Positions 1-50,145 are shown, counted from the stretch's first letter. The stretch: 50,145 nt of DNA from Bdellovibrionales bacterium (GCA_022450595.1 JAKUPT010000018.1:1-50145), one strand, 5' to 3'. Numbers and translations are program-made. The notes: generated by a model not told the origin, from the sequence alone.

Positions 1-1089
1 GTGGCTAATTTTGTGGGAGCCAATATTTTTGGAATGAACTTCAATGCAGTTTACGCAGTTGTTGCTGGAGCTGTTGCTGGTCTACTTATTGGTAAAGCCA
101 CTGAGTACTACACAGCCAGCACACCGGTATTTCAAATTGCTAACGCGTCTAAAACTGGTCCTGCTACCAACATCATTTACGGTATTGCAGTGGGTTTAAG
201 ATCTTGTGCGGCGCCATTGTTTTTAATCGCCGTTGCCATTTTTACAGCCTTCCATTTTGCAGGCCTTTACGGTATTGCCATGGCCGCTGTGGGTATGCTT
301 GCCACTGTTGGTGTGACAATGACTATCGACGCTTACGGTCCTGTGGCTGATAACGCTGGTGGTATCTCTGAAATGGCTGAGCTTGGCCCAGATGTGAGAA
401 AAATCACTGATGGCTTGGATGCTATTGGTAATACTACTGCAGCCATTGGTAAAGGTTTTGCGATTGGTTCTGCGGCACTTACAGCGCTTGCACTTTTCGT
501 GTCTTTTAACCAACAACTTACAGGTGACTTCAACATGGAGATCACTAACCCGAACGTTGTGATCGGTTTTTTCCTTGGTGCCTTAGTGGTTCTTTGGGCC
601 GCTTCAATGACTATGACCAGTGTGGGTAAAGCTGCTGGTGAAATGGTGGATGAAATCCGTCGTCAGTTTAAAGAAATTCCAGGCCTATTAAGTGGAACTG
701 GTAAACCAGACACTGCTCGTTGTGTAGAGATCTCTACAAACGCCGCACTTAAAGAAATGGTAGCTCCTGGTTTACTAGCTGTGATCTCTCCAGTGGTTGT
801 GGGCTTCACAATCGGTGCTGAGGGTGTTGGTGGAATGCTTGCCGGTGCCTTAATCGTTGGTGTGGTTTTAGCCTTGTTTATGTCAAACGCCGGTGGTGCT
901 TGGGATAACGCTAAAAAATACATCGAAAAAGGTGATATTGAAGGTGAAGAAAAAGGTGGAGAAGCACATGCTGCCGCCGTTATTGGTGACACTGTTGGTG
1001 ATCCGTTTAAAGATACAACGGGCCCTGCGATGAACATCCTTATCAAGGTGATGTCTATTGTCGCTCTTATTTTAGCTCCAATGCTTTAA
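1..1089 (+). CDS. hppA: Membrane-bound pyrophosphatase, C-terminal half (5' end outside window)
   Basis: This is the C-terminal 362 residues of an integral-membrane pyrophosphatase, which couples PPi hydrolysis to H+ or Na+ export across the inner membrane. Family members have about 690 residues, so the first half lies upstream and the GTG at base 1 is internal. Visible landmarks are the catalytic-loop motif [12 protein letters not shown] (from fragment residue 110), [10 protein letters not shown] (143-152), [14 protein letters not shown] (about 298-311) and the [11 protein letters not shown] motif near the C-terminus, among many hydrophobic helices. In family knowledge, Ala and Gly at the two variable positions of GNTT-A-AI-G mark the K+-dependent class, whereas K+-independent pumps have Lys and Thr there. 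Whether it pumps Na+ or H+ depends on residues I can not assign here. A strong terminator follows. Confidence 0.95.
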
Positions 1090-1115
1090 TAAATGTTAAA
1101 CATTTTAGTTTTTTC

Positions 1116-1146
1116 AAAAAGGAGACCTCATAGGTCTCCTTTTTTT
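1116..1146 (+). terminator. Rho-independent terminator after hppA
   Basis: A perfect 13-bp stem (1116-1128 with 1132-1144, core GGAGACCT/AGGTCTCC) has a 3-base loop and ends in a run of T. It lies 27 bases after the hppA stop and separates hppA from the next gene. Confidence 0.9.
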
Positions 1147-1160
1147 GTTACAATTTAATC

Positions 1161-2090
1161 ATGGTTGTCATTTGGAACGAGTTTTTATGGAGTAAAACTC
1201 AAAAGCACATTTTAAATCTTCCTTCCGGGAGGCTGGGGTATGAGCTGCATGGTCAATACGTGGTGTTTTGTGCTTATCCCACACTCATAGATAGCAATCA
1301 GTTTTGGGAAGAGTTTAAACAATGGCTTAATGAGCAAAACTACGTGGGCTGTGGCTATTATTTGACCGAATCGGAAGTCGATCGCTTTGGTTTAAGGCAC
1401 TCTGAGAGCTTTACTTGTAGGCAAGTTGGAGTAAGAAGGTCTTTTGAATCAAAAAGTTTTAACCTAAATGGTTGTGAATTTGAAGAGGTGAGAAGGTCTT
1501 TAATTAAGGGCGAGGAGCGTGGACTTAGCTTTAAGGTCTTTAATAATGAAGAGAAAAAACAAAATCTTTCAAGCATTCACGGCCTCTATAATGAGTGGAA
1601 AACCACTAAAGGGCCTTTGGATTTAGAGTTTTTTATCACTCCTATTGTTTGGGGAGCACATTCTGAGTCTGAAAAGTGGGTGGGGGTGTATAAAGCTCAA
1701 GAGTTGGTGGCTTTTGTCTCTTTAATTCCCACCGGGGCTTTTTCTTATTATGTGGATCAAATGATATTTTCAAAGTCTCAAGCTAAGTGGTCGATGAATT
1801 ATTTATTTGCAAAGCTTATTGAGACTCTGCCAATAGGTGGTAGCTTAGATTTGGGGTTGTGTCCATTAGCCAATATTGAATCCAATTATTTTTTAAAAAA
1901 AGCCAGTTTTGCCACCGACTACTTGCCGATGAGCTATAACTTTCAAGGGCTCTATGAATTTAAAAAGAAGTTTAGCAATAAAGAGGAGCCTTGCTATGCC
2001 GTGCTTCAAAAAAAGCACTCACTATTAAAGCAGTACAAGGCCATGCTTGAGGTCAGTGTTAATCGTCTGAGATACCTAATGTCTTTTTAA
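1161..2090 (+). CDS. DUF2156 / MprF C-terminal-like transferase, soluble
   Basis: The 309-residue protein resembles the GNAT-like C-terminal domain (DUF2156) of MprF-type aminoacyl-phosphatidylglycerol synthases. Supporting features are a pattern of W-K then a central G-x-L-V-A-F-V-S-L segment, a Y-Y-V-D-Q-M strand, the LDLGLCPLAN motif and the closing LYEFKKKFS motif. It has no transmembrane flippase domain, so it is a stand-alone form. The family moves an aminoacyl or acyl group onto a lipid or small substrate; the substrate here is unknown. No Shine-Dalgarno precedes the ATG, but a TACAAT hexamer ends 6 bases before it, so a leaderless message is possible. Its 3' end overlaps the 3' end of lpxD on the other strand by 32 bases. 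Confidence 0.7.
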   Translation: MVVIWNEFLWSKTQKHILNLPSGRLGYELHGQYVVFCAYPTLIDSNQFWEEFKQWLNEQNYVGCGYYLTESEVDRFGLRHSESFTCRQVGVRRSFESKSFNLNGCEFEEVRRSLIKGEERGLSFKVFNNEEKKQNLSSIHGLYNEWKTTKGPLDLEFFITPIVWGAHSESEKWVGVYKAQELVAFVSLIPTGAFSYYVDQMIFSKSQAKWSMNYLFAKLIETLPIGGSLDLGLCPLANIESNYFLKKASFATDYLPMSYNFQGLYEFKKKFSNKEEPCYAVLQKKHSLLKQYKAMLEVSVNRLRYLMSF

Positions 2091-3114
2091 TTTTAGCCAC
2101 TTCCTTTCTGAGCTTTGGAAGCAGTGGAAGTGTGGCAAGAGTCTTTGTGTTGTCAGCATAACTTTGAATAGGAAAACCGCCGTATTTGCCGGGCTTTGTG
2201 ATGGGCTTTGTAACATTGCTCACACCACTGATCATCACGTTGTCGCAGACCTCAAGGTGTCCTGCTACGGCTGACCTTCCGCCGCAGACAAAGTTTTTGC
2301 CCACTTTACCAGAACCGGCCATTAAAAAACCTGCGGTGACTAAAGAGTTTTCCCCTATCTCGCAGTTATGGGCAATATGACCGTGGTTATCAAGCTTAGC
2401 GCCTTTATGGATAATGGTGTCTTTGAAAGTGCCTCTGTCAATACTGTAGTTGGCGCCAATATGAACATCGTCTTCTAAAATCACGGCTCCATAATGTGGA
2501 ATTCTGTAGTGGTTGCCTTTTTCATCATGACTGTAGCCATAGCCTTCAGTGCCAATAGAGGTTTGCGGGTGAATTTCACAGTTTTTGCCAATTTTACAGC
2601 TATGCCCAATAAAAACTTGCGGGTGAATGTGAGTGCCTTCTCCGATAACCGTGTCGGCTTCAATACAGCTGTTGGCACCAATAACACAGTTGTCCCCAAT
2701 AACTACATTCGGACCGATGACCACATTGGGTTGAATAATAACACTTTTGCCAAGTTTCGCTGTTGAGTGGACAAATGCAGAGCTTGCAATCAAAGAGTCT
2801 TGATAACTTGTTTTATTTTTAGTCACGGGAAAGTGCTTTAAACAAACCACCGATTGAGCCAAGGCCGGATTTTTAGAAGTTAAAATCACCTTGTCTGAGT
2901 CAAAGTCAGATGTGGCAGAGTTTTCAGGGATCACTAAAGCCATAGCTTTACTGTTTAATGCGCCTTGTAGATACTTAGGGTTTTGCACAAATATGATTGA
3001 GCTGTCGCGGGCCAGGTCTGCGTCACTGGGGTTTGTGACGCTTTTATTTAGGTCACCACTGTAATGTTTTAATAGATCTGGAAAACTTTTTGTAAGCTCT
3101 AATAGTGTTACCAA
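2059..3114 (-). CDS. lpxD: UDP-3-O-acylglucosamine N-acyltransferase
   Basis: LpxD adds the N-linked acyl chain to UDP-3-O-acylglucosamine, the third step of lipid A synthesis in the cytoplasm. The 351 residues match the family length. An N-terminal uridine-binding-type domain (about 1-100) is followed by a long left-handed beta helix of hexapeptide repeats (I/V-G-x-N/D type, about 110-310), with the catalytic His expected in the IAHNCEIG segment. The start is TTG, chosen because AAAGGAG lies 6 bases upstream. The gene stands alone rather than in the usual lpxD-fabZ-lpxA cluster, as seen in some 'delta' lineages. It converges on and overlaps the DUF2156 gene. Confidence 0.92.
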   Translation of the reverse strand: MVTLLELTKSFPDLLKHYSGDLNKSVTNPSDADLARDSSIIFVQNPKYLQGALNSKAMALVIPENSATSDFDSDKVILTSKNPALAQSVVCLKHFPVTKNKTSYQDSLIASSAFVHSTAKLGKSVIIQPNVVIGPNVVIGDNCVIGANSCIEADTVIGEGTHIHPQVFIGHSCKIGKNCEIHPQTSIGTEGYGYSHDEKGNHYRIPHYGAVILEDDVHIGANYSIDRGTFKDTIIHKGAKLDNHGHIAHNCEIGENSLVTAGFLMAGSGKVGKNFVCGGRSAVAGHLEVCDNVMISGVSNVTKPITKPGKYGGFPIQSYADNTKTLATLPLLPKLRKEVAKIKKTLGISDD

Positions 3115-3286
3115 CTTGAACTCCTTTTAAGGGATTCTTTATATGTTGCATGCCTTAGTGAGTAAATAAAAAGCTCTATTATGGCTCTCTGCAATGGTAA
3201 GAGGGCTTGCATTTAATCAAAAATTAAGGTTAGCTTAGATTGTAACAATTATGCATAGAAAACTTGTTTAGAATCGGTGGAAAACC

Positions 3287-3937
3287 ATGGCAAAAGCAAC
3301 GAAAAAAAAAGCTAAAGCTCAAAAGAAAAAAGTAGCGAAAAAGACGGCAAAAAAAGCGGAAAAAAAGACCGCAAAAAAAGTGGCAAAAAAAACCACAACT
3401 ACCGCTAAAAAGAAAACTGCAAAAAAGGCTGTAGCAAAGAAAAAAACCGCTAAGAAAACGGCGACGAAAAAAGCCAGCGCCACTGGCGCTGAGACCAAAA
3501 AGTCCTCAGCCAAAAAAACGACCGCTAAAAAAACGGCCACCAAAGCGACAAAAAAGAAAAGCACTAAGAAAAAGCTTTCAGCTAAAAAAGCCGCTGTAAA
3601 AAGCGCTACCGAAAAGACGGCAGCCAAAAAAGGCGGCAAAAAAAAGGTTCAAGAGGCTCACTTAGACGCCGCTGATGTGAAAAGCAGAATTCAAGATGAT
3701 CTGTCTAAGTTTATAAAGCTTGATATGGAGTCTGTAGACCCTAACTGGTTAAAATATTTAAATAAATACAAAGATGAAAAGGCTCCAGATTACAGTATGA
3801 GAATGGCCTATGAGGCCAAAACGCCTCTTCAGCATAAGATATTAGGCTGGGGATATATTCTTGAAAATGAGAACGACCGCTTACAGGTGTTGTTTCAAGA
3901 TGGGGTTCACCTTTTGATTTCCAATTATAAAAGCTAA
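3287..3937 (+). CDS. Histone H1-like Lys/Ala-rich protein with a C-terminal domain
   Basis: The first 120 or so of 216 residues are almost only Lys, Ala and Thr in AKKTAKK/AKKKTAKK-type repeats, like the tails of histone H1, AlgP or bacterial HU extensions. They should bind nucleic acid without sequence specificity. Residues 125-216 form a different, ordinary-composition domain starting at DVKSRIQDDL and ending HLLISNYKS, with aromatic and hydrophobic spacing typical of a folded module; I do not recognise it. A GGTGG precedes the ATG by 6 bases. The gene is divergent from lpxD and upstream of infA. A nucleoid-associated role is inferred. Low-complexity A-tracts make this DNA prone to slippage. 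Confidence 0.75.
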   Translation: MAKATKKKAKAQKKKVAKKTAKKAEKKTAKKVAKKTTTTAKKKTAKKAVAKKKTAKKTATKKASATGAETKKSSAKKTTAKKTATKATKKKSTKKKLSAKKAAVKSATEKTAAKKGGKKKVQEAHLDAADVKSRIQDDLSKFIKLDMESVDPNWLKYLNKYKDEKAPDYSMRMAYEAKTPLQHKILGWGYILENENDRLQVLFQDGVHLLISNYKS

Positions 3938-4017
3938 AAAATTGCCACTGGGAGCAAAATCTGTTAGAAGTTATAAAAAAATAACTTAATCACTCTAAAT
4001 TTTGAGTAAGGGATAAT

Positions 4018-4236
4018 ATGGCAAAAGATGATTTGGCTCAGCTTGAAGGCAAAGTAATTGACGCGGCAGCTGGTGGTTTGTACGTAGTAAAACTAGAAAA
4101 TGAAGTTGATATTAAAGCAAAACTCTGTGGAAAAATGCGTCGATTTAACATTCGTGTTGTGGTTGGAGATAAAGTCACAGTAGGTGTTTCGCCTTACGAT
4201 CCCACTCACGGTTTAATCATGTATCGTCATAAATAA
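4018..4236 (+). CDS. infA: Translation initiation factor IF-1
   Basis: IF-1 binds the 30S A site and works with IF-2 and IF-3 in start-site selection. The 72-residue length equals that of Escherichia coli IF-1. The S1/OB-fold signature is present: an LEGKV start, the CGKMRRFNIRVVVGDKVTV core and the SPYDPTHGLI segment before a basic C-terminus. AAGGG lies about 7 bases before the ATG. The gene is not in a ribosomal-protein operon; it sits 80 bases after the histone-like gene and 18 bases before tex, so cotranscription with tex is likely. Confidence 0.97.
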   Translation: MAKDDLAQLEGKVIDAAAGGLYVVKLENEVDIKAKLCGKMRRFNIRVVVGDKVTVGVSPYDPTHGLIMYRHK

Positions 4237-4254
4237 ACAACTCTTGAGACACTT

Positions 4255-6621
4255 ATGAAATCCTCCAAAATTAAAACGATTGATTTTAAAACCTTTATAT
4301 CTCAAAAAGTCCCACAAGCACCTTTTAAATCTGTTGAGGCCGTTTTAAAGCTCACCGAAGAGGGGGCCACGGTTCCTTTTATTGCTCGTTATCGTAAAGA
4401 GCGAACCGGCAATCTAGATGAGGTGGTCATTCGTGACATTATCAGCACTTCAGAAGAGTGGACTGAGATTTTAAAGCGTAAAGAATTTATCCACCAAGAA
4501 ATTGAAAAGCAGGGCAACCTAACCAAAGAACTCTCTGAGCAAATACAGGCTTGTTACGACTTAGGAGAGCTAGAAGAAATCTACCGCCCATACAAAAGAA
4601 AGAAAAAGACCAAGGCCACTTTGGCAAGAGAGGCGGGTATTGAGCCGCTTGCTGACTGGATTTGGGGACTTGGTCAAGGCGAAGAGAGTGACTCCACCAC
4701 ACTTGAAGTTAAGGCCAAAGAGTTTGCGAATGTTCCAAAGGGTTTTGTTACTTATGAGGAAATTCTTAGAGGCGCTCAACATATTATTGTTGAGAAAATT
4801 GCAAACAACGTGGACTTAAGAAAGCTTGTTAAGGATCACTTTTTTGAGCACTCTAAAGTGGTTTCAGTTGTTGGGCAAAAATATAAAACTCATTCAAAGT
4901 ATGAAATGTACAAAGAGTATTCTGAGCCGGTGAAGTCTTTAATGAGTCCAAAGTCATCTCATAGATATTTAGCACTTCGTAGAGGATGGCAAGAAAATGA
5001 ACTAAAAGTTAGTATAGAAGCCGAGCTTGAACCTCTTACCGAAGCTTTTACAAATTTTGCCATTAAAAAATCTGGAACTCAGGCAGATAACTTTTTAAGT
5101 ATGTGTGCGAAAGCGGCACTAACAGTGCATGTTGTGCCATCAATCACCAATGAGCTTCACAGAACCCTAAAAGATGAAGCCGACAAACATGCCATCGATG
5201 TGTTTGCAGAGAACCTGAGACGAGTTTTAATGGGAAGCCCCTTTGGCGCAAAAGTTGTTTTAGGTGTAGATCCTGGGCTGAGAACAGGATGTAAAATTGC
5301 ACTAGTTGATAAAAGTGGTCGCTTTATCTCTCATACAGTTATGCACACTCAGGGCGACAAAGCTTTTGATAATGCCAAAAAACTTTTTCAAGAAGTCACT
5401 AAACAGATCCCCATTGAAGCCATTGCGGTTGGTAATGGTACAGCAGGTAGAGAGACTGAAGACTTTATCCGTAAGGTTTTAAAAGAGATCTCTCAAGAAA
5501 CAATCCCTGTAATTTTAGTCAATGAGTCGGGTGCGAGTATTTACTCGGCTTCAGAAACTGCCAGAGATGAGTTTCCTGATTTAGATTTAACTGTTCGTGG
5601 AGCCATTTCTATTGCTAGACGTCTTCAAGACCCATTGGCAGAGCTTGTAAAAATTGATCCAAAAAGTATTGGTGTTGGGCAGTATCAACATGACGTTGCT
5701 CAAGGCCAACTTAAAAAGTCACTGCACGATGTTGTAGAGTCTTGCGTGAACAAAGTGGGTGTGGACTTAAATACGGCGTCGGAATCCTTACTTCAGTATG
5801 TGGCGGGGATAGGTCCTGCACTTGCTAAAAATATTATTAAGCGTCGTCAAGAAAAGGGTCTATTTGAAGAAAGAGATCAGCTTTTAGATGTAACAAGTTT
5901 TTCTTCAAAGGCTTTTGAACAGGCCGCAGGTTTTTTAAGAATTCCTAACGCCAAAGCGCCGCTGGATGCTACAGGTATTCACCCTGAAAGTTATAAAGCC
6001 GTACAAGACATGGCAAAAGAGCTTGGACTTACTGTTGGTAAACTCATGGGTAGTGCAAAAGATTTACTTTCCAAACAAAAAGACAAATGGGTTCAACTAG
6101 TTGGTGAATACACCTTTGAAGACATCCTTCGAGAGTTGGATGCTCCAGGCCGCGACCCTCGTGATCCATTTAAAGTTTTTAAGTTTCGTGAAGACATTCA
6201 TGAAGTCAAAGACCTAAAAGATGAGATGATCTGTCCGGGGATTGTAACCAACGTGACTAACTTTGGTGCTTTTGTTGATATTGGTGTTCATCAAGATGGC
6301 TTAGTGCATATTTCTGAATTGGCTCATGAGTTTGTTGATGACCCACGCAAGGTTGTAAACCCAGGTGATCAGGTAAAAGTAAAAGTATTAAAAGTGGATG
6401 CGGATAAAAATCAAATTTCACTTTCTATGCTTTTAACAGATAAGCCTCAGTCAAAAGTAGCTGGGAAAAAGTCATCGGCTTCTAATAAATCCGCTAAAGG
6501 TAAATCTAAAAAGCCTCATCAAAAACGTCCTTCAAAACCAGGTCGTAGTGAAAGGCGTCCACCAAAGCCTAACTTTAACAATCCGTTTGCAGCTCTTGGT
6601 GATATAAAATTAAACAAATAG
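4255..6621 (+). CDS. tex: Tex-family RNA-binding transcription accessory protein
   Basis: Tex proteins are cytoplasmic nucleic-acid-binding factors related to eukaryotic Spt6 and affect transcription and expression of surface or toxin genes in several bacteria. The 788 residues show the usual order: a helical N-terminal Tex domain with FIARYRKERTGNLDE near residue 45, a YqgF/RNase H-like domain starting at VVLGVDPGLRTG (about 332), helix-hairpin-helix repeats with YVAGIGPALAKNI (about 515), and an S1 domain with GIVTNVTNFGAFVDIGVHQD (about 660-730). A basic Lys/Arg/Pro-rich tail follows. The gene is 18 bases after infA and ends in a terminator hairpin that overlaps its stop codon. Confidence 0.95.
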   Translation: MKSSKIKTIDFKTFISQKVPQAPFKSVEAVLKLTEEGATVPFIARYRKERTGNLDEVVIRDIISTSEEWTEILKRKEFIHQEIEKQGNLTKELSEQIQACYDLGELEEIYRPYKRKKKTKATLAREAGIEPLADWIWGLGQGEESDSTTLEVKAKEFANVPKGFVTYEEILRGAQHIIVEKIANNVDLRKLVKDHFFEHSKVVSVVGQKYKTHSKYEMYKEYSEPVKSLMSPKSSHRYLALRRGWQENELKVSIEAELEPLTEAFTNFAIKKSGTQADNFLSMCAKAALTVHVVPSITNELHRTLKDEADKHAIDVFAENLRRVLMGSPFGAKVVLGVDPGLRTGCKIALVDKSGRFISHTVMHTQGDKAFDNAKKLFQEVTKQIPIEAIAVGNGTAGRETEDFIRKVLKEISQETIPVILVNESGASIYSASETARDEFPDLDLTVRGAISIARRLQDPLAELVKIDPKSIGVGQYQHDVAQGQLKKSLHDVVESCVNKVGVDLNTASESLLQYVAGIGPALAKNIIKRRQEKGLFEERDQLLDVTSFSSKAFEQAAGFLRIPNAKAPLDATGIHPESYKAVQDMAKELGLTVGKLMGSAKDLLSKQKDKWVQLVGEYTFEDILRELDAPGRDPRDPFKVFKFREDIHEVKDLKDEMICPGIVTNVTNFGAFVDIGVHQDGLVHISELAHEFVDDPRKVVNPGDQVKVKVLKVDADKNQISLSMLLTDKPQSKVAGKKSSASNKSAKGKSKKPHQKRPSKPGRSERRPPKPNFNNPFAALGDIKLNK

Positions 6622-6649
6622 AAGGTCACTTGTAGACCTTCTTTGTTTC
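6620..6649 (+). terminator. Terminator after tex
   Basis: AGAAGGTC (6620-6627) pairs perfectly with GACCTTCT (6635-6642) across a 7-base loop and is followed by a T-rich stretch. The stem begins inside the tex stop codon. Confidence 0.75.
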
Positions 6650-6730
6650 TATTTTAGGTAACTCATTGCAATATAGATTGTCTCGCAGTGTTATTTACAT
6701 TGTTCTAGTAAAATAGTCTGATTAGATTTA

Positions 6731-6758
6731 TTAACAAGAATACGAGCGTTGTTATAAT
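6731..6758 (+). promoter_or_regulatory. Sigma70-type promoter for topA
   Basis: TTAACA (6731-6736) and a perfect TATAAT (6753-6758) are 16 bases apart. The expected start near 6765 would give a 5' leader of only about 16 bases, beginning at the TTGGAG ribosome binding site. Confidence 0.6.
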
Positions 6759-6780
6759 TTGAATTTGGAGTAAACACTGC

Positions 6781-9549
6781 ATGGCAGCAAAAAAAAATAA
6801 AATTGCATCATCCGGCACTAAGTTAGTCATTGTCGAGTCGCCAACAAAAGCCAGAACCATTAAAAAGTTTTTAGGTGATGGTTTTATTATCGAATCTTGT
6901 ATGGGACATATTAGAGATCTTCCTCAGTCCGCAAAAGACATTCCTGAAAAGTACAAAAAATTTAAGTGGTCCAATTTAGGTGTGAATGTTGATGACAACT
7001 TTGACCCTATTTACTGTATTCCTAAAAATAAAACCAAAGTGGTTAAAGAGTTAAAACAAAAAATGGCCGAAGCCGACGAACTAGTACTTGCCACGGATGA
7101 AGACCGTGAAGGGGAGAGTATCAGTTGGCACTTGTTAGAAGTTTTAAAGCCTAAGATTCCCGTTAAGCGTATGGTGTTTCATGAGATCACTAAGTCGGCC
7201 ATTGAAAAAGCCCTCTCAGAGTTTAGAGATGTGGATGAAAACTTGGTTAAAGCCCAAGAGGCGCGAAGAATCTTAGATAGACTAGTGGGCTACACAATTT
7301 CTCCACTTATTTGGAAAAAAGTGGCCTATGGTTTGTCCGCAGGCCGTGTGCAATCCGTGGCTGTCAGACTGATTGCTGAAAGAGAGCATGAGCGTCTTCG
7401 TTTTGTAAAGTCTCAATATTGGGGAATCACTGGGATGCTTGATAAATCCGGCACCAGTTTTGAGTCAAAACTGCAAAGCTATGAAGGAAAGCGCTTAGCC
7501 ACCGGCAAAGATTTTGATTCTGAAACAGGAAAGCTTTTAAAAGACAAGCAAGACAACACTTTGTGGTTAGACGGAAAGCTTGCCAACGAAATCACTTCAA
7601 AGTTGGATAAACAAACTTGGACCGTGAAAGACGTGGAAGAAAAGCCAGTTTCAAGAAAACCGGCTCCTCCATTTATTACCTCAACACTGCAACAAGAAGC
7701 CAACCGCAAATTGGGCATGAGCTCCAGAGAGACCATGTCTGTGGCTCAAAAGTTGTATGAACGAGGTTTTATTACTTACATGCGTACGGACTCAACCAAC
7801 TTGTCCACTCAAGCTATTGAGGCGGCCCGAAGTGCTATTAAGTCTTTATACGGCAAAGAGTATTTACCAGCTAATGTTCGTGATTATACAAAAAAGAAAT
7901 CCAAAGGCGCTCAAGAGGCACATGAAGCGATTCGTCCTGCAGGAACGGAGTTTGTGCTTCCTGAAGAAACCGGTTTAACTGGTGGGTTATTTAAACTTTA
8001 TGACCTTATTTGGAAAAGAACTGTGGCCTGCCAAATGGTAGATGCTCAGCAAAAGCAATTGAGTGTAAAAATTCAGGCCGGTGAAGCTATTTTTTCAGCC
8101 AATGGAATGACAATTGTTTTTCCAGGTTTTTTAAAAGCCTACGTAGAAGGAAAAGATGATCCTGATGCGGCTTTAGAAGATCGTGAAGTAAAGCTTCCAC
8201 CTCTTAAAACAGGAGAAAAGTTAGCTTGTAAAAAGCTACAGCCCACAGAGCATGAAACAAAACCCCCTGCTCGTTTTACAGAAGCTAGTCTTGTGCAAAA
8301 AATGGAAAAAGAGGGCATTGGAAGACCATCTACTTACGCCTCTATTATTAGTACAATTCAAGACCGTGGCTATGCCAAAAAGATTGGTAATGCTTTAGCG
8401 CCAAGTTTTACTGCTTTAGTTGTGACCAAGTTGTTAAGCCAACATCTACCTGACTATGTGGATTTAAATTTCACATCACAGATGGAAGATCGTTTGGATG
8501 ACATTGCTCAGGGCGATTTAGACAATATAAAATATCTCGATTCTGTTTATCATGGCAAACAGGGCCTGCTTGAAAAAGTTGAAAAGCAAGAAGAGCAAAT
8601 TGATCCTGAAGAGTCTCGCCAGGTAGAATTAGAAGGCTTAAAGGGATTAAGTTTTCGTGTGGGTCGCTATGGTGCTTATGTGTGCCGAGATGATAAAGAT
8701 GAAGGTAAAGAAGTCTGTGCCTCTATTCCAGAGTCTTATAATCCCGGTGATATTACGGCTGAAATGGCGAATAAATTGATTGATCAAAAAATCAGTGGCC
8801 ATGATGCTCTAGGGAAAGACCCAGAAACTGAAAAGCCTATTTATGTTCTCACTGGCCGATATGGGCCATACGTGCAACTAGGTGATATTGATGATGAAGA
8901 GTTTAAGCCCAAAAGAATGGCTTTACCAGCTGGACTTGAACCAGAAGATGTGACTTTAGAGAAAGCCTTAAAGCTTTTAAGTCTACCAAAAGAGGTAGGA
9001 AAACATCCAGAAACGGATAAAGCGATTAAGGTAGGGTTGGGCCGATTTGGTCCCTATGTGGTGCATGATGGTGATTTTAGATCAATTCCTAAAGGCACTG
9101 ATTTATTTGATGTGGATTATGATCAAGCCATGGAGTTATTATCTCAGCCTAAAAAAGGGCGTGGGGGTAAAAGTGTGGTTCAAGACTTTGGAGAGCATCC
9201 AGAGCTAAAAGTACCGGTGCAGGTGATGACAGGAAGATATGGCCCATATGTGAGTGCCGGCAAAAAGAACTTGTCTTTACCTAATGAAACCGATCCTGCC
9301 AAAATCACCAAAGAAGAGGTGATGGCGATTATTGAAGAGAAAAAAGATGAAATAGCCTCAGGTAAAAAGAAGACAAAAAAGAAGAAGTCGAAGTCAAAAG
9401 CAAAAACCAAAACAAAAGCCAAAGCGACGACTAAAACTAAGTCTAAGACTAAGAAAAAGGCAAAAGCCAAAAAAACAGCTGAAAAGGCGAAAACAGAGTC
9501 AAAAACCGCTTCAAAGAAGATCATTCGTCGCTCATCAAAAAGCTCTTGA
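6781..9549 (+). CDS. topA: DNA topoisomerase I, zinc-free type with Lys-rich tail
   Basis: TopA relaxes negative supercoils by a transient break in one strand. The 922 residues begin with a Toprim domain (KLVIVESPTKART near 15, and the metal-binding LATDEDREGES near 103). The catalytic tyrosine is Tyr333 in GFITYMRTDSTN. The C-terminus has no Cys4 zinc fingers. Instead there are four repeats centred on GRYGAYV, GRYGPYV, GRFGPYV and GRYGPYV (about 635-835), the arrangement known from actinobacterial and other zinc-free enzymes. A tail of about 70 residues, mostly Lys, Thr, Ala and Ser, follows and should bind DNA. GGAG lies 11 bases before the ATG. The enzyme has its own promoter and is separated from tex by a terminator. 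Confidence 0.97.
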   Translation: MAAKKNKIASSGTKLVIVESPTKARTIKKFLGDGFIIESCMGHIRDLPQSAKDIPEKYKKFKWSNLGVNVDDNFDPIYCIPKNKTKVVKELKQKMAEADELVLATDEDREGESISWHLLEVLKPKIPVKRMVFHEITKSAIEKALSEFRDVDENLVKAQEARRILDRLVGYTISPLIWKKVAYGLSAGRVQSVAVRLIAEREHERLRFVKSQYWGITGMLDKSGTSFESKLQSYEGKRLATGKDFDSETGKLLKDKQDNTLWLDGKLANEITSKLDKQTWTVKDVEEKPVSRKPAPPFITSTLQQEANRKLGMSSRETMSVAQKLYERGFITYMRTDSTNLSTQAIEAARSAIKSLYGKEYLPANVRDYTKKKSKGAQEAHEAIRPAGTEFVLPEETGLTGGLFKLYDLIWKRTVACQMVDAQQKQLSVKIQAGEAIFSANGMTIVFPGFLKAYVEGKDDPDAALEDREVKLPPLKTGEKLACKKLQPTEHETKPPARFTEASLVQKMEKEGIGRPSTYASIISTIQDRGYAKKIGNALAPSFTALVVTKLLSQHLPDYVDLNFTSQMEDRLDDIAQGDLDNIKYLDSVYHGKQGLLEKVEKQEEQIDPEESRQVELEGLKGLSFRVGRYGAYVCRDDKDEGKEVCASIPESYNPGDITAEMANKLIDQKISGHDALGKDPETEKPIYVLTGRYGPYVQLGDIDDEEFKPKRMALPAGLEPEDVTLEKALKLLSLPKEVGKHPETDKAIKVGLGRFGPYVVHDGDFRSIPKGTDLFDVDYDQAMELLSQPKKGRGGKSVVQDFGEHPELKVPVQVMTGRYGPYVSAGKKNLSLPNETDPAKITKEEVMAIIEEKKDEIASGKKKTKKKKSKSKAKTKTKAKATTKTKSKTKKKAKAKKTAEKAKTESKTASKKIIRRSSKSS

Positions 9550-9604
9550 CTTGATGCATCCAGAGCTTTAATCCTTTGAGTGTGGACCATCCAGGGAGAT
9601 GTCA

Positions 9605-10525
9605 TTGGTTGATACTTTGCTAAAAAAGTTAGTGCCTAATGTTGCAACTGATGCGCCGAAGACGAAATCACAGCTTGAACTCTCCATCTCGCGCAAACAA
9701 GAGCCGGACCGCAACCATCATTTGGGCGGCCGAAGTTTTTATTTTTTTGATTTCGATGACAATATTGCTTTTTTGGCCACTCCAGTAGTGCTGTTTCACA
9801 AAGACAACGGTGAAGAGATTTTAGTTAGCAGTGGTGAATTTGCTCAAATAAGTAGGCAGATCAAAGAAGAGGGTCATTTTTATGATCATATCTTGGATTT
9901 TGACGATAAAAACGGCAGTTTTAGGTTTTACAGAGACTATGAACAAAGTTTATGGACTAAGGCTTTTCGACGTAAGCAAGCCTTTGAAAAAGACATTCTA
10001 GATATTTTGAATCAAGCAGATCTGATGTGGAAGGGGCCGTCTTGGAACTGTTTTTACCATGCAGTTTTTAACCAGCGACCAACAAGTATAATTACAGCAA
10101 GGGGTCATTCTCCTGAGACCATTAAAAAAGGCATTCGTTTAATTTATAAAAATGGTCATTTGCCAAAAGAGCCAAATTATTTAGATATATTTCCTGTCAA
10201 TCATCCGCCGACAAAAAACAGGCTTGGACATAAATTGAATGACACTGACGTGGCCGTTATGAAACAAAAAGCTATTAGAATGTCTGTTGAAAAGGCTTTT
10301 AAAGACTATGGTTACAATCCTCATCATCGTTTTGGAATGTCAGATGATGACCCAAGAAATGTTGAATTGATTACAGAAGAGTTTAGAGCTTTAAAAAAAG
10401 ACTACCCAGATGTGAGCTTTTTTGTAATTTCCACCAGTCACGGCGAGTTTATTAAAAAAGAGGTTTTTACCGACTATAGTGTGGAGCAAAATTTATATCC
10501 TAGACATCAACTCTCGTTGTTTTAA
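9605..10525 (+). CDS. HAD-like superfamily protein, function unknown
   Basis: About 306 residues with spaced HAD-phosphatase-like motifs: YFFDFDDN near residue 43 (motif I, DxD), IITARGHS near 162 (motif II) and FGMSDDDPRN near 243 (motif IV, acidic). The order and spacing fit a HAD fold with a cap, but I can not assign a substrate. AGGGAG (9593-9598) abuts an in-frame ATG at 9599, leaving no spacer; the TTG at 9605 is 6 bases away from it, and TTG starts are common here, so I prefer 9605. The gene lies about 55 bases after topA and may be cotranscribed with it. Confidence 0.7.
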   Translation: MVDTLLKKLVPNVATDAPKTKSQLELSISRKQEPDRNHHLGGRSFYFFDFDDNIAFLATPVVLFHKDNGEEILVSSGEFAQISRQIKEEGHFYDHILDFDDKNGSFRFYRDYEQSLWTKAFRRKQAFEKDILDILNQADLMWKGPSWNCFYHAVFNQRPTSIITARGHSPETIKKGIRLIYKNGHLPKEPNYLDIFPVNHPPTKNRLGHKLNDTDVAVMKQKAIRMSVEKAFKDYGYNPHHRFGMSDDDPRNVELITEEFRALKKDYPDVSFFVISTSHGEFIKKEVFTDYSVEQNLYPRHQLSLF

Positions 10526-10563
10526 TTTTACTAGTCTTTTGTTATAATAAATTGTTTTAAAAT

Positions 10564-10633
10564 GAGTCGAAACTTATTTTGAATTTTTATATCCAATCCG
10601 CCGATACAGTATATGAAAAAAAGATTTCGACTC
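10564..10633 (+). promoter_or_regulatory. Inverted repeat in the leader of the Prc protease gene
   Basis: GAGTCGAAA (10564-10572) and TTTCGACTC (10625-10633) form a perfect 9-bp pair across 52 bases, ending just before the ribosome binding site GAGAAAGG (10635-10642). A perfect TATAAT occurs at 10543-10548, without a convincing -35, so the repeat may lie in the transcribed leader. A regulatory role is inferred. Confidence 0.35.
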
Positions 10634-10651
10634 TGAGAAAGGTAAACATCA

Positions 10652-12688
10652 ATGAATATTTTAAAAATCCTTATCGTACTTTCAACTTTATTTTCGTTTC
10701 AGGCATTTGCTCAAGGTCTGCCTTTTTTAAGTCAAGACTTGGGACTTACTTGCGATAATTTGTACGGGATTCAAAAGCGTTTTATAGAAGACCATATCAG
10801 TTTTGAAAAAATCACTCCTGAAATAGAAGCCAGAATGATCGACCAATTTGTCGAAAGACTGGACTCTCAAAAACTTTACTTTCTTGATTCAGATGTAAAA
10901 GAAATTAAAAAGATTTTAAATGGTGTGGTCACTAAAACTAAAAAAGCCGATTGTAAACCTATACGACAAGCTTTTGAGATTTATGTGAAGCGAATGAACG
11001 ACAGAAAGAAGTTTGCCAAAAGTTTGCTAGATAAAAAGTTTAAGATTAATAAAAAAATAGAGTTAAGTTTAGACCCAGAGCTTAGAGAGCATCCAAAAAC
11101 TGTTGCTGAAGCAAATAAGGCTCATGCGAAATACTTAAATTTTCAGGTTTCAAACTACGTTATTTCTGACACTCCTTTAAAAGAAGCGAAAAAGAAAGTT
11201 GTTGCTAATTATGAGCGTACTTACAAAAAGTACAAAAAATTTAGTGATGAAGATCTTTATGATATTTACTTAGACTCATTTGCAGCAGGACTTGATCCCC
11301 ATTCAAACTTTTTCTCCCAAGATGAGCTTAAAGATTTTCAGATCTCAATGAGTCTTTCACTTGAGGGGATTGGAGCAACACTTAGTTCAAAAGATGGCTT
11401 TACTGTGGTTGAGCAACTAGTTCCAGGTGGAGCCGCGGCTAAATCTGGAAAGCTTAAACCGAAGGACAAAATCATTGCCGTCGGTCAGGGCGATGACGGT
11501 GATATGACCAATGTGATTGATATGGATTTAAGAGATGTTGTTAAGCAAATCCGAGGCCCTAAGGGAACTAAGGTTAAGCTGAGCATTCTTCGTAAAAAAA
11601 GTGAGGGTACTGATAGATTTAGTGTTCTTTTAGTTAGAGATAAAATCAAATTAGAAGACGAAGCCGCTTCAGTAGATTTTATTGATCGAAAGATAGGAAA
11701 GAAAAAGAAAAAAGTGGCTCTTATTAATTTGCCATCCTTTTACTCAGACAATAAGCCCAATGGCCGATCCGCATCTAATGATCTTAAAAAGCTATTAAAA
11801 GAAGTAAAAAAGAAAAAAGCCGATGCTGTTGTGTTTGATGTATCAATGAACGGTGGTGGCTCTTTAGATGAAGCTGTTAAAGTAGCAGGTCTGTTTTTTA
11901 AAACAGGAAATGTTGTTAAGCAATCACAAGAAGGTCAGGTCGGGGCAGAGATACCACTTGCTGATGTTGATCCTGAAGTTCAATGGTCTGGGCCTATGGT
12001 GATTTTGACCAGTAGAATTAGTGCCAGTGCTTCTGAAATTGTAGCTGGGACATTAAAAGATTATAGAAGAGCCGTTGTTGTTGGTGGTGATCACACTTTT
12101 GGAAAAGGAAGTGTACAGCAGGTTTCTCCTTATCAATTAGGCTTTAAAACTATTGGGGCTTTAAAGACAACAGTAGGTATGTTTTTTACAGCCGGTGGAA
12201 TGTCGACTCAACATATCGGTGTTGATTCTCATATAGAGTTTCCAAGTATTTACACCACAGATGAAATCGGTGAAAAGACTTTAGATCATTCACTGCCACC
12301 TAAAAAGATCAAATCATTTTTATCAAAAACAGCTTATGTCAAAAAAGGTGAAAACTCATGGGAGCCAATATCTAATGACTTGATCTTAAAGCTTTTAAAT
12401 CGCTCTAAAAAAAGAGTGGCAGACAATAAAGAGTTTAAAGAGATCCTTGATGAAAAAAAGAAGAATAAAAAGAAGAACAAGGTGATCAAAATCAGTGAAC
12501 TTTTTGATGAAGAAACTAAAAAAGACAAAGAAGAGGCTGAAGAGTCTTTAAATCTGAGCAAAGCCGAAAAGAAGAAGAAGTATCTAGAGCGTCCTGATGT
12601 ACAAGAAGCTGTTAATATTGCTGTAGATATGGTTTCTTACTATGAGTCTCCAAACATGAAAATTGGATCAAACGCTCCTAAAAAATAA
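10652..12688 (+). CDS. prc: C-terminal processing (tail-specific) protease, Prc/CtpA family S41
   Basis: A periplasmic serine protease that degrades or trims proteins from their C-termini; relatives act on cell-wall hydrolases and penicillin-binding proteins. The 678 residues start with a cleavable signal peptide (about 1-20, ending AFA). A helical N-terminal region is followed by a PDZ domain (about 228-325, with LEGIGATLS) and the S41 domain. The Ser/Lys dyad is Ser459 in SRISASASEI and Lys485 in HTFGKGSVQQ. A charged, lysine-rich segment (about 590-640) interrupts the C-terminal region. Length and layout match E. coli Prc (682 residues). It ends with a terminator. Confidence 0.93.
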   Translation: MNILKILIVLSTLFSFQAFAQGLPFLSQDLGLTCDNLYGIQKRFIEDHISFEKITPEIEARMIDQFVERLDSQKLYFLDSDVKEIKKILNGVVTKTKKADCKPIRQAFEIYVKRMNDRKKFAKSLLDKKFKINKKIELSLDPELREHPKTVAEANKAHAKYLNFQVSNYVISDTPLKEAKKKVVANYERTYKKYKKFSDEDLYDIYLDSFAAGLDPHSNFFSQDELKDFQISMSLSLEGIGATLSSKDGFTVVEQLVPGGAAAKSGKLKPKDKIIAVGQGDDGDMTNVIDMDLRDVVKQIRGPKGTKVKLSILRKKSEGTDRFSVLLVRDKIKLEDEAASVDFIDRKIGKKKKKVALINLPSFYSDNKPNGRSASNDLKKLLKEVKKKKADAVVFDVSMNGGGSLDEAVKVAGLFFKTGNVVKQSQEGQVGAEIPLADVDPEVQWSGPMVILTSRISASASEIVAGTLKDYRRAVVVGGDHTFGKGSVQQVSPYQLGFKTIGALKTTVGMFFTAGGMSTQHIGVDSHIEFPSIYTTDEIGEKTLDHSLPPKKIKSFLSKTAYVKKGENSWEPISNDLILKLLNRSKKRVADNKEFKEILDEKKKNKKKNKVIKISELFDEETKKDKEEAEESLNLSKAEKKKKYLERPDVQEAVNIAVDMVSYYESPNMKIGSNAPKK

Positions 12689-12714
12689 AACTTTTTTAAA
12701 ATACGCATAGTATC

Positions 12715-12747
12715 AAAAAGCCCAATAGAGAAATCTTTGGGCTTTTT
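12715..12747 (+). terminator. Terminator after the prc-like gene
   Basis: AAAAAGCCCAA (12715-12725) pairs with TTGGGCTTTTT (12737-12747) over an 11-base loop and runs into further T residues. Confidence 0.85.
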
Positions 12748-12833
12748 TTATTATTATCAATTCTGTCACTTCGCTTTTTGACTTTTATGGCCTTTGAGAT
12801 TAACAATATTGTAAAACTTTTATAAGGGTGAAT

Positions 12834-13871
12834 ATGGCAAAGAAAAAGAAGAAAAATAAAAGTACATCCTCTCATTCACAACAACTTCCCCTTCCAAAAA
12901 ACCAAATTTTAGAGCTTTACGATTTAATGGTAAAAGCTCGTGTTTTGGAAGAAAGATTGATTAAAATCTATAAAAGTGGTGACGCTTATTTTTGGATTGG
13001 TGGTCCTGGTGAAGAGGGCTTTGGTGTGCCCTTAGGTTTACTTATTAACAAGGGACAGGGGCACAATCACGACTGGCTACATTTGCATTATAGATGCTCT
13101 CCAACCTTAGTGGCCATGGGTATGCCTTATATTGACGCTATTCGTTTAATCATGAACAAAGCTACAGATATTAATACTGGTGGAAGAAACTTTGCCAACC
13201 ACTACTGTTATCCCGAGTGGAATGTGGCCCCCGTAACCTCTCCCATTGAAGTTCAATACTCAGCAGCTATTGGCACAGCCTGGGCACAACACAGAGAAAA
13301 CGCCAATGGAATTACAATTGTTTCTGGCGGTGATGCCGGAACAGCGGAAGGGGACTTTGCCTCTTGCTTGGTATGGGCATCACGCCCAGGCAATGAGCTC
13401 CCATTGTTAATCACAGTTCAGAATAACCGCTGGGGGATTTCTACAAGTTACGACACTCAACACGGTGAACAGTCTATTGCCGACCGAGGAAAGGCCTTTG
13501 GGATGAAAACAAAGGTGATCAATGCCAATGATCCCATTGAAGGCTATCTAGGAATGAAAGAGTGCATTGAATATATCAGAAAAAATAAAAAACCAATGTT
13601 GGTAGAATTTAAGGTTTCAAGACTTTATGGTCATTCATCAGCTGATGGGGCCAATCTTAGAAATGAAGAAGATTGTATTCAAAATCTAGAAGAGAAATTA
13701 TTAAATTGGAAACTTATAACTAAAGAAGAAATTAAAAACATCAGAGCAAACTACGAAGCTGAGGCTAAAAAGGCGACTGAGCAAGCAAGAACTGAAGGGG
13801 GGCCTGAGGCCAACACTCTTTGGGATCATGTCTATGTGGATAATGAAAATGCAGACTGGAGAAATTTCTAA
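12834..13871 (+). CDS. 2-oxoacid dehydrogenase E1 component, alpha subunit
   Basis: A thiamine-diphosphate-dependent E1 alpha chain (345 residues) of the pyruvate/branched-chain 2-oxoacid dehydrogenase type, which decarboxylates a 2-oxoacid and acylates lipoyl-E2. The ThDP/Mg motif is SGGDAGTAEGDF ... VQNNRWGIS (about 165-205); the usual GDG is GDA here. A tyrosine/histidine-rich segment (DWLHLHYRC) and RLYGHSSADG near 270 match the family, the latter being the regulatory-loop region. The N-terminus is lysine-rich. The ATG at 12834 was chosen because AAGGG lies 5 bases upstream; the GTG at 12828 overlaps that site. E1 beta follows with a one-base overlap. E2 and E3 are not nearby, so the substrate (branched-chain or pyruvate) is unresolved. 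Confidence 0.88.
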   Translation: MAKKKKKNKSTSSHSQQLPLPKNQILELYDLMVKARVLEERLIKIYKSGDAYFWIGGPGEEGFGVPLGLLINKGQGHNHDWLHLHYRCSPTLVAMGMPYIDAIRLIMNKATDINTGGRNFANHYCYPEWNVAPVTSPIEVQYSAAIGTAWAQHRENANGITIVSGGDAGTAEGDFASCLVWASRPGNELPLLITVQNNRWGISTSYDTQHGEQSIADRGKAFGMKTKVINANDPIEGYLGMKECIEYIRKNKKPMLVEFKVSRLYGHSSADGANLRNEEDCIQNLEEKLLNWKLITKEEIKNIRANYEAEAKKATEQARTEGGPEANTLWDHVYVDNENADWRNF

Positions 13872-14926
13872 TGGCAAATATGGCTCAAGCCATTCGATTG
13901 GCGTTACATTATGCAGAAGAGAACTTAGAGTTAAAAGATGTTTTTGGTGAAGATGTTGGTCCACCTCTTGGCGGTGTTTTTACAGCCACTCAAGGTATAA
14001 AATCAGCATGGAACAGCCCACTGGATGAACGAGGCATTATTGGTTGTGCTATGGGTATTGCCATGACGGGTGATCGCTGTGTGGCAGAAATTCAGTTCTG
14101 TGATTATATTTTTAATACCATTGATTTATTAAAAATGGTGGGGAACACCTACTGGACAACTCACGGCAGAATGCCACTTCCTCTGGTAGTTATGACACCT
14201 GTTGGAGCTGGTATAAGAGGCTCTGTGTATCACTCTCACAGCTTTGATGCATGGGCTTCAAGACTTCCTGGGTGGAAGATTGTTATGCCTTCCAACCCAA
14301 AAGATGCTTATGGTCTTTTGCTATCAGCCATTGCTGATCCAAACCCAGTTCTATTTTTAAAACCTAAGGCCTTATTAAGGGTTAAGGGCAAAGAAATGAT
14401 CCCAGGTGAGCCTGAGGGAGACAAAGTTTTAAAATCTATGATTGATGCACCTGTTGGAGACAGATCTAATTGGAAGCCTAAGTGGCCGAAGATTGAGGAC
14501 TACCGAGTGCCTATAGGAAAAGCTGAAGTCACTAGGCAAGGTGAAGATTTGACTATTGTTAGTTATGGTAGAACCTTACCAATTTGCAACACTGTAGCTG
14601 ACGAATTACAAGACAAGGGTCACTCCGTTGAAGTGATAGATCTAAGGTCTATTTATCCATATGACTGGCAAGCGATCAAAACTTCCGTGCAAAAGACCAA
14701 AAAAGTATTATTTGTAAATGAAGACACTGAAGTGACTAACTTTGCTGAGCACCTTGCTTATAGGGTGGGGCAAGAGTTGTTTTATGAGATCTATGCTGCG
14801 CCTCGTGTATTGGCAGCAAAAAACCTTCCAGGTATTGGGCTGCACCCCAATTTAGAAGATAATACTGTGCCACAGAAACCTCAAATCACAGAGGCGGCAT
14901 TAGATGTGATTGGCCAACAACCCTAA
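13871..14926 (+). CDS. 2-oxoacid dehydrogenase E1 component, beta subunit
   Basis: The 351-residue partner of the preceding alpha chain; together they form the heterotetrameric E1. Family hallmarks are FGEDVG near residue 25, a GIIGCAMGIAMTG segment, AEIQFCDYIF, the PVGAGIRGSVYHSHS motif with the conserved His pair, MPSNPKDAYGLL and the transketolase C-terminal domain containing SYGRTLPICN and VIDLRSIYPYD (about 235-265). The start ATG overlaps the alpha stop (TAATG), a sign of translational coupling. The specific complex can not be named from sequence alone; 2-oxoisovalerate dehydrogenase is the most likely annotation. Confidence 0.9.
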   Translation: MANMAQAIRLALHYAEENLELKDVFGEDVGPPLGGVFTATQGIKSAWNSPLDERGIIGCAMGIAMTGDRCVAEIQFCDYIFNTIDLLKMVGNTYWTTHGRMPLPLVVMTPVGAGIRGSVYHSHSFDAWASRLPGWKIVMPSNPKDAYGLLLSAIADPNPVLFLKPKALLRVKGKEMIPGEPEGDKVLKSMIDAPVGDRSNWKPKWPKIEDYRVPIGKAEVTRQGEDLTIVSYGRTLPICNTVADELQDKGHSVEVIDLRSIYPYDWQAIKTSVQKTKKVLFVNEDTEVTNFAEHLAYRVGQELFYEIYAAPRVLAAKNLPGIGLHPNLEDNTVPQKPQITEAALDVIGQQP

Positions 14927-14942
14927 TAAGGAATTTATAGTT

Positions 14943-15743
14943 ATGACAAAAAAAGTGAACAAGGACAGTTTTGATAAATATTCGTACTACTTAAAATCAG
15001 TGCAATCACCTGACAATGATGTGATTTTTTTGTCGCAAACTTATAAAGAGCTAAAGGGCAAAAAACCAAAAACACTTCGTGAAGATTTTTGTGGCACATT
15101 TAAAATTTCATGTGAATGGGTAAAGCTGGATAAAGATAAAGAAGCTGTAGGCGTAGATATTGATCCTGAGCCTATAGAGTATGGAAAACAAAACTACCTT
15201 TCAGAGCTGAACTCAGAACAACAATCTCGTGTTAAGATTCTTGAGGCCAGTGTTACTGAAAAAAACTTACCTAAAGCTGATGTGGTGGCGGCACAAAACT
15301 TTTCTTACTATTTATTTAAAAAACGAAATCAGCTTCTTGAGTATTTTAAAAATGCCTATAAAGGGGTGAACGAAGGCGGCATCTTTGTCATTGATTGTTT
15401 TGGTGGACCTCGTTGCCAAGAGGAAAATGAAGAAGAGACCGAACACGATAATTTTAGTTACTTTTGGGATCAAGACAGCTTTGACCCTGTTACAAACTAT
15501 GCCCAGTTTTATATTCACTTTAAAAGAAAGGGTGAGAAAAAAAGAGAGCGTGTGTTCTCTTATGACTGGCGGATGTGGACCATTCCCGAGCTTAAAGAGA
15601 TTATGGAAGATGCGGGCTTTAAAAAAGTACATGTTTATTGGGAAGGCTCAGACGAAGACGGTGATGGTGACGGAGAATTCACTCGGGTGACTCAAGGCGA
15701 AGAGTGTGAGTCTTGGGTGGCTTACGTGGTCGGAGAAAAGTAA
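14943..15743 (+). CDS. Class I SAM-dependent methyltransferase
   Basis: About 266 residues with a Rossmann methyltransferase core: LREDFCGTFKISCEW (SAM-binding loop), AVGVDIDPEPIEYGKQN (acidic end of strand 2), and VVAAQNFSYYLF (motif of strand 4). The acceptor is unknown. I chose ATG 14943 because AAGGA is 10 bases upstream; a TTG at 14910 inside the E1 beta gene lacks a site. It follows the E1 genes closely and is probably in the same transcript. Its stop is 3 bases from the end of the convergent STAS-CheX gene, with no terminator between them. Confidence 0.8.
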   Translation: MTKKVNKDSFDKYSYYLKSVQSPDNDVIFLSQTYKELKGKKPKTLREDFCGTFKISCEWVKLDKDKEAVGVDIDPEPIEYGKQNYLSELNSEQQSRVKILEASVTEKNLPKADVVAAQNFSYYLFKKRNQLLEYFKNAYKGVNEGGIFVIDCFGGPRCQEENEEETEHDNFSYFWDQDSFDPVTNYAQFYIHFKRKGEKKRERVFSYDWRMWTIPELKEIMEDAGFKKVHVYWEGSDEDGDGDGEFTRVTQGEECESWVAYVVGEK

Positions 15744-15746
15744 GTT

Positions 15747-16610
15747 TTAAGCTGCTGGAGAGGCTGTTTTCTGAGTTTGGTTTTTGTAAGACACCTGTGC
15801 AAAAAAGTCACCAGCATCAGAACTAAAAGGCAGTACTAAATTAATATCCATTTTCTTTTCAATATCTTTAAAGTCTTGATCTTTAACCACTGAGGGTATG
15901 ACTTGCGGTACGCTAATGCCGTTTGCTTTATATTCTTTCTTTGCATTACCATAGACAATGTTTAAAAGTTCGGCCATACCATCCAGAAGCTCATCATTGA
16001 CTTGTTCATAATCTTCTCCAAGCATGTTACCCATAATTTTTAAAAAAGTTTTTTCGGGCATAGCAAAAAAGATGTATCCATTAAAATCATTAGATTCAAT
16101 TTTAATATTAGCAAAAAGATCAGCCTTAGCTGTGAACTTTTCTTTTAAGGTCGGTGCACCTGGTTTAGCTTGAACCTGACATTGGGTTTTAAGTGTTTCT
16201 ATAGCTGATGAAATAATGGGATTCACCATGTTCACATTAAAGCTAAGACTTGCAGGCTGTTTTGCTGGCTGAACCTTCATAAGGTGTTTTATGTCATTGA
16301 TAGAGTTTTTGACTTGAAAAAAAGTATTAAGACCCTGCTCTTGTAAGTAGGTTTTTATATTTTCACCACCATGCAGAAGATAAACTTTTTTTTGTGCTTT
16401 TCGAAAGGGAGCAATGTATTTGCTAAAGTGCTTTAAATCATCTTCTACTATTTTATATTTATTTTTTAAGTCAATAACCACAGCAACCCATGGATTTTTC
16501 ATCTCATTAGCTATGATCTCATCAAAATCTTTGAAAACAGTATTTGATTCCTCTTTAGATGCAATATCTGTTGTCGCCTCAATATAAAGTAGCTGTCCCA
16601 CCTGTTTCAT
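15747..16610 (-). CDS. STAS-like plus CheX-like domain fusion protein
   Basis: 287 residues, no signal peptide or membrane segment. Residues 1-115 have the alternating strand/helix pattern of a STAS domain (WVAVVIDLKNKYKI, KVYLLHGGENIKTYL). Residues 130-280 resemble CheX/CheC-type phosphatase domains: YIFFAMPEKTFLKIMGNMLG, then DELLDGMAELLNIVYGNAK, where the E-x2-N-like pattern (E-L-L-N) matches the CheX catalytic helix. CheX family members dephosphorylate CheY. The fusion suggests a signalling role, but the target is inferred. The gene is downstream of pyrE on the minus strand after a 71-base AT-rich gap. Confidence 0.65.
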   Translation of the reverse strand: MKQVGQLLYIEATTDIASKEESNTVFKDFDEIIANEMKNPWVAVVIDLKNKYKIVEDDLKHFSKYIAPFRKAQKKVYLLHGGENIKTYLQEQGLNTFFQVKNSINDIKHLMKVQPAKQPASLSFNVNMVNPIISSAIETLKTQCQVQAKPGAPTLKEKFTAKADLFANIKIESNDFNGYIFFAMPEKTFLKIMGNMLGEDYEQVNDELLDGMAELLNIVYGNAKKEYKANGISVPQVIPSVVKDQDFKDIEKKMDINLVLPFSSDAGDFFAQVSYKNQTQKTASPAA

Positions 16611-16681
16611 ACAAAATTTATCGGTTTCTCGGGGGAAATTTTAATCATATTTATGTATTGTTTTGAGAAATTAAATTAAAT

Positions 16682-17206
16682 TTAATTTATAGATTTGAGC
16701 TCTTGCATTTTAAACACAGGATCCAGCTTAAGGTCTAGATCAGTTAAAGACTTTGGTGTGTTGTCAGCTCTTAAAATCACACACAAAACCTGATCAATAA
16801 TAGCCCCCTCATTTCTCAAGGCTTTTGTGCTCTCGACCACTTGACCTCCAGTGGTGATCACATCTTCAATCACACAAAGTTTTTTATCTTTAATATCAAC
16901 ACCTTCAGCAAATTTACAGGTCCCATAGTCCTTAGCCTGTTTGCGCACAAACACCACTGGCAGACCGGTCTCTAAGGACAGGGCTGTGGCTAAAGGAATA
17001 CCACCGGTTTCAAGAGCTCCAAGAACCTCAGTGTCTTTAGGTAGTCGTTTTTTTAACTCTAAAGCAATGGCTTTTAAAAGAGTCGGTTGGGATTCAAATC
17101 TGTATTTATCGAAGTACTCATGAGAAGTCTGTCCAGAGCGAAGTTTAAACTCGCCAGTAATGTAAGCCACTTCCATAATTTTTTTACCCAACTCATTTTT
17201 TTCCAT
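16682..17206 (-). CDS. pyrE: Orotate phosphoribosyltransferase
   Basis: PyrE transfers the phosphoribosyl group of PRPP to orotate, giving OMP in pyrimidine synthesis. The 174 residues carry the PRPP-binding motif VIEDVITTGG (112-121), a KLRSGQTSHEYFDKY substrate region and LGALETGGIPLA. ATG 17206 was selected because AGAGG lies 5 bases upstream; a GTG at 17212 overlaps that site. The enzyme is slightly shorter than E. coli PyrE. The repeat cluster 17297-17392 lies upstream. The end of the gene forms part of an 18-bp AT-only palindrome. Confidence 0.95.
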   Translation of the reverse strand: MEKNELGKKIMEVAYITGEFKLRSGQTSHEYFDKYRFESQPTLLKAIALELKKRLPKDTEVLGALETGGIPLATALSLETGLPVVFVRKQAKDYGTCKFAEGVDIKDKKLCVIEDVITTGGQVVESTKALRNEGAIIDQVLCVILRADNTPKSLTDLDLKLDPVFKMQELKSIN

Positions 17207-17296
17207 AATCACCTCTTAAATACAATTAACACCAAACATCCTTCCAAGCTATCTAAGCCCTCCTTTTTCGCGCAACACAAATTTTGCTGCACATAT

Positions 17297-17392
17297 CCAA
17301 AAGGTACGGACTACCTTTTAGAATTAAGCATCAAAAGGTAGTCCGTACCTTTTGGTACGTGGTGTAAAAGTGTAGTCCGTACTTTTTGGTAC
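17297..17392. repeat. Cluster of three palindromic repeat units
   Basis: Positions 17297-17319 and 17333-17355 form a perfect 23-bp inverted repeat separated by 13 bases. Each arm is itself a hairpin, AAAAGGTA and TACCTTTT flanking a 5-base centre. A third, degenerate copy (17366-17392, AAAAGTGTAGTCCGTACTTT plus TTGGTAC) follows in direct orientation to the second. The unit resembles REP/BIME-type intergenic palindromes. It lies between pyrE and cutA in the only sizeable gap of the minus-strand block, and could cap transcripts or be a dispersed element. Confidence 0.85.
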
Positions 17393-17468
17393 TGTGTGTG
17401 CATAGGTTAGGGGGTGGTGGCAGGATGCTACCAGATTTATGGATCAGTATCAGGGATGTGACTTATGG

Positions 17469-17780
17469 TTAAGAAAGTTGTTGTGAAGCCCACTTTAAAT
17501 AAGAAGGTAGTCCGCCTGTGGCTTCGTAAAAAACCACGCAAGGACAATCGTAGCTGTGTAGAGCCAGGATGCTTTGCTCTATTTTAGCTGTAAGGTGACT
17601 TTCTGATTTAACAATCAGTAAAGACTCTTGGCTGTGCTCTGGTTTGCCTTGCCACATATAATGAGATTCAATTTCGGGCAAGATGTTAGCGCATGCGATT
17701 AGCTTTTGTTCTAAAAGCTTTTGAGCAATCATTTGAGACTGCTCTTTAGATTCACAAGTGATATAGCCCATAACCAACAT
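17469..17780 (-). CDS. cutA: Divalent-cation tolerance protein CutA
   Basis: CutA1 proteins are small trimeric proteins linked to copper tolerance; their biochemical role is not settled. The 103 residues match family length, with the conserved ITCESKEQSQMIAQKLLEQKLIACANI pattern split as ITCESKEQS (near 7) and LIACANILP (26-34), the SHYMWQGK segment and a C-terminal YDCPCVVFY...GLPSYLKW. The start follows the dcd stop by 2 bases, so the two genes are one transcript. Confidence 0.93.
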   Translation of the reverse strand: MLVMGYITCESKEQSQMIAQKLLEQKLIACANILPEIESHYMWQGKPEHSQESLLIVKSESHLTAKIEQSILALHSYDCPCVVFYEATGGLPSYLKWASQQLS

Positions 17781-17782
17781 AA

Positions 17783-18319
17783 TTACTTCGCCTCTTTATC
17801 TAGCATCACACGGCTGCCTGTGGATTTAGTTTGGCCTTGGTACTTTCCATTGTATGGATTTTTTGCTTCTTGATCCATTTTACAAAAAACCAATTGGCAA
17901 ATTCGGCGTCCAGCCTCTAAACGAATGGGTAGAGAGTTAGCATTGTAAAGCTCTAAAGTGATTTGGCCTTCAAACCCTGGGTCGACCCAACCAGCATTTT
18001 GAATAAAAAGTCCTATTCTTCCAATAGAGCTACGTCCTTCAACAAAGGCCGTAATATTGTTTGGAAGCTTGATGTACTCTTGAGTGGTGGCCAGTAAAAA
18101 AGAATGGGGAGGAATAGTGATTTCTTTGCCTGTGATTTCTCGGTATTTAATATCAGAGCTTAGATCAATCACATGCATGTCTCTGTCTTCAACCACTAAA
18201 AAGTGGTCTCCTAAAGTGCAATCTATAGAAGCTGGTTGTATGGACTCTGGAGTGAGTGGCTCACACATCAACTCTTTCGATTCAATCATTTGGGTCAGTG
18301 TTTTGTCAGATAAAATCAT
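17783..18319 (-). CDS. dcd: dCTP deaminase
   Basis: Dcd deaminates dCTP to dUTP, feeding dTTP synthesis. The 178 residues are near the family length (193 in E. coli). The catalytic region reads [11 protein letters not shown] with Ser97 and Arg101, followed by QITLELYN with the general base Glu123. A conserved Q-x-A-S-x-D ([12 protein letters not shown]) occurs at 28-39. Some homologues are bifunctional dCTP deaminase/dUTPases; sequence alone does not decide. The gene follows fusA and its terminator and precedes cutA. Confidence 0.95.
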
Positions 18320-18337
18320 GCTCTTTCTCCTAAAGCC

Positions 18338-18365
18338 AAAAAAAAGGCGGCAAGGCCGCCTTTTT
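18338..18365 (-). terminator. Terminator after fusA
   Basis: On the minus strand, AAAAAGGCGGC pairs perfectly with GCCGCCTTTTT (18341-18351 with 18355-18365) over a 3-base loop and runs into eight T. The sequence is symmetric, so it could also act on the plus strand. Confidence 0.9.
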
Positions 18366-18387
18366 AGATTTGAGTTTTAAAACCAAA

Positions 18388-20529
18388 TTATTTTTGCTCT
18401 TCAGCAAGTCTGGCTTTGTACTCTTTTACTAATTCTTCTTGAACGTTACGAGGACACTCTGCATAGCGAGCAAATTCCATAGTAAATTCACCCTTACCTT
18501 GTGTGGCCGAACGAAGGTCCGTTGAGTAACCAAACATCTCAGAAAGTGGAACTTCAGCTGTAACTACAACAAAGCTATCATTTGTGTGTGTACCACCAAT
18601 AATACCACGACGTTGGTTAATCTGACCCATTACACTTCCTTGGAATTCCTCAGGAGCTGAAACTTCAAGCTTCATAAGTGGTTCAAGGGCTACAGGGCCT
18701 GCTTTTTCATAGGCTTGACGGAAAGCTTGAATGGCACAAATTCTAAAGGCCATTTCACTGGAATCCACATCATGGTAAGCACCATCATTTAAGTCCACTT
18801 CAATATTAACAATGGGAGCGCCAATCAAAGAACCTTTGTCTACAGATTCTTGAAAGCCCTTATCACATGCCGGGATGTATTCTTTAGGAATACGACCACC
18901 AACGATGTTGTTATTAAACTTGTAGCCGTTGCCTTCTTCTTCTGTATCATCTTTGTTGTCTTCAGTAGTTTCAGGCTTAACGAGCGGTTTAATGGCACCA
19001 ACAACTTTGGCGAACTGACCAGAACCACCAGTTTGTTTTTTGTGAGTGTAATCAAATTCGCCAGGGCGAGTGATAGTTTCACGGTAGGCCACTTGTGGCT
19101 GTCCAGTTTCCACTTCACATTTAAATTCACGCTTCATACGTTCAACATAAACCTCTAAGTGAAGCTCACCCATACCAGAGATAATTGTCTCACCAGATTC
19201 TTCATCACGATGAACACGGAAGGTTGGATCTTCTTTGGTAAACTTGTTTAAAGCTTTTGAAAAACTGCTGGCTTGAGATTTATCTTTTGGTTTAATGGCC
19301 AAAGAAATCACAGCTGTTGGTACATACATAGATGTCATTGAGTAGTTCACAGTTCCGTCGGTGAAAGTGTCCCCTGAGGCACAGTCCACACCAAATACGG
19401 CCACGATATCTCCAGCTTTTGCTTCTTCAATGTCTTGCATTTCATCAGAGTGCATATAAACAAGACGAGGTACTTTAAGTTTTTTGCCGTTTGTCGTGTT
19501 GTGAATAAAGTCACCCTTTCGAACGGTACCTTGGTAAATACGCATGTACGTCAATTGACCAAAGCGACTCTCTTCCAGTTTAAAAGCCAGCATAACTAGA
19601 GGCTTTTCTGAATCAGACACTAACGGTACTTTTTCTTCATTATTGTCTAAATCAAGAGCGCTAGTTTTTACTTGGCTTGGAGCTGGTAAATAATCTTCAA
19701 CACCATCAAGAAGCTTTTGAACACCTTTGTTTTTGTAGGCAGATCCACAGAACACAGGGCAAAGCTGAAGGCTTACAACACCGGCTCTAATGGCGCGCTT
19801 TAATTCATCAACAGTAGGCTCTTCTTCCATAAGGTACTTTTCGCCAAGCTCTTCATCGAAGTCAGCGGCGGCACCAATAAGTTCAGCTCTGTATTTTTCC
19901 GCATCAGCTTTCATATCATCTGGAATTTCTTTTTCTACAACTTTTTCACCAGATTCGCCTTCATTGTAGTAGGCTTTCATTGTTACTAGATCAACCACAC
20001 CTTCGTGCTTGTCTTCCAGTCCAATGGGAAGCTGAGCCATTACAGAGTTAAGTCTTAATTTCTCTCTAAGAGCATCACAAACTTTAAATGGGTTCGCGCC
20101 TGAGCGGTCCAACTTGTTGACAAAAGCTAAGCGAGGCACTTTGTAACGACGCATCTGACGATCCACAGTGATTGACTGAGATTGAACGCCAGCCACACCG
20201 CAAAGAACCAGTATCGCTCCGTCAAGGACACGAAGGGCACGTTCCACCTCTACTGTGAAATCCACGTGACCGGGAGTATCAATGATATTGATCTCTGTTT
20301 CCTTCCAATGTGCTTTCGTAGCAGCTGATTGAATTGTGATTCCACGCTCTCTTTCTAGCTCCATGGAATCCATTTTTGCGCCCACGCCATCTTTACCACG
20401 TACATCGTGAATTGCGTGAATACGGCCCGTGTAAAATAAAATACGCTCTGTTAGTGTAGTTTTACCTGAATCGATATGCGCCGAGATACCAATATTTCGG
20501 ACCAAATCTTGATTCCATTCCTTTGCCAT
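18388..20529 (-). CDS. fusA: Elongation factor G, spd/mitochondrial-EFG1 type
   Basis: EF-G drives ribosomal translocation with GTP. The 713-residue protein has the G domain with P-loop AHIDSGKT (16-23), the switch region [23 protein letters not shown] and NKLD. The HIDSGKT variant (Ser rather than Ala) and the [19 protein letters not shown] segment are those of the mitochondrial EFG1 and spd (spirochaete/planctomycete/delta) EFG1 subfamily. Domain IV holds a short acidic insertion rich in Asp/Glu (about 505-530) after AIKPL. ATG 20529 was chosen because AAAGG lies 9 bases upstream; a TTG 9 bases earlier has no suitable site. It is not in a str operon and has its own terminator. The upstream region is AT-rich and shared with the divergent helicase gene. 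Confidence 0.95.
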
Positions 20530-20666
20530 TGAGAACAACCTTTCTTTATATGTATTAAATTTATATACTGATGAACGGATTTAACTAGCATGAACAATTG
20601 ATAAGTGCAATTTTAAGCTTATTAAATTACAAGAAAAAATGTAAAAAAAGCACATAAAGGGCTACT

Positions 20667-22097
20667 ATGGCTTTAAAAAAAATATCAATGCCGCAAATTG
20701 AGCAAAAACTTGAGCAAAACTTTGGCTTTAAAGAGCTCAGAGGACTTCAAAAACAGACACTTGAGGCCTTAATTGAAGGCAAAAGTGTCCTTACCGTGAT
20801 GCCCACCGGCACAGGGAAAAGTTTATGCTATCAGCTGCCAGCCTTGTTTTCAGAGGGGCTAATCTTAGTTATTTCGCCGTTGATCGCTTTAATGCAAGAT
20901 CAGGTGCAAAAAGCCAAAGAATTTGGAATAAAAGCGGCGGCTTTGAATTCTGCCATGTCGGCCCAAGAGCGCGAAAATGTGCTCAAAAAAGTCGCACAAG
21001 GGAGTGTTAAATTACTTTTTGTGACCCCTGAGCGTTTCCAAAAGCCTGAATTTATTGAAACTTTAGAATCTGTAAACATAGAGTTTTTTGCCGTTGATGA
21101 GGCTCATTGTATCTCTCAATGGGGACATGATTTCAGGCCTGACTTTACAAGAATCAAAGACTACATCAAAACCTTTAAAGTGGATCAGGTGCTAGCCCTG
21201 ACCGCCACCGCCACGGCTGCGACCAGAAAAGACATCGTCTCGCAATTACAAACAGAAAATGAATTTTTAGAGTTAGTTGGAGGCTTTGAAAGAGAAAACC
21301 TGAGTTTGAACGTCTTGGAACTCTCAGGGGTTGAGCAAAAAATTCAAGCTCTTTATATGTTCAGAAATCAAATCCAAGGGCCCATGATTATATATTTTTC
21401 TTTAGTTCAGAGCTTAGAAGAGGTGTCTCGAGCTTTTCAAAAACTGGGGGTGGAGCATTTAACATATCATGGGCAAATGCGAGATCATTTACGAAGTAAA
21501 AATTTAAAGTCTTTTATTAAAGGTGACTCTCCCTTAATTTTGGCCACACCCGCTTTTGGCTTAGGGGTAGATAAATCCAATATACGCTCGGTACTTCATG
21601 CAGAAATTCCAGGTTCTATTGAGGCTTATTATCAAGAAGTGGGGCGAGGGGGGCGAGATGGAAAGCCTTGTGAATGCCATTTGTTGCTCGATAACGATGA
21701 CCTGGCCATTCAAATGGACTTTATAAAATGGTCCAACCCCGAACCGCAGTTTATTAAATACTTATTTCGTTTGTTGAAAGAAAATCCTCAGAGATTTGAA
21801 ATGGAAGGGCTTGAGTTTTTACGCGCGCAAATGAACTTTTACAACTCAAGAGACTTCAGAGTTGAAACAGCTTTAAACCTTTTACAGCGCTGGGGAGCTA
21901 TTGAGTATAAAGGCAATTATAAAAACTTAAAAATTTTAGAAGAACCAAGTAGCCTTTATTTAGACGAGGATTTGTACAGTAAAAAACTCAAGCAACAGAA
22001 TAAAAAACTCTATGACTTATTTCAGCTTTTACAAAAGCCACAAGAGCAATTGATGCCATCCATTTTAGAGTACTTTGAAGGAGCTTTAGATGAATAG
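20667..22097 (+). CDS. RecQ-family ATP-dependent DNA helicase, short form
   Basis: A superfamily 2 helicase of the RecQ group (476 residues). Motifs in order: the Q-motif region FGFKELRGLQKQ (near 20), Walker A MPTGTGKS (45-52), VISPLIALMQDQ, the DEAH box in AVDEAHCISQWGHDFRPDF (about 135), ALTATATAATR, and motifs V/VI in ATPAFGLGVDKSN and YYQEVGRGGRDG (about 300-335). The C-terminal part (about 345-476) lacks the four zinc cysteines of the RQC domain and shows no HRDC domain, so this is a short RecQ-like enzyme in DNA repair. AAGGG is 6 bases before the ATG. The next gene overlaps by 8 bases. Confidence 0.88.
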   Translation: MALKKISMPQIEQKLEQNFGFKELRGLQKQTLEALIEGKSVLTVMPTGTGKSLCYQLPALFSEGLILVISPLIALMQDQVQKAKEFGIKAAALNSAMSAQERENVLKKVAQGSVKLLFVTPERFQKPEFIETLESVNIEFFAVDEAHCISQWGHDFRPDFTRIKDYIKTFKVDQVLALTATATAATRKDIVSQLQTENEFLELVGGFERENLSLNVLELSGVEQKIQALYMFRNQIQGPMIIYFSLVQSLEEVSRAFQKLGVEHLTYHGQMRDHLRSKNLKSFIKGDSPLILATPAFGLGVDKSNIRSVLHAEIPGSIEAYYQEVGRGGRDGKPCECHLLLDNDDLAIQMDFIKWSNPEPQFIKYLFRLLKENPQRFEMEGLEFLRAQMNFYNSRDFRVETALNLLQRWGAIEYKGNYKNLKILEEPSSLYLDEDLYSKKLKQQNKKLYDLFQLLQKPQEQLMPSILEYFEGALDE

Positions 22098-22749
22098 GCC
22101 TTGGGGAGACTTTAAAAAAACAAGAGAGTTTTTTCCGGATCCACGCAAGAGCTCTGTTGATGGTTTAGTCTCTGTCAGTCAAGGAGTGAGCCCTGACTTT
22201 TTATTTGAAGCTTATAGTTTTGGAATTTTCCCATGGCCCCACGAGGGTTATCCTATGCTTTGGTTCTCACCAGACAGACGAGGTGTGATTGATCTTAATG
22301 AATTAAAGTGTCCCAAGTCTTTTAAAAAACTTTTAAAAAAAGTGGATTGGACCTTTACTACAAATCAAGCTTTTGAAGAGGTGATTCATTACTGCTCGAT
22401 TGTTCAGCGCTCCGGTCAAAAAGGCAGCTGGATCACTGATGAAATGAAAAAAGCCTATATAGAGTTTTATAAAATGGGTTATGCCCAGAGTTTTGAATGT
22501 TGGAGTGGCAATCGTTTAATCGGTGGACTGTATGGTGTCTGGGTGGCTAATATATTTAGTGCTGAGAGCATGTTTTTTCTGGAAAGTGGAGCCTCAAAGT
22601 TTTGCTTATATAATATGGCCCTGCATTTTAAAAACCAAGGCTTTGAGTACGTGGACATTCAAATGGTCACATCTGTAACTAAACAGTTTGGTGGGAAGTA
22701 TATACCTAAAGAAGACTTTTTAAAGCTGCTCAATTCTTTAAAAACTTAG
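22090..22749 (+). CDS. aat: Leucyl/phenylalanyl-tRNA-protein transferase
   Basis: Aat transfers Leu or Phe from tRNA to N-terminal Arg or Lys, marking proteins for ClpS/ClpAP in the N-end rule pathway. The 219 residues include FPDPRKSSVDGLVSVSQGVS, YSFGIFPWPH near 43, PMLWFSPDRRGVID, and ESMFFLESGASK (the catalytic region), ending with the TSVTKQFGGKYIPKEDF motif. AAGGAG lies inside the end of the upstream helicase gene, with which it overlaps by 8 bases, so the two are translationally coupled. Confidence 0.95.
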   Translation: MNRPWGDFKKTREFFPDPRKSSVDGLVSVSQGVSPDFLFEAYSFGIFPWPHEGYPMLWFSPDRRGVIDLNELKCPKSFKKLLKKVDWTFTTNQAFEEVIHYCSIVQRSGQKGSWITDEMKKAYIEFYKMGYAQSFECWSGNRLIGGLYGVWVANIFSAESMFFLESGASKFCLYNMALHFKNQGFEYVDIQMVTSVTKQFGGKYIPKEDFLKLLNSLKT

Positions 22750-22818
22750 ATTTAAGAGCCCTTTCTTGTAGAAAGCTTCAACTAAGAGCTTATTAAAAAT
22801 GTTGCCAGGCGCCAAAAA

Positions 22819-22858
22819 GGCCTTAAAAGTGACTCTATTAAGGGCTTAGGGTAGAGTC
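22819..22858 (+). promoter_or_regulatory. Two mutually exclusive hairpins upstream of the UDP-xylose operon
   Basis: CCTTAA (22821-22826) can pair with TTAAGG (22838-22843), while GACTCTA (22831-22837) can pair with TAGAGTC (22852-22858). The stems interlock, so only one could form at a time. They end about 10 bases before the ribosome binding site of the epimerase gene. The stems are short, and a regulatory switch is only a possibility. Confidence 0.3.
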
Positions 22859-22877
22859 TGATGTTTATGGAGATAAA

Positions 22878-23825
22878 ATGAATATTCTAGTCACAGGCTC
22901 TGCTGGTTTTTTAGGGACGAACTTATGCAAAAGGCTTTTAGATGATGGCCACAATGTTGTTGGGTTAGATAACTACTATACCGGCCTAAAAGACAACACT
23001 GAGTTCTTAAAAAATTATTCTAATAATTTTAAGTTTATCGAACATGATATTATAAATAACATGGCCGAATTGGACTTTGGAAAGCTTGACTGGATCATGA
23101 ACCTTGCTTGCCCGGCCTCTCCTCCTCATTATCAAAAAGATCCTATTTACACCACAAAAGTATCAGTACTTGGTGTTTTAAATTGTATGGAGTTAGCACA
23201 ATCTCACAATGCTTCTTTGTTTCACACGTCAACCAGTGAAGTTTATGGCGATCCAAAGGTTCATCCTCAGCCAGAGTCTTATTTAGGAAATGTGAACTGC
23301 ACAGGAATAAGAGCTTGTTATGATGAGGGCAAAAGATGTGCTGAGAGTTTACTTTTTGATTATCACAGAACAACAGGCCTTCCCATAAAAGTGGTCCGTA
23401 TTTTTAATACCTATGGTCCATTTATGGACCCAAAAGATGGTCGTGTGGTTTCAAATTTTATTATTCAAGCTCTTAAAGGCGAGGACATCACCATCTACGG
23501 AGAGGGCTTACAGACGCGCTCATTTTGTTACGTCGATGATTTGATTGAAGGCTTTATAAAACTAATGAACACCGATAAAAACACATTAGGACCAATGAAT
23601 ATTGGAAACCCTGATGAGTTTACTATGATTGAGTTGGCGGAAAAGGTATTGGCCTTAACAAACAGTTCTTCAAAATTGGTATTTAAAGAACTTCCTAAAG
23701 ATGACCCAACACGAAGAAAGCCTGATATTACTAAAGCACAAGAAATTGGCTGGCAGCCAAAATTTGATCTGAACAAAGGCCTTCAGCCCACCATTGAATA
23801 CTTTAGACCTTGGTGTGAAAAATAA
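22878..23825 (+). CDS. uxs: UDP-glucuronate decarboxylase (UDP-xylose synthase)
   Basis: An extended short-chain dehydrogenase/reductase that converts UDP-glucuronate to UDP-xylose. The 315 residues start with the NAD-binding [10 protein letters not shown] (7-16). UXS hallmarks are [16 protein letters not shown] (about 75-90), [14 protein letters not shown] (118-131), the catalytic Tyr148/Lys152 pair in [16 protein letters not shown] and [16 protein letters not shown]. The following gene makes its substrate. The soluble length, without a membrane anchor, is typical of bacterial UXS. Other extended SDR functions are possible, but the CPASPPHYQ signature favours this call. Confidence 0.93.
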
Positions 23826-23840
23826 AAGGGAGCTATTATC

Positions 23841-25157
23841 TTGAAAATTTCAGTGATTGGAACCGGATACGTAGGACTTGTTTCGGGAACAGGATTTGCC
23901 GAAATGGGAAATGAAGTTTTTTGTGTGGATGTAGATCAACAAAAAATTGAAAATTTAAAAAATGGAATTCTTCCTATTTATGAGCCCGGACTTGAAGAGC
24001 TTGTTGAGAGAAACTATAAGGCCGAGAGACTGCATTTTACAACCAACACGGATGAGAGTGTTAAAAATGCAGAGGTGATATTTATTGCGGTTGGTACTCC
24101 AAGTGATGTGGATGGAAGAGCCGATTTAAAATATGTTCTTCAAGTGGCAGAAGACATCGGAAAGTCTATGAATGACTATAAAGTCATTGTGACCAAGTCT
24201 ACGGTGCCGGTAGGAACTGCTGGCAAGGTGGCTGAAAAAATTCAACAAGCATTATCAGATCGCGGTGAGTCCATTGATTTTGATGTGGTTTCTAACCCTG
24301 AATTTTTAAAAGAAGGGGCCGCTGTTGAAGACTTTTTAAGACCTGACCGTATTGTGGTCGGTTGCAGCTCTGAGCGCTCAAAAAATATTATGCAAAGACT
24401 GTATGCCCCCTTCGTCAGAAATGGTCACCCGGTTTATTTTATGGATGTGGCCTCAAGCGAGATGACCAAATATGCAGCTAATGCCATGCTTGCCACTAAA
24501 ATTTCATTTATCAACGAATTGTCCAGACTCTGTGAAGAGGTTGGCGCTGACATTTCAAATGTAAGATCCGGTATTGGCAGTGATTCAAGAATTGGCTTTT
24601 CTTTTATTTATGCAGGCCTTGGTTATGGAGGCTCTTGTTTTCCAAAAGATGTGAAGGCCATCGTTAAAACGGGAATTGAAAACCACCAGGAGATGGCTAT
24701 TTTAACGGCTGTTGAAAAAGTGAACCAAGAACAAAGACGTTGGTTCACTCAAAAAATAATAGATCACTATGCGGGCGATTTAAAAGGTAAGACCTTTGCT
24801 TTTTGGGGCTTAGCTTTTAAGCCAGGCACTGATGATATGCGGGAAGCTCCCTCAATCTATCTCGCGCAAAAACTCTCAGATTTAGGTGCAAAAATCAAAG
24901 CCTATGATCCTGTGGCGGTATCAACAGCAAAAAAAGAAATTCAAGCACCTATTGAGTATATAGATGATCCTTATCTTTGTTTAGAAGACGCCGACGCTAT
25001 GGTCTTAGTCACTGAATGGAGAGAGTTTAGAGAACCGGACTTTAAAAAAATAAAATCACAACTAAAAGAACCTATGATCTTTGATGGAAGGAATCAGTAT
25101 GATCCTAAGCGCATGAAAGATCTTGGTTTCTCGTATAAGTGTATCGGGAGAGTGTAA
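23841..25157 (+). CDS. ugd: UDP-glucose 6-dehydrogenase
   Basis: Ugd oxidises UDP-glucose to UDP-glucuronate with 2 NAD+. The 438 residues show the N-terminal Rossmann motif GTGYVGLVSGTGFAEMG, the SNPEFLKEGAAVEDF region and the catalytic Cys266 in LGYGGSCFPKD. The C-terminal domain has FWGLAFKPGTDDMREAPS, which binds the sugar nucleotide. The start is TTG with an AAAGGGAG site about 8 bases upstream; no ATG fits. It lies 15 bases after uxs, and the glycosyltransferase gene overlaps its stop. The three genes form a unit from UDP-glucose to UDP-xylose and a transfer step. Confidence 0.95.
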   Translation: MKISVIGTGYVGLVSGTGFAEMGNEVFCVDVDQQKIENLKNGILPIYEPGLEELVERNYKAERLHFTTNTDESVKNAEVIFIAVGTPSDVDGRADLKYVLQVAEDIGKSMNDYKVIVTKSTVPVGTAGKVAEKIQQALSDRGESIDFDVVSNPEFLKEGAAVEDFLRPDRIVVGCSSERSKNIMQRLYAPFVRNGHPVYFMDVASSEMTKYAANAMLATKISFINELSRLCEEVGADISNVRSGIGSDSRIGFSFIYAGLGYGGSCFPKDVKAIVKTGIENHQEMAILTAVEKVNQEQRRWFTQKIIDHYAGDLKGKTFAFWGLAFKPGTDDMREAPSIYLAQKLSDLGAKIKAYDPVAVSTAKKEIQAPIEYIDDPYLCLEDADAMVLVTEWREFREPDFKKIKSQLKEPMIFDGRNQYDPKRMKDLGFSYKCIGRV

Positions 25158-26263
25158 TGAATACCGTGGCTCATGTTTGTGTTTCTAAGGGCTTAGGTGG
25201 TTTGGAGTTATACTCTTTGCAGTTACATGAAATGTTTAAACAAGATGGAATACCTTCTCTTCATTTTTGTCAAAAACAGTCTTTATTTGAAAACAAGCTA
25301 AAAGAAGCTGGCCTTGATTATTTGCCGTTAAATAAAACCAGCTATTTTGGTCTTTCAAATATTTTAAATTTTCGCAAAGCTGTAAAAAAACACAATATCA
25401 AGCATATCTATGTTCATCACCTTAAAGACTTATGGTTCGTAGTGCCTGCACTTATTGGCTTAAAAGATGTTGAAGTTATTGGTGTGGCGCAAATGTTTTT
25501 AAATAATGTAAATAAAAAAGACTTTCTACATAAAAAACTTTACGGTCGCTTAAAAAAAACCATGGCTTTAACTGAGATTCAAAAGCAGTCACTTTTGAAC
25601 TGTTTGCCATTAAAGAGCGAAGATATACAAGTGATTCCCAACTCTGTGAACATGAATAAGTTTAAGTCTTTAACCGAAGACATTCGCTTACAACTGCGAG
25701 AGAGTGTTGGTGTTAAGGCAGACGAAAAGCTCATTGGTGTTGTCGGTCGGCTAGATCCTTGGAAGGGGCAGTATGAGCTTCTTCAGGCCTTTAAAAATAT
25801 TAATAAAAACTTTCCAAAAACAAAACTTATTATCATTGGTGATGAGGTTTCTGGCAGTGAGTACACGAAAAAGGTCAAAGAATTTGTTGTTGAAAATAAT
25901 TTAACAGAGCTTGTTATTTTTAAAGGCTTTCAAAAAAATGTACATGAATGGATGAGTGCCTTAGATATTTTTGTTATGCCCAGTTATGAAGAGGCCTTTG
26001 GAATAGTTTTGGTTGAAGCCATGGCTGCAGGAAAGCCCTGTCTCTCAACAAGTGCTGGTGGTGTTCCTGATATCATAAAAGATGACTCTATAGGTAAGCT
26101 TGTTGAACCAAGATCTGCAAAAGCGCTTGAAGATGGACTTAATTGGTATCTAGAGGATTGGGACAAGGCTAGTCAAGTTTCGATCAACGCCAAAAAAGAG
26201 GCCTATGAAGTGTATGATATGAACCAAATCTACAAACAAGTAAGAGACCTTATTTCAGTTTAA
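25157..26263 (+). CDS. Glycosyltransferase, family 4 type
   Basis: A GT-B fold glycosyltransferase (368 residues) resembling GT4. The C-terminal half shows VVGRLDPWKGQYELLQAF (about 195-213), the IIGD strand, FKGFQKNVHEWMSALDIFVMPS and the nucleotide-sugar-binding EEAFGIVLVEAMAAGKP (E-x7-E) near 275. The N-terminal half has GGLELYSLQLHEMF. It is cytoplasmic, probably membrane associated. Given the genes before it, UDP-xylose or UDP-glucuronate is a reasonable donor, but this is inferred. ATG 25157 overlaps the ugd stop (TAATG), with GGGAG 6 bases upstream. Its end overlaps the convergent PilZ gene by 4 bases. Confidence 0.88.
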   Translation: MNTVAHVCVSKGLGGLELYSLQLHEMFKQDGIPSLHFCQKQSLFENKLKEAGLDYLPLNKTSYFGLSNILNFRKAVKKHNIKHIYVHHLKDLWFVVPALIGLKDVEVIGVAQMFLNNVNKKDFLHKKLYGRLKKTMALTEIQKQSLLNCLPLKSEDIQVIPNSVNMNKFKSLTEDIRLQLRESVGVKADEKLIGVVGRLDPWKGQYELLQAFKNINKNFPKTKLIIIGDEVSGSEYTKKVKEFVVENNLTELVIFKGFQKNVHEWMSALDIFVMPSYEEAFGIVLVEAMAAGKPCLSTSAGGVPDIIKDDSIGKLVEPRSAKALEDGLNWYLEDWDKASQVSINAKKEAYEVYDMNQIYKQVRDLISV

Positions 26264-26811
26264 AACCTTTGTCCCCATGGTGCGCCTCTTTGAGGGTCAT
26301 AGTCAGGCGACGGCATAGTGAAGGTGTAAAAAAACCAAATCGCAAAAATAGTGAGACTCACAAGTAATAGTAAAGACCATCTGTGATCATACATTCTATA
26401 AAGCACACTTACGGTCTGTTGTTTTTTGTACTTCCATTCAAGTTTTTTAAAACTCTGTGTAAGTCCATTTTCAATATTTTCTTTATGAGCAATGGGGAGA
26501 TCTTTAAAAGTCACCGCCACAAGCACCTGATCGTAGTTATTTCTTCGAATGGATTGGTGTCTTACGACTTTTCCAGTCCAAGCCATTTTTTTGCCAGAAG
26601 GAACGGAAAACTCAAAATTTATAAGAGTATTTATTGGCGGTGCATCTTCACTATCGGCTAAAAATGCCATGCCCGACTTGGAAAGGTTGTGTATATCAGC
26701 TTGAATTCGTTCTTTTTGGTTCACATGACTAAAAATAAGCTCAGCGTTGTCTACGGTTTGATAGACATACCTGGGATCTCTGTGAATGTATTGTTTTAAT
26801 GCTTCACTCAT
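26260..26811 (-). CDS. PilZ-domain protein with C-terminal membrane anchor
   Basis: 183 residues. An N-terminal PilZ-like beta barrel (about 8-115) carries the basic start RDPRYVYQ and the NLSKSG motif near 43, matching the (D/N)xSxxG part of the c-di-GMP-binding site. Residues 125-148 are basic (KKLEWKYKKQQ) and one transmembrane helix (WSLLLLVSLTIFAIWFF, about 148-167) anchors the protein, leaving a short Pro-rich end. The family binds c-di-GMP and modulates motility or envelope functions; the partner here is unknown. It converges with the glycosyltransferase gene and diverges from the M32 peptidase gene. Confidence 0.75.
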   Translation of the reverse strand: MSEALKQYIHRDPRYVYQTVDNAELIFSHVNQKERIQADIHNLSKSGMAFLADSEDAPPINTLINFEFSVPSGKKMAWTGKVVRHQSIRRNNYDQVLVAVTFKDLPIAHKENIENGLTQSFKKLEWKYKKQQTVSVLYRMYDHRWSLLLLVSLTIFAIWFFYTFTMPSPDYDPQRGAPWGQRF

Positions 26812-26818
26812 GTATAAT
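26791..26818 (+). promoter_or_regulatory. Probable promoter of the M32 carboxypeptidase gene
   Basis: TTGTTT (26791-26796) and TATAAT (26813-26818) are separated by 16 bases. The -10 is perfect and the -35 moderate. The -35 lies inside the 5' end of the divergent PilZ gene. Confidence 0.45.
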
Positions 26819-26862
26819 CCCTATCGGATTAGTGAAGAGGACTATTAATAGGGGGTCTCATT

Positions 26863-28341
26863 ATGAAACACTATGAGCAGTTAAAATCAGTTTTTGATCG
26901 AATAAATCATATTAATCATTTTCTTTCACTTGGAAGTTGGGACAATGCGGTTATGATTCCTCAAGGAAGTATGACAGCTCGCTCTGAAGCTACATCTGAA
27001 TTGGTTAAAATTGTCTCCGAAATTATGAAATCTCCTCAAACGCGGGAGCTACTGGACCAGGCAGAGCAGGAGTCAATGATCACAGGATGGGATGAGGCTA
27101 ACCTCAGAGAGATGAAGCGCTCTTTAGATTCCTACAACAAGGTGGATACTGAAATCCTTGTTGAAAAGTCAAAAGCCGCATCAGAGTGTGAAGCTGCATG
27201 GAGAGAGTATAGATCGAAAAATGATTTTAAATCCTTAGCGCCCTTTATGGAAAAATTAATTCAAATCACAAAAAAACAGGCTTCTCAATTAAAAGAAGAT
27301 GGGCAATCACTGTATGAAGCGCTTCTTGATACATATGAGCCAGGTCTAAAAGTAGAGAAGATTGATATTCTTTTTAATGACTTAAAAAAGTTTCTGCCAG
27401 AGGCCATACAATCTATTACTGAGAAACAGGCTACATGGGAGCCTGTGGAACCATTAGTGGTGCCTGCAGAGATTCAAAAGCAGATTGCACTTGATGTGAT
27501 GAAACATCTTGGTTTTGATTTTCACAAAGGAAGAGTGGATGAAAGTCATCATCCTTTCTGTGGTGGTGTTCCAGAAGATGTTCGCATCACCACTCGTTAT
27601 GATGAGAACAATTTTGTGGAAGGGCTTTTTGGTATTATTCATGAAACAGGACACGGCTGCTATGAGCAGGGACTTCCTCGTGAACTTTTAGGTCAGCCTG
27701 TAGCTAGTGCTAGAAGTTTGGGGATCCATGAAGGCCAGAGTCTGTTGTTTGAAAAGCAGCTGGCAAAGACCGATGAGTTTATAGAGTTCTTACTTCCAAT
27801 CTTTAAAAAGCATTTACCAAATGCAAATATCAGTAAGAATCAGTTAATGCATGCCATATTGAAGGTAGAGCCAGGTAAAAATCGAGTCAATGCAGATGAA
27901 GTGACCTATCCTATGCATATTGTATTAAGGTACGAAATAGAAAAGGCTATTATTGAGGATAATCTTGATATTTATGAATTACCGGGTTTATGGGATCAAA
28001 AGATGCAGGAGTATTTAGGAATTTCTACACTGGGTGATGATAAAGATGGTTGTATGCAAGACATTCATTGGATGTTTGGCGCTTATGGATACTTTCCGAC
28101 CTACACACTGGGTGCTATGAATGCCGCTCAAATTTTTTCAGCTTATAAAAAAACAAATAATGAATGGGCGGCGCAGGCCAAAAGTGGGGATTTTTCAGCT
28201 CTTAAAAACTGGCTTTCAGATAAAATATGGTCTCAAGCCAGTTATTACTCCACCGCCGACGAGTTAATGAGCGTTGCAACGGGAGAGGCCTTAAATGCTG
28301 AGCATTTTAACCATCATATAAAAACTCGTTACTTAAAATAG
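26863..28341 (+). CDS. Metallocarboxypeptidase, family M32 (carboxypeptidase Taq)
   Basis: A cytoplasmic zinc carboxypeptidase of the thermostable carboxypeptidase 1 (Taq) family, removing C-terminal residues from peptides. The 492 residues are close to family length. The zinc site is HETGH (260-264), with the third ligand expected in the NIHEGQSLLFE-like segment here reading LGIHEGQSLLFEK (about 286-298). Other family features are DVRITTRYDENNF and the EVTYPMHIVLRYEIEKA helix. No signal peptide is seen. A GGGGG site lies about 7 bases before the ATG. Confidence 0.95.
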   Translation: MKHYEQLKSVFDRINHINHFLSLGSWDNAVMIPQGSMTARSEATSELVKIVSEIMKSPQTRELLDQAEQESMITGWDEANLREMKRSLDSYNKVDTEILVEKSKAASECEAAWREYRSKNDFKSLAPFMEKLIQITKKQASQLKEDGQSLYEALLDTYEPGLKVEKIDILFNDLKKFLPEAIQSITEKQATWEPVEPLVVPAEIQKQIALDVMKHLGFDFHKGRVDESHHPFCGGVPEDVRITTRYDENNFVEGLFGIIHETGHGCYEQGLPRELLGQPVASARSLGIHEGQSLLFEKQLAKTDEFIEFLLPIFKKHLPNANISKNQLMHAILKVEPGKNRVNADEVTYPMHIVLRYEIEKAIIEDNLDIYELPGLWDQKMQEYLGISTLGDDKDGCMQDIHWMFGAYGYFPTYTLGAMNAAQIFSAYKKTNNEWAAQAKSGDFSALKNWLSDKIWSQASYYSTADELMSVATGEALNAEHFNHHIKTRYLK

Positions 28342-28387
28342 TAAGGTCTGGACTTGTCATTTTAATCAGAGTTTTTAAAATAATGAG

Positions 28388-29065
28388 ATGATCTCTTTTC
28401 GTCGAAAACTCGTGTTATATTCTGGTGGTCAGACCAATAAAAACTATCATTTACATCAGGCTTTGGTGGATCTTGTAGATCATAATAGACAGGTTTCGAT
28501 GACTTATATTCCATATTGTTATTCAGGTCATAAAAAATATTACCTTAGAGCCATTAACCGTTATAAAAAATTTGGTGTTAAAAAGTTTCATTGCATGCCG
28601 GTGGATCGCCCTATCTCAACAGAATCATTAAAGAAAACTTTAAACTCCGATATTATTTATCTGGCAGGCGGTAACACTTTTTATTTTTTAATGCATTTAC
28701 AAAAAAGCAAAATGCTAAATCCCTTATACAATTATGTAAAAGCCGGAGGGGTGTTGGCTGGACTAAGTGCTGGGGCTTTAATTATGACCCCTGACATTCG
28801 CTTGGCCGGTTATCCAAGCTTTGATTGTGATGATAATGAAGTGGGGCTTAGAAACTTAAAATCATTAGGTCTTGTTGAAGCAGAGTTTTTTCCTCATCTG
28901 GATAATTCTAAAAGATTGCACGAGGCCTTAATTAAATACTCAAAAAGATCCAAGCATCCTTTGTTTGCCTGTGAAGATGGTGGTGGCCTTGTCATTGATG
29001 GTCACAAAAAAACTTTTTATGGCAAGACATGTTTTTATGTCAAAGGCCATCGTATGGACATATAA
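28388..29065 (+). CDS. Peptidase S51 (dipeptidase E-like)
   Basis: 225 residues with the class-I-glutaminase-like fold of family S51, serine peptidases that act on Asp-X dipeptides or on cyanophycin. The catalytic serine is Ser127 in LAGLSAGAL, with AGGNTFYF upstream (92-99) and the EAEFFPHLDNSKR segment supplying the His. The name peptidase E is not certain, because S51 also includes cyanophycinase and other members. The gene is 46 bases after the M32 carboxypeptidase, so the two peptidases may be coexpressed. The ribosome binding site is weak. Confidence 0.78.
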   Translation: MISFRRKLVLYSGGQTNKNYHLHQALVDLVDHNRQVSMTYIPYCYSGHKKYYLRAINRYKKFGVKKFHCMPVDRPISTESLKKTLNSDIIYLAGGNTFYFLMHLQKSKMLNPLYNYVKAGGVLAGLSAGALIMTPDIRLAGYPSFDCDDNEVGLRNLKSLGLVEAEFFPHLDNSKRLHEALIKYSKRSKHPLFACEDGGGLVIDGHKKTFYGKTCFYVKGHRMDI

Positions 29066-29330
29066 TCCAAAAAGTATTCTCAACTACAAATATGTAATGA
29101 TTTTTTTATTAATTCTATTTTCTATAAAAAGTTGAATTCATTAAGAGCTCCATTGAGTGTTCTATAAATTTGAATTGTTAATCTAGTTCTAGCTATGATC
29201 CCAAAATGAGAATATCTAAAATTGGTACGTTGAACTTATATTCAAAGTTAGAGAACTGACAGCCGAAATAGAAATAACAATGCTTAGAGCTGGCCTTTAA
29301 TTTGCTACTAATTAAGGGTGGAGGAACTTT

Positions 29331-30227
29331 ATGAAAAAGAACGTATTGCTAATCAACTTGATGCTAATTCCAGTTTTACTAACATTTCAAAACTGCTCTC
29401 AAGATGTTCAGTTTACATCTACACCGGACGTGATTAAAAAAATTGGAGATGGGCAAGACATTCAAATCATTGACTCTGATAGTAAGCAGCCAGAAGAACT
29501 GCTAATCGTAGACAATGGTGCTCAAGACTCTATGCCTCCTGACGTTCCTAATGTTCAACCAGAGCTTCCTCCTGGTTATGAACCCGATGACAATCCAAAC
29601 ACACAAATCTTAGGCGATCAACTTTGTGGTGAGTACTACGAGCAGTACACGGCCAGTCTTAATTTGATTGATAATGGCTGTTTTGAACACACCGATGATA
29701 GAGTGGGTACTCATACTAAAAAAACTTTAAATCAGTTAGTGAACAGACAGTGGGATGTTTATGATAGCCTTCCCGGGTCAAAAGATCAGGACAGCTGGGT
29801 GGTTGAAGCTGGTAATGGAATAGAAATTCAAAGAGATACTGTTGTTAAGCCTCACAGTGGCAATCACTATGTTGAGCTAGACAGTCATGGTCGTAATTCA
29901 AACTCTAGGATGTCTCAAACAGTAGAAATTATGCAGCCAGGCAACTATAGATTGGCTTTTTACTACTTACCGAGAGTTTCTGGAAAGCAAGACAACTCCA
30001 TTGATGTGCTTATTAATGATGAAACCATATCAACAGTAACCGGCTCTTCTAAAGATATACAAGGGGACCGCAAGGCTCAATCCAGCTGGAAGTTAATTGT
30101 GATTGACTTAAAAGATGTACCAGTTGGTCCACTGAAAATCTCATTCAGCGCCGTGGCTGAGGGTGATAAAAAGTTAACTTATGGTGGTTTGCTGGATGAT
30201 ATTACTTTGGTTCCAGTTCTTCAGTAA
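29331..30227 (+). CDS. Putative lipoprotein with a C-terminal beta-sandwich domain
   Basis: 298 residues. The signal peptide (1-21) ends at LTFQNC with Cys22 as the probable lipidated residue; the -3 Phe and -1 Asn are unusual for a lipobox. Residues 40-95 are acidic and Pro/Asp/Gln-rich, as a flexible linker. Residues 110-295 resemble DUF642/galactose-binding-like sandwiches: LIDNGCFEHTDDR, VVEAGNGIEIQRD, GNHYVELDSHG, SQTVEIMQPGNYRLAFYY. Those domains bind carbohydrate in some proteins, but no ligand can be named here. GGTGGAGG lies just before the ATG. Its last 26 bases overlap the ATP-grasp gene tail to tail. Confidence 0.65.
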   Translation: MKKNVLLINLMLIPVLLTFQNCSQDVQFTSTPDVIKKIGDGQDIQIIDSDSKQPEELLIVDNGAQDSMPPDVPNVQPELPPGYEPDDNPNTQILGDQLCGEYYEQYTASLNLIDNGCFEHTDDRVGTHTKKTLNQLVNRQWDVYDSLPGSKDQDSWVVEAGNGIEIQRDTVVKPHSGNHYVELDSHGRNSNSRMSQTVEIMQPGNYRLAFYYLPRVSGKQDNSIDVLINDETISTVTGSSKDIQGDRKAQSSWKLIVIDLKDVPVGPLKISFSAVAEGDKKLTYGGLLDDITLVPVLQ

Positions 30228-31347
30228 TCAAATTAATTATAAAGTTTGTTTCGAGGCTCTTTATATCATTAAAAAGAGCCTCTTTATTTTTATTGGTAAG
30301 AAAAATATATCCTATGTCTTGTCCTGAGCCTTGCCTATGACTGACTTTATCTCCAGATGATTTTTTCAATTTAATAGAATGAAAAGAAGATAATTTTTTT
30401 ACCTCTTCTACTCCTTGAATGTTATCAACTTCACCGGCTCCGGGATGCAAAATAATGGCACTGGAGTAGGTTCTTGCTTGTTGTGGAATCGAGATGTTGT
30501 TTTCAGTAAAAAGTTTAAAATAGGCTTTCCATGGAGAGAAATTATAGCTTAATTGGATAAGGTTCATTAAATAGCCACCAGGTGGGCGAATGGCAAACTC
30601 TCCTAATGTAAGACTGTTATCAGATACAAAGAATTCAATATGTAAGAGAGCTGTATCTATATTGTAGCTATCAATTATTTTTAATAAAAAGGCGTCGATT
30701 TTAGTTTTAACTTCTTTTGAAAAATCATGAGGAAGAATATTGATTTTTAAATGTTTATAGTAATTAGTAAAGTTCACAAATATAATACTTTTGTTCTTCA
30801 CAAACACTTCCGCACTGAATTCCTTTCCCTCAATAAAAGACTCGGCAATTTTTTCAGGAGCTAAATGCTTAGAAACCTCTATTTTGTTATAACAAAAGTT
30901 TAAGCCTCTGCTGCCGCTTGAGTTTTGTTGTTTCAACACTAAGGGCAAACCTAAATGTTTTATGAGTTCAGAAGCGGTGGTGGATTCAGTGACTAGTTGG
31001 AACTGACTGATATTAATTTTCTTTTTAAGAGCCTGTTGCTTTAATTGTATTTTTTCATGGGAAAACAAACTTAATTCTTTATCATACCCAAGGCATTGGT
31101 ATTTATGTTTTATTTTAGAGGCCATTACAATTGATGATTCCGACAGGGGGAGGCATAGGTCAGGCGGCTCAATTAGGCTAAAGTCTAGCTCATCATTTGA
31201 AAAGTAATAGACATGAGAAACATTTAAGGACTTAGGGATCTTTGTATTTACATCCACGACTAACTGCACATTACCGAACATATCAAGGGCCTGTTTGATC
31301 GCCTCTTTTCTATAACCAACAAGTACAATGTTTAAGTCTTTTTTCAC
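30202..31347 (-). CDS. ATP-grasp domain protein, carboxylate-amine ligase-like
   Basis: 381 residues with an N-terminal alpha/beta domain (LNIVLVGYRKEAIKQAL) and an ATP-grasp fold. Visible signatures are LPLVLKQQNSSGSRGLNFC (about 130-150, the ATP loop), AESFIEGKEFSAEVFV (about 165-180) and LGEFAIRPPGGYLMN (about 260-275) with the acidic metal ligands. Relatives ligate a carboxylate to an amine. The product is unknown. The start is GTG, with AAGGA 6 bases upstream. No pathway partner is next to it. Confidence 0.75.
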   Translation of the reverse strand: MKKDLNIVLVGYRKEAIKQALDMFGNVQLVVDVNTKIPKSLNVSHVYYFSNDELDFSLIEPPDLCLPLSESSIVMASKIKHKYQCLGYDKELSLFSHEKIQLKQQALKKKINISQFQLVTESTTASELIKHLGLPLVLKQQNSSGSRGLNFCYNKIEVSKHLAPEKIAESFIEGKEFSAEVFVKNKSIIFVNFTNYYKHLKINILPHDFSKEVKTKIDAFLLKIIDSYNIDTALLHIEFFVSDNSLTLGEFAIRPPGGYLMNLIQLSYNFSPWKAYFKLFTENNISIPQQARTYSSAIILHPGAGEVDNIQGVEEVKKLSSFHSIKLKKSSGDKVSHRQGSGQDIGYIFLTNKNKEALFNDIKSLETNFIINLITEELEPK

Positions 31348-31551
31348 CTAATGTCCTTATTAAAGTGATTACTATTAATACAGTTTAATATGATTTTTGT
31401 GAGAGAATCATTGAATTTATTGTCTTGCCTCAGTGGGTTAAATTATATGTGAAGAATATATTTAAAATTCTCTATTTTTTTGTCTTAGATTGAGATCATC
31501 TCTTAATTTATAACTAAATTTTGTCGATATATTTACAAAGGTTGGTGCCCA

Positions 31552-33873
31552 ATGAATAATAACTTAAAAAATGAAAATGGATTTAGTTTGACTGAGGCAT
31601 TGATCAGTTCAGCTTTATTAGGGGCTGTTTTTTTAAGTGTATTTTTAGGTGTTGAAAAAATCAATACTCACCAAAGAACCAGTACTCAACTTCAATCTAT
31701 AGAGTTAATCAAAAACAGCTTATATTCTATTTTAAACAATCCTGTGGCTTGGGAGAATACAGTCAACGATCCATTAAACTCTGTTTTTAGCTGTACAATA
31801 AATAGCTGTAAGGGTGTTTCAGGAACTATTAAAAGAGTGCGCACTTCAAATAACTCTATTTACTTTGAAGACACAGGTAATAATGGTTTTAGTGCCAATG
31901 GGAAGTCATGTGTTTCAACTAGGTCTAACCCGGATCCTAATTGTTTTATTTCAGCAAAATTGAAGGTGAGCTTTTTATGTGACGAGGACTGTAAATCACC
32001 TTTGGCAAAAGTTGAAGGTCTATTTTATACACTCAATGAAACCTCTGTGAATCTAGGAAATTCTTTTAACTTTCAACTCATAAAAGCTATGAATACAGAT
32101 CCTTGTGGGCTTGGATGTAAAACAGTTACTTTCGATCCAGCATTGGCGATTAAAAATGAAGCCTCTTTGGAGACAAGTGAACTTAAAATTATTATGGTCG
32201 TGGATAATTCATCAAGTATGAAAGCCGCACAAGAGTATTTAAACACCGGCCTTAAGTCATTGTTTGCCAAGCTTAAAAGCTTAAATATTAAATCTAAAAT
32301 TTATATTTATACAACAACCCAGCTTGGTGAAAGCGATATGTTTCCCGCAGCGACTCCGAACACCTATTACCGGTGGGAAGATAAGTATGGGGTTATAAAA
32401 GAAAGCACTGAGGAGCCTTATAAAGCAGCCATATTGGATTATGAATACACTTCTCGTCCTTTGCTTTTGCCTCCAGCCGGTGGAGATGAGCTAACCTTGA
32501 CAGAGGACATGTCACCTTCGGACTACGACGAAGTGATCTCGCAATTGGATAAAATTTTAACTTCAAGCGACGAAGGCATAGGTACAAATGGTAGTTCTGA
32601 TGAACAAGGACTTTGTACTGTGGCTAAAACTTTATTTGATAAGGGTCCTAATGCCATTTTTAATGCTGGCGACAAAACATTGTTTTTAATTGTAAGTGAT
32701 GAAAATGATATCAGTGAAGACGCCTGTTTTGCACAAACCACTGAATCTAGAGACTGTGATGATAAGTATGGTGGGATGTACTCTTTGTATGGTTGTCACC
32801 ATCAACCTGGCCCTCAAAGAGCAGAAACTTGTGATCATGTGGAGTACAAAATCTATGAAGATGATTCCACTCATTTCACTGCTAACCGTCAAATTCATTA
32901 TCAGTGCACTAAAACTGTTGTTAAAGACGGTGTCGAGGTGATTGATGATGATTATAAAGATCGTACTGGCAGAAAGTATGTTGGGCGATGCGCTGATGAG
33001 CCATACAGATGCATTGAAGCAGATATTACTCAAATTAAAGAAGTAAAAAATGATTGCAGTGGTGAAAATGATGCCATCACAAGTTGTAAAATTAGTTGTT
33101 GGGAGTACAACAGAAAACCCATGGTTTATTTAGATACCAATAAAGCAACCATGGCCTATGATCTAACAAAAACTTCATTCACTGACGGCTCAGGAACTAG
33201 TTACTCTAATTTATTTGAATATATGGAAACTAAGTATCCGGGAAGAACTTTTCTCAGAGACAAGTACTCAGATTATGGAGAAAAATGGAAGCCTTATTGT
33301 AAAACACAGCCTGAAAAAACTGTGAGTTATCAAGAGCTGAGTGGCTTAAATCCAGATGAAACCACTTTAAAAGAAACCATAAAAATGAGAGCCGATGAAT
33401 TGTTTGGCACTGATGGTTACTCGATGTCTTTAATTATTAATGATCCAACTTTAAATGCTCAAGCTGGATGTAGTTTACAAGGTGACCAGTCCTATGGAAC
33501 TGAATATAAAAACTTTGCTGACAATTTAGAAATCAAAGGAGCTGTCAGCTCTATTTGTTCTAAAGACTATTCCAACGCTTTAGAGAATGTTTCGCAATTT
33601 GCTAGAAAAGTCGCCAATGAGGCCAAGAAGACCATTGTTATGGAAGAAGGTGAGATGCTTCTAAAAATCACCACAAAAGACATCAATGGCAATGACATCA
33701 CATTATCTACGCCTGATCATTACACTGTAAATGGTTTAGTCATTACATTTAAAAACAGCTTTATAAGTGAAAGCACACATCCCGTAGATGTTCATATTGC
33801 TAAAGTACCACCAAATTTAAAAATTCAAAAACCATCCTGGATGAAAACAGCACAATCACCTCATGAGGATTAA
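31552..33873 (+). CDS. Type IV prepilin-like protein carrying a von Willebrand A domain
   Basis: 773 residues. Residues 1-10 form a short leader ending NENG, followed by the prepilin-peptidase signature FSLTEALISSALLG, so cleavage after Gly10 leaves Phe1 and the conserved Glu5 and an N-terminal hydrophobic helix (11-33). Residues 34-175 form a pilin-like module with C120, C131, C143 and C147 patterns shared with the next two genes. From about 211 a VWA domain begins: IIMVVDNSSSM gives the MIDAS D218-x-S220-x-S222, and IVSDEND (390-396) its acidic partner. The segment 400-510 is Cys-rich (about 10 Cys). A C-terminal beta region follows. A modular minor pilin or tip adhesin is inferred, as in Streptococcus sanguinis PilB. 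It is first of three prepilin genes. Confidence 0.85.
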   Translation: MNNNLKNENGFSLTEALISSALLGAVFLSVFLGVEKINTHQRTSTQLQSIELIKNSLYSILNNPVAWENTVNDPLNSVFSCTINSCKGVSGTIKRVRTSNNSIYFEDTGNNGFSANGKSCVSTRSNPDPNCFISAKLKVSFLCDEDCKSPLAKVEGLFYTLNETSVNLGNSFNFQLIKAMNTDPCGLGCKTVTFDPALAIKNEASLETSELKIIMVVDNSSSMKAAQEYLNTGLKSLFAKLKSLNIKSKIYIYTTTQLGESDMFPAATPNTYYRWEDKYGVIKESTEEPYKAAILDYEYTSRPLLLPPAGGDELTLTEDMSPSDYDEVISQLDKILTSSDEGIGTNGSSDEQGLCTVAKTLFDKGPNAIFNAGDKTLFLIVSDENDISEDACFAQTTESRDCDDKYGGMYSLYGCHHQPGPQRAETCDHVEYKIYEDDSTHFTANRQIHYQCTKTVVKDGVEVIDDDYKDRTGRKYVGRCADEPYRCIEADITQIKEVKNDCSGENDAITSCKISCWEYNRKPMVYLDTNKATMAYDLTKTSFTDGSGTSYSNLFEYMETKYPGRTFLRDKYSDYGEKWKPYCKTQPEKTVSYQELSGLNPDETTLKETIKMRADELFGTDGYSMSLIINDPTLNAQAGCSLQGDQSYGTEYKNFADNLEIKGAVSSICSKDYSNALENVSQFARKVANEAKKTIVMEEGEMLLKITTKDINGNDITLSTPDHYTVNGLVITFKNSFISESTHPVDVHIAKVPPNLKIQKPSWMKTAQSPHED

Positions 33874-33874
33874 A

Positions 33875-34468
33875 ATGAAAAGATTAAACAACAAAGGCTT
33901 CAGTTTATTACAAGTGTTAACAGCAACGACGGTTTTGGGAATTGTATCTGCCACATTAATGGCCTCTATTTTTGAAAAAGCTCAGTTTAAAGCCATGAGT
34001 AAAACTAAAACAGGAATCGCTGCTGCTCGGTCGAATTTACAAAACGTAATGATGCATAATGTGTCTTGGTACTATACAATTTATGACCCCGTGAACGAAG
34101 CTCAAAACCCAGAAATTGCCTGTGTTAGAGGAACAGCTGCGGCCTTTAATGTTAATTGCCATAATGCCACAGGCACTTTAAGAGTTTTAGATGCTTCACA
34201 AAATGTATTTTATAACACATTTTCTGCCACACAAGGCTTTGATAAAGATGGGCTTATTTGTAACAACTTTGATGCTGGAAATGGAAACTTTAACTGTCCA
34301 CTCAGAGCCATTGTGACTTGGTCGGCCAACTGTACATCTGACCCTTGTTACAATCCTAGCGATATTATTGTTGAAGTGAAATTTGAGTATAAAACTTCAG
34401 ACTCAGATCGAAAGATTGCTTTTAACCCGGCTAATTATAACTTTGCCTTTTCCAGTTCGACACCATAG
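33875..34468 (+). CDS. Minor prepilin-like protein
   Basis: 197 residues with a short basic leader (MKRLNNKG) and the class III signal KG-FSLLQVLTATTVLG, so type IV prepilin peptidase should process it. Position 5 of the mature protein is Gln, not the usual Glu. The globular part contains ICNNFDAGNGNFNCPLRA and CTSDPCYNPSD, and ends near FNPANYNFAF, features shared with the next gene and, in the Cys pattern, with the pilin module of the previous one. ATG 33875 has GAGG 6 bases upstream; an in-frame ATG at 33863 lies inside the preceding gene with no such site. It is transcribed with its neighbours. Confidence 0.85.
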   Translation: MKRLNNKGFSLLQVLTATTVLGIVSATLMASIFEKAQFKAMSKTKTGIAAARSNLQNVMMHNVSWYYTIYDPVNEAQNPEIACVRGTAAAFNVNCHNATGTLRVLDASQNVFYNTFSATQGFDKDGLICNNFDAGNGNFNCPLRAIVTWSANCTSDPCYNPSDIIVEVKFEYKTSDSDRKIAFNPANYNFAFSSSTP

Positions 34469-34482
34469 AGGAGTATCCAACA

Positions 34483-35085
34483 ATGAAAGCTTTGAACAAC
34501 AACTATGGATTTAATCTTGTACAGCTTTTAATCGCTACAAGTGTTTTCACTATTGTCTCTTTAGGGGTTATGAACCTCATTCTTTATTACACTAAGATGG
34601 AGCAGCAACAGCGATTACTTTCAGGGATTATTTCTGCCAGATACACAATAATAAGTTATTTACAGCACGAAAGAGGCTGGGCCTTTACCATGACGGCTCC
34701 AGAAAATAATGAACCAGTAAGTGCAGACTGCTTGACGAGTGACACTTCGATCACTGGGACTGGATCTAACTTTGATTGCTTTGGTGTGGCTGATGTTGAA
34801 CTTGTTGTCTATAGCCCAAGTGGTGATGCTTATTACGACCCAGACAATGCAAGCCTTGGCTTTAATAGAGATGGGGCTATCTGTGACACCTATGACTCGA
34901 CAGCTGGTTCTGGAGATTTTAACTGCCCTTTTCGAGCCGAAGTGTATTGGCGTACACTGTGTACGGCATCACCATGTTATTATCCGGGTATTGAGGTGGA
35001 AGTTCGTTTTGAAATGAATCAATCCGACGGAGAAAAGCGTCTGGCTTTTAACCCGGAAAACTATAATTTTGTGTTTCAGAAATAA
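34483..35085 (+). CDS. Minor prepilin-like protein, paralogue of the preceding one
   Basis: 200 residues. The leader MKALNNNYG precedes FNLVQLLIATSVF; position 5 of the mature protein is Gln. The globular region reads ICDTYDSTAGSGDFNCPFRA and CTASPCYYPG, then LAFNPENYNFVF, clearly homologous to the previous gene over its whole length, so the pair arose by tandem duplication. GAGGAG lies 9 bases before the ATG and the gene follows by 14 bases. It ends 22 bases from the convergent M48 peptidase gene. No pilus assembly gene is next to the cluster. Confidence 0.85.
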   Translation: MKALNNNYGFNLVQLLIATSVFTIVSLGVMNLILYYTKMEQQQRLLSGIISARYTIISYLQHERGWAFTMTAPENNEPVSADCLTSDTSITGTGSNFDCFGVADVELVVYSPSGDAYYDPDNASLGFNRDGAICDTYDSTAGSGDFNCPFRAEVYWRTLCTASPCYYPGIEVEVRFEMNQSDGEKRLAFNPENYNFVFQK

Positions 35086-35107
35086 GTTGCTTAAGAGTTT
35101 TATTTAA

Positions 35108-36934
35108 TTAATTGTTAGCCCCGAATATGTGTCCAATACAGCTCATCTGACTCTGAGAAAAGCTATGCTTATAGTAATTTAAATAATTACTATGTTCGAC
35201 ACTTTGGCTTTGAACTTTTTCAATATATTTATCAAGTAGTGGCTTATAGGTAATATGAATGGTGTTAAATTCCTCATAATAACTTTTAGCAAGACGATTA
35301 GTTTTATTATATGCGGAAAGTTTTTCGCGAAAGGCATCAGCTCTTTTTTTGATTGAATTTTGGCGACTTTCTGGGGTGGGGTGTGTGCTTTTTAATTTAT
35401 CTAAGAAGCTTTGATTGAGACCAAGTTTTTTATGAAAGTCTTCAAAACTCTTCCAGCCATCTGCCATAGCCTGATTTGTAGCTCCTAAGGAATAAGCCAC
35501 TTCATGACCAAGTTCATCAGCCTCATGCTCATTAGATCTTGAATGGTACATTAAACCAGCTATGGGAATTTGCATAAACATATCTATGCCGTAACCAGAG
35601 TAAGCCGCTGATGTTAAAGAATTAAAATACCAATTATCGATTATAGGTATTTTGTTAAGGGGTTTTGAGCCACCTTGAAAGGCCCAAATATTTTGTACCA
35701 ACGCAATGGCATTATAAGCCAAGCCAAAGCCTGTATAAATGGGTAATCTTTTTGTTGTGTGCCTAGCTACAACATGGCCTATTTCATGTCCAACAACTAA
35801 TAGCAAACTGTCTAAGTTATTTAGCATTCCAAGAAGGCCTGCAGTTACAAAAATTCTACCTCCAGGGTAAGCGTAAGCATTTGGCGCCGCTGATGCCGAA
35901 ACATAACATTTAGGCCAAACAGGCTCAGGAACACCATAGTTAGTGGCAAGATAGTCGCAAAGATCTTGTATAAAAGTTTGAACAGGTTGATGGTTTACAA
36001 TCTTAGTAAGTTCTGGGTTTATTTTTTCTCTCCATTCAATTTCTGGTTGAAGGTTGTCCTTCAGTGACTGCATAGTTTTGAAGAGCTTTTTTGATTTGTC
36101 TGTATCTTGAAGACGTAATGGAATCTGTTTAGGAGTTGCCTGGATATTATGCTCATAATTTAACAAATAATCATAGTTAAAAAAAGGCGAGTTGTTTGTA
36201 AACGTTGAGTCTGCTGATAATGTGAGTTTTTGAGAATTAACAAAACTGTATAAATTTATAAGGGCAAAGCCTGTTTCATAAACCTCGGGGCCCTGATTTA
36301 AGAGACTTACTATATTTTCAATATTTTGTGGTATGGCAGAAAAGGACTCTCCAAGGTTTATACCGGATGTGCTTCTCAGGTCGTCGGCACTCCATCCAAT
36401 ATTTAAACTCATTCCCCATGTTGAAACGTCGCCTATATATAGAGTCTTAGGTCTTAAAAAATCGAAACAAAGACCAATGCATTGAGATTTCATTGTCGCA
36501 ATAGAGGTTACTTTTTTTGCGTATTTAGAAGAGATCACATAATAATTTCCATTAAATGCAATTGGATGTAACTGGTAGGATTGGCCAGTAATTGGCTCTA
36601 CAAAATCTTTAAAATAATTTATCACCTGATGTCTCGTGGCCGTTTTAGAGCTGAGGCCAAAGACTTTAGGATTCACTTTAAATCCATAATGTTTTTGTCC
36701 TTTAATTAAAGGAGTGAGCTGTAAATGTAATTTAGCGTCTTGAGAGCTTGCTGATTTATTTGGATAAAAGCCATAGTGATCGATAAGATGTGGGGGAAGT
36801 GTATTGCTCCAATCAAAATCCGACAATGGGTTTGCCTGAACGGAACTTGCCAAAAGACTTAAAAGACTTAGCCTCAAAAAGAACATACAGACGGTTTTGA
36901 ACAATTGAGTCTTGTCAAATATCATAATCTTCAT
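35108..36934 (-). CDS. Exported M48-family zinc metallopeptidase
   Basis: 608 residues. A signal peptide or anchor occupies about 1-36 (CMFFLRLSLLSLLASSVQA). A long N-terminal region of about 330 residues has no clear match. The M48 domain follows, with the zinc site HEIGH (383-387) and the third ligand in NEHEADELG. A STHPTPESR motif near the C-terminus is typical of BepA/Oma1-like proteins, which act in outer-membrane protein quality control in the periplasm. ATG 36934 was chosen with GGGGA 8 bases upstream; a TTG 15 bases earlier has no site. The long extension distinguishes it from the compact members. Confidence 0.8.
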   Translation of the reverse strand: MKIMIFDKTQLFKTVCMFFLRLSLLSLLASSVQANPLSDFDWSNTLPPHLIDHYGFYPNKSASSQDAKLHLQLTPLIKGQKHYGFKVNPKVFGLSSKTATRHQVINYFKDFVEPITGQSYQLHPIAFNGNYYVISSKYAKKVTSIATMKSQCIGLCFDFLRPKTLYIGDVSTWGMSLNIGWSADDLRSTSGINLGESFSAIPQNIENIVSLLNQGPEVYETGFALINLYSFVNSQKLTLSADSTFTNNSPFFNYDYLLNYEHNIQATPKQIPLRLQDTDKSKKLFKTMQSLKDNLQPEIEWREKINPELTKIVNHQPVQTFIQDLCDYLATNYGVPEPVWPKCYVSASAAPNAYAYPGGRIFVTAGLLGMLNNLDSLLLVVGHEIGHVVARHTTKRLPIYTGFGLAYNAIALVQNIWAFQGGSKPLNKIPIIDNWYFNSLTSAAYSGYGIDMFMQIPIAGLMYHSRSNEHEADELGHEVAYSLGATNQAMADGWKSFEDFHKKLGLNQSFLDKLKSTHPTPESRQNSIKKRADAFREKLSAYNKTNRLAKSYYEEFNTIHITYKPLLDKYIEKVQSQSVEHSNYLNYYKHSFSQSQMSCIGHIFGANN

Positions 36935-37100
36935 CAATTTTTTCCCCAAAGAAGCTAAACTCTCTTGAGTTTTAACACTGCTTACTTTGTGGGCAAAATT
37001 GTTTAAAGTTTGTTCACCAATTTACAGTAAAATTTAGGATAAAATTCAATAGATTAACTTTGGCTATTATCAAGGGTTGGGAAATAGTTGAAAGAAAAGT

Positions 37101-37176
37101 TGGCGTTCCCAACGAGATTTGAACTCGTGTCTTCGCCGTGAAAGGGCGACGTCCTAGGCCTCTAGACGATGGGAAC
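37101..37176 (-). tRNA. tRNA-Glu (anticodon TTC)
   Basis: A 76-base cloverleaf: acceptor GTTCCCA pairs with TGGGAAC, discriminator G, and CCA is encoded. The anticodon loop is CTTTCAC in the CGCC/GGCG stem, giving UUC for Glu. It matches bacterial tRNA-Glu closely and lies 13 bases after tRNA-Lys on the same transcript. Confidence 0.97.
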
Positions 37177-37189
37177 TCCGGTAAAAAAA

Positions 37190-37265
37190 TGGTGACTCGT
37201 CATGGATTCGAACCATGGACCCTCTCCTTAAAAGGGAGATGCTCTACCAACTGAGCTAACGAGTC
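37190..37265 (-). tRNA. tRNA-Lys (anticodon TTT)
   Basis: A 76-base cloverleaf: acceptor GACTCGT pairs with ACGAGTC, discriminator A, and CCA is encoded. The D arm is TAGCTCAGTTGGTAGAGCA and the anticodon loop CTTTTAA gives UUU for Lys. It is the first of two tRNA genes. Confidence 0.97.
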
Positions 37266-37283
37266 ACTGTCGGTGAGTTGACT

Positions 37284-37311
37284 AATCTATTGATTTTTAA
37301 GCCAAAGTCAA
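37284..37311 (-). promoter_or_regulatory. Promoter of the tRNA-Lys/tRNA-Glu operon
   Basis: On the minus strand TTGACT (37311-37306) and TAGATT (37289-37284) are 16 bases apart, about 19 bases before the tRNA-Lys gene. This fits a strong sigma70-type promoter. Confidence 0.7.
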
Positions 37312-37386
37312 ATGTTGACCGAAAAAAAATAAAAAAAAATCTCCATCAAATAAAAAATTGCAAAAAATGCCGTTTTTACATGCATA

Positions 37387-38694
<1,308 letters not shown>

Positions 38695-38760
38695 CTAATA
38701 AAAAATTACTAAAAAAATCAAAGCACATCATGTCCCTGTCTGGCCTTTGGATCAAGGCTT

Positions 38761-39714
38761 TTATAAATCTTTCGTCCAAGCAGCATGGGGCGGTACAGGA
38801 TCTGAGATCTGTTCAAACTCAAAAAAATTGAGCAATTTTTGCACAGCTTCAGAGCTGGCATTTTCTAAAGCCTCATGGGTGTAGGCTCCAATATGTGGAG
38901 TGCCGAGAAATTGCGGGTCTAAGCCTAAAAGCTTTGTGTCTTTACAGGGCTCCTGGTTGAAAACGTCCAAGGCGACTTTGAACTCAGAGTGAATATTCAT
39001 AAAATCCACTAAGGCCTTTTGATCGATCACTTCGCCGCGACTGCAGTTAACGAGTAGGCCATTTTTAGTCATAAGATTGAGCTCCTCGCATCCAATCAGC
39101 TTTTTCGTTTTCTGAGTCAAGGGAACATGTAAACTAACAATTTTGGACTGCTTTAAAAGCTCTTTGAATTCTGTCACTTTTTTGAACTCGTTCGAGTTCA
39201 CATAAGGGTCGTAATATAAAACATTGGCTCCAAAGGCTTTACATAAATTTGCAACAGTCATTCCTATGCGCCCAAGTCCTACAATTCCAACGCTCTTATT
39301 ATGAAGGGTGTGGCCACGCGGGGCTTGGTCTCGCCACGCCTTAGTTTGAACTAGGTTAGTGTGAACTTGAGTCATAGACCTTAACTGTGACAGCATCAAA
39401 GCCAGAGTGAGTTCTGTAGCACTTTGTACATTCGCTAAAGGGGTGTGCATCACACAGATGTTACGCTCTTGGCATATTTTATAATCAATATGATCAAATC
39501 CTGCAGTCGCAGATAGGATCAATTTTAGTTTTTTGGCTGAATCAAGAAGTGTCTGATCAATCACCGTACGACTGCGAATAAGCAGTCCATGCACTTCTTT
39601 AATTTCATTTTGTGTGGGAGTTAGAGATTTTGCTTGAAGGACTTCATAACCTTTGTCTTGAAGGCCTGTGTAGGTTTGTTTTGAAAAATGATCGCATATC
39701 AAAATTTTTTTCAC
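38761..39714 (-). CDS. D-2-hydroxyacid dehydrogenase, phosphoglycerate dehydrogenase-like
   Basis: 317 residues of the D-2-hydroxyacid dehydrogenase family. Features are the NAD motif GIVGLGRIGMTVA (about 145-157), the catalytic Arg in NCSRGEVIDQ (about 233), Glu in NQEP and His in TPHIGAYTHEA (about 276). No ACT regulatory domain is present, so it is the short form. The next gene upstream, a class V aminotransferase, overlaps by 4 bases (GTGA). The pair resembles serine-biosynthesis modules using a class V transaminase in place of SerC. Without assay it could also act on another 2-hydroxyacid. Confidence 0.83.
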   Translation of the reverse strand: MKKILICDHFSKQTYTGLQDKGYEVLQAKSLTPTQNEIKEVHGLLIRSRTVIDQTLLDSAKKLKLILSATAGFDHIDYKICQERNICVMHTPLANVQSATELTLALMLSQLRSMTQVHTNLVQTKAWRDQAPRGHTLHNKSVGIVGLGRIGMTVANLCKAFGANVLYYDPYVNSNEFKKVTEFKELLKQSKIVSLHVPLTQKTKKLIGCEELNLMTKNGLLVNCSRGEVIDQKALVDFMNIHSEFKVALDVFNQEPCKDTKLLGLDPQFLGTPHIGAYTHEALENASSEAVQKLLNFFEFEQISDPVPPHAAWTKDL

Positions 39715-40871
39715 AATAAAGCTTTCATCTCCTGGATGGCCTTTTCAATAGTACTTTCTTTTATGGCATACCCTGACTCATTTAAAGCTAGAGCCAAAAA
39801 GTGCATGGTGCTAAGTGCATCCTCGTCACTAATATCTCCCATATGACCAATGCGGATAATTTTACCCTTTAAATGATCCTGGCCTCCCATGATGGTGATG
39901 TTATATTTGTCTTCTAAGTGTTTTCTAAGTGCAGCTCCATCGACACCATCAGGAACTTCAATGGCTGTAAGGGTTGGGCTAGGGAATGTGGAAAAAAGTT
40001 TTAATCCCAAAGTCAAAGTGGCCTTTTGAGTGGCAATAGAAAGATTCATCACTCGTTGTTGCCAAGCCGGCAAGGTTTTGCTTTGAATGTCTTGTAACAC
40101 CACATTAAGAGCCCGTATTAGCGATACGCTAGAGCTAAAATGAGTTTGCCCTTGTTGGTTGGCTTGCATTTCTTTTTTCAAATTTAAGTAAAACTTGGGG
40201 CAAGTTGAGTGTTCATAAAAGGCCCAAGCTTTTTTTGAGAGACTAATAAAGGCAAGGCCGGTTGGAATTTGAAAGGCCTTTTGAGAGCCAGACAATAAAA
40301 TATCTATGTCCCATTTATCCATAGGTAACTTTGTAGCTCCAACAGCTGTTATTCCGTCCACGATTAATAAAGTGTTGGGATACTTTTTTACGACTTGTGC
40401 GATGTCTTCTATAGGGTGCAGCACTCCTGTGCTGGTTTCGCAAGCTTGAACAGTGACGGCTTTGGTGTTTGGATGACTGGCCAGAAAACTATCTATCACT
40501 TTTGGGTCTACGGTCTCGCCCCATTTAACATCAATACTAGAGGTTTTAATATTATAAGCTGCAGCGATTTTTTCAAAACGTTCACCAAATTTTCCGCCTG
40601 TAACACATAAAATATGGTCATTGGGTGAAAGTGTGTTTACAAGGGCTGCTTCCATTGCGCCCGTGCCTGTTGTAGGCAAAATCATTACAGGGTTTGAGGT
40701 TTCAAAAACATATTTTAAGCCCTCAAGAGCTGTATTAAGAATTTTAACAAAGGCGGGAGTTCTGTGATGAATCATCGGTTCACTGAGTGCTTTTTGAACG
40801 GCTTTTGACATTTGAACGGGTCCCGGAGCCATTAGTCGATATTTAGTAAAGTCATAATTTGAAGTCTTCAT
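39711..40871 (-). CDS. Class V aminotransferase (alanine-glyoxylate/serine-pyruvate type)
   Basis: A PLP enzyme of 386 residues in the AGXT/SPT branch of class V. Signatures are YRLMAPGPVQMS near the start, MILPTTGTGAMEAAL (63-77), VDGITAVGATKLPMD and the PLP-lysine Lys198 in LLSGSQKAFQ, then the C-terminal IRIGHMGDIS. ATG 40871 was chosen because AAGGA lies 9 bases upstream; the TTG 24 bases earlier overlaps poorly with any site. The gene precedes the dehydrogenase with a 4-base overlap. Relatives take part in serine/glycine metabolism and can supply phosphoserine-type transamination; this is family inference. Confidence 0.85.
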   Translation of the reverse strand: MKTSNYDFTKYRLMAPGPVQMSKAVQKALSEPMIHHRTPAFVKILNTALEGLKYVFETSNPVMILPTTGTGAMEAALVNTLSPNDHILCVTGGKFGERFEKIAAAYNIKTSSIDVKWGETVDPKVIDSFLASHPNTKAVTVQACETSTGVLHPIEDIAQVVKKYPNTLLIVDGITAVGATKLPMDKWDIDILLSGSQKAFQIPTGLAFISLSKKAWAFYEHSTCPKFYLNLKKEMQANQQGQTHFSSSVSLIRALNVVLQDIQSKTLPAWQQRVMNLSIATQKATLTLGLKLFSTFPSPTLTAIEVPDGVDGAALRKHLEDKYNITIMGGQDHLKGKIIRIGHMGDISDEDALSTMHFLALALNESGYAIKESTIEKAIQEMKALL

Positions 40872-40956
40872 TTTCCATATTCCTTTTCGAGTCAAGTATC
40901 ATACATTGCAGAAATAAGCACTTGCAAATGCTTCAATGCTTATATAGCTTGAAAAA

Positions 40957-41529
40957 ATGGGTATTAAATTTTTACAACTATTGCCACTTTTGTGTTTTTT
41001 GTGGGGGTGTGCCTACGAGGTTGGCTATCAAAAACGCGCTCTATTAGGAAACTACAAACAAGTGGCCATTCCTGTGTTTGAAAATAAAAGTCAGATCACA
41101 GGACCGGAAAAATACTTCACCTCTACTTTAATAAAAGAATTTGAGCGTATCCAAACTGTCAATGTGACTTCAAAAAGTAAAGCTCCTGTGTTTATAAAGG
41201 GTTCAATTAATGAGGTGACGGTAGAAGGCTTATCTCCCATTCAAGGGGGAGCAGAGCCCTTTGATCGTTTGCCCAAAGAAGCGGCCTTATACTCTGTTTA
41301 CCGAATCAAGGTTAGGCTTGCTATAGCGGTTTTAAGAAGAGACGATCAAGTTGTATTATGGAGTGAAAACTTTAATCGAGAGAAGGTTTACAAGGCCCCT
41401 CAAATAGAGTCGCCTATAATAAACTCTGCCAACGCTGTCTATAATGAAAGTGCTATTCAGTCGAGTTTGTCTGAGGTGGCTGATGAGTTGATGACAGATG
41501 TCTACGACCGATTGACGGAGAGTTTTTAA
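40957..41529 (+). CDS. lptE: LPS-assembly lipoprotein LptE-like
   Basis: LptE plugs the LptD barrel in the outer membrane during LPS insertion. The 190-residue protein has a lipoprotein signal with LWGC at Cys18, then AYEVGYQ and VAIPVFENKSQITGPEKYFTSTLIKEFE, the typical LptE start, followed by an IKGSINEVTVEG strand and SEVADELMTDVYDRL helix. No ribosome binding site is evident (GCTTGAAAAA before the ATG). holA starts inside the stop codon; lptE-holA is the E. coli gene order, which supports the call. Confidence 0.85.
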   Translation: MGIKFLQLLPLLCFLWGCAYEVGYQKRALLGNYKQVAIPVFENKSQITGPEKYFTSTLIKEFERIQTVNVTSKSKAPVFIKGSINEVTVEGLSPIQGGAEPFDRLPKEAALYSVYRIKVRLAIAVLRRDDQVVLWSENFNREKVYKAPQIESPIINSANAVYNESAIQSSLSEVADELMTDVYDRLTESF

Positions 41530-42533
41530 TGAGTGTGGATTTAAGAGGATTGCAACAAAGATTATTACAGCAAAAAAACATCGACTCTTTGTATTTGGTT
41601 TATGGTGAGGATTATTATTTAGTCAATGAAGCTCTAAAGGTCATTAAAACTAATGTGCTTACAGAAGGGGCCATAGACTTTAATTTTGATCAGTACTATG
41701 CCCATGAAAAAAGTGTGTCTGATGTTTTAGACATTGCTGAAATGTTGCCGGTTATGAGCCCAAGAAGAATGGTGATTTTTAAATCCATTCATCAACTCAA
41801 AGAAAAAGACTGGGCACAGATGATGAAGTATATTGAAGCCCCAATTGATTCAACCACTTTGGTGTTAGTGGGTGAAAAAATCGACAAAAGGAAGAAGTAC
41901 TACAAAGCCTTGCAAAAAACAGCCTGTGTGGTGGAGTTGCTAAGACCCTATGACAACCATATGTCAAATTGGGTGTCTTATATCGCCTCTCAACATGGTC
42001 TGGAGCTTGAGGTAGGAGTGGCTGAACTTATTCATCAGCTTATGGGAACAAGTCTTGCCGAGATTAACAATGAGCTTTTAAAAATGGCTCAGTATCTTGG
42101 AAGTTCCAATAGACTCACTAAAGAGGTTGTATTGAAAGTGGCCTCCCAGTCGAAGGTTTATTCAGTGTTTGATCTGGCCAATGCCATAGCTAATAATGAC
42201 CGTATTGAGGCTTTAACTTGTTTGGCTAATTTGTTAGATCACGGTCAAAATGAAGTTGGGGCTTTAAGTTTAATTTCAAGGCATTTTAGAGTCTTACAAA
42301 AGCTTCACGAGTATCAGCAAATAGGACTCAAGGGGACAAAATTGAGTGCAAAACTTGGAGTTCCCCACTTTTTTTTAAAAGACTATTTATCTCAGTCTAA
42401 ACAATGGCCTGTGACTAAAATTAATAAAACCATGAGCACACTTTATGAAACAGATAAGGCCTTAAAGTCTTCACCGGTGTCTTCCCATATTTGGCTTGAA
42501 AACTTTGTGATTGCTGCCACCAACAGGGCCTAG
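41529..42533 (+). CDS. holA: DNA polymerase III delta subunit
   Basis: The delta subunit of the clamp loader opens the beta clamp for loading. The 334 residues match the family length and layout: a non-canonical AAA+ domain beginning LYLVYGEDYYLVNEAL (about 20-35), AEMLPVMSPRRMVIF (about 75), helices with LAEINNELLKMAQYLG (about 178) and the SVFDLANAIANNDRIEAL region, then the C-terminal collar domain. The start ATG overlaps the lptE stop by one base, so translation is coupled. Confidence 0.93.
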   Translation: MSVDLRGLQQRLLQQKNIDSLYLVYGEDYYLVNEALKVIKTNVLTEGAIDFNFDQYYAHEKSVSDVLDIAEMLPVMSPRRMVIFKSIHQLKEKDWAQMMKYIEAPIDSTTLVLVGEKIDKRKKYYKALQKTACVVELLRPYDNHMSNWVSYIASQHGLELEVGVAELIHQLMGTSLAEINNELLKMAQYLGSSNRLTKEVVLKVASQSKVYSVFDLANAIANNDRIEALTCLANLLDHGQNEVGALSLISRHFRVLQKLHEYQQIGLKGTKLSAKLGVPHFFLKDYLSQSKQWPVTKINKTMSTLYETDKALKSSPVSSHIWLENFVIAATNRA

Positions 42534-42555
42534 GTCTGCCCACTTAGGTTTTTTT
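42529..42555 (+). terminator. Probable terminator after holA
   Basis: CCTAGG (42529-42534) pairs with CTTAGG (42543-42548) with one G-T pair across an 8-base loop, followed by seven T. The stem is short, so read-through into the PilZ gene is possible. Confidence 0.55.
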
Positions 42556-42578
42556 AATAAATTTCCGATACAAATATT

Positions 42579-42947
42579 ATGGAAGAAGCGAAAAGCCGCC
42601 GAAGGGTGCCTCGGCGTATCTATAAAAAACCAATCGGACTCCTTTATCAAGGTGAGTATCATGTAGGGGTTTCTCATGAAATTGGAGAGGGAGGCATGCT
42701 GATTGAGGCCCACTCTGAGTTGGATTTGGAAAATTTAATTTTAATTACTTTTCATGTGCCAGGTATTTTAAATACGACATGTCGAGCGGAAGTAAGATAC
42801 AAATCGCCGAATAGTGATGTTCACTTGTATGGTGTGGAGTTTTTGAATCTTGATTTTGATGTAAAAAGACTTATTAGAAAGTATGTGGCGCAAAGATCCA
42901 TGGATGAGGACCCACTAAGAGACCCTCATTATTCCATTTCATCATAA
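42579..42947 (+). CDS. PilZ-domain protein
   Basis: 122 residues forming a single PilZ domain. The basic RRRVPRR at 7-13 corresponds to the RxxxR motif and HEIGEGGM near 33 to the (D/N)xSxxG turn, here with E-I-G-E-G-G. The domain binds c-di-GMP in most family members; the altered turn leaves affinity uncertain. No ribosome binding site precedes the ATG. It converges on rpsT with a 4-base gap and no terminator. Confidence 0.78.
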   Translation: MEEAKSRRRVPRRIYKKPIGLLYQGEYHVGVSHEIGEGGMLIEAHSELDLENLILITFHVPGILNTTCRAEVRYKSPNSDVHLYGVEFLNLDFDVKRLIRKYVAQRSMDEDPLRDPHYSISS

Positions 42948-42951
42948 TAAC

Positions 42952-43218
42952 TTACTTAGATGCAGTGTGTAGCTTTTTAGAAAGTCTGCTGATTTTTCTG
43001 GCAGCAGTTTCTTTGCTGTAAATGCCTTTTTGAGCGGCTTTACCAAGTTTACTCATAAAGCTAGTTAGTAAGTTTTGAGCTGTATCAATGTCTTTTTGCT
43101 CAATAGCTGTGCTAAGTTTTTTCTCTTCAGAACGAACTTTTCTTTTAACGCTTAAACGACGAGCTCTAAGTTTAAGAGATTGTCTTGCTCTTTTCTCTGC
43201 TGACTTATGGTTTGCCAA
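42952..43218 (-). CDS. rpsT: 30S ribosomal protein S20
   Basis: S20 binds the 16S rRNA 5' domain early in assembly. The 88 residues equal the family length and start ANHKSAEKRARQSLKLRARR with further Lys/Arg-rich helices and the SKETAARKISRLSKKLH end. GGAGGA lies 5 bases before the ATG. The divergent murJ gene starts 112 bases away. A holA-rpsT-murJ order is common in related lineages. The upstream region holds a short palindrome (43255-43270). Confidence 0.97.
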   Translation of the reverse strand: MANHKSAEKRARQSLKLRARRLSVKRKVRSEEKKLSTAIEQKDIDTAQNLLTSFMSKLGKAAQKGIYSKETAARKISRLSKKLHTASK

Positions 43219-43254
43219 TTTGTATCCTCCAGTGATTAACTAAATATAATAAAA

Positions 43255-43270
43255 CATGGTGGATACCATG
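43255..43270 (-). promoter_or_regulatory. Small palindrome upstream of rpsT
   Basis: CATGGT and ACCATG flank a 4-base loop, giving a 6-bp inverted repeat. It lies about 37 bases before the rpsT start, where a protein or RNA operator could sit. Function is not established. Confidence 0.3.
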
Positions 43271-43330
43271 ACTGTATTCAGCATGCAAGCTAGAATTCGG
43301 GCAGATTGAAAAAACTACGGGGCAGGAATT

Positions 43331-44899
43331 TTGGAAAAAAATAATAAAAATCAAGGGGTTGTAAGGTCTGCAGCAGCTATGTCATTGGGGACAATGAGTA
43401 GTCGAATTTTAGGTTTGGTGCGAGACATGGTGTTGGCAGCAGCCTTTTCCACCACTTTTAAAGATGCCTTTGTTGTAGCCTTTAGACTTCCAAACCTGTT
43501 TCGACGCCTGTTTGGTGAGGGCTCACTCAATGTGAGCTTTATCCCTGTCTACGTGGAAAAAAAATCTTTAAACCCAGGTAGTGAACAACAACTCTCCAGC
43601 GCCATTTTTAGTTTGCTCATTCTTGTCACCTCAACATTAAGTTTGTTGGGGGTGTTGTTTATGCCACAAATTATGTCAGTGGTGCTAGCCGGTGAGGGCT
43701 TTCAAAGCGTTGAGGGAAAGCTAGATATGACCATCGTGCTTGGTCGAATTATGTTTTCTTACCTGTTTTTAGTCACAACTTATGCTTTTTTTATGGCCAT
43801 TGCTAACGCTCATAAAAAGTTTTTAATCCCAGCACTGGCACCCGCAGTTTTTAACCTAGTGTTTATCATTTTTGCACTCCTTCCCAATGAATGGGGGCGT
43901 GTGGAGGGGGAAGTGGCCGCTTGGGGCGTGTTGTTTGGAGGTGTTGCACAGGTACTGATGGTGGGCGTTCAATTACTTCGTATGGGCAAAATCCCTTATT
44001 GGACACTAAAATTTAAAGTGCCGGGAGTGGCACTTGTTTTAAAAAATATGTTGCCCGGTCTTTTAGGGCTTGGTGTTTTGCAAATTATGAGTGTGGTAAA
44101 CATTTATTTTGCCAGTAGACTGAATGAAGGGGCTCATTCTTTTATTTATTTTGCCGACCGAATTTTAGAACTTCCTCAATCACTGATTGCCATATCTTTA
44201 GGGGCAGCACTTTTGCCAAGCCTGTCTGAGTATTGGTCCACAGGTGAGAAACAAAAAATGCGGAATTTTGGACAATACAGTCTAAGACTTTTGCTGTTTT
44301 TAGCCCTTCCAAGTGCGGTGGGTATGTTTGTTTTAGCAGAGCCCATAGTTAACTTACTTTACGGTCGCGGAGAGTTCTCTTTGCAAGATGTGCAAACAAC
44401 GGCGGAAATTGTAAGGCTCTACAGCTTTTTATTAGTAGCCTCTAGCTTTGTTAAAGTCTTAATTCCAAGTTTTTATGCTATTAAAAACACGCTCACACCA
44501 GCCATAGCCTCAGTGATATGTTTAATCATTCATTTAGTGATGGCGCATTTTTTGACCAACATGATGGGCTTAAATGGATTGGTGCTGGCCACGGTGATTT
44601 CTGGTTTTAACAATATGTTTTTACTTTTATTGTTTTATTTTAAACATATTGGACCTTTTATTTTTAAACCCATGTTTAAGTCTTTATATAAAATCATTCT
44701 TCCCTTGGTGGGGTTAGGGCTTGTTAGTTTTTTTGGGCACCAATTGTTACAAATGCTTTTTGAGGGACTTATTTACAAGCTCATGCTTTTGCCGCTTATT
44801 GCTATTGCGGGATTGGTGTATTTTGCCTTAGCTCACTTTTGTAGAGTTCCTGAATTTGAACCCATCAGTCGAAGGATAAAACTTAGGTTGAAGATTTAG
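43331..44899 (+). CDS. murJ: Lipid II flippase MurJ
   Basis: MurJ flips lipid II across the inner membrane for peptidoglycan synthesis. The 522 residues contain about 14 hydrophobic helices of the MOP superfamily. Signatures: SLGTMSSRILGLVRDMVLA near 18, FRLPNLFRRLFGEGSLNVSFIPVY (split RLPNLFRRLFGEGSLNVS) near 48-70, and ADRILELPQSLIAISLGAALLPSLS as ADRILELPQSLIAI and GAALLPSLS (about 275-300). The only in-frame upstream start is TTG; AGGA is 3 bases away, so spacing is short. The stop lies inside the convergent mazG gene, a 17-base overlap. Confidence 0.95.
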   Translation: MEKNNKNQGVVRSAAAMSLGTMSSRILGLVRDMVLAAAFSTTFKDAFVVAFRLPNLFRRLFGEGSLNVSFIPVYVEKKSLNPGSEQQLSSAIFSLLILVTSTLSLLGVLFMPQIMSVVLAGEGFQSVEGKLDMTIVLGRIMFSYLFLVTTYAFFMAIANAHKKFLIPALAPAVFNLVFIIFALLPNEWGRVEGEVAAWGVLFGGVAQVLMVGVQLLRMGKIPYWTLKFKVPGVALVLKNMLPGLLGLGVLQIMSVVNIYFASRLNEGAHSFIYFADRILELPQSLIAISLGAALLPSLSEYWSTGEKQKMRNFGQYSLRLLLFLALPSAVGMFVLAEPIVNLLYGRGEFSLQDVQTTAEIVRLYSFLLVASSFVKVLIPSFYAIKNTLTPAIASVICLIIHLVMAHFLTNMMGLNGLVLATVISGFNNMFLLLLFYFKHIGPFIFKPMFKSLYKIILPLVGLGLVSFFGHQLLQMLFEGLIYKLMLLPLIAIAGLVYFALAHFCRVPEFEPISRRIKLRLKI

Positions 44900-45665
44900 C
44901 TTTAATCCATAAGTTTTCAAGCTCGTCAGTGGACAATTTTTTTAAATCAGGATTTTGTTCCCACATTTTTATAAAACGACTTTCAAATTTTTTATTAGCT
45001 TTTGCAAGACAAGTTTCCGCATCGGTGCCTAAGTGTCTAGCCAGTTGACAAAGGGAGAACATTAAATCGCCAAGCTCTTCTTGGATGTGCTCAGATTCGG
45101 ATTCTTCCAGTGCCTGTTTAAGCTCTTGGTGTTCTTCTGTAACCTTGGCAAAAACTTGCTTTACATTTTCCCAATCAAAATTAAACTTTTTACTTTTAGA
45201 GCCAAGCTTATGAGATCTTAAAGTGGCCGGAAGGCTACCTGGAATTTCAGAAAAAGGTCGTTGTGCTTTTTGACCTTTTTTTTCTTGTAGTTTTATTTCT
45301 TCCCAGTTTTTCCAGACCTCATCAACTCCAGAGACTTTAGTCTTTGAAAATACATGTGGGTGGCGGCGGATCATTTTTTGATTGAGGTTTTCAATCACAT
45401 CTTCAATTTCAAACCAGCCCAGCTCTCTCGCGATTTGAGTGTTTAAAACCACCTGTAAAAGCATATCTCCCAATTCATCTTTGACTTCAACTGGGGTTTC
45501 CGAATGCACAGCTTGTGCATACTCATGGGCCTCTTCAATAGCGTAGCGAGTCAAAGTTTCTAAGTTTTGTTCCTTATCCCAAGGGCAGCCCTCGGGGCCT
45601 CTTAAATCTTCGATGACTTGAACTAAAGACTTAAAATCTTTTAGGTTTTTAGGAGGAGTTGGCAC
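44883..45665 (-). CDS. mazG: Nucleoside triphosphate pyrophosphohydrolase MazG
   Basis: MazG hydrolyses (d)NTPs to NMP and PPi and helps remove damaged nucleotides. The 260 residues have the DLRGPEGCPWDKEQNLETLT start (17-36), two EExxE-type helices, EEAHEYAQAV (about 45-54) and the KVTEEHQELKQALEESESE helix (about 190), each with a downstream ELGD (KDELGDMLLQ and EELGDLMFSL). Both halves are complete. Start GTG is preceded by AAAGG 6 bases upstream. It overlaps the end of murJ by 17 bases on the opposite strand. Confidence 0.95.
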   Translation of the reverse strand: MPTPPKNLKDFKSLVQVIEDLRGPEGCPWDKEQNLETLTRYAIEEAHEYAQAVHSETPVEVKDELGDMLLQVVLNTQIARELGWFEIEDVIENLNQKMIRRHPHVFSKTKVSGVDEVWKNWEEIKLQEKKGQKAQRPFSEIPGSLPATLRSHKLGSKSKKFNFDWENVKQVFAKVTEEHQELKQALEESESEHIQEELGDLMFSLCQLARHLGTDAETCLAKANKKFESRFIKMWEQNPDLKKLSTDELENLWIKAKSST

Positions 45666-45800
45666 ATGAAACCTTTCGTCTAGTTTTTATCTGAATTTTG
45701 CTTATATCACGTCTATAGGCTGGGAACCAGTTTGTTTGCTGTGAAAAAAATCCGATTATATATAGGTATGTTTATCTGTTATAATTAAAGACATTAAATT

Positions 45801-48227
45801 ATGGGTAGTAAAAATAAGTCTTCTAAATTAGGGGACAAAAAACATTTAAGATCTAAATACGTCGCTCCTTCACAAAAATTTTTAGAGTGGGTGGACGGCC
45901 TTGGTATTGAGCGCACCTTCTTTGGGAAGTTGGCGCAGTACCTAGATGAGCGTTTTAGACTTAAGCAAATCTCAGTTTTATTTTTTTACTGTTTAATATT
46001 AGCTTTTTTACTGTTTTATGATTTTGACCTGCCTTACAGAGTCAGTATTGGCGAAATCGCAACCACAGATATAAAATCGCCCATGGATTTAACCATTGTG
46101 GATGAAGTGGCCACCGAAGCCAAAAGACGCGAGGCCAGTAACTCTGTGCCACCAATTTTTGATTACGATCCCAGAATTTATGATGAGATTGATAACCGTA
46201 TCTATAATGCTTTTCCAAAAATGCGCAACAAAGTGCAAGAGGCCAATTGGCCTAACTACGGTGCAATTAGAGAAGAAAAGGTGAAGCAGTTTTTAGTGAA
46301 TAAATCAGAGTTTGAAGACGCCTTGGGAGCAAAAATATCCCAACGTTTATTTGAGTGGTTGGCGGATAAAGAGTTTAGTGTGCAAATTGAAAATGTCATC
46401 CAAAGAGCGCTTAGACAGTGGGCACGGATGAAAATAGTGACTGGCCCAGAGAACTACCTAAAAGAACCAAACTCAAAGTTGATCTTAAAGTCTGTTCAGC
46501 CCTCAGGTATTGAGTCCGAGTCACAAAATTTAACTAAATCAGAACTGACAAATATTAATAACTTAAAAGCCTTTAGTTTTAAAGATATTAGAGGGGTAGA
46601 GTCTTTATCTCCAAACGATCGAAATAACGCTTTGAAATTGGCTCATAGCTTGTTGGTTCCAAATGTGACTATTAACAAAAGTCAAACCAGTGAAAAGCGA
46701 GAAAAAGCGCGGGATTCGGTCCTTCCAGTGCAAATATCTATTAAAAAGAATCAAACCTTTGTAAATGAAGGTCAGGTCGTTCAGCCGATTCATATGAACA
46801 TCATTAATGAAGTTCAAAAAAAGAAAAATGAAAAGCGTGTGGACTTTGTGACCGTCATAGCTGGTTTATTTTTCTTAACTCTGATTTTAGCTTTCAACTC
46901 ATTTTTAAGAAAATATGTAAGAAGAAAAATTCAAGTAGAAAAACGCGACTACACCGTAATGGGCTTAATCTCCATTGGAACTGTGGCCTTAACAAAAATA
47001 TTTCTTTACACAATGGATGCAGCTTTTGTGAACCGGTACGGCATCCCATCTTCAGTGTTTTTATATGCAGCCCCTGTGATGGCAGCACCAATGCTTATGG
47101 GCATGTTAGTGCCTGTGGCTGAAGTGTTGTGGTTATTCACTATTTTTATGTCAATGATTCTTGGTGTGCTTGCAGACATGAGCTTTTCTTACTTTTTAAT
47201 CTGTTTAATTGGTGGCATTGTAGCAGCAAGAAGTGTGTACATTTGTAACAAACGAAATGATATTTACTGGGCTGGGATTCGAACGGGTGTTGTCAGTGCT
47301 TTTATCATTTTGTTACTTACACTTCTTGATCAGGTGGGCTCGGACACTCTTGTGAATTCTTTGCTTTGGAATGTTCCGGCAGGATTTGTTGGCGGAGTTT
47401 TATCGGCCTTTATTACAATGACTTTCTTACCAATGATTGAATCTGTATTTAATTACACCACTGATATTAAGTTATTAGAGTTGAGTAACTTGAACCATCC
47501 ATTGATGCAAGAGATGGTTGTGAAAGCTCCCGGAACTTACCATCACTGCTTAGTTGTGGGAACCATGGTGGAGGCTGCGGCTAAAAGAATTGGAGCTAAT
47601 GCCTTGCTTGGAAAGGTGATGGCATATTACCATGATATTGGTAAATCAGATCATGCTCAGTACTTTATTGAAAACCAAAGAGTGGGGTACAACCCGCATG
47701 ATCATATTTCGCCTTATATGAGTAAAACCATATTAATCGCTCATGTAAAAGATGGTGCTGAAATGGGGATAGAGTATAAGCTTGGTAAGCCTATTATTGA
47801 TGGTATTTTACAGCATCATGGAACATCTTTAATTTCCTACTTTTACAACAAAGCTATAGAAACCAAAGACCAAAGCTTGGATCAGGTTCAAGAAGATGAC
47901 TTTAGGTACCCAGGTCCTAAGCCACAGTTTAAAGAAGCGGCTCTTGTGATGTTAGCAGACAGTATTGAGGCCGCGGCAAGGTCTTTAGATGAGCCGACCA
48001 CTTCAAGGCTTCAAAATATTGTGAAAAATATTATTAAAAATAAATTTATTGATGGTCAGCTAGATGAGTGTGACCTAACTTTACGTGACCTTTCTATTAT
48101 TGAAGAGGCCTTTGAGCATGTAATTTTAGGTATGTACCACCAAAGAATTGACTACCCCACGGGTCCTGAGTCTAAAATCTCTGAAGAGACAGCCTCTATT
48201 ACACAAATTAATTCAAAAAAGGCATAA
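45801..48227 (+). CDS. pgpH: 7TM receptor with HD domain, PgpH/YqfF-like c-di-AMP phosphodiesterase
   Basis: 808 residues in the order of PgpH (7TMR-HD): a first membrane helix near 57-77, a large extracytoplasmic 7TMR-HDED domain (about 80-350) containing VGEIATTDIKSPMDLT, a block of hydrophobic helices (about 355-540), then a cytoplasmic HD domain with the metal-binding YHDIGKSDH near 610-618 and QHHGTSLISYFYNKA. PgpH enzymes cut c-di-AMP to pApA. The start is ATG with no Shine-Dalgarno, and TATAAT (45780-45785) lies 15 bases before it, so a nearly leaderless message is likely. The next gene, ybeY, is 5 bases later, the same arrangement as yqfF-yqfG in Bacillus. Confidence 0.9.
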   Translation: MGSKNKSSKLGDKKHLRSKYVAPSQKFLEWVDGLGIERTFFGKLAQYLDERFRLKQISVLFFYCLILAFLLFYDFDLPYRVSIGEIATTDIKSPMDLTIVDEVATEAKRREASNSVPPIFDYDPRIYDEIDNRIYNAFPKMRNKVQEANWPNYGAIREEKVKQFLVNKSEFEDALGAKISQRLFEWLADKEFSVQIENVIQRALRQWARMKIVTGPENYLKEPNSKLILKSVQPSGIESESQNLTKSELTNINNLKAFSFKDIRGVESLSPNDRNNALKLAHSLLVPNVTINKSQTSEKREKARDSVLPVQISIKKNQTFVNEGQVVQPIHMNIINEVQKKKNEKRVDFVTVIAGLFFLTLILAFNSFLRKYVRRKIQVEKRDYTVMGLISIGTVALTKIFLYTMDAAFVNRYGIPSSVFLYAAPVMAAPMLMGMLVPVAEVLWLFTIFMSMILGVLADMSFSYFLICLIGGIVAARSVYICNKRNDIYWAGIRTGVVSAFIILLLTLLDQVGSDTLVNSLLWNVPAGFVGGVLSAFITMTFLPMIESVFNYTTDIKLLELSNLNHPLMQEMVVKAPGTYHHCLVVGTMVEAAAKRIGANALLGKVMAYYHDIGKSDHAQYFIENQRVGYNPHDHISPYMSKTILIAHVKDGAEMGIEYKLGKPIIDGILQHHGTSLISYFYNKAIETKDQSLDQVQEDDFRYPGPKPQFKEAALVMLADSIEAAARSLDEPTTSRLQNIVKNIIKNKFIDGQLDECDLTLRDLSIIEEAFEHVILGMYHQRIDYPTGPESKISEETASITQINSKKA

Positions 48228-48232
48228 GTAAT

Positions 48233-48682
48233 ATGCAGCTGACAATCATCAAGCAAGACGCTCGTGTGCGAGTGCCCAGAGCTTATTTAGAAAAGGCTTT
48301 GATGTTTTTTTTATCCAAGCTTCCAAATAAAGATAAAAAAAAATGTATTAATAAAGATCTAACATTGGTGTTTGTAGATAAGAGGGCCATAAGATCTTTA
48401 AATAAACAGTTTAGAGCAAAAGATAAACCTACAGATGTTTTAAGCTTTGACGCCCTTGAGCCAAGCTCATTGGGGGAATTGATTTTTTCTGCTGAAGTTC
48501 TAAGCAAGCAGGCTAAAGATCATGATTTAAGCTTTCGCGATGAGCTTGTATATATGTTATATCATGGTGTATTGCATTTATGTGGGTATGATCATGAAGA
48601 GTCAGATAAGCAGGCCAAGCAAATGTTTCGTCTGCAAGACCGAGCCTTTCATGATTTTTTAAGTTTGGAGGATTCTAGGTGA
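48233..48682 (+). CDS. ybeY: Endoribonuclease YbeY
   Basis: YbeY is a zinc endoribonuclease involved in 16S rRNA 3' maturation and ribosome quality control. The 149 residues show the core KDLTLVFVDKRAIRSLNKQFR, PTDVLSFD near 79 and the zinc-site H-G-V-L-H-L-C-G-Y-D-H (HGVLHLCGYDH, about 118-128). The gene follows pgpH by 5 bases, and its stop overlaps the GTG of prfB, so pgpH, ybeY and prfB are one translationally coupled unit. Confidence 0.95.
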   Translation: MQLTIIKQDARVRVPRAYLEKALMFFLSKLPNKDKKKCINKDLTLVFVDKRAIRSLNKQFRAKDKPTDVLSFDALEPSSLGELIFSAEVLSKQAKDHDLSFRDELVYMLYHGVLHLCGYDHEESDKQAKQMFRLQDRAFHDFLSLEDSR

Positions 48683-49807
48683 GCATTGCAACTCAAGCCG
48701 ATCAAGTAAAGCAGCAGTTAAAAGAGTTTAAAAAGAGAACTCAAGACCTTCGGGGGTTTCTTTGATGTTGATAACAAAGAAAAACAACTCACTGAGATAA
48801 ATAGGCAGTCTGAAAACCCAGCCATATGGAATGATCATGAAAAAATGCAGTCACTCAATAAAGAAAAGGTGGCTGTTGAAAATGTGGTTAACAGCTGGAA
48901 TGCACTTTTTCAAAAAATTGAAGATTTAGAGGTGCTCGTTGAAATGTCGCAAGAGGAGGCTGATGAGTCTTCTTTTAATGAAGTGATTTCAGAGCTTGAT
49001 GGTATAGAGGTAAAAGTTTCTCAGTTGGAAACTCAAAGCTTATTAAGTGGCGAATTGGATCCAAACAGTTGTTATATGTCAATTAACTCTGGGGCTGGAG
49101 GGACTGAGGCCTGTGATTGGGCCCAGATGTTACTGAGAATGTATACACGCTATGCTGATTTAAAAAATTTTAAAACAGAAGTTTTATCTGTCACAGAAGG
49201 TGATGAGGCCGGAATTAAGTCGGTCACCATTCTTATTGAAGGGCCTTATGCTTATGGGCTTTTAAAGGCTGAAACAGGAGTGCACCGGTTAGTGAGAATT
49301 AGCCCATTTGATGCCAATGCAAAAAGACACACCAGTTTTACCTCTGTTTCGACGTGGCCTGAGGTCAGCGAAGAAGTTGATGTGGATTTAGATATGGAAG
49401 ATGTTCGTGTCGACACCTACCGAGCCGGAGGAAAGGGTGGTCAGCACGTAAACAAAACTGACTCCGCCGTGCGTATGACTCATGAGCCGACAGGTATTGT
49501 GGTTCAGTGTCAGTCAGAAAGATCTCAGATTCAAAACCGTGAAAAGTGTTTAAAAATGTTAAAGGCCGCTCTTTACGAAAAAGAAGTTGAAAAGCGAGAG
49601 GCTGAAAGAAATGAAGTTATTGGCGAGAAAAAAGCCAATGAGTGGGGCAGTCAAATCAGGTCATATGTTCTAGCCCCTTATCAGATGGTGAAAGACCATA
49701 GAACCAACACACAAAGCTCAGCCACCGATAAAATTTTAGACGGTGACTTGGATTTATTTATTGAGTCTTTTTTAAAAGAAAAAAACAAACTGGAAATGGC
49801 TCAATAA
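48679..49807 (+). CDS. prfB: Peptide chain release factor 2, programmed +1 frameshift
   Basis: RF2 recognises UGA and UAA stops. Translation begins at GTG 48679 and runs 28 codons to a UGA at 48763-48765. A +1 slip skipping the T at 48763 joins GAT GTT GAT and continues to 49807, giving about 375 residues. The main part contains the SPF stop-recognition tripeptide in RISPFDANAKRH and the GGQ motif in RAGGKGGQHVNKTDS, with GAGGTEACDWAQM before them. GGAGG is 7 bases before the GTG, which overlaps the ybeY stop by 4 bases. The gene is complete if the frameshift is accepted; the coordinate span contains both frames. Confidence 0.95.
48752..48765 (+). promoter_or_regulatory. prfB programmed frameshift site
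   Basis: GGGGG (48752-48756) acts as the internal Shine-Dalgarno, 3 bases before CTT TGA (48760-48765). Spacing equals E. coli prfB (GGGGG TAT CTT TGA). The base after TGA is T, not C as in E. coli. Confidence 0.95.
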
Positions 49808-50145
49808 TGTATCAGGCCTGGATTGCTAAAAGATTTTTAAGTCCAAAACAAGGTCGAATGGGTCTTTTAACTTGGCTCGGGGTGATCGGAGTGGCCATTG
49901 GTGTGGCCTCCTTGTTTTTAGCCATGGCTGTGGTGTCGGGCTATGTCACAACTTTAAAGACAAATATTATAGATATGACCGGCCATATTATGCTGATCAA
50001 CCGAGGGCAAAACTCTTTTGAGCAAATTAAAAGTGACATCGAGGATTCTGGTGGAGCCATACAGTCAATGACGCCTTTTGTGATGCTGGAAGGTGTGGCG
50101 GCTTTTAAGGGAAAGATTTCAGGCATTATGATTGAGGGGGTTGAA
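49807..50145 (+). CDS. lolC: Lipoprotein-releasing ABC transporter permease LolC/E, N-terminal part
   Basis: Only the first 113 residues are in the window. MYQAWIAKRFLSPKQGR leads to a hydrophobic helix GLLTWLGVIGVAIGVASLFLAMAVVSGY (shown here as LLTWLGVIGVAIGVASLF), the first transmembrane segment of LolC/LolE, followed by the start of the periplasmic domain with IIDMTGHIMLINR. LolCDE extracts lipoproteins from the inner membrane for outer-membrane delivery. The ATG overlaps the prfB stop by one base. LolC versus LolE can not be decided from the fragment. Confidence 0.85.
   Translation, partial: MYQAWIAKRFLSPKQGRMGLLTWLGVIGVAIGVASLFLAMAVVSGYVTTLKTNIIDMTGHIMLINRGQNSFEQIKSDIEDSGGAIQSMTPFVMLEGVAAFKGKISGIMIEGVE

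Follow-up and report, generated by a model that had tools for sequence, protein, structure and literature searches.

A three-gene prepilin operon with a von Willebrand A domain in a Bdellovibrionales bacterium: a candidate pilus-tip complex presenting a MIDAS adhesin

Positions 31552 to 35085 of a 50,145-nucleotide stretch of Bdellovibrionales DNA (the window; GCA_022450595.1 JAKUPT010000018.1:1-50145) raise the question of what a short run of prepilin genes, one of them carrying a von Willebrand A (VWA) domain, might do, and on which filament. An earlier note had proposed three consecutive prepilin genes here, the first encoding 773 residues, and the open reading frames and their class III leaders bore this out. 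The three plus-strand ORFs form a tight unit, with intergenic gaps of about 1 nt and then 14 nt, and are listed below with a slash at the predicted leader cleavage site.

31552..33873, plus strand: VWA-prepilin gene, 773 aa; six-Cys pilin module, VWA with a large Cys-rich insert, and beta tail
33875..34468, plus strand: second prepilin, a bare six-Cys pilin with Gln at +5 (NKG/FSLLQVL); ORF also open from ATG 33863
34483..35085, plus strand: third prepilin, a bare six-Cys pilin with Gln at +5 (NYG/FNLVQLL)

The second ORF spans 201 aa from 33863 and 197 aa from 33875, and the third, which is 39% identical to the second and its tandem sister, spans 200 aa. Genes 2 and 3 are each preceded by a GAGG-type ribosome site. 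Because the site of gene 2 (33865-33869) fits ATG 33875 and gives an 8-residue leader, this start is probably the correct one; the second gene is thus present as claimed earlier, but would begin 12 nt downstream of the ATG at 33863. Since both flanking genes, encoding an ATP-grasp protein (30202-31347) and an M48 peptidase (35108-36949), lie on the opposite strand, the transcription unit probably consists of these three genes alone. Promoter and terminator scans of the locus gave nothing decisive, and the trio had no match among the PHROGs phage families.

All three proteins have, by sequence, a class III prepilin start, in which a short leader ending in Gly is followed by about 20 hydrophobic residues. 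In a genome scan with the Pfam N_methyl model only gene 1 passed the cut-off (22.1 bits), and hmmscan gave 16.6 bits for gene 1, 13.4 bits for gene 2 and no match for gene 3. A profile built from 30 relatives, which includes the three trio proteins themselves, covered the whole pilin module of each, with E-values of 7e-48 for gene 1 and ~1e-50 for the other two. Six Cys residues are invariant across the 30 relatives and common to the three pilins, in agreement with the shared Cys spacing noticed previously. Over the alpha-1 helix (the first ~60 positions) the profile also matched solved type IV pilins, including T4a/T4b pilins and geopilins. None of the T2SS Gsp minor pseudopilin models scored over its cut-off (weak N-terminal matches to GspG, 15.2 bits, and GspI, 13.4 bits), and no Tad family (TadE/TadF/TadG) appeared among Pfam or NCBIfam matches at E<=1. 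Mature position +5 is Glu in gene 1 and Gln in genes 2 and 3. Glu at +5 is usual in type IV pilins and is missing in apex subunits.

The first protein consists of a leader (residues 1-10), a pilin module (11-190), a VWA domain (~206-694) and a small beta region (695-773), with the following features.

31552..31581, plus strand: class III leader, cut after Gly10 (ENG/FSLTEAL), Glu at mature +5; from sequence and the N_methyl match (22.1 bits)
31582..32121, plus strand: type IV pilin module with Cys 81, 86, 120, 131, 143 and 147; from the profile of relatives
32167..33633, plus strand: VWA domain, residues ~206-694, split into two halves by the insert; from homologue Pfam matches and fold comparison
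32203..32217, plus strand: MIDAS DxSxS, D218-N-S-S-S222; neither D218 nor S220 varies among 24 homologues
32602..32604, plus strand: Glu351, invariant in 24/24 homologues; putatively in loop 2
32692..32709, plus strand: VSDEND, the MIDAS loop-3 acidic motif (SDEND = 382-386); D386 invariant
32737..33351, plus strand: Cys-rich insert inside the VWA domain, residues ~396-600; from fold and paralogue comparison
33634..33870, plus strand: small C-terminal beta region, residues 695-773; likewise found in lipoprotein homologues

A canonical MIDAS comprises DxSxS, a loop-2 Thr and a loop-3 Asp. The DxSxS (218-222) and SDEND (382-386) motifs of the first protein are present and conserved, but no loop-2 Thr was found, and the invariant Glu351 stands in what is putatively that region; judged from its residues, the site is not fully canonical, and its earlier description as complete was slightly overstated. 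The Cys-rich stretch that had been pointed out in this protein corresponds to the insert of about 205 residues, which contains 10 Cys (396-600). The VWA domain is joined C-terminally to the pilin module, as in modular pilins of the Streptococcus sanguinis PilB type.

Evidence that this region is a VWA domain, as previously claimed, came from homologues and from fold comparison. The first protein alone had no VWA match in Pfam, and homologues of its module matched VWA_2 (10/24) or VWA (3/24). An AF2 model of the whole protein made without an alignment was unusable (pLDDT 36). The model of the VWA module, made from an alignment with two homologues, reached pLDDT 32.6 and was used solely through fold comparison; confidence was low because the alignments held at most two outside homologues. 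Despite this, secondary structure in the AF2 models follows the VWA order. With the low-confidence VWA model, the top Foldseek matches were mostly VWA-type adhesins or receptors, the best being the vWFA domain of an Aeromonas adhesin at an E-value of only 7e-3. VIA-align, run with the same low-confidence model, returned VWA-type folds in all of its best 50 rows, with matches that flank the insert and together span model residues ~17 to 505; S. sanguinis PilB (7b7p) was among the best rows (Z 9.0 over 162 residues). A VWA fold in the first protein is well supported but not proven by these models, support being moderate because of the pLDDT of 32.6.

In relatives, the VWA module with its beta tail usually occurs as a stand-alone lipobox protein and not as a pilin; the first protein has a prepilin leader and no lipobox anchor. 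Of 24 family members, 9 matched NF052240, the NCBI model for the MIDAS adhesin Bd0875 of Bdellovibrio, and 6 matched the gliding protein CglD. The first protein itself matched NF052240 at E 1.8e-6 with 27.4 bits, far below the curated equivalog cut-off of 700 bits; its module is homologous to the Bd0875-type lipoprotein MIDAS adhesins but no member of NF052240. Both keep the DxSxS aspartate, but Bd0875 is a 378-residue lipoprotein, whereas the module of the trio sits on a pilin. Bd0875 is located at the predator-prey junction, and normal invasion of prey depends on its MIDAS Asp66; deletion of three other Bdellovibrio MIDAS proteins had no visible effect (PMC11003981). Profile-profile comparison with VWA proteins of the same genome gave an alignment of just 32 columns surrounding DxSxS (probability 94%). 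VWA-pilins were also found in three further genomes (G051, G093 and G023), and in a tree the five pilin-borne VWA modules formed one side of a weak branch (73/84). Independent origins of VWA-pilins need not be invoked, as the five modules group together, although with weak support.

The six-Cys profile matched proteins in 124 of 194 relatives' genomes at E<=1e-4, many of the weak matches spanning the generic N-terminus only, and in 41 of 194 below 1e-20. At least two six-Cys pilins were present in 27 of 33 loci examined, usually as 2-3 neighboring genes, and several of the sets are local tandem duplicates. Total length ranges from 180 to 1099 aa, and C-terminal modules differ between neighboring pilins. 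Among the extensions are TSP1 at two loci (E 5e-17 and 3e-12), RCC1 propellers at two loci (E 1e-38 and 3e-36), Calx-beta (E 1e-34), a bacterial Ig/cadherin-like domain (E 1e-8) and, as a weak match, fibrinogen-C (5e-4); many others match no named Pfam family. A literature search found no account of a six-Cys pilin family, although one may exist. Six-Cys pilin sets whose adhesion modules differ between species apparently constitute an undescribed family across Bdellovibrio relatives. We also considered whether QNC-type lipobox lipoproteins are enriched beside the clusters and rejected this (6/120 versus 2/154, p=0.14).

The residue at +5 was compared across this family. Our sample comprised 72 pilins in 27 multi-gene clusters, picked by their match to the family, and 28 of the 72 have no acidic residue at +5. 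In clusters containing both kinds of pilin, the longest extension was on an acidic-+5 pilin in 19 of 19 cases, and none of 5000 within-cluster shuffles reached 19 (mean 11.2); some of these clusters are closely related to one another, so that not all are phylogenetically independent. Twelve of 14 bare pilins lack an acidic +5 residue. The trio obeys the same rule, with Glu5 on the VWA subunit and Gln5 on both bare subunits. A corresponding arrangement is known from S. sanguinis, in which PilA is bare and without Glu5 (PMC9934059) and is added first, and PilB and PilC have Glu5 and adhesive modules (PMC8179133; PMC9934059). Tip complexes are generally capped by a Glu5-less subunit (PMC10191384). 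Nothing else argues as strongly for a tip complex as the +5 pattern. A separate proposal, that Glu5-lacking subunits occur one per cluster, was not established (p=0.05-0.3).

The resemblance to S. sanguinis PilA-PilB-PilC (PMC8179133, PMC9934059) extends to three minor pilins that include a Glu5 pilin with a grafted VWA/MIDAS and a bare, Glu5-less partner. In contrast, no sequence relation was found, the trio has six-Cys pilin heads and a diderm host, and its VWA carries the 205-residue Cys-rich insert. The S. sanguinis tip has one Glu5-less PilA plus a lectin pilin, whereas the trio has two bare Gln5 subunits.

Which machine would assemble the trio was addressed by inspecting the rest of the genome. 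As the earlier note had supposed, pilus machinery is encoded elsewhere, with PilQ on contig C140, PilM and PilD on C22, and ATPases of the PilB, PilT and Tad types. The gene for a small prepilin peptidase lies on the contig of the Tad-type ATPase, and C129 carries a T2SS operon with its own pseudopilins of GspG/H/I/J/K size. None of the clusters examined adjoins machinery genes. The suggested test by co-occurrence with pilus machinery gave a divided answer: T4aP parts are present, but T2SS and Tad parts are equally so. Because near-complete genomes with the six-Cys family have parts of all three systems, co-occurrence cannot pick the machine (secretins were listed with TIGR02519, which is MshL). 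One genome (G110) had no PilM or PilQ; a gap in its 94% complete assembly is a likelier explanation than absence of T4aP, and two PilB/GspE-type ATPases are kept. PilY1 (PF05567) was unrecognizable in 39 of 39 family genomes, in a search that had no positive control among named genomes; PilM and PilQ, by contrast, are present. We lean toward assembly by T4aP because the leaders are of the N-methyl-Phe type, PilY1 is not recognizable and T2SS has its own pseudopilins; assembly by T2SS seems unlikely, and assembly by Tad equally so.

The trio might instead form an accessory or alternative tip of the T2SS pseudopilus, in which the VWA domain captures or delivers a secreted substrate and binds no surface. 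T4aP and T2SS have this leader type in common, the genome has the operon on C129, and all near-complete family genomes have T2SS-type GspL/GspD-like genes. However, that operon already supplies pseudopilins of all five sizes, and large adhesion modules such as VWA, TSP1 and RCC1 are ill suited to a filament confined to the periplasm, making this explanation improbable. We regard as slightly less probable again a Tad/Kil-like tip acting in contact-dependent prey killing. Myxococcus KilLMN resembles the trio in its three minor pilins with one large variable module, in its several paralogous sets per genome and in its predatory host, and other predators that have Kil-like systems are reported to possess structural analogs of Kil tips (PMC12075869); the contig shared by the Tad-type ATPase and the peptidase gene also fits. 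The Kil subunits, however, are TadE/F/G homologs reported to be undetectable by sequence beyond myxobacteria (PMC12075869), and they are fixed L/M/N orthologs, whereas several six-Cys sets arose as local tandem duplicates. Moreover, the trio's leaders are of the N-methyl-Phe type (G/F...E5), its profile matches T4a/T4b pilins and geopilins, and the clusters examined have no flanking Tad genes.

The best-supported reading is the one first suggested, in which machinery encoded elsewhere assembles a tip or minor-pilin adhesion complex; the VWA fold and the Glu5/bare-subunit pattern, like that of the S. sanguinis tip, argue for it. We consider it quite probable that the trio forms a tip complex of minor pilins, most likely on T4aP, which presents a MIDAS adhesin for contact with cells or surfaces. 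All three prepilins would be cut by PilD and then assembled by a type IV filament machine, that of the type IVa pilus being the likeliest. The two bare Glu5-lacking pilins, with the pilin module of the first protein, would make up the base of the apex, from which the Glu5-bearing subunit would project its VWA/MIDAS and large disulfide-rich insert. The metal-dependent MIDAS would bind a ligand on another cell or surface, on which a retractable pilus could pull. Complex formation, tip location, T4aP over T2SS or Tad, adhesive function and any predation role are what we infer for the trio. Predation by Bdellovibrio bacteriovorus reportedly requires pili, to judge by the title of a 2007 study (J. 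Bacteriol. 2007;189:4850), and attachment to prey by the trio is possible. T4aP have a comparable element in PilY1/PilC, whose VWA/MIDAS is displayed at the pilus tip along with minor pilins. Unlike the first protein, PilY1 is not a pilin, and its C-terminal beta-propeller (PF05567) is absent from the first protein.

Alternatively, the main role of the VWA-prepilin could be that of a mechanosensor controlling pilus dynamics or a contact signal, adhesion being secondary; CpaL and PilY1 have been proposed to act in this way. CpaL (TadG), a Caulobacter minor pilin whose VWA is split by a large insert, is predicted to form a tip trimer with the two small minor pilins CpaJ and CpaK, and its loss stimulates surface sensing (PMC12607857); the VWA of the trio is likewise split by a large insert and is Cys-rich. 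The two differ in that CpaL belongs to a Tad/Flp system, has the canonical MIDAS Thr and has an insert of two beta-barrels between VWA segments 148-203 and 384-626, whereas the insert of the trio is Cys-rich and follows the SDEND loop. No signaling genes adjoin the operon, Bd0875, the closest functionally studied VWA relative, acts as an adhesin, and sister clusters have quite different adhesion domains at the same position. A mainly sensory role is therefore rather doubtful, if less so than the T2SS or Tad/Kil explanations.

Modular VWA pilins (PilB, CpaL) and changeable tips (Kil) were already known. What is new is the six-Cys family, its range of modules, the +5 rule outside the lineage in which it was known, and the occurrence on a pilin of a MIDAS adhesin module of the lipoprotein type, which may have moved in either direction. 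The rule on Glu5 known from S. sanguinis would thereby extend to an unrelated pilin family in diderms. A coherent family of such tip-type sets, open to sequence search and with recognizable adhesion modules, would supply concrete candidates for pilus-tip binding. Tentatively, the sets could be interchangeable pilus-tip cassettes across the Bdellovibrionota, with a six-Cys base and lineage-specific modules that replace PilY1 on T4aP and set grip or prey choice.

The same genome encodes two more VWA-prepilins, unlinked to the trio and without neighboring partner pilins. The paralog on C76 is intact, with 49% identity over its length, and that on C73 is frameshifted. These copies could mean that the operon is a decaying remnant and an unlinked paralog the functional copy, but the 31552-35085 copy is itself intact, keeps the family's MIDAS residues as well as all six Cys of the pilin module, and lies next to both partner genes, which makes decay very improbable. 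Paralog identity is highest in the TM segment (73-74%), followed by the C-terminal half of the VWA (57-65%) and the pilin head (54-58%), and lowest in the Cys-rich insert (34-38%) and linker (22-28%), the insert being the most diverged large part. Conserved docking combined with a variable exposed face would produce such a pattern. Speculatively, the solitary paralogs might share a base built from genes 2 and 3. Two scans of viral contigs returned zero loci, and a scan of the genome contigs returned two loci only.

The six-Cys pilins, the family to which the operon's products belong, carry additional modules in related genomes, two kinds of which are listed here.

L095:4619-6535 (genome G091), six-Cys pilin with an RCC1-type beta-propeller (E = 1e-38)
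L096:5218-7155 (genome G091), six-Cys pilin with an RCC1-type beta-propeller (E = 3e-36)
L094:2941-4722 (genome G053), six-Cys pilin with thrombospondin type 1 repeats
L098:5503-7125 (genome G090), six-Cys pilin with thrombospondin type 1 repeats

At L095 and L096 the pilin itself bears the propeller, and PilY1, the T4aP tip protein with a beta-propeller, was not recognisable in such genomes. Three or more related pilin genes lie at locus L094, along with possible fragments of others. In another relative, G110, we found two PilB/GspE-type ATPases and neither PilM nor PilQ. This absence is probably an assembly gap; otherwise, the T4aP would have been partly lost.

The window's own genome encodes further VWA proteins on other contigs.

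Contig C73, L048:8658-10963, third VWA-prepilin paralogue, frameshifted
Contig C113, L114:232-2202, VWA protein with a lipoprotein-like N-terminus
Contig C113, L115:616-2052, VWA protein with a lipoprotein-like N-terminus

In the C73 paralogue, a frameshift interrupts the N-half of the VWA domain. It may reflect genuine decay or a mistake in the assembly, and this genome has intact VWA-prepilin copies at other loci. Neither C113 protein is closely related to the VWA module of the window's VWA-prepilin.

Three genes lie near the pilin operon.

29331-30227, + strand, lipoprotein with a MAM/choice-of-anchor C domain and lipobox FQNC
30202-31347, - strand, ATP-grasp ligase, L-amino-acid ligase-like
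35108-36949, - strand, M48 peptidase, similar in part to BepA

The FQNC lipobox also occurs in lipoproteins adjoining pilin pairs at L091, L092 and L107, and enrichment of lipoproteins with QNC-type lipoboxes next to pilin clusters was not significant (p = 0.14). The 3' end of the ATP-grasp gene overlaps the lipoprotein gene by 26 nt, and the M48 peptidase gene is convergent with the pilin operon at a spacing of 22 nt.
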